DNA of 54,340 nucleotides from Pseudomonadota bacterium (GTDB lineage Bacteria; Desulfobacterota; Desulfarculia; Adiutricales; JAGVGV01): positions 1 through 54,340 of the forward strand of contig JAHJTB010000047.1 of assembly GCA_018830135.1 (NCBI GenBank). The letters are read 5' to 3'. Shown here in pieces: positions 1 to 54,340 of the stretch (positions are counted from its first letter, which is position 1; every line of letters begins with the position of its first letter). The position numbers and the translations under genes were made by a program. Under the pieces are notes generated by a model, which saw only the letters and a list, made by a program, of their open reading frames with translations, ran no database searches and was not told the origin of the DNA.

Positions 1-330
1 GACGGCGAGCCTCAGCCCCGCCTCGTACAATCCGGGGGCCAGGGCCTGGTCGTAGGCCGGAGGCCGGCTCAGGCAGCGGGCGCAACGGTGGGTCGAAGGG
101 ACGAACATATCGAAGGGGCGCCCGCAATGGACGCAACGGGACTCGGGCATGGCCGGCATGTCGGCCCGGCAGACCTCACAGAACCCCGGCGGGTCGTCGG
201 GCTGGAAAAAGGCGCCGCAAAGCAGGCAGCGCCGGGGGCATAAAAGGTCCAACAGCCCCCGGCCCAGCCTTTTCAAAAGACCCGGCGGCGGCCCCGATTC
301 TCCCCCCGGCTCCATCCGTTCCGCGTCCAT
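1..330 (-). CDS. comF: ComF family protein, N-terminal part (cut by window edge)
   Basis: The first 110 codons are present; the gene runs off the left edge. The N-terminus has a double zinc ribbon: cysteine pairs near residues 32-40 (CPRRCLLCG), 51-54 (CEVC), 66-69 (CVHC) and 83-86 (CARC). That layout is typical of ComF/GntX proteins, whose C-terminal phosphoribosyltransferase domain would lie outside the window. The start is the ATG at 330, chosen because GGAGG sits five bases upstream. It is the last visible gene of the minus-strand operon after ykgJ, 33 bp downstream. ComF is needed for DNA uptake in naturally competent bacteria, but in most lineages its role is unclear. The family call is firm, the role open. 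Confidence 0.75.
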   Translation of the reverse strand, partial: MDAERMEPGGESGPPPGLLKRLGRGLLDLLCPRRCLLCGAFFQPDDPPGFCEVCRADMPAMPESRCVHCGRPFDMFVPSTHRCARCLSRPPAYDQALAPGLYEAGLRLAV

Positions 331-363
331 GGCCCCTCCGGTTTCCGGCGGGAGCCCCGGCTA

Positions 364-813
364 TCAATCACCCGAATCGGGCTCCTCCTGCTGGTGGATA
401 TCGAAATAGTCCGACGGCGGCCGGCGGCCGACGTGGACCCGATGGTATTCGACGAACTCCTCCCAGGTCGCCTCGGGCACCAGGCCGGGACAGGCCGCCT
501 TGGCCTCCTCGTAGACGTCGCGGTCGTTGAGCGGCCCGTGAAAAAAGGGCCAGTCCCGGCACATCCGGGGCTTGTCCTCGTGAATCCGGCAGGTGCCTCG
601 CCGGCGTTCCAGCATGAGGCAGTAGCCCTCCGGGTCCGTCTTCAGGGACAACAGTCCGTATTGGGGCTCGGTGTACTCGTCGATAAAGGCTTCCACCGTC
701 AGTCCCAGCAGTCGGGCCGGGCCGGCGGCGTCCCGGGGATGGATGTAGATGCCGCCTTTTCCATGACAGCACTCCCCGCAACAACGGCATTCGAATACGG
801 TCCGGATCGTCAT
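364..813 (-). CDS. YkgJ family cysteine-cluster protein
   Basis: A 149-residue protein with an N-terminal cysteine cluster (C9, C11, C12, C15, C16; pattern CRCCGECC) and further cysteines later (LMLERRRGTCRIHEDKPRMC). This is the arrangement of the YkgJ/UPF0153 zinc- or iron-chelating family. The family is widespread and presumed to bind a metal, but its biochemical job is not established. Its ATG is one base after the stop of the upstream phosphofructokinase (TGA-C-ATG), so the two are almost certainly co-transcribed and translationally coupled. It has no signal peptide or membrane segment and is probably cytoplasmic. Confidence 0.8.
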   Translation of the reverse strand: MTIRTVFECRCCGECCHGKGGIYIHPRDAAGPARLLGLTVEAFIDEYTEPQYGLLSLKTDPEGYCLMLERRRGTCRIHEDKPRMCRDWPFFHGPLNDRDVYEEAKAACPGLVPEATWEEFVEYHRVHVGRRPPSDYFDIHQQEEPDSGD

Positions 814-814
814 G

Positions 815-1924
815 TCACTGCAGGATGGCGCAACGGCGCCCGTTGTAGCGATCCGTGTCGTAGTACCGATCCACGTCCACGGTGTATAGCCGTTCGAGGG
901 CCGCTTCCAGGGGCACGGAGTCGATCTCCCCGCGGACCAGGGCCGTCATGCGGCCGAAGGCCCCTTTCAGGATAAGGTCCACCGCGGCAATGCCGAAACG
1001 GCGGCCCATAAGGCGGTCGTGGGCCGATGGCTGTCCCCCGCGCTGGAGATGGCTCAGGACCACGTATCGCGTCTCCCAGCCGCCTCGTTTCTCGATCTCC
1101 CGGGACAGCGTCTGGGCGATGCCGCCCAGGACCTTGTGGCCGAACTCGTCGGATTTATCGCTCAGGTAGACCTCGGCCCCGCCCCGGACCTTGGCCCCTT
1201 CCGAAACCACGACGATCTCGTAACGCACGCCCGCCGACCGCCTCCGGTCCAGCAGTTCGACCACCCGGTCAATCTCGAAGTCCCACTCGGGGATCAGGAT
1301 GATATACGCCCCGGCCGCCTCGCCGCCCTCGAGGGCCAGCCAGCCGGCGTGACGCCCCATGGTCTCGACCACAAAGGTCCGACTGTGGGAGCCGGCCGTG
1401 GTCCGCAGCCGGTCGACTTCCTCGGCGATGACGTTCAGGGCCGTGTCGTAGCCCAGGGTGTAGTCCGTGGCGCTCAGGTCCCGGTCGATGGTCTTGGGAA
1501 TGCCGACGACCCGGACGCCGAGCCGGTCGAGCCGATGGGCCACGCTGAGGGTGTCCTCGCCGCCGATGGCCACAAGGACGTCCAGCCCCAGGGCCCCGAT
1601 ATGCTCGAGGACCTGCCGGCTTCGATCCTCCTTGGCGCTGAAGGGATTGACCCGGGAGGTCCCCAGGTTCGTCCCGCCGTACCGGTCCCAGGTCCGGACC
1701 AGGAGTTCGTTCAGAGGCAGGGTCCAGCGAGCCACGCTCTCCGGATCGTCCGGCTCCACTTCGACCAGGCCCCGCCAGCCGTCCCGGATGCCCACCACCT
1801 CCATCCGGGTCTGACGCCGGACGTCCAGAAACGGGTCCAGGGCCGTTTTGGTCACCCACTTGATGGCGCTGTTCAAGCCGGCGCAGTCGCCTCCGCCGGT
1901 CAGGACGCCTACACGCAGAGTCAT
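815..1924 (-). CDS. 6-phosphofructokinase with PPi-type signature residues
   Basis: A 369-residue PfkA-superfamily enzyme that phosphorylates fructose 6-phosphate in glycolysis. Visible motifs are the nucleotide loop GGGDCAGLN (10-18), YGGTNLGTSR, GGEDT (121-125), GIPKTIDRD (141-149, with the catalytic Asp pair D147/D149) and the substrate motif VETMGRHAGW. Two positions separate ATP from pyrophosphate users. E. coli Gly104 is Asp here (D124) and Gly124 is Lys (K144), the combination known from PPi-dependent enzymes. Asp103 is replaced by Glu (E123). I infer a reversible PPi-dependent enzyme. It lies 29 bp downstream of a second phosphofructokinase of a different subtype and just ahead of ykgJ. 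Confidence 0.85.
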   Translation of the reverse strand: MTLRVGVLTGGGDCAGLNSAIKWVTKTALDPFLDVRRQTRMEVVGIRDGWRGLVEVEPDDPESVARWTLPLNELLVRTWDRYGGTNLGTSRVNPFSAKEDRSRQVLEHIGALGLDVLVAIGGEDTLSVAHRLDRLGVRVVGIPKTIDRDLSATDYTLGYDTALNVIAEEVDRLRTTAGSHSRTFVVETMGRHAGWLALEGGEAAGAYIILIPEWDFEIDRVVELLDRRRSAGVRYEIVVVSEGAKVRGGAEVYLSDKSDEFGHKVLGGIAQTLSREIEKRGGWETRYVVLSHLQRGGQPSAHDRLMGRRFGIAAVDLILKGAFGRMTALVRGEIDSVPLEAALERLYTVDVDRYYDTDRYNGRRCAILQ

Positions 1925-1953
1925 GATATTCCTTTCTCGATTCCCGCCGGCGG

Positions 1954-3306
1954 CTAACGGTTGACCAGGGGCGGTTGACCGGTCGATTCAAGCACGCTCC
2001 GCCAGAGCACGCCGTCGATATCGACCTTCTTCCGGCTGGCCACGCAAGTCGGGATGGGCAGGTGAACATACACATTGTTCCATTGGCCGATCAGCATGTC
2101 GGTCTTGCCGGCCAGACCGGCGTGAACCGCTTTTTGTCCCAGAAAGCCGCAGTAGATGCGGTCGCTGGCCGAGGCCGGCTGGCTGCGAATAAAGTAGCTG
2201 GGGTCCATGTATTTGAGATTGATCTCGCGCCCCTTGTCCTTGAAGTGGGCCCGGATGCGGTCGCAAAGATAGACCCCGATGTCTCCCAGACGCACATTGC
2301 CCGACGGGTCGGTTCCCTTGCCGCCGCCTCCGACGTATTTCTGGCCGGCGCCTTCGGCCACCACGATGACCGCATGATGCCGGCCGGCCAGACGTCCCTC
2401 CAGATGGGCCAGCAGGCCGGCCGGACCGTCCAGGTCGAAATCGGATTCCGGGATGAGGACGTAATTGGCCTCACCCTGGGCCAGGGACGCGCTGGCGGCG
2501 ATGAAACCCGACTCCCGGCCCATGAGCTTGACCACGCCGATGCCGTTGGGAGCGCCCAGCGCTTCCACGTGGGCGCTCCGGATGACCAGGGCCGCCGTGG
2601 CCACGGCCGTGTCGAACCCAAAGGACCGGGCGACCATGTTGATGTCGTTGTCAATCGTCTTGGGTACGCCGACCACCGAAATCTTGAGGCCCCGCCGCTT
2701 GATCTCCTCGGCCACCAGATGGGCCCCGCGCAACGTCCCGTCCCCGCCAATGGTGAACAGGATGGAGATGTTGAGCCGTTCCAGCGAATCGACGATCTCC
2801 TCGACCGAGTACAGGCCCCGGGAGGAGGACAGGATCGAACCGCCGAACTCGTGAATGTCCGTGACCTCTTCCGGTGTCAGATTCACGAGATCGTGGCCGA
2901 ACTCGGGGATCAGGCCCTGGTACCCGTGCCGAACGCCGAAAATGTTCCGCACCCCGTATAGGAAATGCAGGGTCAGCACGACCGAGCGAATGACGTCGTT
3001 AAGCCCCGGACAGAGCCCGCCGGCCGTCAGAATGGCGGCCTTGACCTTGCCCGGATCGAAATAGACCCGCCGCCGCGGGCCGGCCAGTTCGAACGTGCGA
3101 GGCGGCTCCTTGCCGGCCCGGGTCCGGTTGTAGCTCTCCAGATCGATATCTACCAGGACACGGCAGGACTCCTCCACAAAAACCCCTGCGCAGTCCGGTT
3201 CCGCGGCGGCGTCCACGCGTTTGAGAAACAAGGGCGATTCGACCTTGGCCGGCCCCAGGGTCTGAATGGTCGACCACTCGTCGGGATGCTTCTTCGAACT
3301 CGGCAT
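1954..3306 (-). CDS. ATP-type 6-phosphofructokinase
   Basis: This second PfkA-superfamily protein has about 450 residues, with an N-terminal extension of about 100 residues before the catalytic core, as in the long plant-type subgroup. Core motifs are TAGGLCPGLN, a glycine-rich SSSRG loop, GGDGTLRGAH and GVPKTIDND, then KLMGRESGFIA. Gly at the E. coli 104 position with Lys at the 124 position is the combination seen in ATP-dependent long-form enzymes. An ATP-type kinase is therefore encoded next to a PPi-type one. The ATG at 3306 is preferred because a GGGGGG tract lies about seven bases upstream; an in-frame GTG at 3330 is less well placed. A good promoter lies at 3354-3382, so this is the operon's first gene. 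Confidence 0.85.
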   Translation of the reverse strand: MPSSKKHPDEWSTIQTLGPAKVESPLFLKRVDAAAEPDCAGVFVEESCRVLVDIDLESYNRTRAGKEPPRTFELAGPRRRVYFDPGKVKAAILTAGGLCPGLNDVIRSVVLTLHFLYGVRNIFGVRHGYQGLIPEFGHDLVNLTPEEVTDIHEFGGSILSSSRGLYSVEEIVDSLERLNISILFTIGGDGTLRGAHLVAEEIKRRGLKISVVGVPKTIDNDINMVARSFGFDTAVATAALVIRSAHVEALGAPNGIGVVKLMGRESGFIAASASLAQGEANYVLIPESDFDLDGPAGLLAHLEGRLAGRHHAVIVVAEGAGQKYVGGGGKGTDPSGNVRLGDIGVYLCDRIRAHFKDKGREINLKYMDPSYFIRSQPASASDRIYCGFLGQKAVHAGLAGKTDMLIGQWNNVYVHLPIPTCVASRKKVDIDGVLWRSVLESTGQPPLVNR

Positions 3307-3353
3307 GACACGCCCCCCTTCCCGGGTCACTTCCCGGATGGTATCTGGGCCAG

Positions 3354-3382
3354 ATTGTACGACGATATCTGATTTCCTTCAA
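3354..3382 (-). promoter_or_regulatory. Predicted sigma70-type promoter of the phosphofructokinase operon
   Basis: On the minus strand TTGAAG (3377-3382) and TACAAT (3354-3359) are separated by 17 bp, about 48 bp upstream of the ATG at 3306. Spacing and sequence fit a vegetative promoter, and it is the only good match near the gene. This is a motif match only. Confidence 0.5.
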
Positions 3383-3493
3383 GCGTCCGATTGGTACTGG
3401 TACGGCGGCCGTGAGTTGGGGGACACCGATCGATTGATGAAGCGGTCGGCCCCGGAAGGCAACATATCGTTTTCAAAGTTACGCTTCTCCGCT

Positions 3494-3519
3494 CGTTCCC
3501 AGGCTCCTGCTTGGGAACG
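3494..3519. repeat. Short palindromic repeat
   Basis: The sequence reads CGTTCCCAGGCTCCT followed by GCTTGGGAACG, a near-perfect palindrome. I recognise the CGTTCCCA...TGGGAACG type as a dispersed intergenic repeat of many environmental bacterial genomes. That recognition is from memory and was not searched here. Confidence 0.55.
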
Positions 3520-3574
3520 GTATTTGGCCTTGAAGCCCTGCTTCAACACCTTATCTCATAAAGAGCGGCCACAG

Positions 3575-3681
3575 CCCGGACTTCTCACCAGCTTCCTGCC
3601 GCGGCCGGGAAATCCTTGCCAAAACGCTCGTTTCGCTAATGATTTCCCGACTTCGCTACGGAACCCGGTGAGAAGTCCGGG
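3575..3681. repeat. Element bounded by a 15-bp perfect inverted repeat
   Basis: CCCGGACTTCTCACC at 3575-3589 is repeated as its exact reverse complement at 3667-3681, bounding a 107-bp unit. The interior also carries a GGGAAATC / GATTTCCC pair. The layout suggests a small non-autonomous or REP-like element. No coding potential was seen. Confidence 0.5.
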
Positions 3682-3752
3682 ATAGAGAAAAGCAACGCCA
3701 CGAGGCTAAAAAAAACGGGAAGTTTTTGCAGGTTTCGGCGTAGGGCAAACAT

Positions 3753-3851
3753 GATGGTATCGTAAAAAGTCCGAAAATCGCGTTTTTGCATGCGTAACCA
3801 CCTGAATTTATTAGGGCCGATTTCGATAAATCGACTTTTTACGAGACCATC
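3753..3851. repeat. 99-bp MITE-like element
   Basis: The 19-bp end GATGGTATCGTAAAAAGTC (3753-3771) is matched by the reverse complement of 3833-3851 with one mismatch. The interior is AT-rich and could fold. The unit is the size of a miniature inverted-repeat element. No transposase is present in the window, and I did not see a second copy. Confidence 0.55.
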
Positions 3852-3901
3852 AAACATCTTTCCCGTGAAATTACATGATCACATCCCACAAGATGCCTCT
3901 C

Positions 3902-4087
3902 AGGTCCACCAGATTGCCTGGTCGCTTCGCTCCTCGCAACGACGGGTGGGAGTATGGAACGGGGAGAAGGAAAACCGAAGATCGTAACGATCAGGCTATC
4001 CCGATTTTTGATGCGCTTTCCCCATTACTATATCCAAAAAGCACCGTCGTTGCGAGGAGCGAAGCGACCAGGCAATCTGGTGGACCT
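3902..4087. repeat. Two 44-bp arms in perfect inverted orientation
   Basis: Positions 3902-3945 and 4044-4087 are exact reverse complements over 44 bp, separated by 98 bp. The core TGCGAGGAGCGAAGCGAC is a dispersed-repeat type I recognise from many environmental genomes. A diverged single copy occurs at 37087-37120. Each arm alone is a repeat unit; together they could form a long hairpin. Confidence 0.7.
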
Positions 4088-4348
4088 CGGACTTCTCCCA
4101 GTCGGCTATGCTTCTACTCCCATAACCTTTTTCCCCGCCCCAAGGGCGGGGCATTCTCGATGACGGCGTTTTGGGCGTCGACCGGGCGAAGCGTCCTGCC
4201 TCCGTCATGCACTGGCGCGGACGGATGTCTCGCGTCCGGTATCCTCCGAGCCGTCAACAAGGAAATTGACTTGCGCGCCCCGATCTGGGAACATGGGCCA
4301 ATCGTCATATCGAATCAGGCCCATTCAAACATCCTGAGGAGGAAAGGC

Positions 4349-5146
4349 ATGTCCGAGGACCATGTGCTTTACACCAAAGAGAACGGCATCGGGATCGTCA
4401 CCCTGAACCGTCCGGAAAAACTCAACGCCATGACCCACGCCATGCTGCACCGGATTCACCTGCTGATCGAGGAGATCAAGCAGGACGACGAGGTCCGGGC
4501 GGTGATCCTGACGGCCAACGGCCGGGCCTTTTCCGCCGGCACCGACATTTCCGACGACGCCAAGCCCCCGCCGGAAGCGGACGTTTTCGCGGCCAGGATG
4601 AAGACGTCGACGGCGTCCCGCGCCACGACCTGGTTTTTCAACGACATTCCCAAGCCGGTCATCGCCGCGATCAATGGCGTGGCCGTGGGCGTGGGTTCCG
4701 AGCTGATTCTGCACTGCGACATCCGAATTGCCGCCGAAAGCGCCCGGTTCGGCCAGGTCTTCGTCCTGCGCGGCATCGTTCCGGACACGGCGGCCGGGAC
4801 CTATCTCCTGCCCCGTCTGGTGGGCATGTCCAAGGCCTGCGAACTGATCTTTTCCGGTGAAATCATCGACGCCCGGGAAATGCTTCGCATCGGCCTGGTC
4901 AGTCAGGTCGTGCCGGACGATGAACTCATGAACGCGGCCCGGGCCATGGCCGCCAAGGTCTCGGTCGGGGCGCCCCTGGCCGTGCGCATGTGCAAGCAGC
5001 TTCTCTACATGGGCCTGGAGCGAACCATGGAGTCCCATCAGGTCACGTCGCGGTCCTATCTGGAAACCTGTTTCAAGACCGAGGACTTCAAGGAGGGCAT
5101 CGAGTCCTTCTTTGAAAAAAGGCCGCCCCGCTGGCAAGGCCGTTAG
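4349..5146 (+). CDS. Enoyl-CoA hydratase/isomerase family protein
   Basis: A 265-residue crotonase-fold protein. It begins with the usual GIGIVTLNRPEKLNAM strand, has the CoA/oxyanion motif GRAFSAGTDI (about 59-68) and the second loop GVAVGVGSELILHCDIRIA. Glu118 matches the first catalytic glutamate of classical hydratases. The second, normally in FGQPE, is Phe138 here (FGQVF), so plain enoyl-CoA hydration is doubtful and an isomerase or another crotonase reaction is possible. The ATG at 4349 follows a strong GAGGAGGAAA ribosome site and gives the family's usual length. It is a single gene before the isomerase, after 966 bp of repeats. A role in acyl-CoA catabolism is inferred. Confidence 0.85.
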   Translation: MSEDHVLYTKENGIGIVTLNRPEKLNAMTHAMLHRIHLLIEEIKQDDEVRAVILTANGRAFSAGTDISDDAKPPPEADVFAARMKTSTASRATTWFFNDIPKPVIAAINGVAVGVGSELILHCDIRIAAESARFGQVFVLRGIVPDTAAGTYLLPRLVGMSKACELIFSGEIIDAREMLRIGLVSQVVPDDELMNAARAMAAKVSVGAPLAVRMCKQLLYMGLERTMESHQVTSRSYLETCFKTEDFKEGIESFFEKRPPRWQGR

Positions 5147-5241
5147 GGGTTATTGCCGGCGACGGCCCCGGCGGCCGGTTCCCAAACCGGCGCGGCCGTG
5201 ATACCATATCCATGGAACTCCCTAAGGAAAGGACCCGGGCC

Positions 5242-6039
5242 ATGATCTACGGCGCGACCAACGCCCCCATGCTGCCGGTGACGGAGGAAATCCGCGCCCT
5301 GTCTGGAATCGGTCTCGACTATCTCGAACTCTGCCTGGACCCGCCCGAGTGCACGCCGGACCGAATCCGGGCCGTCCTGCCCGAAATTCGGGCCCTGGCC
5401 GACGGCGAAGGGCTTTCTCCCCGGGTGGTACATCTGCCCACCTTCGTCTGGATGGCCGACGTCTACCCCAGCATCCGGGAGGCGTCGGTCAACGAGACCC
5501 GCCTGGCCCTGGAAATCTGCGCGGAGCTGGGCATTGGCAAAGCGGTCATTCATCCCGGCTACCTGACCGGCCTGGTGCGTTTCGCCCCGGCCATCGGCAG
5601 GCGCTTCTCCCTGGAAACCATGTCCCGGGTCCTGGAAGAGGCCCGGGACCTGGGGATCGTCCTGTGCGCGGAAAACATGTTTCCCCGGTCCGGGCATATG
5701 TACCGGCCCGAGGAACTGGCCGGGCTGCTCGGGGAAATCCCGGACCTGATGATGACCCTCGATCTGGGTCACGCCAACATCGGCGGTCCCCCGGACCGGG
5801 GTCTTCGGTTCGTCGAGGCCTGCGGGCCGCGCATCCGGCACCTGCACGTCTGCGACAACAGCGGACGGGAGGACGAACACCTGCCCGTGGGCGTGGGTCG
5901 GGCCGATCTGGCCGGCCCGCTGGGGGCCTTGAAGGTCGCCGGTTACGACGAGACCATGACCCTCGAGGTGTTCGCTCCGGACCGGGACTACCTGGGTTTG
6001 AGCCTGACCAAGATCAAGTCCATCTGGGACCGGGTCTGA
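5242..6039 (+). CDS. Sugar phosphate isomerase/epimerase family TIM-barrel protein
   Basis: A 265-residue protein of the xylose-isomerase-like/AP-endonuclease-2 barrel family. Metal-binding signatures are HLPTF, KAVIHPGY, CAENMF, MTLDLGHAN and HLHVCDN, with the terminal TLEVF strand supplying a last glutamate. Relatives include sugar isomerases and endonuclease IV-like proteins, so the substrate cannot be named. I use the ATG at 5242, which has AGGA about ten bases upstream and starts directly at the first barrel strand (MIYGATN). An in-frame ATG at 5212 has no ribosome site. Its stop is four bases before the next start, so it forms an operon with the KptA-like gene. Confidence 0.8.
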   Translation: MIYGATNAPMLPVTEEIRALSGIGLDYLELCLDPPECTPDRIRAVLPEIRALADGEGLSPRVVHLPTFVWMADVYPSIREASVNETRLALEICAELGIGKAVIHPGYLTGLVRFAPAIGRRFSLETMSRVLEEARDLGIVLCAENMFPRSGHMYRPEELAGLLGEIPDLMMTLDLGHANIGGPPDRGLRFVEACGPRIRHLHVCDNSGREDEHLPVGVGRADLAGPLGALKVAGYDETMTLEVFAPDRDYLGLSLTKIKSIWDRV

Positions 6040-6043
6040 GGCC

Positions 6044-6802
6044 ATGGGCCGGCAGAATCCCAAGCTTCAACGCCAGTCCCTGAGCCGGTTTCTGACCTAC
6101 GTTCTGGGCGTCCGGCCGGACGAGTTCGGCCTGCTGGCCGACGAGGAGGGCTTTATCCCGCTCAAGGAGCTTTTGTGGGCCCTGGGCGAGGTGGAAGGCT
6201 GGTCGTACGTCAGGCAGAGCCAGATCGATGACCTGCTGCGGGCCCCGGACCGGACCCGGTTCGAGATACGGGACCGATCGATTCGCGTGGCCCCCGAACA
6301 GACTGAACTGCCCCTCGGCCCGTACGAAGCGGTCCGGCCGCCCGACCTGCTCTTTCACGCCGCCCGGCGGAAGGCCTATCCGGTCATTCTGGAGGAGGGG
6401 CTTCGGCCCGGCGCCCGTCCCTTTGTCCTGTTGTTTCCGGACCGGGACATGGCGCTCCGGGTCGGCCGGCGTCGAGACCCGAACCCGGTGTTCCTGACCG
6501 TCCGGGCCAAGTCGGCCTCGGACCAGGGCGTGGTCTTTTTCCGATTTCTGGAAACGATCTATCTGGTCGAATCCCTGGCGCCGTCCCTTTTCACGGGACC
6601 GCCGCTGCCCAAGGAAAAAGAGCCGCCGGAAAAGAAGGCCCGCCCCGAAACGCCGCCCCAGCCTCCGACACCCGGCAGCTTCATCCTTCAGCCCGACCGG
6701 CGCGTGGAGCCCGACGGGCGATCTTCGAAAAAACGGAAAAAAGGGGACGTGCCGGACTGGAAGCGGGCCTCCCGGAAGATGCGGCGGGAAAAAGGGGGAT
6801 GA
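6044..6802 (+). CDS. RNA 2'-phosphotransferase (KptA/Tpt1) family protein, probably altered active site
   Basis: 252 residues. Residues 12-30 (SLSRFLTYVLGVRPDEFGL) align with the Tpt1 start motif, and LFHAARRKAYPVILEEGL with the NAD-binding YHGT region. Tpt1 enzymes remove the splice-junction 2'-phosphate from tRNA using NAD+. In characterised members the motif reads L-R-H at the place where this protein has L-G-V (residues 21-23), so the catalytic Arg-His pair is missing. The last 70 residues are a Pro/Lys/Arg-rich tail (for example KKRKKGD) absent from typical bacterial KptA and suited to nucleic-acid binding. It is co-transcribed with the isomerase gene. Family call good; 2'-phosphotransferase activity doubtful. 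Confidence 0.75.
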   Translation: MGRQNPKLQRQSLSRFLTYVLGVRPDEFGLLADEEGFIPLKELLWALGEVEGWSYVRQSQIDDLLRAPDRTRFEIRDRSIRVAPEQTELPLGPYEAVRPPDLLFHAARRKAYPVILEEGLRPGARPFVLLFPDRDMALRVGRRRDPNPVFLTVRAKSASDQGVVFFRFLETIYLVESLAPSLFTGPPLPKEKEPPEKKARPETPPQPPTPGSFILQPDRRVEPDGRSSKKRKKGDVPDWKRASRKMRREKGG

Positions 6803-6815
6803 CGGCCCGGCCGTC

Positions 6816-7622
6816 TCAGCCCCCGGACCCGGTTTCCGGTTCGATCAGTCGGAACGAGACGGGTCCGCGGGCACAGGGTCTGTTCGCCAGAACGGCCCGA
6901 TCGCCCGGGGCATAGCGGATCAAGGGCCTTTCGGGATCGAGGATGGTGACAATCACCTCGCCCGGGCGGCCCGGCTCCGCCGGCCGACCCGATTCGGGGT
7001 CCAGCACTTCGATCAGCACGTCGACGGTTGGATGAAAACCGGCACAACGGTCGCATTCGTAGCCCAGGCAACCGGCCTCGGCCGAGGCGTAGGCCCGGAG
7101 CCCCGTTTTTCCGGGCGCCGGCGCGGGCGGTCCCCCCTCCCCTTCGGTGCGGCCGGCTTCAAGCACGAGGACAACCCGGGCCGGAATCAGTTCATCGACA
7201 TCCAGCCCATCGCGGCCGGCTTGCGCCTCGAGGGCGGCCAGGTCGGTCGGTCGGCCCACATAGGCCTTGCAGGACAGGTCCCGCAGCAGGGTGATTTGAA
7301 ACGCCGCGTCGTTGGCCAGGGAGGGGACGGGACGGCAGCCCAGCCGCCCCAGGGCCAGATCGATCGTTTCCGCGGTTCGGCCGGATCGGGTCGGGAGCGC
7401 GGTCAGGACCACGTCGCCGGATCGCAGGCCCATGGCCTTCAAGGCTTCGCCCCATCCGTCGACCGGGGGTCCCGGCCAATGGGCCGGATCGATTCGTCGG
7501 ACCGGGTCAAGGCCGAACAAATCGTCGGGGGTTTTCAAATCGTCGGGACTGAGTCCGGCCCGTTCGAAACGGGCCCGATGTTCGGGACAGCGGGCCGCGG
7601 CCGCACGGGCCGCCGCCGACAA
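6816..7622 (-). CDS. Short phenylacetate-CoA ligase-like protein lacking the ATP loop
   Basis: About 268 residues resembling the middle and end of PaaK-type adenylate-forming ligases: GLRSGDVVLTALPTR..., LGCRPVPS, then VLIEVLDPESGRP, GEVIVTIL and RYAPGDRAVL. The nucleotide loop SGTTGxP that precedes this part in active ligases is absent, and the protein is roughly 60 percent of family length. It may be a regulatory or decayed relative, or a subunit. It is the last gene of the liv operon, directly after the second binding protein. The TTG at 7622 is chosen because a GGGAGGGAG tract lies upstream; an in-frame TTG at 7691 would overlap the preceding gene. The start is uncertain. Confidence 0.55.
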   Translation of the reverse strand: MSAAARAAAARCPEHRARFERAGLSPDDLKTPDDLFGLDPVRRIDPAHWPGPPVDGWGEALKAMGLRSGDVVLTALPTRSGRTAETIDLALGRLGCRPVPSLANDAAFQITLLRDLSCKAYVGRPTDLAALEAQAGRDGLDVDELIPARVVLVLEAGRTEGEGGPPAPAPGKTGLRAYASAEAGCLGYECDRCAGFHPTVDVLIEVLDPESGRPAEPGRPGEVIVTILDPERPLIRYAPGDRAVLANRPCARGPVSFRLIEPETGSGG

Positions 7623-7659
7623 TCGGGCCCGGTCTCCCTCCCTGCTCCCGCGGCCCGTC

Positions 7660-8856
7660 TCACCAGCCCAGGTATTCCGACTTTCTTTCAATGTTCAGGT
7701 CCGTGATCAGGACGATCTGCCCGTCCTTGATCCCGTATAGCCCGCAGGCGGTCGTGCCCCGGTGGTCCTGGGGCGTATAGGTCAGCGGCGGGGTCAGGCC
7801 GCCGGAGTCGAAATTGACCAGGGTTTCCAACGCGGCTTTCAGGGTCGGCCCACTAGGCCGCTTGGCCCGCTTCAGGCCCTCCCACAAAACCATCATGGAA
7901 GCCCAGGCCTTGTTGAACTGCAGGGAATAGGTCCGTTCTCCGATCGTTTCCCGGATGGCCTTGGTCCCTGGCGCATCGAAACCGAAGGGCCGCACGGACA
8001 TCAGACCCAAGGCCCTGCCTTCGGCGGGCTGGCCGGCCAGTTCCGGAAACTTGTCGTCAAAGCCCCAGCCGTTGATCAGAAACCGCGTCTTGAACCCCAG
8101 TTTGGCCGCGTCCTTGACAATGACCGCCGCCGAAGGGGTGGTCCCGCCGATCCAGGCGAAGTCCGGGGCGAACTCCTTGATCTGCAGCAACTGCTGGCTG
8201 GCATCCGTGGCCCTCAGGTCGACCACCACGTCGGGTCCGATCTCGAGCCCCAGCTTTTGCGCGTAGTCCTTGCCCGCGGCCAGCGGTCCCTGGCCGAAAG
8301 GATGCTCGGGGTAGATGAAGCAGACCTTGCGTCCGCCGCTGTCCTTGGCGTAATGCATGGCCAGACGGGCCTGGTCCGTGTACGTCGGGCCGATGAAAAA
8401 ATTGTAAGGCGACTTTTTGGGATCGGTCAGTTCCGGATCGCAATGGGCGGACATGAACACGACGCGATCCTTGCCCAGGTGAGGCGCGAGCGCGGCAGTG
8501 TCGGCCATGCCCCAGCCCAGAATGGCAAAGACCTTGTTGACATGTTTGAACTGCTGATACAGCTTGAGGGCTTTGGCCCCGTCATATCCGAAATCCTTGG
8601 ACACAAGCCGGATCGGGGCGCCGTTGATCCCGCCGTTGGCATTGATGTACATCACGGCCTCCACCGCCCCCTGGGCATAGTCCCGTCCCAGGTCCGACGT
8701 GCGGCCGGTGATGTCGAACAGGCCGCCGATCACCACTTCCGGGGGCGGAGTCTGATCGGGCGGGTCTTGCCCCGCCGAAGGACAGGCGCCCCAGACCAGG
8801 ACCAGAGCGGTTATCCCGACCAGGAACGTCAATCGAATCAGATGCTTAACGAGCAT
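7660..8856 (-). CDS. Branched-chain-type ABC transporter substrate-binding protein (second copy)
   Basis: A periplasmic-binding protein of the LivJ/LivK family with about 398 residues. Residues 1-30 form a signal sequence (MLVKHLIRLTFLVGITALVLVWGAC), with a cysteine that could be lipidated although the motif is not canonical. The mature part starts PEVVIGGLFDITG and matches the other binding protein at 9986-11164 along its whole length, sharing for example GLTPPLTYTP and KVCFIYPE/D-HP. The two are tandem duplicates on either side of livF. The ATG at 8856 has GGAAAGGG upstream. It probably delivers a small organic acid or amide to LivHM; the ligand cannot be read from sequence. Confidence 0.85.
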   Translation of the reverse strand: MLVKHLIRLTFLVGITALVLVWGACPSAGQDPPDQTPPPEVVIGGLFDITGRTSDLGRDYAQGAVEAVMYINANGGINGAPIRLVSKDFGYDGAKALKLYQQFKHVNKVFAILGWGMADTAALAPHLGKDRVVFMSAHCDPELTDPKKSPYNFFIGPTYTDQARLAMHYAKDSGGRKVCFIYPEHPFGQGPLAAGKDYAQKLGLEIGPDVVVDLRATDASQQLLQIKEFAPDFAWIGGTTPSAAVIVKDAAKLGFKTRFLINGWGFDDKFPELAGQPAEGRALGLMSVRPFGFDAPGTKAIRETIGERTYSLQFNKAWASMMVLWEGLKRAKRPSGPTLKAALETLVNFDSGGLTPPLTYTPQDHRGTTACGLYGIKDGQIVLITDLNIERKSEYLGW

Positions 8857-9112
8857 GCGCTTTTCCCTTTCCATGCCCTGTCCGCCGGTCGAAAAACGAG
8901 GCACAGACGCGTCCAGGGACTTGTCCCCAGTATAACAAAGCATGCGGGCTTTGGATAGGGCGACCGGGTGAAATCGGGTTGGAACGGACCGCTCGTTCGG
9001 CCGTTTTACCGACTTCCCCCAGTCAGGCGCCACTTTGAGTGAAGAGGGCGCGGCGGGCTTGTAAAACCCTCCGGACGGAACCGCGTTCGATTATCGGGCC
9101 GGGAGGCGGGGC

Positions 9113-9916
9113 TCAGGTCAGCCAGCGTTTTCGTCGTTTGTAATGTTTGACGTCCCGGTAGCTGCGCTTGGTGCCCACGTCGGTCAGGCCGAGATAAAAC
9201 ATTTTGACGTCCTCGTTGACTTTCAGCCTTTCCGTGGTGTCGTCGAGCACGATCCGGCCGCTTTCCATGATGTAGCCGTGGGAGGAAATGTTCAGGGCCA
9301 TGCGGGCGTTCTGTTCCACCAGCAGAATGGTCGTGCCCTCCTGGCGGTTGATCAACTGGATGATCTCGAAAATCTCGGAAACCAGAAGGGGAGACAGGCC
9401 CAGGGAGGGTTCATCGAGCATCATCAGCTTGGGGGAGGCCATCAGGGCCCGGCCGATGACCAGCATCTGCTGTTCCCCGCCGCTCAGGTAGCCGGCCAGG
9501 GAGTTCCGCCGTTCCTTGAGACGAGGGAAGTAGCGGTAAACGAGCTGCATGCCGTTGAGCATTTTGGTCTTGCTCTTCTGGGTGTGGGCCGCGGCGATCA
9601 GGTTCTCTTCGATGTTCATGTCCTCGAAGACCCGCCGGCCCTCCATGACCTGGAAGATGCCCATCCGGACGATCTTCTCCGGCTCCATGCCGTCGATGCG
9701 CCGGCCCATGAACTCGATGGCGCCGTCGGTCACCTCGCCCTCCTCGGTCTTGAGCAGTCCGGAAATGGCCTTGAGGGTCGTGGTCTTGCCCGCGCCGTTG
9801 GCCCCCAGGAGGCAGACGATCCAGCCATCTTCGACCTGGAGGGAGAGCCCCTTGAGGACAAGGATGACGTCGTCATAGATGACTTCGATGTTGTTGACGT
9901 TGAGAATGACGCCCAT
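9113..9916 (-). CDS. livF: ABC transporter ATP-binding protein, LivF type
   Basis: A 267-residue ABC ATPase. Walker A is GANGAGKTTT, the signature is LSGGEQQM, Walker B is LMMLDEPSLGLSP and the switch histidine region is LLVEQNARMAL. LivF proteins pair with LivG to energise LivHM permeases. The C-terminus is extended by about 30 basic residues (KRSYRDVKHYKRRKRWLT) compared with standard LivF. It lies between the two binding-protein genes, with a strong hairpin in the 69-bp gap upstream. It would act at the cytoplasmic membrane. Confidence 0.92.
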   Translation of the reverse strand: MGVILNVNNIEVIYDDVILVLKGLSLQVEDGWIVCLLGANGAGKTTTLKAISGLLKTEEGEVTDGAIEFMGRRIDGMEPEKIVRMGIFQVMEGRRVFEDMNIEENLIAAAHTQKSKTKMLNGMQLVYRYFPRLKERRNSLAGYLSGGEQQMLVIGRALMASPKLMMLDEPSLGLSPLLVSEIFEIIQLINRQEGTTILLVEQNARMALNISSHGYIMESGRIVLDDTTERLKVNEDVKMFYLGLTDVGTKRSYRDVKHYKRRKRWLT

Positions 9917-9942
9917 GGTGCAGCCTTTTTGCTTTTGAAGCG

Positions 9943-9969
9943 GCCGGGACCGGCCAGGCCGGTCCCGGC
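9943..9969 (-). promoter_or_regulatory. Intercistronic stem-loop between livJ and livF
   Basis: GCCGGGACCGGCC is followed after one base by its exact reverse complement, a 13-bp GC-rich stem. There is no T-run, so it is not a standard terminator. Such hairpins after binding-protein genes commonly protect the upstream mRNA and raise binding-protein output relative to the ATPase; that role is inference here. Confidence 0.5.
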
Positions 9970-9985
9970 GGGTTCGGGGCCGGTG

Positions 9986-11164
9986 CTACCAGCCCAGGTA
10001 TTCGGGTGTGCGGTCGATGCTCACGTCGGTGACCAGGGTCAGCTGGCCGCCCTTGATGGCGTAGAGGCCGCAGGTGGTCGTGGCCCGATGATCGGTCGGG
10101 GTGTAGGTCAGCGGCGGGGTCAGGCCGCCGGTCCCGAAGTCCTTCAAGGTCTCGAGGGCGGCCTTGAGGCCGGGACCGTTAAGCTGACCGGCCTTCTTGG
10201 CCCGCTTGAGCCCTTCCCACATGACCATCATCGAAGCCCAGGCCTTGTTGTAGTGCAGGGTGTACTTCTTGTCCCCGGTGATGGTCTGGATGATCTTGGT
10301 CTCCGGAACGTCGTACCCGAACGGCCGCACGACGATGAACCCGAAGGCCCGTCCCTCGGCCGCCTCGCCGGCCAGCTTGGGCAGGTTCTCGTCAATGCCC
10401 CAGGTGTTGATCAGGAACTTGGTCTTCAGGCCCAGCTTGGCCGCGTCCTTGATGATCACGGCCGTGGACGGCGTGGTCCCGCCGACCCAGGCGAAGTCCG
10501 GATTGAACTCCTTCATCTGCATGAGCTGGGACGTGGCGTCGGTGGCCCTCAGGTCCACGGAGATGTCCGGCCCGACCTCGAGGCCCATCTTTTTGGCGAA
10601 GTCCTTGCCCGCCGGGATGGGGTTCTTGCCGTAAGGATGGTCGGGATAAATGAAGCAGACCTTCTTGCCGCCGTTTTCCTTGACATAGCGCATGGCCATC
10701 CGGATATGTTCCGAATAGCTCGATCCGATGAAAAAGTTGTAGGGGGTCTTTTTCGGGTCGTTCAGGTTGGCGTCGTACGAGGCCGAAAAATAGACGATTT
10801 TGTCCTTGTTGATCAAGGGTTTCATGGCGTTCGTGTCGCCCGTGCCCCAGCCCTGGATGACGAAGACCTTGTCGACGTCCTTGTACTTTTTGTACAGGGT
10901 GACCGCCTTGGGTACGGCGTACGCGTAGTCGTTCGGGATCAACTTGATCGGCGTTCCGTCCACCCCGCCTTTTTGGTTGATGTAGGTCGCTGCGTCCTGG
11001 GCCCCCAGGGCGTAGTCCTTGCCCACGGCCGAGGTCGCCCCGGTGATGTCGAAAATGCCTCCGACCACGATTTCCTTGTCCGCCGCGGCCGCGGGGCCGA
11101 CCATCAAGACACATGACATGAAAATGGCTGCCAAACCAAAGCAGATGCACTTAAAATTCATCAT
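9986..11164 (-). CDS. livJ: Branched-chain-type ABC transporter substrate-binding protein
   Basis: 392 residues with a signal peptide (NFKCICFGLAAIFMSCVLMVGPAAAA, cleavage near residue 27) and a type I periplasmic-binding fold starting at KEIVVGGIFDITGATSAVG. It is the first binding protein of the operon, after livM, and the close paralogue of the protein at 7660-8856. The start follows GGGGGAT directly; a second ATG three bases later is equally possible. The liv operon carries its own acyl-CoA synthetase, so an organic acid that is activated after import is a better guess than leucine. The ligand is not known. Confidence 0.9.
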   Translation of the reverse strand: MMNFKCICFGLAAIFMSCVLMVGPAAAADKEIVVGGIFDITGATSAVGKDYALGAQDAATYINQKGGVDGTPIKLIPNDYAYAVPKAVTLYKKYKDVDKVFVIQGWGTGDTNAMKPLINKDKIVYFSASYDANLNDPKKTPYNFFIGSSYSEHIRMAMRYVKENGGKKVCFIYPDHPYGKNPIPAGKDFAKKMGLEVGPDISVDLRATDATSQLMQMKEFNPDFAWVGGTTPSTAVIIKDAAKLGLKTKFLINTWGIDENLPKLAGEAAEGRAFGFIVVRPFGYDVPETKIIQTITGDKKYTLHYNKAWASMMVMWEGLKRAKKAGQLNGPGLKAALETLKDFGTGGLTPPLTYTPTDHRATTTCGLYAIKGGQLTLVTDVSIDRTPEYLGW

Positions 11165-11316
11165 ATCCCCCTATTCCGTCCTCGAGGTTGACTGAAAAAT
11201 GATTCCATCCACCAAACCTTGTTTAGCCCGCGGAGGCTCACCCCCTTTCCTGAATGATTGCCTCGGATTCCGCCGCCAGGTCGAAACGATTTCACCGGCC
11301 GGTCCCTTGGCCGGGT

Positions 11317-12381
11317 CTAATATGAGAACGGCCAAAGTTTCCAGTAGTTCCGGATGGTGTGCCACCGGGCCGCCAGGCCGTCCGGTTCGAAAATCAGGAA
11401 CAGGATGATAATCAGGCCGAATACGCCCTCCTGGAGGGTCCCGAATATCACGAACATCTGGGGAAAAGTCCCGCTGAGGGCCTCGGACGGAATCCGGAGC
11501 AGCTCGGGGAGAAGGACCATGAATATGGCCCCGTATATCGCTCCCAGGACATGCCCCAGTCCGCCGATGATGACCATGGCCAGAAACTGGACCGAGAGCC
11601 AGATGGTGAAGTGTTCGTCGCTGATGATGGTGATGTAGTAGCCCCACAGGCCGCCGGCGATGCCCACGTAGAAGGAACTGATCCCGAAGGACATGATCCG
11701 GTATTTGAACAGGTTCACGCCGATCACTTCGGCGGCCAAATACCGGTCCCGGATGGCCACGAAGGCCCGGCCCGGACGGGTCCGGGTCAAATTCTTGGTG
11801 AAGGCCGTGGCCAAAACGACCAGAACCAGAACCAGGTAGTAGAACCGTTCGTCCGTATTGAACTCGAAGGAACCGATGGCCGCGTATGGCACGTTCAGCC
11901 CGGCCGAACCGCCGGTCAGGGAGGTCCAGTTGCGCATGGCGTAGTCCAGGATGAACTGCGCGGCCATGGTCGCGATGGCCAGGTAGAGCCCCTTGAGCCG
12001 GAGGGAGGGGATGCCGAAGACCATGCCCACGGCCGCCGTCATCAGGCCGGCCGCCGGCAGTGCCACGAAGAAGGGCACGTGCAAACGCGCTGCCAGGATG
12101 CCGGCCGTATAGGCGCCCACGCCCATGAAGGCCCCGTGGCCCAGGGATATCTGGCCGGTGAACCCGGTCAGGATGTTCAGTCCGTGGGCTCCGATGATGT
12201 AGATCATGATGATGATGCACAGGTTCGTGACGTTGGTGTTCAGAATCTGGCTGATGCCGGGGGCGAAGGTCGGCAGCGCGACAAGAAAGGCCAGAAGCCC
12301 GATCAGCCAACCTCGAACCCACCAGGTCTTGAAAATTTCGTCGTCCTTGCGGTAGCTGGAATGAAACAGTCCACAGGGCAT
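11317..12381 (-). CDS. livM: Branched-chain-type ABC transporter permease, LivM type
   Basis: A 354-residue multi-pass inner-membrane protein. Hydrophobic segments begin at WLIGLLAFLVALPTFA, and the LivM landmarks GLNILTGFTGQISLGHGAFMGVGAY and LRLKGLYLAIATMA are intact, as is the cytoplasmic coupling loop RTRPGRAFVAIRD. LivM pairs with LivH to form the channel. It lies 63 bp after livH, a gap that contains a GC-rich stem (about 12395-12419), and 152 bp before livJ. Length and motifs are standard. Confidence 0.92.
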   Translation of the reverse strand: MPCGLFHSSYRKDDEIFKTWWVRGWLIGLLAFLVALPTFAPGISQILNTNVTNLCIIIMIYIIGAHGLNILTGFTGQISLGHGAFMGVGAYTAGILAARLHVPFFVALPAAGLMTAAVGMVFGIPSLRLKGLYLAIATMAAQFILDYAMRNWTSLTGGSAGLNVPYAAIGSFEFNTDERFYYLVLVLVVLATAFTKNLTRTRPGRAFVAIRDRYLAAEVIGVNLFKYRIMSFGISSFYVGIAGGLWGYYITIISDEHFTIWLSVQFLAMVIIGGLGHVLGAIYGAIFMVLLPELLRIPSEALSGTFPQMFVIFGTLQEGVFGLIIILFLIFEPDGLAARWHTIRNYWKLWPFSY

Positions 12382-12444
12382 GTTCGGTTCAACCTCCCCG
12401 GGGCCCGGCCTCGGCCGGCCCCGGCCTTATGTGTTGCTCGGCCG

Positions 12445-13341
12445 TCAGACCCGTTCGATCTCCTTGATCCCGAAAAGTCCGTATGGTTTGACCATCAGGA
12501 CGATGATCAGTACGATGAACGGCGCCACCTCCTTGACCCCGCCGCCGAAAAACTGGTCCAGGTACCCGCCCATCAGGTTCTCCAGCACCCCCACGGTCAG
12601 ACCGCCGATGATGGCCCCCAGGATCGAATCCAGGCCGCCGAAGATGACCGCCGGGAAGACCTTGAGGCCGAAATCGGCCAGGGTGATGTTAATGCCGTTG
12701 ATGTTGCCGATGAGGATGCCGCCCACGCCCGAGACGATGGCCGCGATGCACCAGGAGATGGCGAAGACCAGTTTGACCGGGATGCCCATGGACTGGGCCG
12801 TCATCTGGTCGCTGGCCACGGCCCGCATGGCGATGCCCACCCGGGAGTATTTGAAGAAGGCGGCGAAAACGCCCAGAAAAAGCAGGGCGAAGAAAAAGGT
12901 CCAGACGTAGACCTCGCTGACGATCACCTGTCCCAGGCGGATGGGCTCCTGGGAAAAGATGGCCGGGAAGACCCGAATCTGCGTCCCCCAGAAGATGGTG
13001 ACCAGGGCCTTGAGCAGGGCCGCCAGGCCGATGGTCACCATGATGACCGAAATGATCGGCTCCCCGATCATGGGCCTCAGGACCAGCCGTTCGACCACCA
13101 GGCCCATGAATACCGACCCGACCATGGTCAGAATAAAGGCCGGGATGAAAGGCACGCCCAGGCCGGTGACGATCCACAGGCAGACATAGGCCCCGACCAG
13201 AACGAACTCGCCCTGGGCGAAGTTGATGATGCTGGTGGACTTGTAGATCAGGACGAAGCCCAGGGCGACCAGGGCGTAAACGCTGCCAGTGACCAGCCCG
13301 GTGACCAGCAGTTGCGCGAACTTCAAAAAGGCGTCAGCCAT
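12445..13341 (-). CDS. livH: Branched-chain-type ABC transporter permease, LivH type
   Basis: 298 residues, mostly membrane-spanning. Family landmarks are GLVTGSVYALVALGFVLIYKSTSIINFAQGEFV at the N-terminus, the coupling loop KYSRVGIAMRAVASDQMTAQSMGI in the middle and GGLDSILGAIIGGLTVGVLENL near the end. It starts 12 bp after the acyl-CoA synthetase gene and should form the transmembrane pore with LivM, driven by LivG and LivF. Confidence 0.93.
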   Translation of the reverse strand: MADAFLKFAQLLVTGLVTGSVYALVALGFVLIYKSTSIINFAQGEFVLVGAYVCLWIVTGLGVPFIPAFILTMVGSVFMGLVVERLVLRPMIGEPIISVIMVTIGLAALLKALVTIFWGTQIRVFPAIFSQEPIRLGQVIVSEVYVWTFFFALLFLGVFAAFFKYSRVGIAMRAVASDQMTAQSMGIPVKLVFAISWCIAAIVSGVGGILIGNINGINITLADFGLKVFPAVIFGGLDSILGAIIGGLTVGVLENLMGGYLDQFFGGGVKEVAPFIVLIIVLMVKPYGLFGIKEIERV

Positions 13342-13353
13342 CGGCTTCCTCCG

Positions 13354-15315
13354 TCAGATCCAGAATTGCCACCACTTCTTCTTCTCCTCCTGATATGCCT
13401 CCAGCGGCTTCATCATGCGGATGGCCAGGTCGGCCACGATGGTCGTCTTCTTGCCGTCCTGGTACTGAATCTCGCTTTCGATGTGGACCGAGTCCTGGTC
13501 CCGGTAGAGGGCCTCGATCTCATGGGCGTACTTTTCAGCGATGAAGCGGCGCCTCAACTTCCGGGTCCGGGTCAGTTCCCCGTCGTCCGGATCGAACTCC
13601 TTGTAAAGCAACAGAAATTTCCGGATGCGGGCGCCTTCGGGCAGGGTCCGATTGACCCGCACCACCTCCCGTTCCATGAGGTCGTAAATCTGGGGGTTGG
13701 AGGCCAGGTCGGTGTAGGTGGTATAGGAGATGCGGTGGTCCTCGGCCCATTTGCCCGTGTGTTTGAAATCGATGCAGATCATGGCCGTGATGTAGTCCCG
13801 CTCGTGCCCCAGTACGCAGGACTCGACGATGTAGGGACAAAACTTGAGCCGGTTCTCGATGAACATGGGCGAGAACTTCCGGCCGTCCCGCATGTGCATG
13901 AGGTCCTTGACCCGGTCGATGCAGACCAGGTGGCCGTTCGCGTCGATGTACCCGGCGTCCCCCGAATGCAGCCAGCCGTCGCCGATGGTCTCCCGGGTCG
14001 CCTCGTCGTTCTTGTAGTAGCCCACGAAAAGGGCCGGACTGCGCGAGATGATCTCGCCCACGCCTTCCGGGTCCGGCTTGTCGATTCTCAAATCGGTCTC
14101 GGGAATGGGCAGCCCGACCGAGTTGGCATTGATGTCTCCGTCCCGGTGGATGCAGGAGATGCCTGAAATCTCGGTCTGTCCGTAAATCTGCTTGAGGTTG
14201 ACCCCCAGGGCGTGAAAGAAGCGAAAGACGTCGGGGCCCAACGCGGCCCCGCCGGTGGTGGCCGAACGAATGCCGGAAAACCCGAGCCGGTCCCGCAAGG
14301 CCCGGAACAGCAGCAGCCAGGCCAGCAGATAGAGGATTTTCCAGCCCCAGGGCACGGGCTGCTTGTCGAACTTGAAGTCCGCGATCCGATAACCGATAGG
14401 CATGCAGGCCTGGTAGATCGCCCGTTTGAGCCAGCTGGCGTCCAGGTGCTTGACCATGACCGTGCGGGACAGCCCTTCCCAGACCCGGGGCGGCGAGAAC
14501 ATGACGTTGGGACCGATCTCGTAGGTGTCCGACGCGGCGGTCTCCGGTTCCTCGGGAAAGTTGATTGTAAAACCGATGGCCAGGGAACTGGCCACGCCCA
14601 TCATCTGCTCCCCGATCCAGGGCAGCGGCAGAAAGGAGACGAACTCGTCGTTCTCGAACTTGCGGTCGACCTCGTTGAGGTTGCGGGCCATGGACAGCAT
14701 GTTGTGGTGAGTCAGCAGCGAGCCCTTTGGGGACCCGGTCGTGCCCGAGGTATAGGCGATCAGGGCCACGTCCTCTTCGTCGATTTCAGCGATCCGGGAC
14801 TCGAAAAACCCCGGGTTCTCCGCCTCGAACCGTCGCCCGGACTCCTCGACCTCGGAGAAGAAGACCAGCAGCGGATCGTCATAATTGCGCATGCCTTTGG
14901 GGTCGGTGTACACCACCTTGGCCACCTTGGGCAGGTCCTCTTTCATGTCCAGAATCTTATCCGCCTGCTCCTGGTCCTCGGCCACCACGAACTTGGCGTC
15001 CGAATGGTCGATCACATAGGCCACCTCGGTCAGGATCGAGTCCTGGTAGATGCCCAGCGGCGCCCCGCCCAGAGACTGGGCGGCTACCTCGGCCCAGACC
15101 CACTCCGGCCGGTTGTCGCCGATGATGGCCAGCTTGTCGCCCTTGCGGAAGCCCAGCGTCCAGAGCCCCAGGGCGAAATGCTTGACGTGTTCGTAGTAGT
15201 CCTGCCAGGTGTAGTCCTGCCAGATGCCGAACTCCTTCTCCCGCATGGCCACCTTGCCGGGGCCGTACTTGTCCTTGTTGCGGAGCAGAAGGGCGGGTAG
15301 GGTCTTCTCTTCCAT
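13354..15315 (-). CDS. AMP-dependent acyl-CoA synthetase (long-chain type)
   Basis: A 653-residue adenylate-forming ligase that converts a free acid, ATP and CoA into acyl-CoA, AMP and PPi. The ATP loop is YTSGTTGSPKG, followed by the YGQTE adenine motif, GDAGYID and DRVKDLMHMRDGRKFSP. The C-terminal lid contains TRTRKLRRRF with the expected catalytic lysine region. Two hydrophobic stretches (around ILYLLAWLLLFRALRD) suggest membrane association, as in FadD-like enzymes. It is embedded between livG (12 bp) and livH (12 bp), so activation is presumably coupled to import. Substrate not determinable: a fatty or aromatic acid fits. Confidence 0.88.
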   Translation of the reverse strand: MEEKTLPALLLRNKDKYGPGKVAMREKEFGIWQDYTWQDYYEHVKHFALGLWTLGFRKGDKLAIIGDNRPEWVWAEVAAQSLGGAPLGIYQDSILTEVAYVIDHSDAKFVVAEDQEQADKILDMKEDLPKVAKVVYTDPKGMRNYDDPLLVFFSEVEESGRRFEAENPGFFESRIAEIDEEDVALIAYTSGTTGSPKGSLLTHHNMLSMARNLNEVDRKFENDEFVSFLPLPWIGEQMMGVASSLAIGFTINFPEEPETAASDTYEIGPNVMFSPPRVWEGLSRTVMVKHLDASWLKRAIYQACMPIGYRIADFKFDKQPVPWGWKILYLLAWLLLFRALRDRLGFSGIRSATTGGAALGPDVFRFFHALGVNLKQIYGQTEISGISCIHRDGDINANSVGLPIPETDLRIDKPDPEGVGEIISRSPALFVGYYKNDEATRETIGDGWLHSGDAGYIDANGHLVCIDRVKDLMHMRDGRKFSPMFIENRLKFCPYIVESCVLGHERDYITAMICIDFKHTGKWAEDHRISYTTYTDLASNPQIYDLMEREVVRVNRTLPEGARIRKFLLLYKEFDPDDGELTRTRKLRRRFIAEKYAHEIEALYRDQDSVHIESEIQYQDGKKTTIVADLAIRMMKPLEAYQEEKKKWWQFWI

Positions 15316-15327
15316 GCCGTCCCCTTC

Positions 15328-16137
15328 TCAGGTCCCCAGTTTGGAATAGGCCGACTCGGTGTCGCCCAGATACGCCCGAACCACGTCCTCGTTGGTCTGA
15401 ACCTCCCGAGGCGTGCCTTCCGCCAGCTTGAACCCGAAGTCCAGGACGCAGACCCGGTTCGAAATGTCCATGACCACGCCCATGTCATGCTCGATCAGAA
15501 TGACGGTCACGCCCCACTCCTCGTTGACGTCGAGGATAAATCGGGCCATGTCCTCGGTCTCCTCCAGGTTCATTCCGGCCATGGGTTCGTCGAGCAGCAG
15601 AATCCGGGGCTTCATGGCCAGGGCCCGGGCCAGCTCCACGCGTTTCTGAAGCCCGTACGGCAACGTGCCCACGACCTGTTTGCGGATGGCCTCGATCTCG
15701 AGCAGGTCGATGATGTTCTCCTCGATCTCCCGGCGCAGGGCCATCTCCTCCCGGTAGGCCCGGCCCCACCACATCCCCCCGGACAACAACCCGGTCCGAA
15801 GATGGACGTGGCGGCCCAGCTTGATGTTGTCCAGCACGGTCATGCCCTTGAACAGCTCGATATTTTGAAAGGTCCGGGCAATGCCCCGACTGGCGACCCG
15901 GTGAGTGGCCAGGCTGGAAATGTCTTCGCCTTCAAAGATCACCCGTCCCCGCTGAGGATGATAGAAACGACAGATGCAGTTGAGCATACAGGTCTTGCCG
16001 GCTCCGTTGGGGCCTATAATCGCGTAAATCTCGCCCGGCTTGACCCCGAAACTCACTGCATTGAGGGCCATCAGTCCCCCGAAACTCAGGGAAATGCCTT
16101 GCACGTCAAGTTGATACTCGGAACGGGTTTCGGCCAT
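15328..16137 (-). CDS. livG: ABC transporter ATP-binding protein, LivG type
   Basis: A 269-residue ATPase with Walker A GPNGAGKTCML, a signature region in degenerate form (LPYGLQKRVELARAL in place of LSGGQ), Walker B ILLLDEPMAGMN and the switch region VILIEHDMGVVM. The longer insertion between Walker A and the signature (HLRTGLLSGGMWW...) is typical of LivG rather than LivF. It is the first gene of the operon, so its promoter should lie in the 700-bp gap upstream. Confidence 0.92.
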   Translation of the reverse strand: MAETRSEYQLDVQGISLSFGGLMALNAVSFGVKPGEIYAIIGPNGAGKTCMLNCICRFYHPQRGRVIFEGEDISSLATHRVASRGIARTFQNIELFKGMTVLDNIKLGRHVHLRTGLLSGGMWWGRAYREEMALRREIEENIIDLLEIEAIRKQVVGTLPYGLQKRVELARALAMKPRILLLDEPMAGMNLEETEDMARFILDVNEEWGVTVILIEHDMGVVMDISNRVCVLDFGFKLAEGTPREVQTNEDVVRAYLGDTESAYSKLGT

Positions 16138-16832
16138 ATTTCGCCCCTTAGGTTTCTAGGCGCCCGAAGAGTCGCCTCCGGAGAACGCACTCGCGCCGTG
16201 CGCCCGAAGCGGGATGCCCCCTTCCGCACTTCGCAATACACCCTCCGAAGCCGACGAGAAGCCGACGCCGTCAGCCGCTTCCTTCCTCGCCTTCACGGAC
16301 GAACGGTTCCACCTCGATCCGGCGGCCACGCCCGTTGCCCCGGCGATGCGTGGTCACATCGTCCGAGTCGTAATTTCAGGATTGAATGAGTCTTGGCAAG
16401 CATGTTACGGAAGCCGGCCGGAATTGTCAAGGGCATTTATCGATCCGGCCGGTTCGGACCCCATAGGGACATTTTTAACGCAATCAAATTTTTGTTTATT
16501 TAAAACAAACCGGTGACCCTGCCGGCGGCCGCCGGCCCCGGCCCCGAGCCAAAGCGTTCGGATGCCGACCCGCGAAATGAAATTATATTATTTTTATTCA
16601 GTACGTTAGGGATGCAGTCGATCGAACGGTCCCTGGAAAAACCGCCCGCGCTCATGATATTTACACCCAGACAGACAAGACATGGAACCGTCTGATTCCC
16701 TCAGCCGGTCCCCGATAAAATTCAGTCTTTTTTTGCCCAAACCCAAGGCGGAAATGTCGGCTGTCTTGATTAAACCCGGATTGTTATCGGGCGAGTGCCC
16801 GGGCGGTTATCGGCGGGCTGACCCACCCCGGA
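16138..16832 (-). other. Intergenic region upstream of the liv operon
   Basis: About 700 bp without a convincing gene. Its GC content drops in two patches (16470-16510 and 16575-16740). The first patch holds a perfect 7-bp inverted repeat at 16491-16509 (TTTGTTT-ATTTA-AAACAAA), which looks like a possible operator. On the minus strand TTGATT and TATGGG spaced by 16 bp lie just downstream of it, a weak promoter candidate. The dgt gene ends at its right edge. Confidence 0.4.
16491..16509. promoter_or_regulatory. Palindrome, possible operator for the liv operon
   Basis: TTTGTTT and AAACAAA are separated by five bases in an AT-rich patch about 350 bp upstream of livG. The symmetry fits a dimeric repressor site such as those of TetR/GntR-type regulators. 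No regulator gene is adjacent, so the assignment is speculative. Confidence 0.3.
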
Positions 16833-18008
16833 CTATTCCCGGGCCATGAGGCCTTCGACGTATTGGGGCAGCAGGGTTTCCCGGGCCAGGCGCAGGAAGT
16901 ACTCGTCGGTCATGCCGGCGATAAAATCCCTCACGATCTCCGCCGGGGCCCGTTGCCGGCGATAGGCCGGGGCCATGCCCTCGAGGTACTCGGTCAGCAT
17001 GGGAAAGCCGGAGGTTTCCGCATCGAGGTCTACGAGGAGGCGTTCGAAAAGCATTCCGAACAGGGCCTCGATCTTGCGCCCCTCCCGCTTGATCCGGGGG
17101 TTGTAATAAATCCGGTCCCGATTGAAGTTCTTCAGCTGCGTCAGGACGTCCGCCGTCTCCCGGCTGAAAGCCACGTGGCCCTGGTCGAGGCTGGTCTCGA
17201 TCAGGTCGGTCACGAGGGTGTAAACGATCCGGCCGTTGGTTTCGCCCAGCAGTCGGCGGCATTCGGCCGGCAGATCGCCGCGTTGGATCAGGCCCAGCCG
17301 GATGGCGTCCTCGACGTCGCGGCCCACGTAGCTGATGGTATCGGCCAGACGTACCACGCAGCCTTCCAAGGTCATGGGGACCAGGTGTCGGGCCGGGTCC
17401 TGTTTTTTTTCTTCCATCCGCCGGTCCAGGTCCTCGAAGGTCATGGGGGAATCCGGACTGAGTGCCGGAATGTCCAGTTCCCCGTCGTGGGACAGGATGC
17501 CGTCCAGGACCTGGAGACTCAGGTTGAGCCCCTGGCCCTTGCGTTCGATATGTTCCAGGAATTCGACACTCTGGACGGCGTGGAGGAAATGGCCTATGCC
17601 GTGTTTTTGGCAAAGCCGCGAGAGGTAGGTTTCGCCGTCGTGGCCGAAGGGGGCGTGCCCCAGATCGTGTCCCAGGGCCACGGCCTCGATCAGGTCCTCG
17701 TTGAGGCTCAGGTGCCGTCCGATGGTCCGGGCGATCCGGGAAGCCAGTTGCACGTGCAGGACCCGGTGGGTGATATGATCGTTTTTGACCAGATAAAAGA
17801 CCTGGGTCTTGTCGATGTACCGGCTGTAGGCGGCGGAATGCAGAATGCGGTCCGCGTCGATGGCAAAGCTCTGGCGGTGATCGCGGACCGCGTTTCGATC
17901 GTGCCGGCGCCGCAGGGCGTTTCGGCTCAAGGCGGCCCGGGGTGAGAGTTTGGCCTCTTCCTCGGAGTCCAGGCGGCTTCTGAGTCTGAAAAGGACGTCT
18001 CGTTCCAT
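16833..18008 (-). CDS. dgt: dNTP triphosphohydrolase (HD domain)
   Basis: About 391 residues. The HD phosphohydrolase signature is intact: HRVLHVQLASRIARTIGRHL, then ALGHDLGHAPFGHDGE, with RLADTISYVGRDVEDA later supplying the downstream Asp. The N-terminal RLDSEEEAKLSPRAALSRNALRRRH and SYRH-like IDADRILHSAAYSRYIDKTQVF match the Dgt family, which hydrolyses dNTPs to deoxynucleosides and triphosphate. The ATG at 18008 (MERDVLF) fits the family start; the frame stays open upstream only into the opposite gene's leader. It is divergent from tatD, with 130 bp between the starts. Confidence 0.88.
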   Translation of the reverse strand: MERDVLFRLRSRLDSEEEAKLSPRAALSRNALRRRHDRNAVRDHRQSFAIDADRILHSAAYSRYIDKTQVFYLVKNDHITHRVLHVQLASRIARTIGRHLSLNEDLIEAVALGHDLGHAPFGHDGETYLSRLCQKHGIGHFLHAVQSVEFLEHIERKGQGLNLSLQVLDGILSHDGELDIPALSPDSPMTFEDLDRRMEEKKQDPARHLVPMTLEGCVVRLADTISYVGRDVEDAIRLGLIQRGDLPAECRRLLGETNGRIVYTLVTDLIETSLDQGHVAFSRETADVLTQLKNFNRDRIYYNPRIKREGRKIEALFGMLFERLLVDLDAETSGFPMLTEYLEGMAPAYRRQRAPAEIVRDFIAGMTDEYFLRLARETLLPQYVEGLMARE

Positions 18009-18138
18009 GATGCGCCTAGTATAAGCCAATCTCTTCCCGAACTCAACCGGACGCCTTGACATTCGGCCCCCACAAGATATGCTTCGGCATGAACGCCGGG
18101 ACGGACCTGAAAAGTCCGGCCGGCCAAGGAGCATCCTC

Positions 18139-18933
18139 ATGTTGGAGTTGATCGACACCCATTGCCATCTGGACCTGGATGATTTCGACCCGGACCGGGA
18201 GGCGGTCATTGAGCGGGCCGCCCGGGCCGACGTCGTTCATATGATCTCCATCGGCATCGACGTGGAGACTTCGAGCCGGGCCATCGCCCTGGCTGAACAG
18301 TACGATCAGATATCGGCCACGATCGGATTCCATCCCCACGACGCCGGGAAGTTGACCCCGGACGGACTGGACCGTCTCAAGGACCTGGCCGCCAGCCCTC
18401 AGGTCGTGGGTTTTGGCGAGATCGGCCTGGATTTTTATCGCAATCTGTCTCCCCGCAAGGTCCAGGAGGACCGCTTCGCCGATCTCATCGACCTCGGCCT
18501 CGAACTGGGCCTGCCCCTGATCATTCACGACCGGGACGCCCATCGTGAGGTCCTGGGCCATCTGATGTCCGTGGACGCCGGCCGCAACGGCGGCGTCATC
18601 CATTGCTTTTCCGGAGACTGGGACCTGGCCCGGAGCTTCCTGGCCCTGGGCTTCCACATCTCGATCCCCGGCCCGGTCACCTTTCCCAAATCGGACCAGC
18701 TCCGGGAGGTGGTGGCCAAGACGCCCCTGGATCGGCTGCTGGTGGAAACCGACGCCCCGTTTCTGGCCCCGGCGCCCAAGCGGGGCCGACGCAACGAACC
18801 GGCCCTGGTCCGCTACACGGCCGCCGAAGTGGCCCGGATCAAAGGGTTGAGCCTGGAGGAGCTGGCCCGGGCCACCACGATCAACGCTCGCGCCCTGTTC
18901 AGTCTGCCCGGCCCGGCGAAGGCGGCCCGATGA
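18139..18933 (+). CDS. tatD: TatD family metal-dependent hydrolase
   Basis: A 264-residue TIM-barrel hydrolase. Metal ligands are visible in IDTHCHLD, GEIGLDFY, LPLIIHDRDAH, VIHCFSG and LLVETDAPFLAP. Family members are 3'-5' DNA/RNA exonucleases or DNases that take part in quality control. The ATG at 18139 follows AAGGAG. The stop overlaps the maf start (ATGA at 18930-18933), so tatD and maf are translationally coupled. Confidence 0.92.
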   Translation: MLELIDTHCHLDLDDFDPDREAVIERAARADVVHMISIGIDVETSSRAIALAEQYDQISATIGFHPHDAGKLTPDGLDRLKDLAASPQVVGFGEIGLDFYRNLSPRKVQEDRFADLIDLGLELGLPLIIHDRDAHREVLGHLMSVDAGRNGGVIHCFSGDWDLARSFLALGFHISIPGPVTFPKSDQLREVVAKTPLDRLLVETDAPFLAPAPKRGRRNEPALVRYTAAEVARIKGLSLEELARATTINARALFSLPGPAKAAR

Positions 18934-19502
18934 GCCGCCTCATCCTGGCCTCGGCCTCCCCTCGCCGCCGGGAACTCCTGGCCTGGGCCGGGGTGGATTT
19001 CGAGATTCGGCCGGTGGAAATCGACGAATCGGTCCGCCCGGGCGAATCACCGGAAGCCCATGTCCGCCGGCTGGCCGAGACCAAGGCCGAACAGGCCTCC
19101 GAACTCTCCCCCAACCTCTGGGTCCTGGCTGCCGACACCGTGGTCGTCCTGGGAGACCGGATTCTGGGCAAACCCGCGGACCGGAACGACGCCGCCCGAA
19201 TGCTGGCCGCGCTGTCCGGCCGGACCCACCGGGTTTTGACCGGATACTGCCTCATCCATCGCGACCGGGACGAAAAATATCTGGACCACATTCGGACCGA
19301 TGTCGAGTTCCGGGCATTGGGTCGCGAGGAAATCGAGGCCTACCTCGATTCCGGCGAGGTCTGGGACAAGGCCGGCGCATACGCCATCCAGGGACGGGGC
19401 GGCTCCCTGGTCCGGTTCATCCAGGGCTCGTACACCAATGTGATCGGCCTCCCCCTGGCCGAGGTGCTCGACCGGCTGCGTTCCAACGGCCTGAGCCCCT
19501 GA
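18930..19502 (+). CDS. maf: Maf family nucleotide pyrophosphatase
   Basis: 190 residues. It has the N-terminal LILASASPRRRELL, the EDVDESxxPGE-like motif VEIDESVRPGESP, the catalytic AADTVVVLGDRILGKP and the C-terminal GAYAIQGRGGSLV with SYTNVIGLPL. Maf proteins hydrolyse non-canonical or standard NTPs (for example dTTP/UTP) to monophosphates, as house-cleaning or septum-related enzymes. Full length and intact. Confidence 0.93.
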   Translation: MSRLILASASPRRRELLAWAGVDFEIRPVEIDESVRPGESPEAHVRRLAETKAEQASELSPNLWVLAADTVVVLGDRILGKPADRNDAARMLAALSGRTHRVLTGYCLIHRDRDEKYLDHIRTDVEFRALGREEIEAYLDSGEVWDKAGAYAIQGRGGSLVRFIQGSYTNVIGLPLAEVLDRLRSNGLSP

Positions 19503-19594
19503 CATGCCGCCCCGTCTTCCAGGCCCCCGGTTCCCGCCGGCCATGCCCGTCAAGAAAGGCCGGCGTGTCAACGGAATGGATCAAAGGCCGCTTT

Positions 19595-19774
19595 GACCCG
19601 CATACATCAGTCTGGTTCGAACCGAGGTGTCGAAATGCTTGGCGAAACTCGAAGCTGGACCGTTTTTTGGCCTCGGGCCTATGACGGAGATACTTCGAGG
19701 GTCCAATAGGGGAAAACGAGCGTTGCCACACGCACTTCGGCGCCGCAGTAAATAACAAGTGCAATATCCGGGTT
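19595..19774. repeat. Degenerate copy of the 178-bp terminal-repeat element
   Basis: It aligns along its whole length with 20503-20680. Shared blocks include GGTTCG, CGAGGTG, CGAAATGC, GCGAAAC/ACGAAAC, TGGACCG, ATAC.TCGAGG, AAACGAGCGTTGC and TTCGGCGCCGCAGTA. The right terminus is preserved (CAAGTGCAATATCCGGGTT), the left one is eroded. Confidence 0.65.
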
Positions 19775-20215
19775 TAAGCCCGGGCCCGGAGAAAAGCCCC
19801 CCGCCCCGATGAGGTCTCCAGAAAGGCCTGGTTTGTAACCATTTCAAGTCGCTTTTAAATTCCGCCGCTGTTCGCAAATACCCATGTATCGAGTTCGCAA
19901 ACCTGGAAGATGTGACGGCTTAATAGAAATGAAAAACAATGCCCAGCAGGTTGGGCTAAAAATCATTAAAAAACGTTTCAATCAAAAGAATAAAATTACC
20001 GTATATTGAAGATTTCCCGCTACAAGCCGCGGGGAATGCGCCCGCCCCGCATGTTCAATATCAGACAGACCGTTTTTTTACCGCCCGGCACTTTCAGGTC
20101 AAACGCATTAAAGCATTAATTTCTTTCACCTCTGATCATTTGCTTTTTCAATTAGCTGATTTGGGCAATAAAGGAAACAACCAGCCCCGGAAGGGGGCGA
20201 GGCCATTGAACCGTG

Positions 20216-20283
20216 CCGATTTCAGACTCCCCTGCTTGTCCAACCGCGCTCGGCTCCCGATTCGAGTCGCTGGAAGGCCGGGG
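20216..20283. repeat. 68-bp dispersed repeat, copy 1
   Basis: It begins CCGATTTCAGACTCCCCTGC, continues GTCCAACC and TCCCGATT, and ends GAGTCGCTGGAAGGCCGGGG. A clearly related copy with the same order and length lies at 36725-36792. Both are intergenic, 16 kb apart. Confidence 0.65.
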
Positions 20284-20502
20284 TTCTGCGCCACTTGAAA
20301 CCACGCCAAACCGCGGTTCATCTGGAAACCGGCCGTGGCCGCATAACCTCGTCTGCAATTCATATCCGTAAAATATGCCGATCCCGCGGTAATCTCCCGG
20401 CGGAAGAATCACAGCAAGCAGCCTAAACGACCCTGCCCATAAAGGAGGGGCATAGCCCGTTCAATGGCCCCACCCTAGAGGCGGGGATTTATGATTCGAT
20501 TA

Positions 20503-20680
20503 AACCCGGATATTGCAGTTGGGTTCGTAGCGAGGTGCCGAAATGCGTAACGAAACGCGAAGTTGGACCGGTGTTGGGCCGCAGGCGTATCAGTGGATAC
20601 GTCGAGGCCTAAAACCGGGAAACGAGCGTTGCAGCAAGCATTTCGGCGCCGCAGTAGATAACAACTGCAATATCCGGGTT
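20503..20680. mobile_element. 178-bp MITE-like element with perfect 19-bp terminal inverted repeats
   Basis: The left end AACCCGGATATTGCAGTTG (20503-20521) is the exact reverse complement of the right end at 20662-20680. The element has no room for a transposase, and its interior matches the degenerate copy at 19595-19774. An open frame runs through it but looks like a by-product. A non-autonomous transposable element is the best fit; I saw no clear target-site duplication. Confidence 0.65.
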
Positions 20681-20701
20681 ACAGATAGGCGCCATAATCT
20701 C

Positions 20702-20730
20702 TTGACAGTTTCGTCATGCAACTTTATTGT
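20702..20730 (+). promoter_or_regulatory. Predicted sigma70-type promoter upstream of the HD-GYP gene
   Basis: TTGACA (20702-20707) and TATTGT (20725-20730) are spaced by 17 bp, about 170 bp before the start at 20903 and 21 bp after the right end of the 178-bp element. The -35 is a perfect consensus. Motif match only. Confidence 0.5.
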
Positions 20731-20902
20731 TACTCAGTGGCTAACCAGCGATCGGGGCATGGTTCGCCATTTCCGGTACAAGCAGTCCTTTTGCAAGGGG
20801 GGCTGAGGACGTGTCATATCGCTCGGGGTGTAACCGAAGCGTGGCTCCGGGTTTTGCGTCGCGTCAGATTTCTTTGACGTTTTCTTAATGAATGGGACTA
20901 TT

Positions 20903-22171
20903 ATGAACAAGCAAAACAAACAGTTGAAGAAGGTAGCCACCGACGATCTGCGGATCGGCATGTTTGTCAAGGACGTGGGTCGAAGCTGGCTGACCCACCC
21001 CTGGGCCACCAAGAGCAAACTGGTCACATCTCAGCGAGACATCGATCAGCTCCGGGAGCACGGGATTACCGAAGTGATCGTGGATGAAGCCAAATCGGTC
21101 ACGCCAAAGCAGGTCTCCCAAGAGATCGAACAGTCCCGGCCCGAACCGGAGGAGGCCCCCCGAAAAATCCAGGACATCGAGCGCAGAAAAAAGCCGCGCC
21201 CCGAAGTCCGGCCGGACACGGCCTCGATGGAAGAGGAGCTTCCCCGGGCCAGGCAGGCCTATGAACGGGCTTTGGAGGTCACCCGGAGCCTGATCATGGA
21301 CGTTCGCGCCGGCCGGAAGATCAACGTGGAACAGGTTCAGGAGAACGTGGACCAGATGATCGACAGCGTCTTTCGCAATCGCGACGCCATGGTGGCCATT
21401 TTAAAACTGAAGACCTACGACGAGTACACCTTCACCCACAGTATCAACGTGGCCACGCTGGCCGTGGCCGCGGCCCGGGACCTGGGTTTCGAACGGGAAC
21501 GGCTCATGGCCCTGGGCGTGGGCGGCATTTTCCACGACGTGGGCAAGACGGGCATCCCCAGCATAATACTCAACAAACCGGACCGGTTGACGGACGAGGA
21601 GTTCGACGTCATCAAGCGGCACCCGGCCATCGGCCACGAACTCATGACGGCCTACGGCCAGCTTTCACCCGCGGCCCTCGAGGTGGTCAGGCATCATCAC
21701 GAACGCCTGGACGGGACCGGGTACCCGGACGGCCTTTCCGGCCAGAAGGTCAATGCGTACATCATCGTCAGCGGCATGGCCGACATTTACGACGCCCTGT
21801 CCAGCGACCGGGTCTATCACAAGGGCCGGCCGCCACACGAGGCACTCAAGATACTGTTCAGTCTCCGGGGCAAGCACTTCCCCGAATCCTGGGTCGACCG
21901 CTTCATCCAGAGCATCGGCATCTATCCGGTGGGAACGACCGTCCGCATGAATACGGACGAGATCGGCGTGGTGGTTTCGGTCAATCACGCCAACACCCTC
22001 CGTCCCAAGGTCCGCCTGGTCCTGTCCCCGTCCGGCCAGCCCGTCACCCGGGTCAAGATCATCGATCTGAACCAGGCGGACGGCATCAGCGAGCGGGAGA
22101 TCGTCAAGATCGTGGACCCCGGTCCTTTGCGCCTGAACCCGGCCCAGTACATCGAAGGCCCCCAGGGTTAG
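20903..22171 (+). CDS. HD-GYP domain protein with DUF3391-like N-terminus (predicted c-di-GMP phosphodiesterase)
   Basis: About 422 residues. The N-terminal 60-70 residues (VATDDLRIGMFVKDVGRSWLTHPW) match the DUF3391-type module often joined to HD-GYP domains. A charged linker follows, then an HD-GYP domain with FHDVGKTGIP, HPAIGHELM, HHHERLDGTGYPDGL and DIYDALSSDRVY. All metal ligands and the GYP motif are present, so cyclic-di-GMP hydrolysis is likely. A C-terminal tail of about 80 residues follows. The ATG at 20903 is preferred to the upstream in-frame one at 20888 because GGGAC precedes it. No membrane segment; soluble signalling protein. Confidence 0.88.
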   Translation: MNKQNKQLKKVATDDLRIGMFVKDVGRSWLTHPWATKSKLVTSQRDIDQLREHGITEVIVDEAKSVTPKQVSQEIEQSRPEPEEAPRKIQDIERRKKPRPEVRPDTASMEEELPRARQAYERALEVTRSLIMDVRAGRKINVEQVQENVDQMIDSVFRNRDAMVAILKLKTYDEYTFTHSINVATLAVAAARDLGFERERLMALGVGGIFHDVGKTGIPSIILNKPDRLTDEEFDVIKRHPAIGHELMTAYGQLSPAALEVVRHHHERLDGTGYPDGLSGQKVNAYIIVSGMADIYDALSSDRVYHKGRPPHEALKILFSLRGKHFPESWVDRFIQSIGIYPVGTTVRMNTDEIGVVVSVNHANTLRPKVRLVLSPSGQPVTRVKIIDLNQADGISEREIVKIVDPGPLRLNPAQYIEGPQG

Positions 22172-22177
22172 CCGACC

Positions 22178-22855
22178 ATGGCCACGGACCTGGCTCGCAA
22201 TCTGGCCCGCATCCGGGAAAGGATCGACGCGGCCTGCCTTCGAGCCGGCCGCGATCCGGGCGAGGTTCGCTTGGTGGCCGTGAGCAAAACCGTGCCGGCG
22301 GAGATCGTCGAGGCCGGCATCGAAGCCGGCCTGACCATATTAGGAGAAAACTACGTCCAGGAGGCCGAGGCCAAAATCGAATCCATCGGCCGAACCCGGG
22401 CCGCCTGGCATTTCATCGGCCGGCTCCAGACCAACAAAGCGAGGTACGCCGTCCGGCTTTTCGACCTGATCCACTCGGTGGACAGTTTCAAGCTGGCCCG
22501 GGAACTGGACAAGCGGGCCGCCGGGCAGGGCAGCCGCCAGGCCGTCCTGGTCCAGGTCAACGTCTCCGGCGAGGCCACCAAGGGAGGGACCGCCCTGGAC
22601 CAGGCCGCCGAACTGGTCGACCGGATCGGAGGCCTGCCCAATCTGGACCTGAAAGGCCTGATGACCATGCCTCCCTTTTTCGACCAGCCGGACCGGGCCC
22701 GCCCCTATTTTGCCTCCCTCCGGGAACTCAAGGACCGGATCGGGCCGCCCCTGGTCGAACTGTCCATGGGCATGTCCGGAGACTTCGAGGCGGCCGTCGA
22801 GGAGGGCGCCACCCTGGTCCGGGTGGGCACGGCCCTCTTCGGCAGCCGGTCCTGA
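22178..22855 (+). CDS. yggS: YggS family pyridoxal phosphate-binding protein
   Basis: A 225-residue alanine-racemase-like barrel protein. The PLP lysine is K37 in LVAVSKTVP, followed by the family motifs GENYVQEAEAK, WHFIGRLQTNKAR, HSVDSFKLA, VLVQVNVSGEATKGG and LSMGMSGDFEAAVEEGATLVRVGTALFG. These proteins have no known catalytic activity and maintain vitamin B6 homeostasis. It starts six bases after the HD-GYP stop, so the two probably share a transcript, and it is convergent with mutM. Confidence 0.93.
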   Translation: MATDLARNLARIRERIDAACLRAGRDPGEVRLVAVSKTVPAEIVEAGIEAGLTILGENYVQEAEAKIESIGRTRAAWHFIGRLQTNKARYAVRLFDLIHSVDSFKLARELDKRAAGQGSRQAVLVQVNVSGEATKGGTALDQAAELVDRIGGLPNLDLKGLMTMPPFFDQPDRARPYFASLRELKDRIGPPLVELSMGMSGDFEAAVEEGATLVRVGTALFGSRS

Positions 22856-22874
22856 GGCGCCCCGCCGGCCCGAC

Positions 22875-23696
22875 TCACCGCCGGGGCTGGCATCGGGGGC
22901 AGATGTGGGTGCTCCGACCACCGACCACCAGACGTTCCAGCGCGCATCCGCAGACCAGGCAGTGCTCCCCGGTCCGGCCGTAAACCTGGTGCCGGCTCTG
23001 AAACTGCCCGCCCACGCCGGTCAGGCCCCGGTAGTCCCGAACCGTCGACCCCCTCAGCCGGATGGCTTCCTTCAACACGGACAATATTTCATCGAACAGC
23101 CGGCGGGCCTCGTCTTCCCGAATCCGATCGGCCGGGCTCAGGGGGTGAATGCCCGCGGCGAACAGGGCCTCGTCCACGTAGATGTTCCCCAGGCCGCTCA
23201 CGAAGCGCTGGTCCAACAACAACGGCTTGATCCGTCCCCGGCGCGAGCAGAGCCGTTCACGGAAATCCTCGGGTGACAGGTCGAAGGGATCGGGGCCGAT
23301 ATCCTCGCTGACCAGCCAGGCCTGGTAGTCAGCCGGTTGAAGCCCCAGAAAGTATCCGAACTGGCGGACGTCCCGATACATCAGGACCCCGCCCTCCTCG
23401 AAACCGATTATCAGGTGAACGTGTTTGGGCCGGGTTTCGGGCGCGGCCGCCCACAGAAACTGACCGGTCATCCTGAGGTGGACGACCAGCCTTTTTTCGC
23501 CGGACAGCGTGAAAACTATAAATTTGCCCCGCCGGCGCACGCCATGAATTTCGGCGCCCAGCAGGAAGCCGGCCAGGCGACGAGGGCCGGTCCGGACCAG
23601 TTTGTTCAACCAGACCTTCACGAAATCAATGCGCCGGCCCACGACCAGGCCGCGCAGGTCTCGAACGATGGTTTCGACTTCGGGCAGTTCAGGCAA
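22875..23696 (-). CDS. mutM: Formamidopyrimidine-DNA glycosylase
   Basis: 273 residues with all Fpg hallmarks. The catalytic N-terminal MPELPEVET (Pro2, Glu3) and Lys58 are present, as are the helix-two-turn-helix SGLGNIYVDEALF and a C-terminal zinc finger (CLVCGCALERL...HICPRCQ). It excises 8-oxoguanine and opened purines and nicks the strand, which fits a genome that also carries a large oxidative-defence cluster. A good promoter lies upstream at 23790-23817. Confidence 0.95.
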   Translation of the reverse strand: MPELPEVETIVRDLRGLVVGRRIDFVKVWLNKLVRTGPRRLAGFLLGAEIHGVRRRGKFIVFTLSGEKRLVVHLRMTGQFLWAAAPETRPKHVHLIIGFEEGGVLMYRDVRQFGYFLGLQPADYQAWLVSEDIGPDPFDLSPEDFRERLCSRRGRIKPLLLDQRFVSGLGNIYVDEALFAAGIHPLSPADRIREDEARRLFDEILSVLKEAIRLRGSTVRDYRGLTGVGGQFQSRHQVYGRTGEHCLVCGCALERLVVGGRSTHICPRCQPRR

Positions 23697-23789
23697 TCCA
23701 TCCTCCTTGGGCCGCCGCCCGGGCCGGGCGGCGCGGGGCCGCGTGCTTTCGCTTTCGGGCGGACCCGCCCGGCCCGCTCCGTCCTGATA

Positions 23790-23817
23790 AAATTACCCCG
23801 TATGGCTTCCCTGTCAA
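23790..23817 (-). promoter_or_regulatory. Predicted sigma70-type promoter of mutM
   Basis: On the minus strand TTGACA (23812-23817) and TAATTT (23790-23795) are spaced by 16 bp, about 93 bp upstream of the mutM start. The -35 is a perfect consensus. Motif match only. Confidence 0.5.
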
Positions 23818-23900
23818 GAGGAGCGCGACAGGGCGGTTTTAGACCTCCATCAATCATTGAGGTCTTCAGGGCAGGGGTTAGGGCCGGCCGCCGGTCCGGC

Positions 23901-23929
23901 TTCCCTTTCCCTCATGCCTGGGGTATAAT
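23901..23929 (+). promoter_or_regulatory. Possible promoter of the amidohydrolase-SDR pair
   Basis: A perfect TATAAT lies at 23924-23929, about 80 bp before the amidohydrolase start. The hexamer 17 bp upstream (TTCCCT) is a poor -35. Only the -10 supports it. Confidence 0.35.
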
Positions 23930-24008
23930 GACCCGCGTACCCACCCTGAAATATTGACGACCGGACCGCCTCCTCCCGGCCCGGTCCGTCGGCCGCAAGG
24001 AGAAGACC

Positions 24009-24932
24009 ATGACCGACTATTTCGTGATCGACGCCCACGTCCACACCTACAAGACCCCGGAAATCGGCCGGCAGGCCTTGAGCGGTTTCGACATGTCAGG
24101 CTGCTGCGGGACGCCCGAGGAACTCGTGCCGATCATGCGCCAGGCCGGCATCAGTCTGGCCATCCAATGCAACATGACACCGGCCCGAAGCATGTTCGAG
24201 GCGGCCGTGGCAGGCCTGCCGCCGGATCGACTCGAAACCGACCGATCGGCCATCATCGGAAAACTGACCGATCGGGTCCGACGACGTAATGAATGGACCT
24301 GCCAGTCGGCCCGGGAATATGTGGAACTCGTGCCCTTCCTCTCCGTCGACCCCATCATGGGCCGGGAAGCCATGATGGCCGAACTCGAGGACAAGATCGA
24401 CAACCACGGGGCCAGGGGCCTGAAAGTCCACCCCGGTGAAGGCCACTTCTTCCCGGACGACCCGGCCATGATGCCGGTCTGGGAGATGCTCGCCCAACGG
24501 GGACTTCCGGCCATCAGCCACAGCGGACCGGACATCGCCAACCCGAACCCCGACTACACCCGGCCCCGGGCCTTTGCCTCGATCCTCGAACGTTTTCCCG
24601 GCCTCAACCTGGTCATGGCCCACCTGGGCGGCGGGTATTACGACGAGGTCATCGAAATCGCGGGCAGATATCCGAACGCGTATTTCGACACCTCCGCGTC
24701 CCTGCCCGGCGACAAGGACGGCCGTCCCCTACTCCTCCGGAGCAAGTCCCTGACCGACGAGGAGGCCGTCGAACTGATCCGGCGGATCGGGGTGGACCGG
24801 GTCCTGTTCGGCACGGACTATCCCTGGTTTCATCCCGGCCAGGACCTCAAGCGCTTTCTCGGGCTGGGCTTTTCCGAAGAGGAAAAACAGGCCCTGCTGG
24901 GCGGAAACGCCAGGCGCCTTTTCAATCTCTAA
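24009..24932 (+). CDS. Amidohydrolase family protein (ACMSD-like barrel)
   Basis: A 307-residue metal-dependent hydrolase or decarboxylase of the amidohydrolase-2 family. Metal ligands can be placed in IDAHVHTY (HxH near residues 8-12), LKVHPGEGH, LPAISHSGP, LVMAHLGGGYY and the terminal VLFGTDYPWF. Relatives include ACMSD-type decarboxylases and lactone hydrolases, so the reaction cannot be fixed. RBS AAGGAG precedes the ATG. The SDR gene follows after 32 bp and probably shares its transcript, which suggests a small catabolic module. Confidence 0.82.
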   Translation: MTDYFVIDAHVHTYKTPEIGRQALSGFDMSGCCGTPEELVPIMRQAGISLAIQCNMTPARSMFEAAVAGLPPDRLETDRSAIIGKLTDRVRRRNEWTCQSAREYVELVPFLSVDPIMGREAMMAELEDKIDNHGARGLKVHPGEGHFFPDDPAMMPVWEMLAQRGLPAISHSGPDIANPNPDYTRPRAFASILERFPGLNLVMAHLGGGYYDEVIEIAGRYPNAYFDTSASLPGDKDGRPLLLRSKSLTDEEAVELIRRIGVDRVLFGTDYPWFHPGQDLKRFLGLGFSEEEKQALLGGNARRLFNL

Positions 24933-24964
24933 CCCCGGCCGACGGGGCCGGGAAAGGGGAAGAT

Positions 24965-25765
24965 ATGAGTTTGCGTCTTGAAAACAAAATCGCCGTCATC
25001 ATCGGCGCCGGCCAGACGCCGGGGGACACGCCGGGCAACGGCCGGGCCATGGCCCAGCTTTTCGCCCGTGAGGGGGCCCGGGTCATGGTCGTGGACCGGC
25101 GCCTCGATTCCGCCATGGAAACCAAGGCTCTGATCGAAGCCGAAGGCGGTCAGGCCCTGGCCTTTGAAGCGGATGTGATCCGGGCCGACGACTGTCGGCG
25201 TCTGGCCGAAAAATGCGTCGAAACCTATGGCCGGATCGACGTCCTGGTCAACAACGTGGGCATCGCCACCGGCGACGCCGGCGCGGTCAGGATCAGCGAG
25301 GAGGCCTGGGACCACATTCAGGCCACCAACCTCAAGAGCATGATGCTGACCTGCAAGTTTGTCCTGCCGGTCATGGAGGCCCAGGGCGGCGGGTCGATCA
25401 TCAACATTTCCTCGGTGGCCGCCGTGGCCCCCGTCCGGATGCTGGCCTACAAGACATCCAAGGCCGCGGTCAACGCCCTGACCCAGGGCATTGCCATGAA
25501 GTACGCCAAGAAAGGCATACGGGTCAACGCCCTCATGCTCGGCCTGATGAATACGCCCATGGCCATTGAAGGCATATCCAAGGGCCTGGGCGTGGACAAG
25601 GAGGCCCTCATCGAGGCCCGGAACAAGTCCGTGCCCCTCAAGGGCGGCATGGGCAACGCCTCGGACACGGCCTACGCCGCGCTGTTCCTGGCCTCGGACG
25701 AGTCCCGCTTCATTACCGCGGTCATCCTGCCGGTGGACGGGGGGCAGAGCGCCAAGATCGGGTGA
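24965..25765 (+). CDS. SDR family NAD(P)-dependent oxidoreductase
   Basis: 266 residues. The nucleotide-binding loop is unusual: IIGAGQTPGDTPGNGRAMA, where the normal TGxxxGxG turn is lengthened by several residues. The downstream motifs NNVGIATGD, IINISSVAAV and the catalytic YKTSK are intact. SDRs of this type reduce or oxidise hydroxy/keto acyl groups or alcohols. It is paired with the upstream amidohydrolase. Substrate unknown. Confidence 0.85.
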   Translation: MSLRLENKIAVIIGAGQTPGDTPGNGRAMAQLFAREGARVMVVDRRLDSAMETKALIEAEGGQALAFEADVIRADDCRRLAEKCVETYGRIDVLVNNVGIATGDAGAVRISEEAWDHIQATNLKSMMLTCKFVLPVMEAQGGGSIINISSVAAVAPVRMLAYKTSKAAVNALTQGIAMKYAKKGIRVNALMLGLMNTPMAIEGISKGLGVDKEALIEARNKSVPLKGGMGNASDTAYAALFLASDESRFITAVILPVDGGQSAKIG

Positions 25766-25865
25766 TGGACCTGATCTGGAAACTCGAGGGCCGCCGCGCC
25801 TGGCAGCGCGGCGGCCCTTACCTGTTCGTCCGGGACCTGTCCGGCCCTTTGGGGGCCGGTTCGGA

Positions 25866-26321
25866 TCAGTTGTCCCGCAGAATGCGGTCGTCGTATTCGA
25901 TCTCGATCTTGAGCTTGTGCCGGGCCTCTTCCTGGGCCAGGGTCTCGAAGGTGTCCTTGAGGCCGGCGTCGTCCGTGGCCTCGGCCAGGTCGCTGTAGAG
26001 CCTGAATGCCGCCTTCTCCCGTTTCATGGCCAGCACCAGGGCGTCCTGGTAGTCCATCTTGGGGGCGGGCTCGACGTCGACCAGGTACTCGGCGATCTTG
26101 AGGTCCTGGACCTTACCCTGGGCCGGGGCCAGCCGCTGCCCTTTCTTGACGCCTTCGAGTTTGGCCTTGTGGCCCATCTCCTGCCGGGCGAAAGAGGTAA
26201 AGGTTTCAGCCATCCAGGGTCGATCCACCCGGCCGGCCAGGTCGGTGTAGAAGTCGGCCGCTTCCTGTTCCTTGTTGATGGCGAAATCCAGGATTTCGTC
26301 CACCGAAGCGAAGGTGCTCAT
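25866..26321 (-). CDS. Ferritin-like diiron protein (rubrerythrin-related)
   Basis: A 151-residue four-helix protein with two ExxH iron sites: ARQEMGHKAKLE in the first half and AQEEARHKLKIE in the second. Upstream glutamates are in NKEQEAADFY and KREKAAFRLY. It has no rubredoxin domain. It is the last gene of the eight-gene minus-strand oxygen-defence cluster, 21 bp after the rubrerythrin gene. Such stand-alone domains usually reduce peroxide or store iron with an external electron donor, here plausibly the rubredoxin or ferredoxin of the cluster. Confidence 0.82.
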   Translation of the reverse strand: MSTFASVDEILDFAINKEQEAADFYTDLAGRVDRPWMAETFTSFARQEMGHKAKLEGVKKGQRLAPAQGKVQDLKIAEYLVDVEPAPKMDYQDALVLAMKREKAAFRLYSDLAEATDDAGLKDTFETLAQEEARHKLKIEIEYDDRILRDN

Positions 26322-26342
26322 GCTCGTGTTCCTCCAAGCTGT

Positions 26343-26954
26343 TCAGGCCACCCGGTCGAAACTGTCCCGCGTGGCGCCGCATATCGGACATTCATCCGGA
26401 GGATTCCCGGAAAAGACGTTTCCGCACACGCCGCAGACGTGGTAAACGACCTCCTTGTCCGAGGCCAGGGCCGTCAACGCCTCCTTGTACAGTTTGGCGT
26501 GAGCGCCCTCGACGTCACGGGACCGGCTGAAACTCCAGGCCACATCCTCCCGCTTCTGGATCAGGGCCTCCTTGATGAACGGGGCGTAACTTTCCGTGTG
26601 CGCCCGAATCTCGTTTTCAAAGGCCAGTTTGAGGTTGTCCTCGGTCTGGCCGACGACCCCCTCGAGATACTTCAAGTACTCGTTGGCGTGGATACGCTCC
26701 GCCTCGGCCACGGCCCGGAACAGGCGGGCCACTTCCGGGAAGCCCTCCGCGTCGGCCCGGGCGGCAAAGGCGCGGTTGCGAAGGTGGGCCTTGGACTCGG
26801 CGCCGAAGGCCTCCTTGAGCATCCGCTCGAGCGCGTCCGGAAGCGGTTCGAGGAGGATGAAGCGGTACTTGATCACGCCGCAGACCGGACAGCGGTCCGG
26901 GGGCGACTTGTCCTGGTGAACGTACCCGCAAACCGTGCATTTCCATTGTTTCAT
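26343..26954 (-). CDS. rbr: Rubrerythrin with rubredoxin-like motifs at both ends
   Basis: 203 residues: an N-terminal rubredoxin-like metal site (WKCTVCGYVHQDKSPP then RCPVCG), a central ferritin-like domain with EAERIH and EGAHAKL iron ligands, and a second rubredoxin-like site at the C-terminus (CGVCGNVF then CPICGA). Ordinary rubrerythrins carry one rubredoxin domain, so two flanking sites are uncommon. The expected function is NAD(P)H-driven reduction of hydrogen peroxide through a rubredoxin or flavodoxin chain. It starts six bases after the ferredoxin stop. Confidence 0.88.
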   Translation of the reverse strand: MKQWKCTVCGYVHQDKSPPDRCPVCGVIKYRFILLEPLPDALERMLKEAFGAESKAHLRNRAFAARADAEGFPEVARLFRAVAEAERIHANEYLKYLEGVVGQTEDNLKLAFENEIRAHTESYAPFIKEALIQKREDVAWSFSRSRDVEGAHAKLYKEALTALASDKEVVYHVCGVCGNVFSGNPPDECPICGATRDSFDRVA

Positions 26955-26960
26955 GACGAT

Positions 26961-27182
26961 TCAACCCATATCGATCCAGGAGATGCAGTCCTCCGGGCAC
27001 TTGGCCGCGGCCTCGTCCACGCATTCCTCCGGATACTCGTCGAGGACGGCCACGTCCATGTAGCCGGCCGGATTGAAATGAAAGACCCCGGGACAAAGTT
27101 CCTCGCAGCCCATGCACCGGGAGCAGCGGCTGAGATCGATATCCGGGACCCGGGCCACGCGCGCCCTGGAGGGCGACCCCAT
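26961..27182 (-). CDS. Monocluster [4Fe-4S] ferredoxin
   Basis: A 73-residue ferredoxin. The cluster ligands are CSRCMGCEELCP (CxxCxxCxxxCP), and the second half has CVDEAAAKCPEDC. This is the layout of Desulfovibrio-type ferredoxins with one 4Fe-4S cluster and possibly a disulfide. Its ATG overlaps the stop of the flavodiiron gene (ATGA), so the pair is translationally coupled, and it is a likely electron donor or acceptor for the neighbouring redox proteins. Confidence 0.88.
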   Translation of the reverse strand: MGSPSRARVARVPDIDLSRCSRCMGCEELCPGVFHFNPAGYMDVAVLDEYPEECVDEAAAKCPEDCISWIDMG

Positions 27183-28366
27183 CAGGCCGGCAGGGCCTCG
27201 GCCACCTGGCGGGCCAGATCGACGCAGGCCTCCAGGACCTGATCATCCGGCACGAAGGCGGACTTGACGCCCGGATGGACTACGTTGAGCTTCATGGCCT
27301 CGAATTCGGCGTTGATGAGTTTGACCGCCTCGCCGCTCCACCCGTGGGAGCCGAAAGCCGCGGCGACCTTGTTCTGAGGCTTGAGGCCTTTCATATAGCA
27401 AAGGAAGTCGGCCACCGTGGGGAACAGGCCGTTGTTGAGCGTGGGAGAGCCCACGAGCACCGCTCCGGCATCCTGGATTTCGGTGATGACCTCGCTGCGG
27501 TGCCAGGAGCGCAGGTGCATGAGCCGGGTCTCGACCCCGGCCCGGCCCAAAGCCTCGGCGATGACGCCGGCCATCTTCTCCGTGCTGTGCCACATCGTGT
27601 CGAAAACGACCACGGCCTTTCGCCTGGGGGCCTGCCTGGCCCACTCGACGTATTTGCCAATGATCAGCCCCGGGTCCTTGCGCCAGATTATGCCGTGATC
27701 CGGACAGACCACGTCCAGGGCCAAGCCCATCTCCGTGACCTTGTCCACCAGCTTGAGGACCAGGGCCGAGTAGGGAAGGAGGATGTTGGCGTAATACTTT
27801 TTGGCGTGAGGCAGGATCGCTTCCCCGATCTCGTCGTCGAACCGTTCGAGACCGGCGTAATGCTGGCCGAAGGCGTCGCTGGCAAAAAGGAGCCGGTCCT
27901 CCGGGCAGTAGGAAAACATGCTGTCCGGCCAGTGCAGCATCCGCGTTTCCAGGAAGTTCAGGGTGCGCTTGCCCAGGGACAGCGTCCCCCCGTTCTCCAC
28001 CGGCTGATAGTTCCAGGCCTCCTTGAAGTGACTGGACAGGTTCCTGTGCCCGACCTTGGAACAATATAGCGGCTTTTCCTCCCCGATCCGGTGCATCATG
28101 CGGGGCAGGCCGCCTGAATGGTCCATTTCCGTGTGGTTGCTGATCACGCAGTCGATTTTTTTCGGGTCCACCACCTGGCTGATCCGGGCCAGCATCTCAT
28201 CGACGAATTCCTTCTTGACCGTGTCCACCAGGGTAATTTTTTCGTCCATGACCAGATAGGCGTTGTAGGTCGAGCCCTGGTAGGTGGCGTACCCGTGAAA
28301 ATCCCTGACGTTCCAATCGATCGCGCCGACCCAGTATATGTCGTCGACCACTTTTACCGGCTTCAT
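27182..28366 (-). CDS. Flavodiiron protein (oxygen or NO reductase)
   Basis: About 394 residues: an N-terminal metallo-beta-lactamase-like diiron domain with ligands H78-x-E80-x-D82-H83, later MLHWPDSMF, ASDAFGQH and CPDHGIIW, then a flavodoxin domain (VVFDTMWHSTEKMAGVIAEALGRAGVE). It has no fused rubredoxin, matching the separate rubredoxin gene in the cluster. These enzymes reduce oxygen to water or NO to nitrous oxide in the cytoplasm of anaerobes. The ATG at 28366 follows TTGGAGGAAGAG. It overlaps the ferredoxin gene downstream. Confidence 0.93.
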   Translation of the reverse strand: MKPVKVVDDIYWVGAIDWNVRDFHGYATYQGSTYNAYLVMDEKITLVDTVKKEFVDEMLARISQVVDPKKIDCVISNHTEMDHSGGLPRMMHRIGEEKPLYCSKVGHRNLSSHFKEAWNYQPVENGGTLSLGKRTLNFLETRMLHWPDSMFSYCPEDRLLFASDAFGQHYAGLERFDDEIGEAILPHAKKYYANILLPYSALVLKLVDKVTEMGLALDVVCPDHGIIWRKDPGLIIGKYVEWARQAPRRKAVVVFDTMWHSTEKMAGVIAEALGRAGVETRLMHLRSWHRSEVITEIQDAGAVLVGSPTLNNGLFPTVADFLCYMKGLKPQNKVAAAFGSHGWSGEAVKLINAEFEAMKLNVVHPGVKSAFVPDDQVLEACVDLARQVAEALPA

Positions 28367-28509
28367 CTCTTCCTCCAAACGACTTGCGATCATTCACCCG
28401 GGCCCGGCCCGCGGCGAAAAACACGCCCCGGGCCGGACGTCTTACGTCTCCCGTTTCTAACTCGGCCCCTGGCCTTGACTCGCGGCGAGGCCGGTCCGGA
28501 GGGGAGCGG

Positions 28510-29004
28510 CTATTTGCCCAGGCGCCTTAGCTGCAGGGCCAGTCTCCTGAGGTGGCCCTGTTCCTCCTTGACCAGAACGCCGATCTTGTCCCGACTCTCG
28601 GCCCCTTCGGCCATGTTCTGTATTTCGGCGAAAAAGACGATCGAGTCCTTTTCAAACTGCATGGCCAGTTTGAGGGCCTCGGTCGCCCCCTGGACCTTGT
28701 CGAGCTGCACGTCCACGTCGGCGCCGGTCCGGAAGACATGCATGTCGGCCATCATCTTCAGATACTGGTCCATTTCATTGTCCGGGTCCCAGACCTGGCT
28801 TTGGGAGGCCGCCTCGGGCAGTTCGTTCCGGAGTTCGGTAAAACGGGCCTTGTGCTTGAGCTCTTCACCGGCCAGTTCGGCGAAAATCTTTTTCACCTCG
28901 GCATCGTCCGTCTTGGCCTGGGCCTTCTCGTAGAACCGGAGCCCGTTTTCCTCGATATCGATCGCGATCTTGAACACTTCGCTGGCGTTGAACCCGTATA
29001 TCAT
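28510..29004 (-). CDS. Ferritin-like diiron protein
   Basis: A 164-residue helical protein with paired iron sites AGEELKHKARF and VKEEQGHLRRL, plus ENGLRFYEKA and EKDSIVFFAE upstream of each. A third acidic helix region (NEMDQYLKMMADMHVF) lies between the halves. It is 18 bp downstream of rubredoxin and 143 bp upstream of the flavodiiron gene. Distinct in sequence from the three other ferritin-like proteins of the cluster; a peroxidase or iron-sequestering role is inferred. Confidence 0.8.
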   Translation of the reverse strand: MIYGFNASEVFKIAIDIEENGLRFYEKAQAKTDDAEVKKIFAELAGEELKHKARFTELRNELPEAASQSQVWDPDNEMDQYLKMMADMHVFRTGADVDVQLDKVQGATEALKLAMQFEKDSIVFFAEIQNMAEGAESRDKIGVLVKEEQGHLRRLALQLRRLGK

Positions 29005-29022
29005 CGGATATGCTCCCCGCTC

Positions 29023-29181
29023 TTATTCCTTTTCGAACTGGTCTTTGGCCGCGCCGCAGACCGGACAGGTCCAGTCGTCGGGCAGGTCCTTGAACTTGGT
29101 CCCGGCCGCAACGCCGTTGTCCGGGTCGCCTTCGGCCGGATCGTAAACATATCCGCAAACCGAGCACACATACTTGTCCAT
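29023..29181 (-). CDS. rub: Rubredoxin
   Basis: A 52-residue rubredoxin with the two canonical knuckles [13 protein letters not shown] and [12 protein letters not shown], and the conserved [14 protein letters not shown] stretch between them. The start is the ATG at 29181, after GGAGGAAAAGAAA. It is a one-iron electron carrier and the natural partner of the rubredoxin-less flavodiiron protein and the ferritin-like proteins in the same cluster. Confidence 0.95.
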
Positions 29182-29257
29182 TTTCTTTTCCTCCCTGTCT
29201 TCAGATGGTTGAATGTGCGACGTGCTTCACCGGTCCCACTTTAAACCATGGACCGGT

Positions 29258-29494
29258 CTAGTTCAAGCCGGCAGTTTCCCGTTTCCAGACCGCCAGCATG
29301 CCGTCCTTGCTGAAAGCCATCTGGACCAGCTCCCAGCCGGCCAGCCCTCTTTCGTTCATCCAGGCAGCCAATACCTCGATCTGGCTGGACGGTACGTCCT
29401 CCAGGTTGCAGTCTCCCGCGGCCGAACAGTAGAAAGCCACCTTCTTGAACTCCTCGGCCATATGCGTGGTGATCTCGTATTCGAACTTCTTCAT
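29258..29494 (-). CDS. Small DUF4177-like protein
   Basis: 78 residues. The pattern KKFEYEITTH ... LAAWMNERGLAGWELVQMA ... GMLAVWKRE matches the DUF4177 type: an N-terminal strand, a helix ending in G-x-x-GWELV, and a terminal strand with K/R. Function unknown. A GGAGG site precedes the ATG. Its place between a ferritin-like gene and rubredoxin suggests a link to the redox cluster, but nothing in the sequence shows a cofactor site. Confidence 0.65.
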   Translation of the reverse strand: MKKFEYEITTHMAEEFKKVAFYCSAAGDCNLEDVPSSQIEVLAAWMNERGLAGWELVQMAFSKDGMLAVWKRETAGLN

Positions 29495-29521
29495 CTCGCC
29501 TCCTCGGCACGGGCGACCGAA

Positions 29522-30031
29522 TCAGCCGCCCCAGGGCATCCTCGAGTACTCGTCCGTGAGCCGGTCCCGGTACTCCTTGAAAAACAACTCGTGCCGCTTC
29601 TCCCAGTCCGCCAGCATTTGAAAGGCGCTGGCCGGCGCGCCTTCGGCCTTGGAGGCCGCGTGGGCGTAAAACTCGCTCAGGTCCCTCTCGATCAGCCAGG
29701 CCATGTTGAACACGGTCACGTCCGGCACCATGGAACCGGCCAGGCCCTGTTCCAGGAATTCGGACCGGGCCCGGGCGTCGAAGAAGTCGACCGGCTCGAT
29801 GACCACCTCCCGGACCCGGACCAGGTCGATCCGGCCCGTATCCTTGAGATCGCCCAGAACGCGGTTGATAAAGTCGATGTGCCGTTGCTCCTCCTGGATC
29901 AGGCGCTCGAAGGCGCTGACGGCGGCGCCGATCCCCAGCCGTTTCAAGGACGCTTGGAAAAAGCTCATCCCTGTTTTTTCCTGGTTGAGGGCGTATTCGA
30001 AGACCTTGATCAAATTGTCCTGGCCCGGCAT
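29522..30031 (-). CDS. Ferritin-like diiron protein, first gene of the cluster
   Basis: 169 residues with two iron sites: QEEQRHIDFIN in the first half and DWEKRHELFF in the second, plus QEKTGMSFF and ERDLSEFYAH supplying further glutamates. The central segment (EPVDFFDARARSEFLEQGL) is not found in the other three paralogues. The ATG at 30031 follows AAGGAGG. It opens the minus-strand cluster; a long imperfect hairpin lies just upstream at 30049-30102. Confidence 0.8.
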   Translation of the reverse strand: MPGQDNLIKVFEYALNQEKTGMSFFQASLKRLGIGAAVSAFERLIQEEQRHIDFINRVLGDLKDTGRIDLVRVREVVIEPVDFFDARARSEFLEQGLAGSMVPDVTVFNMAWLIERDLSEFYAHAASKAEGAPASAFQMLADWEKRHELFFKEYRDRLTDEYSRMPWGG

Positions 30032-30048
30032 ATGTCCTCCTTGGCTCA

Positions 30049-30102
30049 AACCCGGATGTTGCTGTTGGATTCGGCTGGAATCCAGTTTACCAGCAATCCG
30101 GG
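30049..30102. repeat. Imperfect long hairpin related to the 178-bp element's ends
   Basis: The left part (AACCCGGATGTTGCTGTTG, 30049-30067) matches the 19-bp terminus of the element at 20503 at 17 of 19 positions. The right part (CAGCAATCCGGG, 30091-30102) pairs with it, and GGATTC/GAATCC form an inner stem. It could be an internally deleted copy, and it also lies where a terminator for the upstream gene or a leader structure would be. Confidence 0.45.
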
Positions 30103-30118
30103 GGAAAATAAACCGCCC

Positions 30119-32176
<2,058 letters not shown>

Positions 32177-32426
32177 GGTTCGTCCTCCTTGTCTAATGAA
32201 TATAGGCGCTGCCCGGGCCTTCTTCAAGTCGGGGCCGTTCCCGGTAATCCAGGAACAGGAGCACCTTGGGTTCCGGACCCCCGCGCGGTCCCGCAACGCC
32301 GCCAAGCGGAGGCATGGACAGGTTCCCTCGCCATATCAACTTGATGTTGAAACGAAATTTGATATAATGGGCCATCGGGGTTTCCATGGCCGAGACCGGC
32401 GTCCTCATACCCGGGATATAACAAAC

Positions 32427-33680
32427 GTGAAAATCGACCTGTCCAAATGGATGCAGACCTACACGGAGGCCTTCAAGGCCCTCCAGGGGACCCATTTTTT
32501 CCGCGTGGTGACCATCACCGGGCTGCTGATCATCCTGGCCGCCATGCTGATGTTCGTGGTCGAGTATCCCCAGGAACCCGTGGCCAAGGGAGTCTGGGAC
32601 GCCATCTGGTGGGCTATCGTCACCATGACCACGGTCGGATACGGCGACATCGTGCCCAAGACCGTTTTCGGCCGGATCATCGGCTTCGGGGTCATGATTT
32701 CCGGCGTGTTCCTGGTATCGATGATGACCGCCACGATCGCCTCGGTTTTCGTGTCCCAGCGGATCAAGGAGGGAAAAGGCTTGGAAGACGTAAGAGACAG
32801 GGATCACATCGTGGTTTGCGGGTGGAACGAACACGGAAACAGCGTCATCCAGGGCCTTGTCAATCTCCTTCGCCCCCGAATACCGGTCGTCGCCCTGGTC
32901 AACGAACTGCCCCGCGAGGAAGTGGACGCCATCCTGTACCGTTTCAAGGACATCCAGTTCCGTTTCGTGCGGGGCAATTTCACCAAGGAGGAAATTCTGG
33001 CCCGGGCCAACATCAAACGCGCCCGCGCGGCGATCGTGCTGGCCGACGCCAGCGGCCACCATCCCATCGAAGCCGCCGACGAACGGACCATCTTCGGGGC
33101 CCTGGCCATCAAGTCCATGGCCCCCAAGGTCAAAACCTGCGCCGAACTGCGCAACCCGGAAAACAAGGAACACCTTCGGCGGGCCAACGTGGACGAGATC
33201 GTGGTCCGGGGGGAACAGAACGCGGCCATACTGGCCAGCGCCGCCGCCGCCACCGGGCTGTCCACCGTGATGAAACTGCTGCTCAACGTCGAGGAGGGCA
33301 ACAAGCTCTGGCGGGTCAGACTCCCGGACCGCTTCGTCGGCCGGACCGTGGGCGACCTGAACACGTTTTTCCGGGACAAGTTCTCGGCCATTCTCATGGC
33401 CATCGTCACCGAAACGTCGGCCATCCGTCTCGAGGACATCATGTCCCAGGACGCCACGGCCATCGACGATTTCATCAAGCGCAAGTTCGAGGAGTCCGGC
33501 AAGGACTTCTTCTCTTCGGGCAAGGGCCGGGTTTCGGTCCAGATCAACCCTCCCTTCGACTATGTACTCACGAAAAACGACGCGGCCGTCGTCCTGGGAC
33601 GGGACCGGCCGGCCGAGGCCTCCCTCCTTGAAAAATCCCTTGATTTCGTGGTGGGTGGCGGCCGTTCGGAGGAAAAATGA
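32427..33680 (+). CDS. Two-helix potassium channel with RCK (TrkA-N) domain
   Basis: About 417 residues. TM1 (about 25-45, FRVVTITGLLIILAAMLMFVV), a pore helix with the K+ filter TVGYGD (69-74) and TM2 (FGRIIGFGVMISGVFLVSMMTATIASVF) form the pore. From about residue 124 (DHIVVCGWNEHGNSV) comes a Rossmann-type RCK domain, then a TrkA-C-like segment (VRLPDRFVGRTVGDLNTFF). The GTG at 32427 is my start; the ribosome site is weak (GGGAT), and an ATG eight codons later is possible. Its stop overlaps the cyclic-nucleotide-binding gene's ATG, so both proteins should be made together. Confidence 0.87.
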   Translation: MKIDLSKWMQTYTEAFKALQGTHFFRVVTITGLLIILAAMLMFVVEYPQEPVAKGVWDAIWWAIVTMTTVGYGDIVPKTVFGRIIGFGVMISGVFLVSMMTATIASVFVSQRIKEGKGLEDVRDRDHIVVCGWNEHGNSVIQGLVNLLRPRIPVVALVNELPREEVDAILYRFKDIQFRFVRGNFTKEEILARANIKRARAAIVLADASGHHPIEAADERTIFGALAIKSMAPKVKTCAELRNPENKEHLRRANVDEIVVRGEQNAAILASAAAATGLSTVMKLLLNVEEGNKLWRVRLPDRFVGRTVGDLNTFFRDKFSAILMAIVTETSAIRLEDIMSQDATAIDDFIKRKFEESGKDFFSSGKGRVSVQINPPFDYVLTKNDAAVVLGRDRPAEASLLEKSLDFVVGGGRSEEK

Positions 33681-34183
33681 TCCCCGAGATCGATTTCCTG
33701 AGAAAGATTTATATTTTTCAGGACCTGGTGGACCAGGAGCTCGAGTTCATCGCCCAGATCATGACCCCGCGCGAGTTCCCCTCCGGCGAGCTGGTCATCG
33801 AGGAAGGCAAGCAGGGCGATTCCATGTACGTCATTGCCGAGGGGGAGGTTCAGGTCTTCAAGTCCCTGACCATGAAGTTCGGCGAGGACGACTTTCGCGA
33901 AACGGAAAAGACCCTGATCACGCTTCGGGCCGAAGACCACGTGGTCATCGGGGAGATGTCCCTGATCACCGAGGCCGAACGTTCGGCCACGGTCACCGCC
34001 CAGATCGACAGCACCCTGTATGAAATCACCCGGGAACATTTTCTCAACCTGGCCTGGGCCAAGCCGGAGTTGGGGCTCAAGGTCACCCTGCGCCTGGCCG
34101 AGTTGGTCAGCCAGCGTCTGAAGAAGTCCGGCGAGGACGTCATCCGGTTGACGACCGCGCTTTCCATTGCATTGAGCCAGTAA
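33677..34183 (+). CDS. Cyclic nucleotide-binding domain protein coupled to the channel gene
   Basis: 168 residues, a single CNB domain. The phosphate-binding cassette is IGEMSLITEAERSATVTA, with the conserved Gly-Glu and the Arg that contacts the cyclic phosphate. GKQGDSMYVIAEGEVQV is the usual beta-turn segment. It has no DNA-binding helix-turn-helix, so it is not a Crp-type regulator. The ATG overlaps the channel's TGA (ATGA). I infer a separate gating subunit for the channel. The nucleotide specificity is not readable. Confidence 0.85.
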   Translation: MIPEIDFLRKIYIFQDLVDQELEFIAQIMTPREFPSGELVIEEGKQGDSMYVIAEGEVQVFKSLTMKFGEDDFRETEKTLITLRAEDHVVIGEMSLITEAERSATVTAQIDSTLYEITREHFLNLAWAKPELGLKVTLRLAELVSQRLKKSGEDVIRLTTALSIALSQ

Positions 34184-34193
34184 GGGACCGGCC

Positions 34194-35105
34194 ATGAAGG
34201 TCTTTCTGACCGGCGCGAGCGGCTTCGTGGGCCGGGGACTGGCCCGGTTCCTGACCGGCCAGGGGCACCAGGTCCTCCTCCTGACCCGTTCGGCCGGAAA
34301 CCGGCCCGACCCGGGACCGGGCTCGTCCTGGGTCGAGGGGGACCCGACCCGGCCAGGCCCCTGGCAGGACGCGGCGGCCGAGGCCGAGGCCGCGGTCAAC
34401 CTGGCCGGAGAATCCATTTTCACCCGCTGGACGCCGGAGATCAAAGACCGCATCCTGGAAAGCCGCGTCCGGGCGACCCGCAATCTGGTGGACGCTCTGA
34501 CCTCCCGAGGCCGGGCCACGGTGCTGCTGAGCGCGTCCGCCGTGGGTTATTACGGGTTTCGCGGGGACGAAGACCTGGACGAGTCCGGGACGCCGGGCCG
34601 GGACTTCCTGGCCGAAGTCACCCGCCAATGGGAAGCGGAAGCCCTCGGGGCCGAGGCCCGGGGAGTCCGGACGGCCGTCATGCGCTTCGGCATCGTCCTG
34701 TCCGCCGACGGCGGGGCCCTGGGCCGGATGCTGCCCCTGTTCCGGGTGGGCCTGGGCGGCCGTCTCGGCTCGGGCCGCCAATGGTTCTCCTGGATTCACC
34801 GGCACGATCTCGTCCGGGCCGTCCAGTTCGTTTTCGAACGCCCTGAAGCCAAGGGGGCCTACAATTTCACCGCCCCCCACCCGATTACCAACCGGGAGTT
34901 CACCCGGGCCCTGGCCCGGGTCATCGGACGGCCGGCCATCCTGCCCGCGCCGGGTTTCGCCGTTCGGCTGGCCCTGGGGGAGTTCGGATCGGTTCTGCTG
35001 GAAGGCCAGAAGGTCGTCCCCCGAAAGCTGCTCGACCTGGGCTTTGATTTCGAGTTTCCCGAAATTGAACCCGCCCTGAAAGACCTGCTCGCCCCGAGGG
35101 ACTGA
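34194..35105 (+). CDS. TIGR01777 family epimerase (YfcH/SulA-type NAD-dependent)
   Basis: A 303-residue extended-SDR protein with the nucleotide loop FLTGASGFVGRGLARFL, AAVNLAGESIFTRW, the ARNLVDALxx/ATVLLSASAVGYYG segment with the YYGFRGDE catalytic region, and the C-terminal TIGR01777 pattern VVPRKLLDLGFDFEFPEIEPAL. The physiological substrate is unknown. It follows the CNB gene by 10 bp and may be carried on the same transcript. Confidence 0.9.
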   Translation: MKVFLTGASGFVGRGLARFLTGQGHQVLLLTRSAGNRPDPGPGSSWVEGDPTRPGPWQDAAAEAEAAVNLAGESIFTRWTPEIKDRILESRVRATRNLVDALTSRGRATVLLSASAVGYYGFRGDEDLDESGTPGRDFLAEVTRQWEAEALGAEARGVRTAVMRFGIVLSADGGALGRMLPLFRVGLGGRLGSGRQWFSWIHRHDLVRAVQFVFERPEAKGAYNFTAPHPITNREFTRALARVIGRPAILPAPGFAVRLALGEFGSVLLEGQKVVPRKLLDLGFDFEFPEIEPALKDLLAPRD

Positions 35106-35142
35106 ACCGGACAACCTGCCCCGCTACCGCCGGGAGACGCCC

Positions 35143-36693
35143 ATGACCGCTGAACAAGACCGGATTCCCGCTGGCTGCGCATCTTCGGGAAACGGACGGG
35201 AGGTCCGATTCGAACGTCTCTTCGCCGCCGCTCTCCTTGCCTCATGCACGGACCTGCCCGACCCGGAGCGTTTGGAACGCCTGGCGGCCCTCCCGCTTTC
35301 CCGGCCGGCCGACCCGGCCGAATGGGTCTTCCAAGGGAAAAGGCCCTCCGCTCGTCGAATCGAATCGGCCCGCCTCCTGGCCAGGACCTGGATGGACTCG
35401 GGCCTGCGGCTGATCGAGGTCCCGGCACGGGCGTCCGATCCTCCCGGCCGCCTGAGATCGGCCTTTGTCCGGGGCGATACGGCCCTCCTGGACCGCCGGC
35501 TCTTGGCCGTCCTGAACTCGAGAAAACCCCGGCTTCCCGCCCCGCGGGACCGCTGGGTCCGGGCGACTGCGGCCGCGATCCGGCAAGCGGACCGAAACGC
35601 CGGCGGTCTGGTCACCAGCCTGGGCAACGATCCTTATGAAATGGCGGCCTACCTGGCCCTCGATCTTGGAATCCCCCAAGTCGTCGTCTGCGATGCCCCG
35701 CTGCCCTGGATGGGCAGTCCGACCGCTCCGGCCCGCTTTCTGGCCGAGCACGCCGAACTGGCCGACAACGTCCGGGTCCTGTTTCTGTCCCCCTTTTCAC
35801 CCGGAACTCAACCCCCTCGGGCCCAAAGACAGGCCAGGCGCGACGCCTGGGTGGTCGGGCTGGCCGAATCCCTGGTCATGATCGAAGTTCGGGCCGGCGG
35901 CCACATGGAACGCCTGGCCTCCGCGGCCCTCGGTCGGGGCGTTCCGGTTCGGGTCCTGATTCCTAACCGGGCGGACCGCTCGACCGAGGGCAACGAGACC
36001 CTGATCCGGGCCGGGGCCATGACCTTTCGGCTCGCCCCATCCACACCGCCTTTAGGCGGCCGGGCCGCCGAGCCGCCTACTCCGGCCCGGCCCTCGGCCC
36101 AACGCCGTTTGGGCGCGCCGGCGGAGCCCTGCCTGTATCACTTCACCCGCTCGTGCCCGGGGCCCTGGCCCGGCCAGGCCCGCTCGGAATACTACCGTTC
36201 CCTGGCTGAAAGCCGGGACGGCGCGGCCCACGAAGCCCGGGACACTCTCCTGCGCATCCTGGACGAAAAGACGATTCGGGGCGGCAGCCGAATGACCCGG
36301 GGGCCGGTTCGGGCGGTCTGCTTCACGGCCCGGGAATGGGGAGCCTTGCGGGAACTGGTCCGTTGGCGCAAGGCCCTGATACGCTGGACCCTGGAGCCGT
36401 TCGGCCTGGCCCTGCCCCGCCGGGCCCTCCTGGAACTCGGCGCCCGGCCCGTGGTTTACGGAGACGAATCGGTCTGGCGAACGCTGCCGGAGGCGGAGCG
36501 GTTCCGTTTTCAGTTGCACCGGCCGCCCCGCACGAACTGGCGCATGGAAAAGGAGTGGCGGCTGCCCGGCGACCTGGACCTGGAGGCCATCCCTTCCGAT
36601 GAAATCGCGGTCCTGGTCCCCACGGCGGCCCTGGCCGATGAAATCGCGGCCCGCTACAACATGAAAACCATGGTCCTGGAAGGGTTCGCCTGA
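35143..36693 (+). CDS. Two-domain protein: DprA-like Rossmann fold joined to an unassigned C-terminal domain
   Basis: A 516-residue protein I cannot assign to a named family. Residues about 112-275 resemble DprA/LOG-type folds: LLDRRLLAVLNSRKP, DRWVRATAAAIRQADRNAGGLVTSLGNDPYEMAAYLAL, then RRDAWVVGLAESLVMIEVRAGGHMERLASAALGRGVPV. A Pro/Arg-rich linker (299-326) leads to a second domain (330-516) with LYHFTRSCPGPWPGQ, AVCFTAREW, PVVYGDESVW and NWRMEKEWRLPGDL, ending in an LVPTA strand. This part recalls ADP-ribosyltransferase-like or AbiGi/DUF2971-type sequences only loosely. A DNA-linked or defence role is speculation. A short palindrome inside codes part of the linker. Confidence 0.55.
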   Translation: MTAEQDRIPAGCASSGNGREVRFERLFAAALLASCTDLPDPERLERLAALPLSRPADPAEWVFQGKRPSARRIESARLLARTWMDSGLRLIEVPARASDPPGRLRSAFVRGDTALLDRRLLAVLNSRKPRLPAPRDRWVRATAAAIRQADRNAGGLVTSLGNDPYEMAAYLALDLGIPQVVVCDAPLPWMGSPTAPARFLAEHAELADNVRVLFLSPFSPGTQPPRAQRQARRDAWVVGLAESLVMIEVRAGGHMERLASAALGRGVPVRVLIPNRADRSTEGNETLIRAGAMTFRLAPSTPPLGGRAAEPPTPARPSAQRRLGAPAEPCLYHFTRSCPGPWPGQARSEYYRSLAESRDGAAHEARDTLLRILDEKTIRGGSRMTRGPVRAVCFTAREWGALRELVRWRKALIRWTLEPFGLALPRRALLELGARPVVYGDESVWRTLPEAERFRFQLHRPPRTNWRMEKEWRLPGDLDLEAIPSDEIAVLVPTAALADEIAARYNMKTMVLEGFA

Positions 36694-36724
36694 CCCGGGA
36701 AGCCGCACGGGCGATCGAGCCGTT

Positions 36725-36792
36725 CCGATTTCAGACTCCCCTGCCCGTCCAACCACCCCCGGGTCCCGATTGGAGTCGCTGCAAGGTCGGGA
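36725..36792. repeat. 68-bp dispersed repeat, copy 2
   Basis: It aligns without gaps to 20216-20283. The first 20 bases (CCGATTTCAGACTCCCCTGC) are identical, and the blocks GTCCAACC, TCCCGATT and GAGTCGCTG are conserved, with scattered substitutions between. It lies about 30 bp after the stop of the fusion-protein gene. Confidence 0.65.
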
Positions 36793-37013
36793 CTTGTTCG
36801 CCTCTGGCGGGGTTAGGGGGGATTTCCCTAAAAGCGCCATATGCTCCACACCGCCGAAGGCGGGCAGGCAGAAGTGATACCCAAAGAGGGCGGCCTCATC
36901 AGCGGGGCCGGTTTCCACCACCCACCGCCTTGGCAAGCCAGTTTCCAAACCCAATAACCTTTTGGCTCCCAAAAGGACGGATACTCGCCAAGACGGTATG
37001 TATCAATAAGCTT

Positions 37014-37039
37014 GTTGGGTTACGCTTCACTAACCCAAC
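37014..37039. repeat. Palindrome GTTGGGTTA/TAACCCAAC between direct repeats
   Basis: A 9-bp perfect inverted repeat with an 8-base loop. The sequence type (GTTGGGTTACGC...AACCCAACCTACGG) is a common dispersed palindrome in many bacterial genomes, from memory. Two identical 14-bp segments flank it 73 bp apart. Confidence 0.5.
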
Positions 37040-37086
37040 CTACGGGACTGAGGCTCTTCGCCAAGACGGTACCTATAAGCACCGAC

Positions 37087-37120
37087 ACTGCGAGGAGCAT
37101 AGCGACGAAGCCGTCTCGGA
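37087..37120. repeat. Diverged single copy of the GCGAGGAGC dispersed repeat
   Basis: ACTGCGAGGAGCATAGCGAC then GAAGCCGTCTCGGA shares the core of the two arms at 3902-4087, with two changes in the centre and more downstream. Confidence 0.5.
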
Positions 37121-37249
37121 TGGACCATGATAGAAAAGCGGTCCTATATCAGAACGGTGTTCAGCGCACAAACCGGATCGGGCGTCATCATTTAAGACCT
37201 GAAAACGCAGGAGCGCCACAGGCCTAGCGAGGCGGATGAATCGTTCGGG

Positions 37250-37882
37250 TCAGTTTTCCGATCCGTGGGGGCAGAGCTTGAGCAGGGGGCATTGGTGGCA
37301 GTCGGGTTTGCGGGCCATGCAGACCTTGCGGCCGTGGTCGATGAGCTGGAGGCTGAAGCCGGTCCATTTGTCCCGGGGAATCTGGTCCATCAGTTCGAAC
37401 TCGATCTTGACCGGGTCTTTTTTATCGGTCAGGCCCAGGCGTCCGGAGATGCGTCCGACGTGGGTGTCCACGACGATGCCGGGAATGCCGAAGGCCGCGC
37501 CCAGGACCACGTTGGCCGTCTTGCGGCCCACGCCCGGCAGCTTGACCAGGAGGTCCAGATCGTCCGGGACCCGGCCGCCATGCCGTTCCAGCAAGGCCTG
37601 GCCCAGCCCCTTGATGGCCTTGGCCTTGTTCCGGAAAAAGCCGGTCGAGCGCACGTCCTCCTCGAGTCGGCCGATTTCGGCCCCGGCGTAGTCTTCCGCC
37701 GTCCGGTACTTTTTAAACAAATCCCGGGTGACCAGATTGACCCGTTCGTCCGTGCACTGGGCGGACAGGATCGTGGCCACGAGCAGTTGGAGCGGGTCTT
37801 TATGGTCCAGGCTGGTCCTGGGTTCGGGGTACTCCCGGTCCAGGACGGCCAGAATCTTTTTGACTTCGGCTTTGGTGCGCAT
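37250..37882 (-). CDS. nth: Endonuclease III
   Basis: A 210-residue base-excision glycosylase/AP lyase. The helix-hairpin-helix LPGVGRKTANVVLG contains the catalytic lysine and is followed by VVDTHVGRI with the catalytic aspartate. Four cysteines at the C-terminus (C-x6-C-x2-C-x5-C in VCMARKPDCHQCPLLKLC) hold the 4Fe-4S cluster. It removes oxidised pyrimidines. It starts four bases after the polX stop, so the two repair genes form an operon. Confidence 0.95.
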   Translation of the reverse strand: MRTKAEVKKILAVLDREYPEPRTSLDHKDPLQLLVATILSAQCTDERVNLVTRDLFKKYRTAEDYAGAEIGRLEEDVRSTGFFRNKAKAIKGLGQALLERHGGRVPDDLDLLVKLPGVGRKTANVVLGAAFGIPGIVVDTHVGRISGRLGLTDKKDPVKIEFELMDQIPRDKWTGFSLQLIDHGRKVCMARKPDCHQCPLLKLCPHGSEN

Positions 37883-37886
37883 ACCC

Positions 37887-39638
37887 TCAGGCCCCGTTTC
37901 CGCCCGGCCGCGCGCGGCCGGACTTCATCTCCCGCAACAGCCGGGCCGTTTCGTCCCGGTCCACGCAGTTGACCAGGTCGGCCTTGGTCAGCCAGCCCTT
38001 GCGCGCGATGTACAGGCCGTAGCGCGCGTCCCCGAGTCCCCGGGCCGAGTGGGCGTCCGGGCAGATGACCATTTTGAGCCCTTTTCGGGCGGCCCGGCGA
38101 AGTTCGCGCCAGTCCAGGTCCAGGCGGTGCGGGTTGGCGTTGATCTCGACCAGGGTCCCGCTTTCGACGGCCGCGTCCAGCACGGCCGACAGGTCCACGG
38201 CGTACGGCTCCCGGGCCAGCAGGAGCCGGCCCGTGGGATGGCCGAGTATGGTCGTAAACGGGTTTTGGACCGCCCGGATCAGGCGGGTCGTCATCTGGGG
38301 CTCCGGCAGGCTGAAGTTCGAATGGACCGAGGCGATGACGAAATCGAAACGGGCCAGGACCTCGTCCGGGTAGTCCAGGGAACCGTCGGTCAGAATATCG
38401 GACTCGATGCCCCAGAACAGGCCGAAGTCCGGAACCCGCTCGCGCAAGGCCTCGATTTCCGCGAACTGCCGTTCCAGGTCATCGACGCTCAGGCCGCCGG
38501 CGTAGGCCGCCGTCCGGCTGTGATCGGACAGGCCCACGTACTCGTAGCCCAGCTTCCGGCATTCCTCGACGATCTCGGGCAGAGACAGCCCGCCGTCGCT
38601 GAAGTTGGAATGGACGTGAAACAGGCCCCGCAGATCGCCGGCCTCGACCAGGACCGGCAGGTCGCCCCCTTCGGCCGCCTCGATCTCCCCGAGCCCTTCC
38701 CGCAGTTCCGGCGGAATGAAGGGGAGGTCCAGCAGCCCGTACAGGCCGCCCTCGTCCGTCACGGGACGGCTCTGGCCGTCGTAATCGAACAGGCCGTATT
38801 CGTTGAGCTTCCAGCCACGGGTCTTGGCCCGCTGGCGTAGCTGGGTGTTGTGATCCTTGGAGCCGGTCATGTGCTGAAGGGCGAATGGAAAGGCCTCGGC
38901 CGAGACCAGCCGCAGGTCCACGTTCAGTCCGGAATCGAGGCGAAAGGTGAGTTTGTTGTCCGCGCCGCCGGTCAGGGCGTCGACCATCGCGAGGTCCTTG
39001 AGGTACGCGGTCACCTTGGCCGGGGCGGATGAAACCGCGACCATGTCCAGGTCCTTGACGACCTCCTTGCGGCGGCGGAAGCTGCCGGCCAGGGCCGCCC
39101 GGCGAACGTCCGGGCAGGCCTCGATCCGCTCGAGCAGTTCCAGGGCCGCCGGCTCGACTTCGGCCCACAGGAAACGACCCCGGTATTTTTTCAGATTCTC
39201 GATGCCCGTAAGGACCCGGGCCTGGGTCTTGGCCCCGAACCCCTTGAGGGCGACCAGGCGGTTTTCCTGGCAGGCGTATTCCAACTCGCCCAGGTTGGTA
39301 ATACCCAGTTCGTCGTAAAGCGTTTTGACCTTCTTGGGACCCAGCCCCTGAATCTGGAGCAGTTCGAGCAGTCCGGCCGGAAATGCATTGACCAGTTCGT
39401 GCAGGTATTCCAGGCGCCCGGTCCGGACCATTTCCACGATGTGCGCGGCAATGGTCTTTCCGATGCCCTTGACTTTGTGAACCGACCCGTCGGCGACCAG
39501 GTCCTCGAGATCGGATTCCAGGGACAACACGGCCCGGGCGGCCTGCTGGTAGGCTCGGACCTTGAAGGGGTTCTCGCCTTTCAGTTCCAGGAGTACGGCC
39601 ACTTCCTCGAGCGCGGTGGCTACGTCTTTGCGGTCCAT
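37887..39638 (-). CDS. polX: DNA polymerase/3'-5' exonuclease PolX
   Basis: 583 residues. A helix-hairpin-helix region (KVKGIGKTIAAHI, LQIQGLGPKKVKTLYDELG) precedes the X-family polymerase core with GSFRRRKEVVKDLDMV (catalytic D196 and D198) and VDLRL (D241). From about residue 335 a PHP phosphoesterase domain follows: HVHSNFSDG with H341 and H343, YVGLSDHS, GIESDIL and VICPDAHS. The order matches bacterial PolX, which fills gaps and trims 3' ends in base-excision repair. Encoded directly before nth, its functional partner. Confidence 0.95.
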   Translation of the reverse strand: MDRKDVATALEEVAVLLELKGENPFKVRAYQQAARAVLSLESDLEDLVADGSVHKVKGIGKTIAAHIVEMVRTGRLEYLHELVNAFPAGLLELLQIQGLGPKKVKTLYDELGITNLGELEYACQENRLVALKGFGAKTQARVLTGIENLKKYRGRFLWAEVEPAALELLERIEACPDVRRAALAGSFRRRKEVVKDLDMVAVSSAPAKVTAYLKDLAMVDALTGGADNKLTFRLDSGLNVDLRLVSAEAFPFALQHMTGSKDHNTQLRQRAKTRGWKLNEYGLFDYDGQSRPVTDEGGLYGLLDLPFIPPELREGLGEIEAAEGGDLPVLVEAGDLRGLFHVHSNFSDGGLSLPEIVEECRKLGYEYVGLSDHSRTAAYAGGLSVDDLERQFAEIEALRERVPDFGLFWGIESDILTDGSLDYPDEVLARFDFVIASVHSNFSLPEPQMTTRLIRAVQNPFTTILGHPTGRLLLAREPYAVDLSAVLDAAVESGTLVEINANPHRLDLDWRELRRAARKGLKMVICPDAHSARGLGDARYGLYIARKGWLTKADLVNCVDRDETARLLREMKSGRARPGGNGA

Positions 39639-39695
39639 GGCGGAACACCGCCGCGCCCGCGCCTCCAGGGATCGAGGAGCGCGGCCGGCGGCGGT

Positions 39696-39884
39696 CTATT
39701 CCTCGAAGACGATGCGATGGTTGACGAGGTTGATGCTCTTGATCCGGGCCTTGACGATACGCTGTTCGCCGAAGATGCTCACCAGGCGGTAGGCGTCGCC
39801 GTTTTCCGGCTCGATGACGTCCACGGCTTCCAGGATCAGCTCGTCCCGGCCGTCCTTGTTCAAGTAAGCGGCAGCTTCACACAT
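39696..39884 (-). CDS. CooT family nickel-binding protein
   Basis: A 62-residue SH3-like protein starting MCEAAAYL. In the characterised CooT protein the N-terminal Met-Cys binds nickel, and Cys2 is present here. The rest is beta-strands (ELILEAVDVIEPENGDAYRLVSIFGEQRIVKARIKSINLV). CooT serves CO dehydrogenase nickel insertion in Rhodospirillum, but no CO dehydrogenase is encoded in this window. The start overlaps the DUF3842 stop by eight bases, so the two genes are coupled. Confidence 0.78.
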   Translation of the reverse strand: MCEAAAYLNKDGRDELILEAVDVIEPENGDAYRLVSIFGEQRIVKARIKSINLVNHRIVFEE

Positions 39885-40302
39885 CAGGCAAAAACTCCTT
39901 TATTCTTCCCACGACGATCTCTTCGACCAGGTGCGGCAGGGGCTCGCCGCTCAAGCCGACGATCCGGAGCCGCTCCTGGAACAAAGGCAGCAGAATTTTG
40001 ACGGCCGGACTCGACGTGACCGCTTCGGCCATGCGGGGCGTGACCTCGCCCATCATGGCGTTGGCCCAGGTGATGGACAGGGGGCCGACGATCAGGTCGG
40101 CGTCCAGCGTGGTGCGGACGATGGCGTTCTCTCCGGTCGCTCCCCGGTTGGCCCGGGCCTTCATCATTTGCGAGGTGGCGATGGCGTTGGTCCCCAGGGC
40201 CAGAATCTCCACGGACTCGCCGTAGACTTCCTTGAGGCGCTTGATCAAGGCCGCGCCGATGCCTCCGCCTTGTCCGTCGATCACACAGATTCGCTTGCGC
40301 AT
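39877..40302 (-). CDS. DUF3842 family protein
   Basis: 141 residues with a glycine-rich Rossmann-like start (CVIDGQGGGIGAALIKRL), followed by VEILALGTNAIATSQMMKARANRGATGENAI, GPLSITWANAMMGEVTPRMAEAV and RLRIVGLSGEPLPHLVEEIV. This pattern is that of DUF3842, a family of unknown function found beside CooT-like genes in anaerobes. The ATG at 40302 has GAGGAG about nine bases upstream; an in-frame TTG at 40308 is less likely. Nickel handling is a guess from the neighbour. Confidence 0.75.
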   Translation of the reverse strand: MRKRICVIDGQGGGIGAALIKRLKEVYGESVEILALGTNAIATSQMMKARANRGATGENAIVRTTLDADLIVGPLSITWANAMMGEVTPRMAEAVTSSPAVKILLPLFQERLRIVGLSGEPLPHLVEEIVVGRIKEFLPDV

Positions 40303-40413
40303 GCCCAATTCTCCTCGGTTCGAAGCGTCTTCGCGGACTGCCGGGCACTATACTCCAGGCACGGCGGGGGCCGCAAGAGGAAAGCGGAGACCGGGCCTTG
40401 TCTCGGATGGCCC

Positions 40414-41136
40414 TTAACGATCGATGAGCGGAGGCGGGCCGAATCGGTGGCGGAGCAGGACCCAGGCGGCGACCAGACCGTCCCGGGCCTTGATCTTCTT
40501 GCCCTGTTCGAAGCGCCGGGGCCGGTAGCTGATAGGCAGTTCGTGGATATCCAGCCCGGCCCGCAGGGTCTTGCCCGTCACTTCGGCGCAGAACTCGAAC
40601 CCCCGGGCCGTCAGTTGAAAATCCTTGAGCAACCGGGTTTCGAACAGCTTGTAGCAGGTCGGCTGGTCGGTGATGGAAGAACGGTAGAGCAGGTTGGTCA
40701 GCCAGGACAGGAAACGGCCGCCCCAGTAATAGCGGCTGTAGGAGCGGGTGTTGTCCGGCCCCAGGATGCGCGAGCCGAAGACCACCCGGGCCCGGCCTTC
40801 GAGGACCGGGACCAGGAGCTTCTGGAAATCCCGGGGGTCGTACTCGAGGTCCGCGTCCTGGATGATGGTGTACCGGCCCCGGGCCTCGGCCAGACCGGTG
40901 CGCACCGCCGCTCCCTTGCCCTGGTTGGTCTGGTGAAAGAGAAAGCGCACCTCGGGCCGACTCGACTTCGCCTCGGCCAGAAGCCGGGTCGTGCCGTCTT
41001 TCGAACCGTCGTCCACGATGATGATCTCCTGGTCCAGGTCCAGGGATCGAACGCGGTCCAGGAGTTCGAGCACGGTCTCCCGCTCGTTGAAAACCGGAAT
41101 GATGACCGTCAGAATCGGGGTCTGGACCTCGCTCAT
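40414..41136 (-). CDS. Glycosyltransferase family 2 (DPM1-like)
   Basis: A 240-residue GT-A enzyme. Motifs are LTVIIPVFNERETV, IIIVDDGSKDGT, NQGKGAAVRTGLAEARG, IIQDADLEYDPRDF (metal site) and RGFEFCAEVTGK, ending in ISYRPRRFEQGKKI. It resembles polyprenyl-phosphate mannose/glucose synthases but lacks their membrane tail. Probably transfers a sugar from a nucleotide sugar to a lipid or glycan. It is separate from the acyl-CoA dehydrogenase by a terminator at 41191-41223. Confidence 0.85.
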   Translation of the reverse strand: MSEVQTPILTVIIPVFNERETVLELLDRVRSLDLDQEIIIVDDGSKDGTTRLLAEAKSSRPEVRFLFHQTNQGKGAAVRTGLAEARGRYTIIQDADLEYDPRDFQKLLVPVLEGRARVVFGSRILGPDNTRSYSRYYWGGRFLSWLTNLLYRSSITDQPTCYKLFETRLLKDFQLTARGFEFCAEVTGKTLRAGLDIHELPISYRPRRFEQGKKIKARDGLVAAWVLLRHRFGPPPLIDR

Positions 41137-41190
41137 GTATGCTCCGTCCGCTTCGAATTCGAGGGCCGGCGGAAGACCGGCGGCCTTGGG

Positions 41191-41223
41191 TAAAAAAAGG
41201 GCGCACGAACGGTGCGCCCTTTT
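41191..41223 (-). terminator. Rho-independent terminator of the acyl-CoA dehydrogenase gene
   Basis: AAAGGGCGCAC and GTGCGCCCTTT form an 11-bp stem with a five-base loop. On the minus strand it ends in seven T, about 25 bases after the dehydrogenase stop. Strong by eye. Confidence 0.8.
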
Positions 41224-41246
41224 CGCACGTTCAGCCTAAGGGCAGT

Positions 41247-43067
41247 TTAGAAGGCTTCTTCCGGAATGTCCAGGGCCGACGTGTCTTCCGTCTGGAAGGT
41301 GGCCAGACGCCCGAAGACCCGCGTCAGCATGTTCCGGCAGAAATACTTGGCCGTCTCGATCTTGCCCCGGTAGAAAATCCCGTCCGCGGAATCGGCCTTG
41401 ACTTCGGCCAGCCGCTTGCGGGAGATCAGACCCTGTTCCAGCATCAGATGGCCGATCATGACCTCGCCCAGGTTGTCCAGGAACCGGGTCGCGTACAAGG
41501 GGATCATCTGGGGCTTGCCGCCCATGAAGTACTCGGCGAACTTCTGGGCAAAAGCCATGGTCCCCCCGGTGGCCTCGTCGAGCAGCTTGACGTCCGCGGC
41601 GAAATCCGCGTCCTCCCGGTTGGCGGCCACGAAGTCCATGATCATCTCCATGTACTCCTGGAAGACCCGGCCGCCCTGCATGTTCATCTTCCGGCCGATC
41701 AGGTCCACGGCCTGGATGTAGTTGGTCCCCTCGTAAACCGAGGCGATCTTGGCGTCCCGGGCGTACTGCTCCACGGGAAACTCGGCGCAGTAGCCCACGC
41801 CGCCCAGGACCTGTATGGCGTCCCGGGTCAGTTCGTAGCCCAGGTCCGCGCAGTACGACTTGACCACCGGCGTCAGCAGTTCCACCTGGCGCTCCGCGTT
41901 CCGACGGGTCTCCTCGTTCGGGTCCTTTTCCGCCACGTCCAGCAGGAAGAAGGTCCGGGCGCACAGAGCCCGCATGCCCTCGGTCCCGGCCTTGAGGTTC
42001 ATGAGCATCCGGCGGACGTCCTCATGCTTGATGATCGGCACCCGGTCGCCGCGCCGGTCGGTAAACGGCGGGCCCTGAATCCGTTCCTTGGCGTAAATGC
42101 GGGCCGTGTCGTAGGCTGAAGCCGCCACGGCGTGGCCCTGGAGGCCGACCCCGAGCCGGGACTCGTTCATCATCTGGAACATCTTGGGCATGCCCGAGTG
42201 CGGTTCGCCCAGCAGAATGCCCCGGCATTTCCCGTTCTCCCCGAAAGACAGAGAGGCCGTGGCCGAACCGTGAATGCCCATCTTCTTCTCGATGCCCGTG
42301 CAGCGCACGTCGTTGGGCTCGCCCAGGCTGCCGTCCGGATTGACCCAGATTTTCGGCACGATGAACAGACTGATGCCCTTGGTGCCCGGCATGGCCCCCT
42401 CGATCCGGGCCAGCAGCAGGTGGATGATGTTTTCGCACAGATCGTGCTCGCCCGCGGAAATAAAGCACTTGCTGCCCTCGATCTTGAAAACCCTCGGGTC
42501 GCCCGAATCCGGATCGGGCACGGCCCTGGTCCGCAGCCAGCCCACGTCCGAACCCGCGTCCGGTTCGGTCAGGCACATGGTCCCGCCCCAGACGCCCGTG
42601 TACATCTTTTCCACGAACAGGGCCTTGTCCTCGTCCGTGCCGTGATTCTCCACCAGACGCCCGGCGCCGACGGTCAGACCGGGATAGGCCATCACGTTCA
42701 GGTTGGCCCCGCAGAAAATTTCCAAAACCATGCCGCCCACGATCTGCGGCAGCCCCTGGCCGCCGAACTCCGGGCTGTTGGAAACGGCCCACCAGCCATT
42801 CTCCCTCATGACCTCGGCGCATTCATGAAACGATTTCGGCAAGGTCACGACACCGTCGTTGTACACCGCCCCGATGCGGTCCCCGTCCTGATTGGCCGGC
42901 CCCATGACCTCCCGGCCCACCTTGAGCGACTCGTCAATGACCATGTCCATGTCTTCAACGGTGAAATCCTGATACGCGGTATAAGACAAGATTTTGTCCA
43001 GGCTGTTGTGTTCCTTGATGACAAACTTGATGTCCCTGTCATCGCGACGGAAAAAATTGATGCCCAT
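41247..43067 (-). CDS. Acyl-CoA dehydrogenase, long form
   Basis: 606 residues, longer than the 380-residue core family because of an extra C-terminal domain (about 480-606), as in fatty-acyl-CoA dehydrogenases of anaerobes. Visible are MCLTEPDAGSD (FAD/substrate loop), CFISAGEHD, the Arg-rich IDLAxx-like helix ESRLGVGLQG and the catalytic base Glu447 in YEGTNYIQ. It oxidises acyl-CoA to enoyl-CoA and reduces an electron-transfer flavoprotein, which is not encoded in this window. It is a single gene with its own good promoter (43151-43179) and terminator. Confidence 0.92.
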   Translation of the reverse strand: MGINFFRRDDRDIKFVIKEHNSLDKILSYTAYQDFTVEDMDMVIDESLKVGREVMGPANQDGDRIGAVYNDGVVTLPKSFHECAEVMRENGWWAVSNSPEFGGQGLPQIVGGMVLEIFCGANLNVMAYPGLTVGAGRLVENHGTDEDKALFVEKMYTGVWGGTMCLTEPDAGSDVGWLRTRAVPDPDSGDPRVFKIEGSKCFISAGEHDLCENIIHLLLARIEGAMPGTKGISLFIVPKIWVNPDGSLGEPNDVRCTGIEKKMGIHGSATASLSFGENGKCRGILLGEPHSGMPKMFQMMNESRLGVGLQGHAVAASAYDTARIYAKERIQGPPFTDRRGDRVPIIKHEDVRRMLMNLKAGTEGMRALCARTFFLLDVAEKDPNEETRRNAERQVELLTPVVKSYCADLGYELTRDAIQVLGGVGYCAEFPVEQYARDAKIASVYEGTNYIQAVDLIGRKMNMQGGRVFQEYMEMIMDFVAANREDADFAADVKLLDEATGGTMAFAQKFAEYFMGGKPQMIPLYATRFLDNLGEVMIGHLMLEQGLISRKRLAEVKADSADGIFYRGKIETAKYFCRNMLTRVFGRLATFQTEDTSALDIPEEAF

Positions 43068-43150
43068 GATGCTTCTCCATGATGGTTGGTTTGTTTCCGG
43101 TCCCTCCGGGGGACCGGCCGACCCGGAATCCGGCCGTAAAGTATAAGGGA

Positions 43151-43179
43151 ATCATACCGTTTACTGTTTCCCGGGTCAA
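43151..43179 (-). promoter_or_regulatory. Predicted sigma70-type promoter of the acyl-CoA dehydrogenase gene
   Basis: On the minus strand TTGACC (43174-43179) and TATGAT (43151-43156) are spaced by 17 bp, about 84 bp upstream of the ATG at 43067. One of the best promoter matches in the window. Confidence 0.62.
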
Positions 43180-43216
43180 GCAAATAACATTATGGATAAG
43201 TTAAATATGTAAATAA

Positions 43217-43243
43217 GAATGAGCCTTCATTCATTTTTTTGGG
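43217..43243 (-). terminator. Possible terminator after the histidine kinase
   Basis: GAATGA/TCATTC form a six-base stem with a four-base loop followed on the minus strand by TTATTT, just after the kinase stop at 43255. A short T-rich tail makes this weak; it could be bidirectional. Confidence 0.3.
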
Positions 43244-43254
43244 GAGCCCCGTCC

Positions 43255-45474
43255 TCAGGCCAGGGGCAGGTCGATGAGCACGGCGATCAGGTCGTCCCCT
43301 TCCCGGCCCACGTTGATGATCCCGTTGTGGCGGTGGACCATGACCGGGACCAGGGGCAGGTCGATCAGGGAGGCGTCTTCGTCCTCGGTCGTGAAGGGAT
43401 AGAAGAAATGGCGCAGTTGGTCGTCGGACAGGTAACCGGCCGGGTAGACCAGACGGATTTCGACCATGGCCCCGGCCTTGACGGCTGAAATGTTCAAAAC
43501 CCCCCTGGGGGGCATCTGGTAGGCCGCGTTGCGGATCAGGTCGATCAGGGCCCGGCTCAGGCCTTCCGGATCGATGCGCAGGCGATGGCCGTTGTTCGAG
43601 ATGTTGAGGTTCAGCCTGACCTGGTTTTCGTTCAGATAGGGCTCGACCTCCCGGACGACCCGGTCCAGGAACTCGCCCAGGTCGCTTTCCGCCAGGTGGA
43701 GTTCCATGGGCAGGATGTAGGCCTTGAGGTAGGTCTGGATCATTTTCAGAATCTGTTCGAGCCGGGCGACCTGTTCCCCGAGTATCTTGGCGTACGGGGA
43801 GGAGGGATCGGTTTCGGACAGGGATTTTTCGAGCCGTCGCGCGCAGAGGCCGACCACGGACAGGGGATTGCGGAACTCGTGGGCCAGCCGGGCGGAGATT
43901 TCGGACAGGCTCTTGAGTTCTTCGGCCTGGAGGGTCTGTTCCCGGAGGCGTCTGGACTCCCGAATATCGAGCATGTACCCTTCCAGGTACAGAATCCGGC
44001 CCTGTTCGTCCCGGATCGGCTCGGCATGATCCAGGATGTCCACGGCCAGCCCCTGCCGGTCCTGGAGCCGGTATTCCATTTCAAAGGACGTGCTGTTTCC
44101 CAGGGCCCGGTTTTTGGCCTCGATGACCCGGTCGCGGTCTTCGGGGTGGATCATGGGCGCCCAGACCGCGGGTCCGCCGACCAGGTTGTCGGCCGGCCAT
44201 CCGGTCAGGTTTTCGATGTACGAACTGACGAAGGTCCGCACCAGCCCCGGTTCCAGGCGGTAGACGACCAGGGGGATGTGTTCGACCAGGGTCCGGAACT
44301 TTTCCTCGGACTTGACCAGTTCGGCCGTTCGTTCCTCGACCCGGGTTTCGAGCAGTTGGGCGTAGTTCAGGAGCCGGTAGCGGGAGTCCTCCAGGGCGGC
44401 CAGCATCCGGTTGAGGGCTTCGGCCAGAACGCCGAACTCGTCCCGGACCTTGACCTCCATCTTCGGCACGCGCTTGCCCGTGGAAATCCGTTCGGCCTGG
44501 TCCACCAGGGCCTTGATCGGGGCCAGGAAAAGCGTGGATACCAGCCAGACGAAGATCAGGGCCAGGAGCATCGAGGCCAGCCCGAAGCTCAGAATCAGGG
44601 TTCTGTATTTACGGATCAGAAAGATCGTCTTTTGCCGGTCCCGGCTCAGTTCGATCACGCCCACCCGGCGCCCTTGAAAGTTCTGGATCGGCCCGATGAC
44701 CACGGCCAGACCGGAGGCTTTGGCGTCCGTGGTCAGGAACCGATGCCCGCCGTTCCGTAGGATCGCCTTGTAGGTCGTGGGGGCCAGATAGGTTCGGCCG
44801 GGGCAGGTGGAGGCCAGGATGCGAATGCCGGCCGGGGCGTCCGCGTCGGGCAGATAGATGGTGAAATCGCAGGCCAGGTCCGTTTTCAGCCGGTCCAGAA
44901 AGGGCTGCTCGATGCTCGACCCCACCTCGACGCTGCCCACGGTCCGTCCCTGGTAGTAGACCGGGGCCACGCCGCGCAGGCCGAACCCCGTGGCCCCGAA
45001 CTCCAGCCCTCCAATGACCGAGCCGGTTTCATGGGCCTCCAGGATCGTCTGCCGATAGAGCAGGTCGTCCCCGTGCTGTTCCGGTTTGTGAAGCCTCAGG
45101 AAGGACCGGGGCGGATAGGTATGGAAGTGAAACTGCTTGATGCCGACCAGGTTCTTCAGCCGCTGAAAGACCGGCATGTACAGCTCGATCAGCCGATCCC
45201 GGTCCCGCCTGGCCAGGGCCTCCTGAACGAGAGGATTCGAACCCACCACTTCGGCCAGGGCTACGGACATCTCGAGCTGCCGGTGGAGCCGCTGCTGGAA
45301 CGTCTGGTAGATCTGCTCCATCCGCTGGGTTTCTTGTTCCAGTAATATCTGGTTTTGACTGCGAATACCCCAGGCCACCAGCAGGACCGTCAGGGCGACC
45401 GGCAGGAAAATAAAGGGGATGAGCAGCTTCCATTTGAGGCTGATGTTCCGGACTCTTTTGATCTGCGCCCACAT
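43255..45474 (-). CDS. Membrane sensor histidine kinase with eroded ATP-binding motifs
   Basis: 739 residues: TM1 (about 15-36), a large Cache-type periplasmic sensor domain (about 40-285, with KQFHFHTYPPRSFLRLHKPE), TM2 (about 294-318), HAMP, a PAS domain (about 390-505) and a dimerisation helix with the phospho-accepting H532 (RLAHEFRNPLS). The N box N649 (LIRNA) and FYPF motif are present. The G1 (DxGxG) and G2 (GxGxGL) motifs expected after it are replaced by VYPAGYL and SLIDLPL, so ATP binding may be lost or altered. It is divergently transcribed from a TPR protein with a receiver-like N-terminus. A regulatory pseudokinase is possible. Confidence 0.85.
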   Translation of the reverse strand: MWAQIKRVRNISLKWKLLIPFIFLPVALTVLLVAWGIRSQNQILLEQETQRMEQIYQTFQQRLHRQLEMSVALAEVVGSNPLVQEALARRDRDRLIELYMPVFQRLKNLVGIKQFHFHTYPPRSFLRLHKPEQHGDDLLYRQTILEAHETGSVIGGLEFGATGFGLRGVAPVYYQGRTVGSVEVGSSIEQPFLDRLKTDLACDFTIYLPDADAPAGIRILASTCPGRTYLAPTTYKAILRNGGHRFLTTDAKASGLAVVIGPIQNFQGRRVGVIELSRDRQKTIFLIRKYRTLILSFGLASMLLALIFVWLVSTLFLAPIKALVDQAERISTGKRVPKMEVKVRDEFGVLAEALNRMLAALEDSRYRLLNYAQLLETRVEERTAELVKSEEKFRTLVEHIPLVVYRLEPGLVRTFVSSYIENLTGWPADNLVGGPAVWAPMIHPEDRDRVIEAKNRALGNSTSFEMEYRLQDRQGLAVDILDHAEPIRDEQGRILYLEGYMLDIRESRRLREQTLQAEELKSLSEISARLAHEFRNPLSVVGLCARRLEKSLSETDPSSPYAKILGEQVARLEQILKMIQTYLKAYILPMELHLAESDLGEFLDRVVREVEPYLNENQVRLNLNISNNGHRLRIDPEGLSRALIDLIRNAAYQMPPRGVLNISAVKAGAMVEIRLVYPAGYLSDDQLRHFFYPFTTEDEDASLIDLPLVPVMVHRHNGIINVGREGDDLIAVLIDLPLA

Positions 45475-45547
45475 GTTATCTGGCTAAAGTGTATCATTTT
45501 TTTCAAACGCCTCGAACAAAAAACTGCCCCAGAACCGACAATCCGTG

Positions 45548-45553
45548 TATAAT
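45548..45553 (+). promoter_or_regulatory. Perfect -10 element upstream of the TPR gene
   Basis: TATAAT preceded by TGTG lies 88 bp before the TPR start, with a poor -35 (TGCCCC) 17 bp upstream. On the minus strand a weak TTGTTC ... GATACA pair near the kinase start could serve the other gene. The 166-bp gap is the shared regulatory region of the divergent pair. Confidence 0.35.
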
Positions 45554-45640
45554 GCGGTCCTGCCTGCTGAGACCGGAAAACCGTTATTTTAAAAAGGCCT
45601 GAGCTTCCGTCCCAACAACCGATCAGGAAAGTCCAGCCCA

Positions 45641-47755
45641 ATGCTTTCGCAAACCTTTGATTTTCAACCATTCCTGGACACCAAGATCAGCCTTTTCATT
45701 TACGACCCGACCATGTCCGGGCACGCCCGCCTCAGCCTCCAGCACCTGGGCTTCCAGCAGGCCGAAGACCACAAAGTCCCCCGCAACTACTTCGAAGCCC
45801 TCAAGCGACTGATCCCCATCATCGCCGGCGACAGCCAGCTGGTCCTGATCAACCTGCCGCCCCGACCGAAACCGGCCGCGGCCAAAAACGAAGTGGTCCC
45901 CATCTACCAGAGCGTCTCCGAGACGTACACGGACATCAAGACCCATCTGGCCCAAAGAAACCCCGAACCCCTCAAGCTGCTCTCGAAAACCGTGCCCATG
46001 ATCGAGGTCGGCGATTATCTTCGGGAAAAACTGGTCGAAGTGCTTTTCAAGTTCCGGGTCCCGGCGGCCTTTTTCATGTCCACCCTGGCCGCGACCAGCC
46101 ATCTCCAGGGGAAAAGAAAAGAGGATCAGGCCCGGGAAAACCTGGAAATTCATCTCCAGGAACTGACCGGCTATCTGGCCCAGTACTTTCGCGACAAGGA
46201 AGAACTGGTGGCCCTGGCCGACGAAAAACTCTCGGAAAAGGACCTGACCGAGCGCAAAGCGGCCTACGACCGTCTCATGGACGAAGCGGACAAGTTCAAA
46301 CAGCAGGGCGACTACGACGCGGCCATCGCCAAACTGCGCCAGGCCATCGAGACATTTCCCAAGGACATCGAGGCCTTTCTCGAGTCCGGCCGCCTGTATA
46401 CCCGCAAGCGGGAATACAACCGGGCCCTGGCCCGGTTCATCCAGGCCGAGGAGCTTTTCCAGGAGGCCCCGTCGCCCAATCGCGAGATCGGCAACCTTCG
46501 TCTGGTCCAGGTCCAGGAAAAAATCGAAGCCGGGGCCGACCCGCGCAGCCCCGAGATTCTCGAACTGCTCGACGACGCGGTCAAGAACTACGAGGATGCC
46601 CAGGGCAAGGCCGTGGAAATGACCGAGCGCTACCCGAACGACCCGGACAAGGGCCAGCCCCAGAACATCGCGGCCATCGGCCAGGAACTGCTCAAATGGG
46701 ACCTGCCCGCCATGCTGGGGCCCAAGCACCCGGCCGTCCGGACCCTGCACGCCCTGGCCAACAAGTCCACCGAGGGTCTGGACAAGGTGCCCCTGGAGGA
46801 ACTGTCCACCGACCAGTGTCTGGCCCTGGGGCTCCAGGCCGTGGAAAACCGGGACGTGGACCTGGCCCGGAAATACTATTTTCACGCCCTCAAAGACAAG
46901 GAGCGCTATGCTCAGATATGCACGGAAATCAACTATCTGGGCATAAGGCTTCGGAACGCGGGGCTGATCGAGGCGGCCATCGGCGTGTACCAGGAACTCA
47001 TCAAGCACCGGCCTCACAACCAGGGCTCGGTCTACTGGAACCTGGCCATCGCCCAGGCCCAGGTCAAGGACCCCATGGCGGCCGCCGGATACGCCAGCCG
47101 CTCCCTGTACATCGATCCCTACATCGCCCGAGAAAAAGAGTTTTACGACAGTCTGACCTTCGACCTGGTGCCCATCGTCCTGAGGCTCATGAAGGTCATG
47201 CGCCTGGTGGTCGTGCAGCAAAAAAAAATCAAGCCCCCGCCCCAGTTGCTCAAGCTCTACCGGACCCGGGACCAGTTGGCGACCCTGATCGCCGAAAAAC
47301 AGCGCAACCAGGCCCTCAAACTCTTCCTGGCCCTGGTCAGCCGGGCCGCCCGGTTTACGCTCCGGCCCGAGTTCCACGCCGACGGGGCCGTCGTGGCCTT
47401 CCTCAAGGAGGTCAAGCCCGCCCTGGCCCGCAATCCCGGCCAGATGGCCGCCGTGAAAACGATCAACGCCTGGCTCAAGCAGGTGGCGGCCCATCCGGTG
47501 GACGCCCGGCTGAGCCGCTTCTTCAAGCTGTGCCAGGCCGCGCTCCGCTCCATCGAAGACCGGGCCGACCAGCACCAGGCCTCCTTTTTCATCGGGCAGG
47601 CCCTGGTGGTGGTCCCGGAAGCCTATTTCGCCCGTCCCGACTTCTTCGCCCGGGACACCCTGCCCGGCCTGGTCTTCGAACTGGCCCGCAAGTTCCAGTA
47701 CGTGGACGTCAAACGCTTCCCCAAAGCCCAAAAAGCCGCCCCATCAAAGGCTTGA
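45641..47755 (+). CDS. TPR protein with receiver-like N-terminal segment
   Basis: 704 residues. The first 75 (LDTKISLFIYDPTMSGHARLSLQHLGFQQ...ALKRLIPIIAGDSQLVLINLPP) have the strand-helix spacing of a CheY-type receiver, but the Asp that would be phosphorylated is not obvious (LINLPP instead of xxDxxMP). TPR-like helices follow at about 210-265 (EADKFKQQGDYDAAIAKLRQAIE and repeats) and 410-490 (GLIEAAIGVYQELIKHRP). No signal peptide. It is divergent from the histidine kinase and ends in a terminator. I take it as a scaffold or output partner of that kinase; function unknown. Confidence 0.75.
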   Translation: MLSQTFDFQPFLDTKISLFIYDPTMSGHARLSLQHLGFQQAEDHKVPRNYFEALKRLIPIIAGDSQLVLINLPPRPKPAAAKNEVVPIYQSVSETYTDIKTHLAQRNPEPLKLLSKTVPMIEVGDYLREKLVEVLFKFRVPAAFFMSTLAATSHLQGKRKEDQARENLEIHLQELTGYLAQYFRDKEELVALADEKLSEKDLTERKAAYDRLMDEADKFKQQGDYDAAIAKLRQAIETFPKDIEAFLESGRLYTRKREYNRALARFIQAEELFQEAPSPNREIGNLRLVQVQEKIEAGADPRSPEILELLDDAVKNYEDAQGKAVEMTERYPNDPDKGQPQNIAAIGQELLKWDLPAMLGPKHPAVRTLHALANKSTEGLDKVPLEELSTDQCLALGLQAVENRDVDLARKYYFHALKDKERYAQICTEINYLGIRLRNAGLIEAAIGVYQELIKHRPHNQGSVYWNLAIAQAQVKDPMAAAGYASRSLYIDPYIAREKEFYDSLTFDLVPIVLRLMKVMRLVVVQQKKIKPPPQLLKLYRTRDQLATLIAEKQRNQALKLFLALVSRAARFTLRPEFHADGAVVAFLKEVKPALARNPGQMAAVKTINAWLKQVAAHPVDARLSRFFKLCQAALRSIEDRADQHQASFFIGQALVVVPEAYFARPDFFARDTLPGLVFELARKFQYVDVKRFPKAQKAAPSKA

Positions 47756-47757
47756 GC

Positions 47758-47784
47758 GCCCCGGCCCGAACGGGGCCCTTTTTT
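47758..47784 (+). terminator. Terminator of the TPR gene
   Basis: GCCCCG and CGGGGC pair around a seven-base loop, followed by CC and six T, three bases after the stop codon. A typical rho-independent terminator layout. Confidence 0.65.
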
Positions 47785-47869
47785 CGCCCGCCCGGCCTGA
47801 CGGCCGGAGGTAAAGCGGCGAACGGCTTGTTTTGTCCGGGTAAAAAAGATTTCACGAGGCAAAAAATGG

Positions 47870-47899
47870 TTGCGGTCCCGCCGGGGGCTGGGCTATAAC
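47870..47899 (+). promoter_or_regulatory. Possible promoter of sucCD
   Basis: TTGCGG (47870-47875) and TATAAC (47894-47899) are 18 bp apart, 46 bp before the sucC start. Reasonable -10, modest -35. Motif match only. Confidence 0.45.
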
Positions 47900-47945
47900 A
47901 AGAAACCCCGAAAGCGGGAGGACTTCCACGGAAGGTGAATGGCTG

Positions 47946-49109
47946 ATGAAAATTCACGAATGTCAAGCAAAAGAACTGTTCAGGCGCTTCGATATCCCGG
48001 TGCCTGAAGGGCTCGAAGCCGGCTCCGTCGACGAGGCCCGGGAGGCGGCCCGGAAACTGAGTGTCGGCCGGATCGTGGTCAAGGCCCAGATTCACGCCGG
48101 CGGACGCGGCAAGGGCGGCGGCGTCAAGGTGGTCGAGGGCGCGGACGCGGCCGCGGCCGCGGCAGAAGGCATGCTCGGCAAGCCGCTGATCACCCATCAG
48201 ACCGGCCCGGAAGGACAGATCGTCCGCCGGCTGCTGGTCGAGGCGGCCAGCCCCATCAAGCAGGAAATCTACGTCGGCCTGACCGTTGACCGGGCCCTGG
48301 GCCGGCCGGTGCTGATGGTCAGTCCCTCGGGCGGCATGGACATCGAAGAGGTGGCCGACAAGACCCCGGAACTGATCTTCAAGGAGGCGGTGGACCCGCG
48401 TTTCGGTCTGCTGCCCTTCCAGGGGCGCAATCTGGCCCGCAAGCTGGGCTTCGGCCCGGCCCTCCAGCGTTCGGCCATCACGATCTTCTCGAATGTCTAC
48501 AAACTGTTCCTGGCCCTGGACGCATCGCTGGTCGAGATCAATCCGCTGGTCATCACTCAGGACGACCAGTTGCTGGTCCTGGACGCCAAGATCAACTTCG
48601 ACGACAACGCCCTGTACCGCCACAAGGACATCAAGGAGTTGGAAGACCCGTTCGAGGTGGACCCGCTCGAACTCGAGGCCTCGAAATTCGGCCTCAACTA
48701 CATCCGTCTGGACGGCAACATCGGCGCCATGGTCAACGGCGCCGGACTGGCCATGGCCACCATGGACCTGATCAAGCAGGCCGGGGCCGAACCGGCCAAC
48801 TTCCTGGACGTGGGCGGCGGCGCCAATGCCGAAACCATCGGCCAGGGCTTCCGCATCATTCTGTCCGACGAGCGGGTCAAGGCCATTCTGATCAACATCT
48901 TCGGCGGCATCCTGCGACTGGACGTGCTGGCCAAGGGCGTGGTCGAAGCGGCCAATACGGTCAAGGTCGAGGTGCCCATCATCGTGCGGCTGGAAGGGAC
49001 CAACGTCGAGGAAGGCCGCAGGATTCTGGCCGGGTCCGGACTGACCTTCGAGGTGGCCAAGGACCTCAAGGAAGCGGCTGACAAGGTGGCCGCCCTGGTG
49101 AGGAATTGA
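47946..49109 (+). CDS. sucC: Succinate-CoA ligase (ADP-forming), beta subunit
   Basis: A 387-residue ATP-grasp protein starting [15 protein letters not shown]. The nucleotide-binding region [18 protein letters not shown] and the C-terminal [31 protein letters not shown] are standard. With SucD it converts succinyl-CoA, ADP and phosphate to succinate, ATP and CoA, or the reverse. In this window it could recover ATP from succinyl-CoA made by the mutase pathway at 50868-53326. One base separates it from sucD. Confidence 0.95.
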
Positions 49110-49110
49110 G

Positions 49111-49977
49111 ATGAGTATTCTGGTAGATCAAAACACCAAGGTTATCGTGCAGGGCATTACCGGCTCCGAGGGCCGGTTCCATACCGAAAAGATGATCGAA
49201 TACGGCACCAAGGTCGTCGGCGGCGTCACGCCCGGCAAGGGCGGCCAGACCGTCTTCGACCGGCCCGTCTTCGATACGGTCGAACAGGCCGTGGCCGAAA
49301 CCGGGGCCGACGCCTCGGTCATATTCGTGCCCCCCTTCGGCGCCGCCGAATCCATCATGGAAGCGGCCGCCGCCGGCATCCGCCTGACCGCCTGCATCAC
49401 CGAGGGCATTCCCGTCCTGGACATGGTCAAGGCCTGGCATTTCATCAAGGACAAGGGCACGACCCTGATCGGGCCCAACTGCCCGGGCATCATCTCCCCC
49501 GGCAAGACCAAGCTGGGCATCATGCCCGCGCCCATCCACCGGGAGGGCAACGTGGGCGTGGTCTCCCGCAGCGGGACCCTGACCTATGAAGTCGTCGACC
49601 AGTTGACCCGGGCCGGCCTGGGACAGTCCTCCTGCATCGGCATCGGCGGCGATCCCATCGTGGGTCTGCACTTCATCGACGTGCTCAAACTGTTCAAGGA
49701 AGACGACCAGACCGAGGCCGTGGTCCTGATCGGCGAGATCGGCGGCCGGGCCGAGGAAGACGCGGCCGCATACATCCAGGCCGAGTTCAAAAAGCCGGTC
49801 TTCGCCTTCATCGCCGGCCGGACCGCCCCGCCGGGACGCCGCATGGGCCACGCCGGGGCCATCATCTCCGGCAAGAGCGGCACCGCCTCGGACAAGATCG
49901 CCGCCCTGCGGGCCGCGAAAATCAACGTGGTCGAGACCCTGGGCGCCCTGGGCGAAACCGTCAGGCAGAACATCTGA
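49111..49977 (+). CDS. sucD: Succinate-CoA ligase (ADP-forming), alpha subunit
   Basis: A 288-residue CoA-binding subunit. [22 protein letters not shown] is the CoA Rossmann start. The phosphohistidine is H247 in [18 protein letters not shown], and [14 protein letters not shown] is conserved. Length and all landmarks are normal. A possible terminator follows at 49996-50041. Confidence 0.95.
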
Positions 49978-49995
49978 TCTGAATCCGAAACCACA

Positions 49996-50041
49996 CCGGC
50001 CGGAAGCCGCCCCGCCCGGGCGGCCCCGGCCGTTTCATTTT
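49996..50041 (+). terminator. Possible terminator of sucCD
   Basis: GCCGCCC and GGGCGGC form a seven-base stem inside a longer CCGGCC/GGCCGG pairing, followed by TTTCATTTT. The interrupted T tract makes it only moderately convincing. Confidence 0.4.
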
Positions 50042-50163
50042 ACACGGCCCCCGCTTACCAGCTTGACGCCCCGGGCCGAAGACGGTATAAATTTCACGGG
50101 TTCCGGCCGCTTCCCCCCTCCCGATCAGGGACCAATCCCGGCCGGTCCCCGGACATACCTCGC

Positions 50164-50240
50164 GCGCCTGTAGCTCAGCTGGACAGAGCAGCGGACTTCT
50201 AATCCGCGGGTCGGGGGTTCGAGTCCCTCCAGGCGCGCCA
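50164..50240 (+). tRNA. tRNA-Arg (anticodon TCT)
   Basis: A 77-base cloverleaf: acceptor stem GCGCCTG/CAGGCGC, D-arm TAGCTCAGCTGGA, anticodon stem GCGGA/TCCGC with loop CTTCTAA (anticodon TCT at 50198-50200), T-arm GGTTCGAGTCCC and an encoded 3' CCA. It reads AGA (and by wobble AGG) arginine codons. Its 3' end is only 14 bases from a truncated gene, a typical sign of an integration site. Confidence 0.95.
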
Positions 50241-50254
50241 GTCCTATCAATTAT

Positions 50255-50680
50255 TTAGAAATACTCGGACAGGAGCGCGTATCGGCCCCGCAAGTCACTT
50301 GGACGGAGCCTCTCGACGTTGATGCCCCAGCGCATGCCCGGTGGGTCTAAGGAGAAGTCGTAGATGGCGTCTCCAACCATCCTGCGGCGGTCCCTGCAGG
50401 GCCACTCGGGGATTTTCCCCGGCAGGTGTCTTTGGGCAAAAAGGTCGTACTCGCGCATGGACATCTTGCCGGTGGCCTTCAAGGTGTAGACCAGCCGGCC
50501 CGATACGTCCCCGAGAGGAGATCGCTTCGAGCCGGTTCAGACGATCCAGTCTCCGACCTCGGCCGCGCGGCGAATGCCCGGCTTGCGGATGACCAGGATG
50601 CACACCCCCCGGAACGGATTCGGGGCGGCGCCGCCCTTTGTCGCCCGTCCAAACCGAGCAATAAATAAAACCGGCACCAT
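50255..50680 (-). pseudogene. Truncated Nmad2-like gene with in-frame TGA
   Basis: Reading from the ATG at 50680: 47 codons including AAPNPFRGVCILVIRKPG and IRRAAEVGDWIV, then TGA at 50537-50539, then 93 more codons in the same frame (TGSKRSPLGDVSGRLVYTLKATG..., REYDLFAQRHLPGKIPEW, IYDFSLDPPG, SDLRGRYALLSEYF). The pattern before and after the stop fits one domain, which I take to be the Nmad2 nucleotide-modification-associated domain, from memory. The TGA sits where Gly is expected. The frame ends 14 bases from the tRNA, probably cutting the C-terminus. It is a decayed gene or, less likely, a sequencing error. Confidence 0.6.
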
Positions 50681-50692
50681 GCCTTTTTCAGA

Positions 50693-50848
50693 CTAACCCC
50701 GGCCGAGGCCCAATGGGTTGAATCCATCCTCATGGACCATGACGCGTCCGATGCCCTGGATTTCATCCGCCAGGTCATCAAACCCAAACTTCGCGCCAAA
50801 ACCATCCCGGCCTTCGCCCCCAGCCGTTCAACGGGAATCATGACCTGA
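50693..50848 (+). pseudogene. Remnant of a small coding sequence
   Basis: Codons from 50693 read LTPAEAQWVESILMDHDASD then ALDFIRQVIKPKLRAKTIPA and FAPSRSTGIMT to a TGA at 50846-50848. The residue pattern (amphipathic helices, third-position GC) looks coding, but there is no start before residue 14 and the left side abuts the Nmad2-like gene's start. It looks like the 3' part of a gene cut by rearrangement. I do not recognise the family. Confidence 0.4.
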
Positions 50849-50867
50849 GACACCGGCCGGCTGCCGG

Positions 50868-51302
50868 TCAGTGGCCGCCGGACAGGGACTCGTATTCTTT
50901 CTGATCGAACATTTCGATCAGCAGGCCGTTGGCCGAGCGGCGTTTGACGAAGGCCCGCCTGGCCCCGACGCTCGGGCTGGCCGGCACTTCCAGCACCTCG
51001 GCCCCTTTTTCTTTCAGCGACCGGACGTGGGCGTCGAGGTCGTCCACTGTGACGCAGAGGTGATAGGTTCCTTCACCCTGCTTGTCCAAAAATTTGTTGA
51101 ACTCGTGATTCGGATCGGTCGATGTGGTCTGCATCAATTCGATGCCGAAGTCGCCGATTCTGAGCATGGCGTTTTTGAAGCCCAGTTCCGATAAATCCAT
51201 GCGCGCCTCCAGGGTGCTGATGCCCAGCACCTCGGTGTACTGCGTCAGGGCTTCCTCGATATCCTTCACCACCAGGCCGACGTGGGTCACTTTCGTAAAC
51301 AT
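50868..51302 (-). CDS. mce: Methylmalonyl-CoA epimerase-type VOC protein
   Basis: 144 residues of the vicinal-oxygen-chelate family: FTKVTHVGLVVKDIEEALTQY, RIGDFGIELMQ, GEGTYHLCVTVDDLDAHV and NGLLIEMFDQ supply the metal ligands His/Gln/His/Glu in the expected order. It normally interconverts (R)- and (S)-methylmalonyl-CoA. It ends the mutase operon, 11 bp after the B12-binding subunit. The paired mutase is atypical, so the real substrate may be another 2-substituted acyl-CoA. Confidence 0.85.
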   Translation of the reverse strand: MFTKVTHVGLVVKDIEEALTQYTEVLGISTLEARMDLSELGFKNAMLRIGDFGIELMQTTSTDPNHEFNKFLDKQGEGTYHLCVTVDDLDAHVRSLKEKGAEVLEVPASPSVGARRAFVKRRSANGLLIEMFDQKEYESLSGGH

Positions 51303-51313
51303 GTCATCCTCCC

Positions 51314-51703
51314 TTATCTGCGCGGCGCGTGCGCCTGCACGAATGCCACGATGTCTTTGGTTCTCGAGCCGGACGGGAACACCTCGGCCACGCCCAGCCG
51401 CTTCAGTTCGGGGATGTCTTCATCGAGAAGCGGGCCGCCGGCCACCACCAGCAGGTCGCCCATGCCGTTTTCCTTCAGCATCTCGATCAACTCCTCCACG
51501 TGCCCGAAACGGCCGCCGATGTTCAGCCCGACCACGTCCACGTCTTCCTGCAGGGCGGTCTGCAATATCTGTTCCGCCGTGGCCTGCCCGGCGTAGATCA
51601 CTTCCATGCCGGCGTTCCGAAAAGCCGCCGCCACGGTGACCACGCCCCGCCAGTGCCCGTCCAGGCTGGTCTTGGCGATCAATACCCTGATTTTTTTATC
51701 CAT
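51314..51703 (-). CDS. B12-binding small subunit of an acyl-CoA mutase
   Basis: 129 residues, a stand-alone cobalamin-binding domain. The cobalt-ligating motif is D15-G-H17-W-R-G20 (DxHxxG) in SLDGHWRG, followed by GMEVIYAGQ, VVGLNIGGRFGH and LLVVAGGPL. It should bind adenosylcobalamin and join the separate catalytic chain, as in archaeal and some bacterial two-chain mutases. It starts nine bases after the large-subunit stop. Confidence 0.9.
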   Translation of the reverse strand: MDKKIRVLIAKTSLDGHWRGVVTVAAAFRNAGMEVIYAGQATAEQILQTALQEDVDVVGLNIGGRFGHVEELIEMLKENGMGDLLVVAGGPLLDEDIPELKRLGVAEVFPSGSRTKDIVAFVQAHAPRR

Positions 51704-51712
51704 GTTACGCCT

Positions 51713-53326
51713 CTATACCGGAATCGGGGCGTTCCAGGTACCCCAGGTTTCGCGATAGACCCGGCCGATCTCGCCTATGGTGGCCATGGAGCGGATGGCT
51801 TCCATCATGGCCGGGAACTGATTGACCTCCGGGTTCTCCACCACCCGGCGAAGTTCATCCAGCGCTTTGGCCACCCGGGCGTCGTCACGTTCGCGCCGCA
51901 TCTTTTCCAGCCGGGCCATGGCTTCCTCCCAGGCCTTGGAAGCCCGGTGGGGCCGGACCTCGAAGACCTTCTCATCGGTTTGAAAGCAGTTGAAGCCCAC
52001 CAGCTTCCTTTCGCCGCTTTCCAGCCGGCGCTCCTGCTCCAAGGCCCCCCGGGTCGCTTCGGCGTGCAGCCAGCCGGTCTCGATGGTCTTGACCAGCCCG
52101 CCCTGGCCCTCGATCTTTTCCAGATACTTCCAAGCCCGCTCTTCGAGTTCGTTGGTCAGCGATTCGACGAAATACGAACCGGCCAAAGGATCGGCCACGG
52201 CCTCGATGCCGCTTTCATGCTGGATGACCTGCTGGGTGCGGATGGCCATCAGCAGGGCCTCCTCCGACGGCGTGGTGATGGCCTCATCATAAGGGCCGAT
52301 GCCCAGGGACTGGACGCCCCCCAGGGCGGCGGCCATGGTCCGGTAGGCGCTGCGGACGATGTTGATCAGGGGCTGCTCCCTCGTGTAGTCGCGGTCCGCG
52401 GAAAAGCCATGAATCCGCAGCCGGAAGGACTTCGGGTCCTGGGCCTTGTACCGGTCCTTGAGCAGTTTGTACCACATGCGGCGGGCGGCCCGGAGCTTGC
52501 AAATCTCTTCAAAGAAATCCCGGCCGATCGAGTAGTTCACCCCGCCCAGGGCGTGGGCGAAATCGTCGATCTTCTGCCGGCCGCGTTTGAGGATGTATTC
52601 GATGTGGTCGATGTTCCAGGCCAGGACGATGGCCAGTTCCTCGAAGGCGGCGATGCCGTTGGCCCGGGCGTTGTGCCCGGCGCACGATATCGGCACCACG
52701 TGCGGCACGTTCCGGGTGTTGAATTCCACCACGTCGCAATTGTTGCGCAAATGGCAGCTCGGGGGCGGCATGTCCTTGAACGGCGTGGACAGGTAGGGCA
52801 GGAACATTTCCCCTTGCCCCGTGCCGTGGAGTTGACTCAAGGGTACGCCCCGCTTTTCGGCCACCACGTAGACGTTGGAATTGTTCCAGGGCGACCCGCC
52901 CATGTGGAAGTAGACCTGGCTCAGGTCCAGCGGTTCCAGCAATACTTCGTAGTCCGGCAGTCCCAGGATCGGGCTGCCCGTCAGGCCGACGTCGTCCTTG
53001 CGGGCCATGACCTCGGGATGATCCGGGTCCCACATGTGCACGGTGGTGATCTGGTCGGGCTCAAAGACCACCCAGTCCCCGCCCACGCCGTGGGAATAGG
53101 TGACTCTGTCGCGCGTATCCTCGACCTTGCCGCTGCCCATGAGCTGAGCGATTCGCCACAGCCGGGAACGATACATGCCCGGATACGGCCCCCGGGTGAA
53201 GGGCGCCTGACCCGGCTCGCCCAGTTCTCGTTCGTAGTCCAGCCCGGCCACGTCATCCGGGTTGTAGCTTGGCTTTAGCTCGATGCCCGATTCGGTGGTG
53301 TAGCGTTTATCATCTCCGGTACCCAT
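51713..53326 (-). CDS. Methylmalonyl-CoA mutase family catalytic subunit, altered active site
   Basis: A 537-residue TIM-barrel mutase chain. It shares RGPYPGMYRSRLW with the family start, the histidine of the usual SISGYH motif (here PISCAGHN, H218) and the late VRSAYRTMAAALGGVQSL and EESGYF-like DPLAGSYFVESLT motifs. It departs from methylmalonyl-CoA mutase at substrate positions. The RQYAGF segment, whose Tyr stabilises the radical, reads AQLMGSG (Leu62), and the DLPT...DSDHP loop is EPDQITTVHMWDPDHP. A different carbon-skeleton rearrangement is likely. It starts the three-gene operon with the B12 subunit and epimerase. Confidence 0.87.
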   Translation of the reverse strand: MGTGDDKRYTTESGIELKPSYNPDDVAGLDYERELGEPGQAPFTRGPYPGMYRSRLWRIAQLMGSGKVEDTRDRVTYSHGVGGDWVVFEPDQITTVHMWDPDHPEVMARKDDVGLTGSPILGLPDYEVLLEPLDLSQVYFHMGGSPWNNSNVYVVAEKRGVPLSQLHGTGQGEMFLPYLSTPFKDMPPPSCHLRNNCDVVEFNTRNVPHVVPISCAGHNARANGIAAFEELAIVLAWNIDHIEYILKRGRQKIDDFAHALGGVNYSIGRDFFEEICKLRAARRMWYKLLKDRYKAQDPKSFRLRIHGFSADRDYTREQPLINIVRSAYRTMAAALGGVQSLGIGPYDEAITTPSEEALLMAIRTQQVIQHESGIEAVADPLAGSYFVESLTNELEERAWKYLEKIEGQGGLVKTIETGWLHAEATRGALEQERRLESGERKLVGFNCFQTDEKVFEVRPHRASKAWEEAMARLEKMRRERDDARVAKALDELRRVVENPEVNQFPAMMEAIRSMATIGEIGRVYRETWGTWNAPIPV

Positions 53327-53454
53327 TGAAGTCCTCCTTGATTGTATTAATTACGATCTTCCCGGACAATTGGGCGTTTGAGGAAGGCGCTCGCGAGGCG
53401 CCCTCCCGGTATAATGGCTTAATTCACAAGATCATTAACCGAAAGGAGACGACC

Positions 53455-53601
53455 ATGACCGCCAAGAAGAAATTAGCACAAAAGAGGCCGACCTCGCTAC
53501 AACTAGCCGAGACGATAGCCAGAGTGTCCAAAACCAGCCGCCCTGCGCCGCCGCCACTACCAAGCAATGCGGAGTATGGTGGCGGGAGGGTTTTAGATTG
53601 A
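53455..53601 (+). CDS. Small unidentified protein
   Basis: 48 residues, MTAKKKLAQKRPTSLQLAET then IARVSKTSRPAPPP and a Gly-rich end (YGGGRVLD). The ATG follows a strong AAAGGAG site at the right distance, which is the main reason to believe it. The basic N-terminus and proline run have no family I recognise. It might be a short leader peptide or the truncated start of a lost gene; the 220 bp that follow hold no coding sequence. Confidence 0.3.
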   Translation: MTAKKKLAQKRPTSLQLAETIARVSKTSRPAPPPLPSNAEYGGGRVLD

Positions 53602-53753
53602 CCCGCGGTATATCGGTGGATATTATAATCAGAAGTGGAAAAAATGTCAGATTTTCAGAGAGATTGACGATATTTCGGCTTTTGGGGATGCGTCACAAGC
53701 CCTTCTGCCAAGATCAAGGCCTGTTGGGCGGTCGAACGGCGCGGCCAGCAGGC

Positions 53754-53781
53754 TTGAAACCCGGAATTCGCTGTGTATGCT
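53754..53781 (+). promoter_or_regulatory. Possible promoter of the dctP gene
   Basis: TTGAAA (53754-53759) and TATGCT (53776-53781) are 16 bp apart, about 41 bp upstream of the start. A palindromic GGAATTC... lies between. Motif match only. Confidence 0.4.
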
Positions 53782-53821
53782 GCATAATTCCAGTTAACCA
53801 ACCACCGAAAGGGAGGCTGTC

Positions 53822-54340
53822 ATGACGACCGAAAAGAAAAAAACAGTCTGGTTTTGGATTGCGGTTTGCCTGGTGATGTTGGCTTTTTTTTGTTTCCGTG
53901 CAGTGTCACCGGCCCAGGCCGGAAGCGTGACACTCAAAATGGCCACCGCCGAGGGCGGCCGGGACAGCCTGACCGGTAAAAGTCTGGATTACTGGGCGGA
54001 ATTAATAGAAAAAAGTTCTAACGGCGAAATAAAAATCCAAGTCTATTACCAGGGTGACTTGGGCGGACAGCCGGAAACGTTCGATCAGTTCGTCAAGGGC
54101 GATATCGACTTGATGTTGACTTGGCCCATGACCTCGTATGATAAACGTATCGGGCTCCTGTTCACCCCCTACATATTCCTCAACTGGGAAGACGCCCTGG
54201 CCGCGTTTCGCCCCGGGGGCTGGATGAACCGGGTCATGGATGACCTGTTCGGCGAACTCGGCATCAAGGTGTTCGGCACATGGCCCGAAGGTTTCAACGG
54301 CATTGCCACCCGGGGCAAATACGCCACCACCATCGAGGCC
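53822..54340 (+). CDS. dctP: TRAP transporter substrate-binding protein DctP, N-terminal part
   Basis: The first 173 codons are present; the gene runs off the right edge. A positively charged start and hydrophobic core (KKKTVWFWIAVCLVMLAFFCF...AQA) form a signal peptide with cleavage near residue 32. The mature part (SVTLKMATAEGGRDSLTGKS, AELIEKSSNGEIKIQVYYQG and LGGQPETFDQFVKGDIDLML) is typical of DctP/TRAP binding proteins for C4-dicarboxylates or other organic acids. The ATG at 53822 has GGGAGG upstream. Several AT-rich codons make it slightly poorer in GC than its neighbours. The membrane subunits would be downstream. Confidence 0.9.
   Translation, partial: MTTEKKKTVWFWIAVCLVMLAFFCFRAVSPAQAGSVTLKMATAEGGRDSLTGKSLDYWAELIEKSSNGEIKIQVYYQGDLGGQPETFDQFVKGDIDLMLTWPMTSYDKRIGLLFTPYIFLNWEDALAAFRPGGWMNRVMDDLFGELGIKVFGTWPEGFNGIATRGKYATTIEA

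Follow-up and report, generated by a model that had tools for sequence, protein, structure and literature searches.

DprA binds single-stranded DNA (ssDNA) and interacts with RecA, and DprA-like proteins also serve as the antitoxins of the shosTA, syrTA and rqlHI systems, with resistance to phages T7 and lambda being conferred by a DprA-PRTase pair (PMC9122126, PMC4670107). Among these antitoxins, ShosA has been reported to bind DNA and to counteract its toxin, probably promoting recombination (PMC12593503). In ShosTA, PsyrTA and RqlHI, the DprA-like antitoxin (ShosA, PsyrA or RqlI) is built on a Rossmann module with an N-terminal extension and is encoded alongside a second gene for a separate PRTase or helicase-PRTase toxin. 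The protein described here shares the extended DprA-like module but carries in cis, with no such toxin neighbour seen, a domain related to the phage-defence family AbiGi (PF10899). This family takes its name from the lactococcal AbiG system, none of whose proteins showed toxicity on expression in E. coli (PMC3985639). While the linking of DprA-like regulators with conflict-associated domains is already known, a single-polypeptide DprA-AbiGi design is apparently undescribed: our literature search found no paper joining AbiGi and DprA, although the SLOG survey (Burroughs et al. 2015) might already mention the architecture.

The gene lies in a 54,340-nucleotide stretch of Desulfobacterota DNA (hereafter the window), and its features are collected in Table 1. 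The ORF begins with ATG, is free of stops and frameshifts, is present as one copy in the assembly, and contains all the motifs on which the original prediction of a two-domain protein was based. The fusion is conserved as one protein in approximately 40 genomes, many of them Desulfobacterota; the carriers located by a separate scan comprise Desulfobacterota, Candidatus Lindowbacteria, a Candidatus Hydrogenedentota MAG, a Myxococcota-labelled MAG and Planctomycetes. Of 59 relatives sampled from the order and class, 4 contain near-full-length homologues lacking internal stops, and a 395-genome sample of the phylum provided about 17 further fusion genomes; the copy in Desulforhabdus sp. TSK is apparently divided across contig ends. 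The existence of full-length, stop-free homologues in other genomes rules out both a frameshift artefact and a chance reading frame, and the concern that homologues might always lack the C-terminal domain through a frameshift proved unfounded. A pseudogene can be ruled out on the same intact and conserved ORF, and a phage origin was rejected after a search of viral contigs found no relatives.

Table 1. Features of the fusion gene and its immediate surroundings (window coordinates).
Feature	Position	Strand	Basis
Upstream neighbour, epimerase/DUF1731 protein (context)	34194..35105	+	Synteny conserved in two relatives within the order
Fusion gene, DprA-like/AbiGi-like, complete, 516 aa	35143..36693	+	Intact ORF and full-length homologues
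Helical N-terminal domain ahead of the Rossmann domain, residues ~18-85	35194..35397	+	AF2 helices 18-33, 40-48, 58-63, 70-85
DprA/ShosA-like Rossmann domain, residues ~88-296	35404..36030	+	Pfam PF02481 below cut-off, hhalign, Foldseek
NSRKP motif, residues 125-129, aligned with DprA GSR motif	35515..35529	+	Alignment
RRD...MIEVRAGGHME motif, residues 230-256, aligned with DprA RNR...VVEA	35830..35910	+	Alignment
Pro/Arg-rich linker, residues ~297-327	36031..36123	+	AF2 pLDDT ~46 at residues 301-320
AbiGi-like C-terminal domain, residues ~328-516, compact	36124..36690	+	hhalign, PADLOC AbiGi in relatives, AF2
Invariant H333 codon (LYHFTR motif)	36139..36141	+	H in 39/39 fusions, 11/11 stand-alone relatives, 7/8 AbiGi proteins
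EKEWR motif, residues 469-473, E-x-E-W-R	36547..36561	+	39/39 fusions, 11/11 stand-alone relatives, 8/8 AbiGi
Dispersed intergenic repeat segments 3' of the fusion gene (context)	36930..37235		Genome-wide matches

The N-terminal half is DprA-like, yet is not a canonical DprA. Pfam DNA_processg_A (PF02481) aligned to the window protein with an E-value of 5e-6, at 23.1-26.3 bits against a gathering cut-off of 29.6, and matched 8 of 24 family members (best E 1.9e-10). Compared by hhalign with the true DprA proteins that related genomes encode, this half scored 97.5% (E 8e-12, residues 85-296), and all mismatched pairs (the N-terminal half with DarT, AbiGi or DUF2971, and the C-terminal half with DprA) fell below 1%. 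For the AF2 model of the full protein, computed from a 24-sequence alignment (pLDDT 86, pTM 0.85), the best Foldseek match in the PDB was ShosA (8zva, E 2.2e-12), whose 304 aligned columns are long enough to take in the helical N-terminal domain; the DprA structures 3uqz, 3maj and 4ljk were matched at E 1.4e-10 to 1.2e-8. The PADLOC PsyrA model recognized 8 of the 24 relatives (best 1.3e-11, with the window protein itself at E 0.029) and the ShosA model recognized 4. Sequence profiles and fold are thus in agreement, and the DprA-type Rossmann domain first proposed from motifs in this half is borne out by its structural matches to both ShosA and DprA.

What the fusion has in common with DprA/Smf is the Rossmann fold, a GSR-like NSRK, an RNR-like RRD and roughly 200 residues of homology, whereas its motifs are altered and an AbiGi-like domain replaces the C-terminal half. 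R127 of NSRK(P) is aligned with the arginine of GSR, and the RNR motif reads RRD or RDR in the fusion proteins; within the extended motif D234 is invariant in our alignment, and R250 and G253 are retained in at least 90%. The lysine of the DprA YPK motif, which we take to be K133 of HpDprA (PMC4489622), is not kept, P193 occupying the aligned position. Judging from these substitutions, canonical ssDNA binding by the N-terminal half may be altered. Canonical DprA was in any case rejected as the identity of the fusion, as a separate true DprA is encoded elsewhere in the same genome (contig C498).

The C-terminal half is related to the AbiGi family. Pfam and NCBIfam searches gave no match to this domain in the window protein, which fails to reach the gathering cut-off of Pfam AbiGi, and relatives match that model only weakly; the first pointers to AbiGi came from stand-alone relatives and from plasmid proteins carrying AbiGi-family or DUF2971 annotations. 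When the C-terminal half was compared by hhalign with Pfam AbiGi members gathered from the phylum the score was 98% (E 2e-13), as opposed to 51-54% for DUF2971 and 0.3% for DarT, and the PADLOC AbiGi model matched 4 of the 24 relatives (best 1.6e-5). A PDB sequence search with the protein and its profile yielded nothing useful. AbiGi, DUF2971 and the fusion C-terminal domain have the motifs H-x-T, CF(T/S) and E-x-E-W-R in common. The fusion differs in being joined to a DprA-like half, in bearing a PGPWPGQ-containing insert that the alignment places in fused domains and not in stand-alone relatives, and in its surroundings, where a search for genes shared between neighbourhoods recognized no partner that might be AbiGii. 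The earlier hint of an abortive-infection-associated sequence can thereby be narrowed specifically to AbiGi, with hhalign, PADLOC, motifs and tree in accord. To our knowledge no mechanism has been described for AbiGi proteins.

All 39 fused C-terminal domains form a single clade (SH-aLRT 100), and the fusion therefore has a single origin. None of the 39 fusions departs from H333, R336, E469, E471, W472 or R473, and the His and the E-x-E-W-R motif are also retained in the stand-alone relatives and in nearly all AbiGi proteins, as expected for an active site. Mean pairwise identity is 39% for the C-terminal domain versus 23% for the N-terminal domain, the former being higher in 99% of pairs, a pattern that suggests an effector under constraint and a sensor that is diverging.

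A likeness to ADP-ribosyltransferases (ARTs) had also been suspected in this half from its YHFT and EKEWR motifs, and of this idea weak Foldseek matches to phage proteins with YHGT-like motifs remain, whereas neither a significant PDB match nor a DarT profile link was obtained. The model of the C-terminal domain is confident (pLDDT 88.8, pTM 0.85), and the weak PDB list obtained with it includes 3b82_B and 1s21, which we take to be ART folds, at TM scores of about 0.23-0.27, too low to be persuasive. The best matches from the viral library were unnamed phage proteins, among them one of SP-15 (A0A127AWL2, E 0.012, probability 0.99) and gp532 of phage G (E 0.039). The latter has no Pfam match, and its sequence (YHGTS...HVYLGTS...GEFQIP) resembles the H-Y-E pattern of ARTs. 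This Bacillus phage G family comprises at least three ART-like paralogues with HGT-type motifs, gp532 (L155:22422-22886) and gp336 (L157:5995-6468) among them.

Membership of the DarT family (PF14487) was rejected on the hhalign score, which speaks against a DarT-type enzyme but not against the fold, since known ART families likewise fail to match one another in such comparisons. In ARTs such as DarT and in the fusion domain, a His motif, a middle strand and a Glu motif succeed each other in the same order. No profile links were found from the C-terminal domain to RES, DUF3990 or the phage G HGT-motif proteins, but known ART control pairs were equally blind and the RES set contained several mis-picked ORFs, so that these profile comparisons are uninformative. 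We regard the ART fold as a lead provided by the predicted model, and not as a result. It is an unlikely thought that the fusion is a DNA-activated ART in one polypeptide, in which a DprA-type sensor of ssDNA or DNA ends would switch on an AbiGi/ART-fold catalytic domain in functional analogy to the DNA-dependent PARPs.

To place the fusion in its genomic setting we compared approximately 38 fusion neighbourhoods by simple longest-ORF calling, a procedure by which small neighbour genes may be missed. Neighbours were found to be clade-specific housekeeping genes that differ between clades, and no recurrent PRTase, helicase or other toxin partner was seen across the set, suggesting a stable chromosomal gene as opposed to a mobile defence cassette. 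Seven loci (L036, L039, L042, L043, L048, L049 and L060) have a BPL_N/glutamine-amidotransferase-like gene in the same orientation, 1-5 genes ahead of the fusion; in L036 it overlaps the start of the fusion ORF by 5 bp. Other fusion loci share YchF or Obg (the latter named by eye). Six Desulfomonilia-type loci (L037, L041, L044, L052, L065 and L067) possess a RodZ-like HTH gene just upstream of the fusion and ComEC at a distance of 3-4 genes on that side. A gene for a type IV prepilin peptidase is adjacent or near in most of the six, and in several it is located downstream. An uncharacterized protein of ~113 aa is also encoded upstream of the fusion in five of these six, L041 being the exception.

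The ComEC and prepilin peptidase setting makes a link to DNA uptake possible in that clade, and would suit a natural-transformation factor, i.e. a specialized DprA for imported ssDNA whose usual C-terminal winged helix has been replaced by the new domain. We nonetheless consider this explanation very improbable, as the ComEC setting is missing from the window and from other clades, the window genome has its separate DprA, and competence is unproven in these organisms.

Stable housekeeping loci would also suit a non-catalytic genome-maintenance factor, whereby a DprA paralogue would load or protect DNA in repair or recombination and the AbiGi-like domain would act only as a protein- or nucleic-acid-binding module, in keeping with the labelling of AbiGi and ShosA as antitoxins. 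Endonuclease III and a PolX-like ORF (identified by eye) are among the window neighbours, a true DprA is present besides the fusion, and ShosA reportedly counteracts its toxin through DNA binding and probably recombination (PMC12593503). Against this, neighbours vary between clades, and the invariance of the H/R/E-x-E-W-R residues exceeds the conservation of the putative DNA-binding half and is a pattern seen more typically in catalytic than in binding sites, leaving such a factor somewhat unlikely in our opinion.

The same neighbourhoods bear on the suggestion that the protein serves in defence. A single-gene abortive-infection system, with the DprA part sensing phage DNA and the AbiGi-like part shutting down the cell, might be argued from the matches of both halves to defence-system families of PADLOC in relatives, from the phage resistance given by a DprA-PRTase pair (PMC9122126), and from a patchy distribution in which the other fusions are spread thinly over the sampled phylum genomes. 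We found no contextual support for it: the fusion is a lone, single-copy gene amid conserved, syntenic housekeeping genes, with no recognized defence-gene neighbours and no relative in viral contigs. A defence-island or toxin-partner setting was therefore rejected, and an anti-phage role is in our judgement improbable.

The repeats noted on the 3' side of the gene are real, but as dispersed intergenic repeats and not as a local array. Segments of this region (roughly 1-68, 84-114 and 120-250 of the query) were matched 48 times within the same assembly, an Rfam search returned no match, and the only local repeats near the gene were one pair of 19-nt direct repeats. With the repeats dispersed genome-wide and nothing tying them to the fusion gene, a role for them was rejected.

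A stand-alone AbiGi-like gene was observed in a different setting, namely a core operon in which it separates ybeY from lnt in each of the seven members of one family that were sampled. The order is alaS-phoH-ybeY-[AbiGi-like]-lnt, alaS being visible wherever the flank extended far enough, and several genomes have overlapping or nearly abutting ORFs (L078-L080 and L023-L029; e.g. L080:9769-10305 on the + strand). This slot is the ybeX/corC position of E. coli, and the placement hints at a housekeeping, RNA-related role for the AbiGi-like domain.

Our preferred reading, to which we assign a probability of about 0.45, is that a single gene encodes both a nucleic-acid sensor of the DprA/ShosA type and, under its control, a domain that is AbiGi-like and probably enzymatic. 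While we regard both domain assignments as secure, DNA binding, catalysis, the ART fold, the coupling of the domains and the physiological role are inferred. Such a cis-linked sensor and actor is suggested by the reported DNA-binding and antitoxin roles of DprA, ShosA and their relatives. The N-terminal module, helical and Rossmann domains together, would bind a nucleic-acid signal, most likely ssDNA or DNA ends and possibly a nucleotide, and the signal would pass through the linker so that the DprA-like module controls the C-terminal domain. The latter would probably act as an enzyme through its invariant His...Glu-x-Glu-Trp-Arg site, an ART-like fold being the leading guess, with a nucleic acid or some protein of the cell as its target. 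The output could be a response to DNA damage or foreign DNA, for example growth arrest or protection. Besides the altered DprA motifs and the lack of a significant PDB or DarT match, further observations count against a sensor-effector arrangement: its nearest named relatives (ShosA/PsyrA and AbiGi) are annotated as antitoxins and not effectors, and no partner gene or conserved operon was found to support a pathway. As both named relatives are called antitoxins, and as the lactococcal AbiG proteins are non-toxic in E. coli (PMC3985639), a role as a regulator only is a serious competitor.

Understanding of how DprA-like proteins are tied to toxins is only just starting. A fixed and ancient fusion implies that an AbiGi-type domain works downstream of, or jointly with, a DprA-type nucleic-acid sensor, and it points to H333, R336, E469 and E471 as candidate catalytic residues. 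Should the C-terminal domain be an ART, a chemistry could be assigned to AbiGi and perhaps also to the widespread DUF2971, and if the DNA-activated form of this idea were true, AbiGi (and DUF2971) proteins would be ART-fold enzymes.
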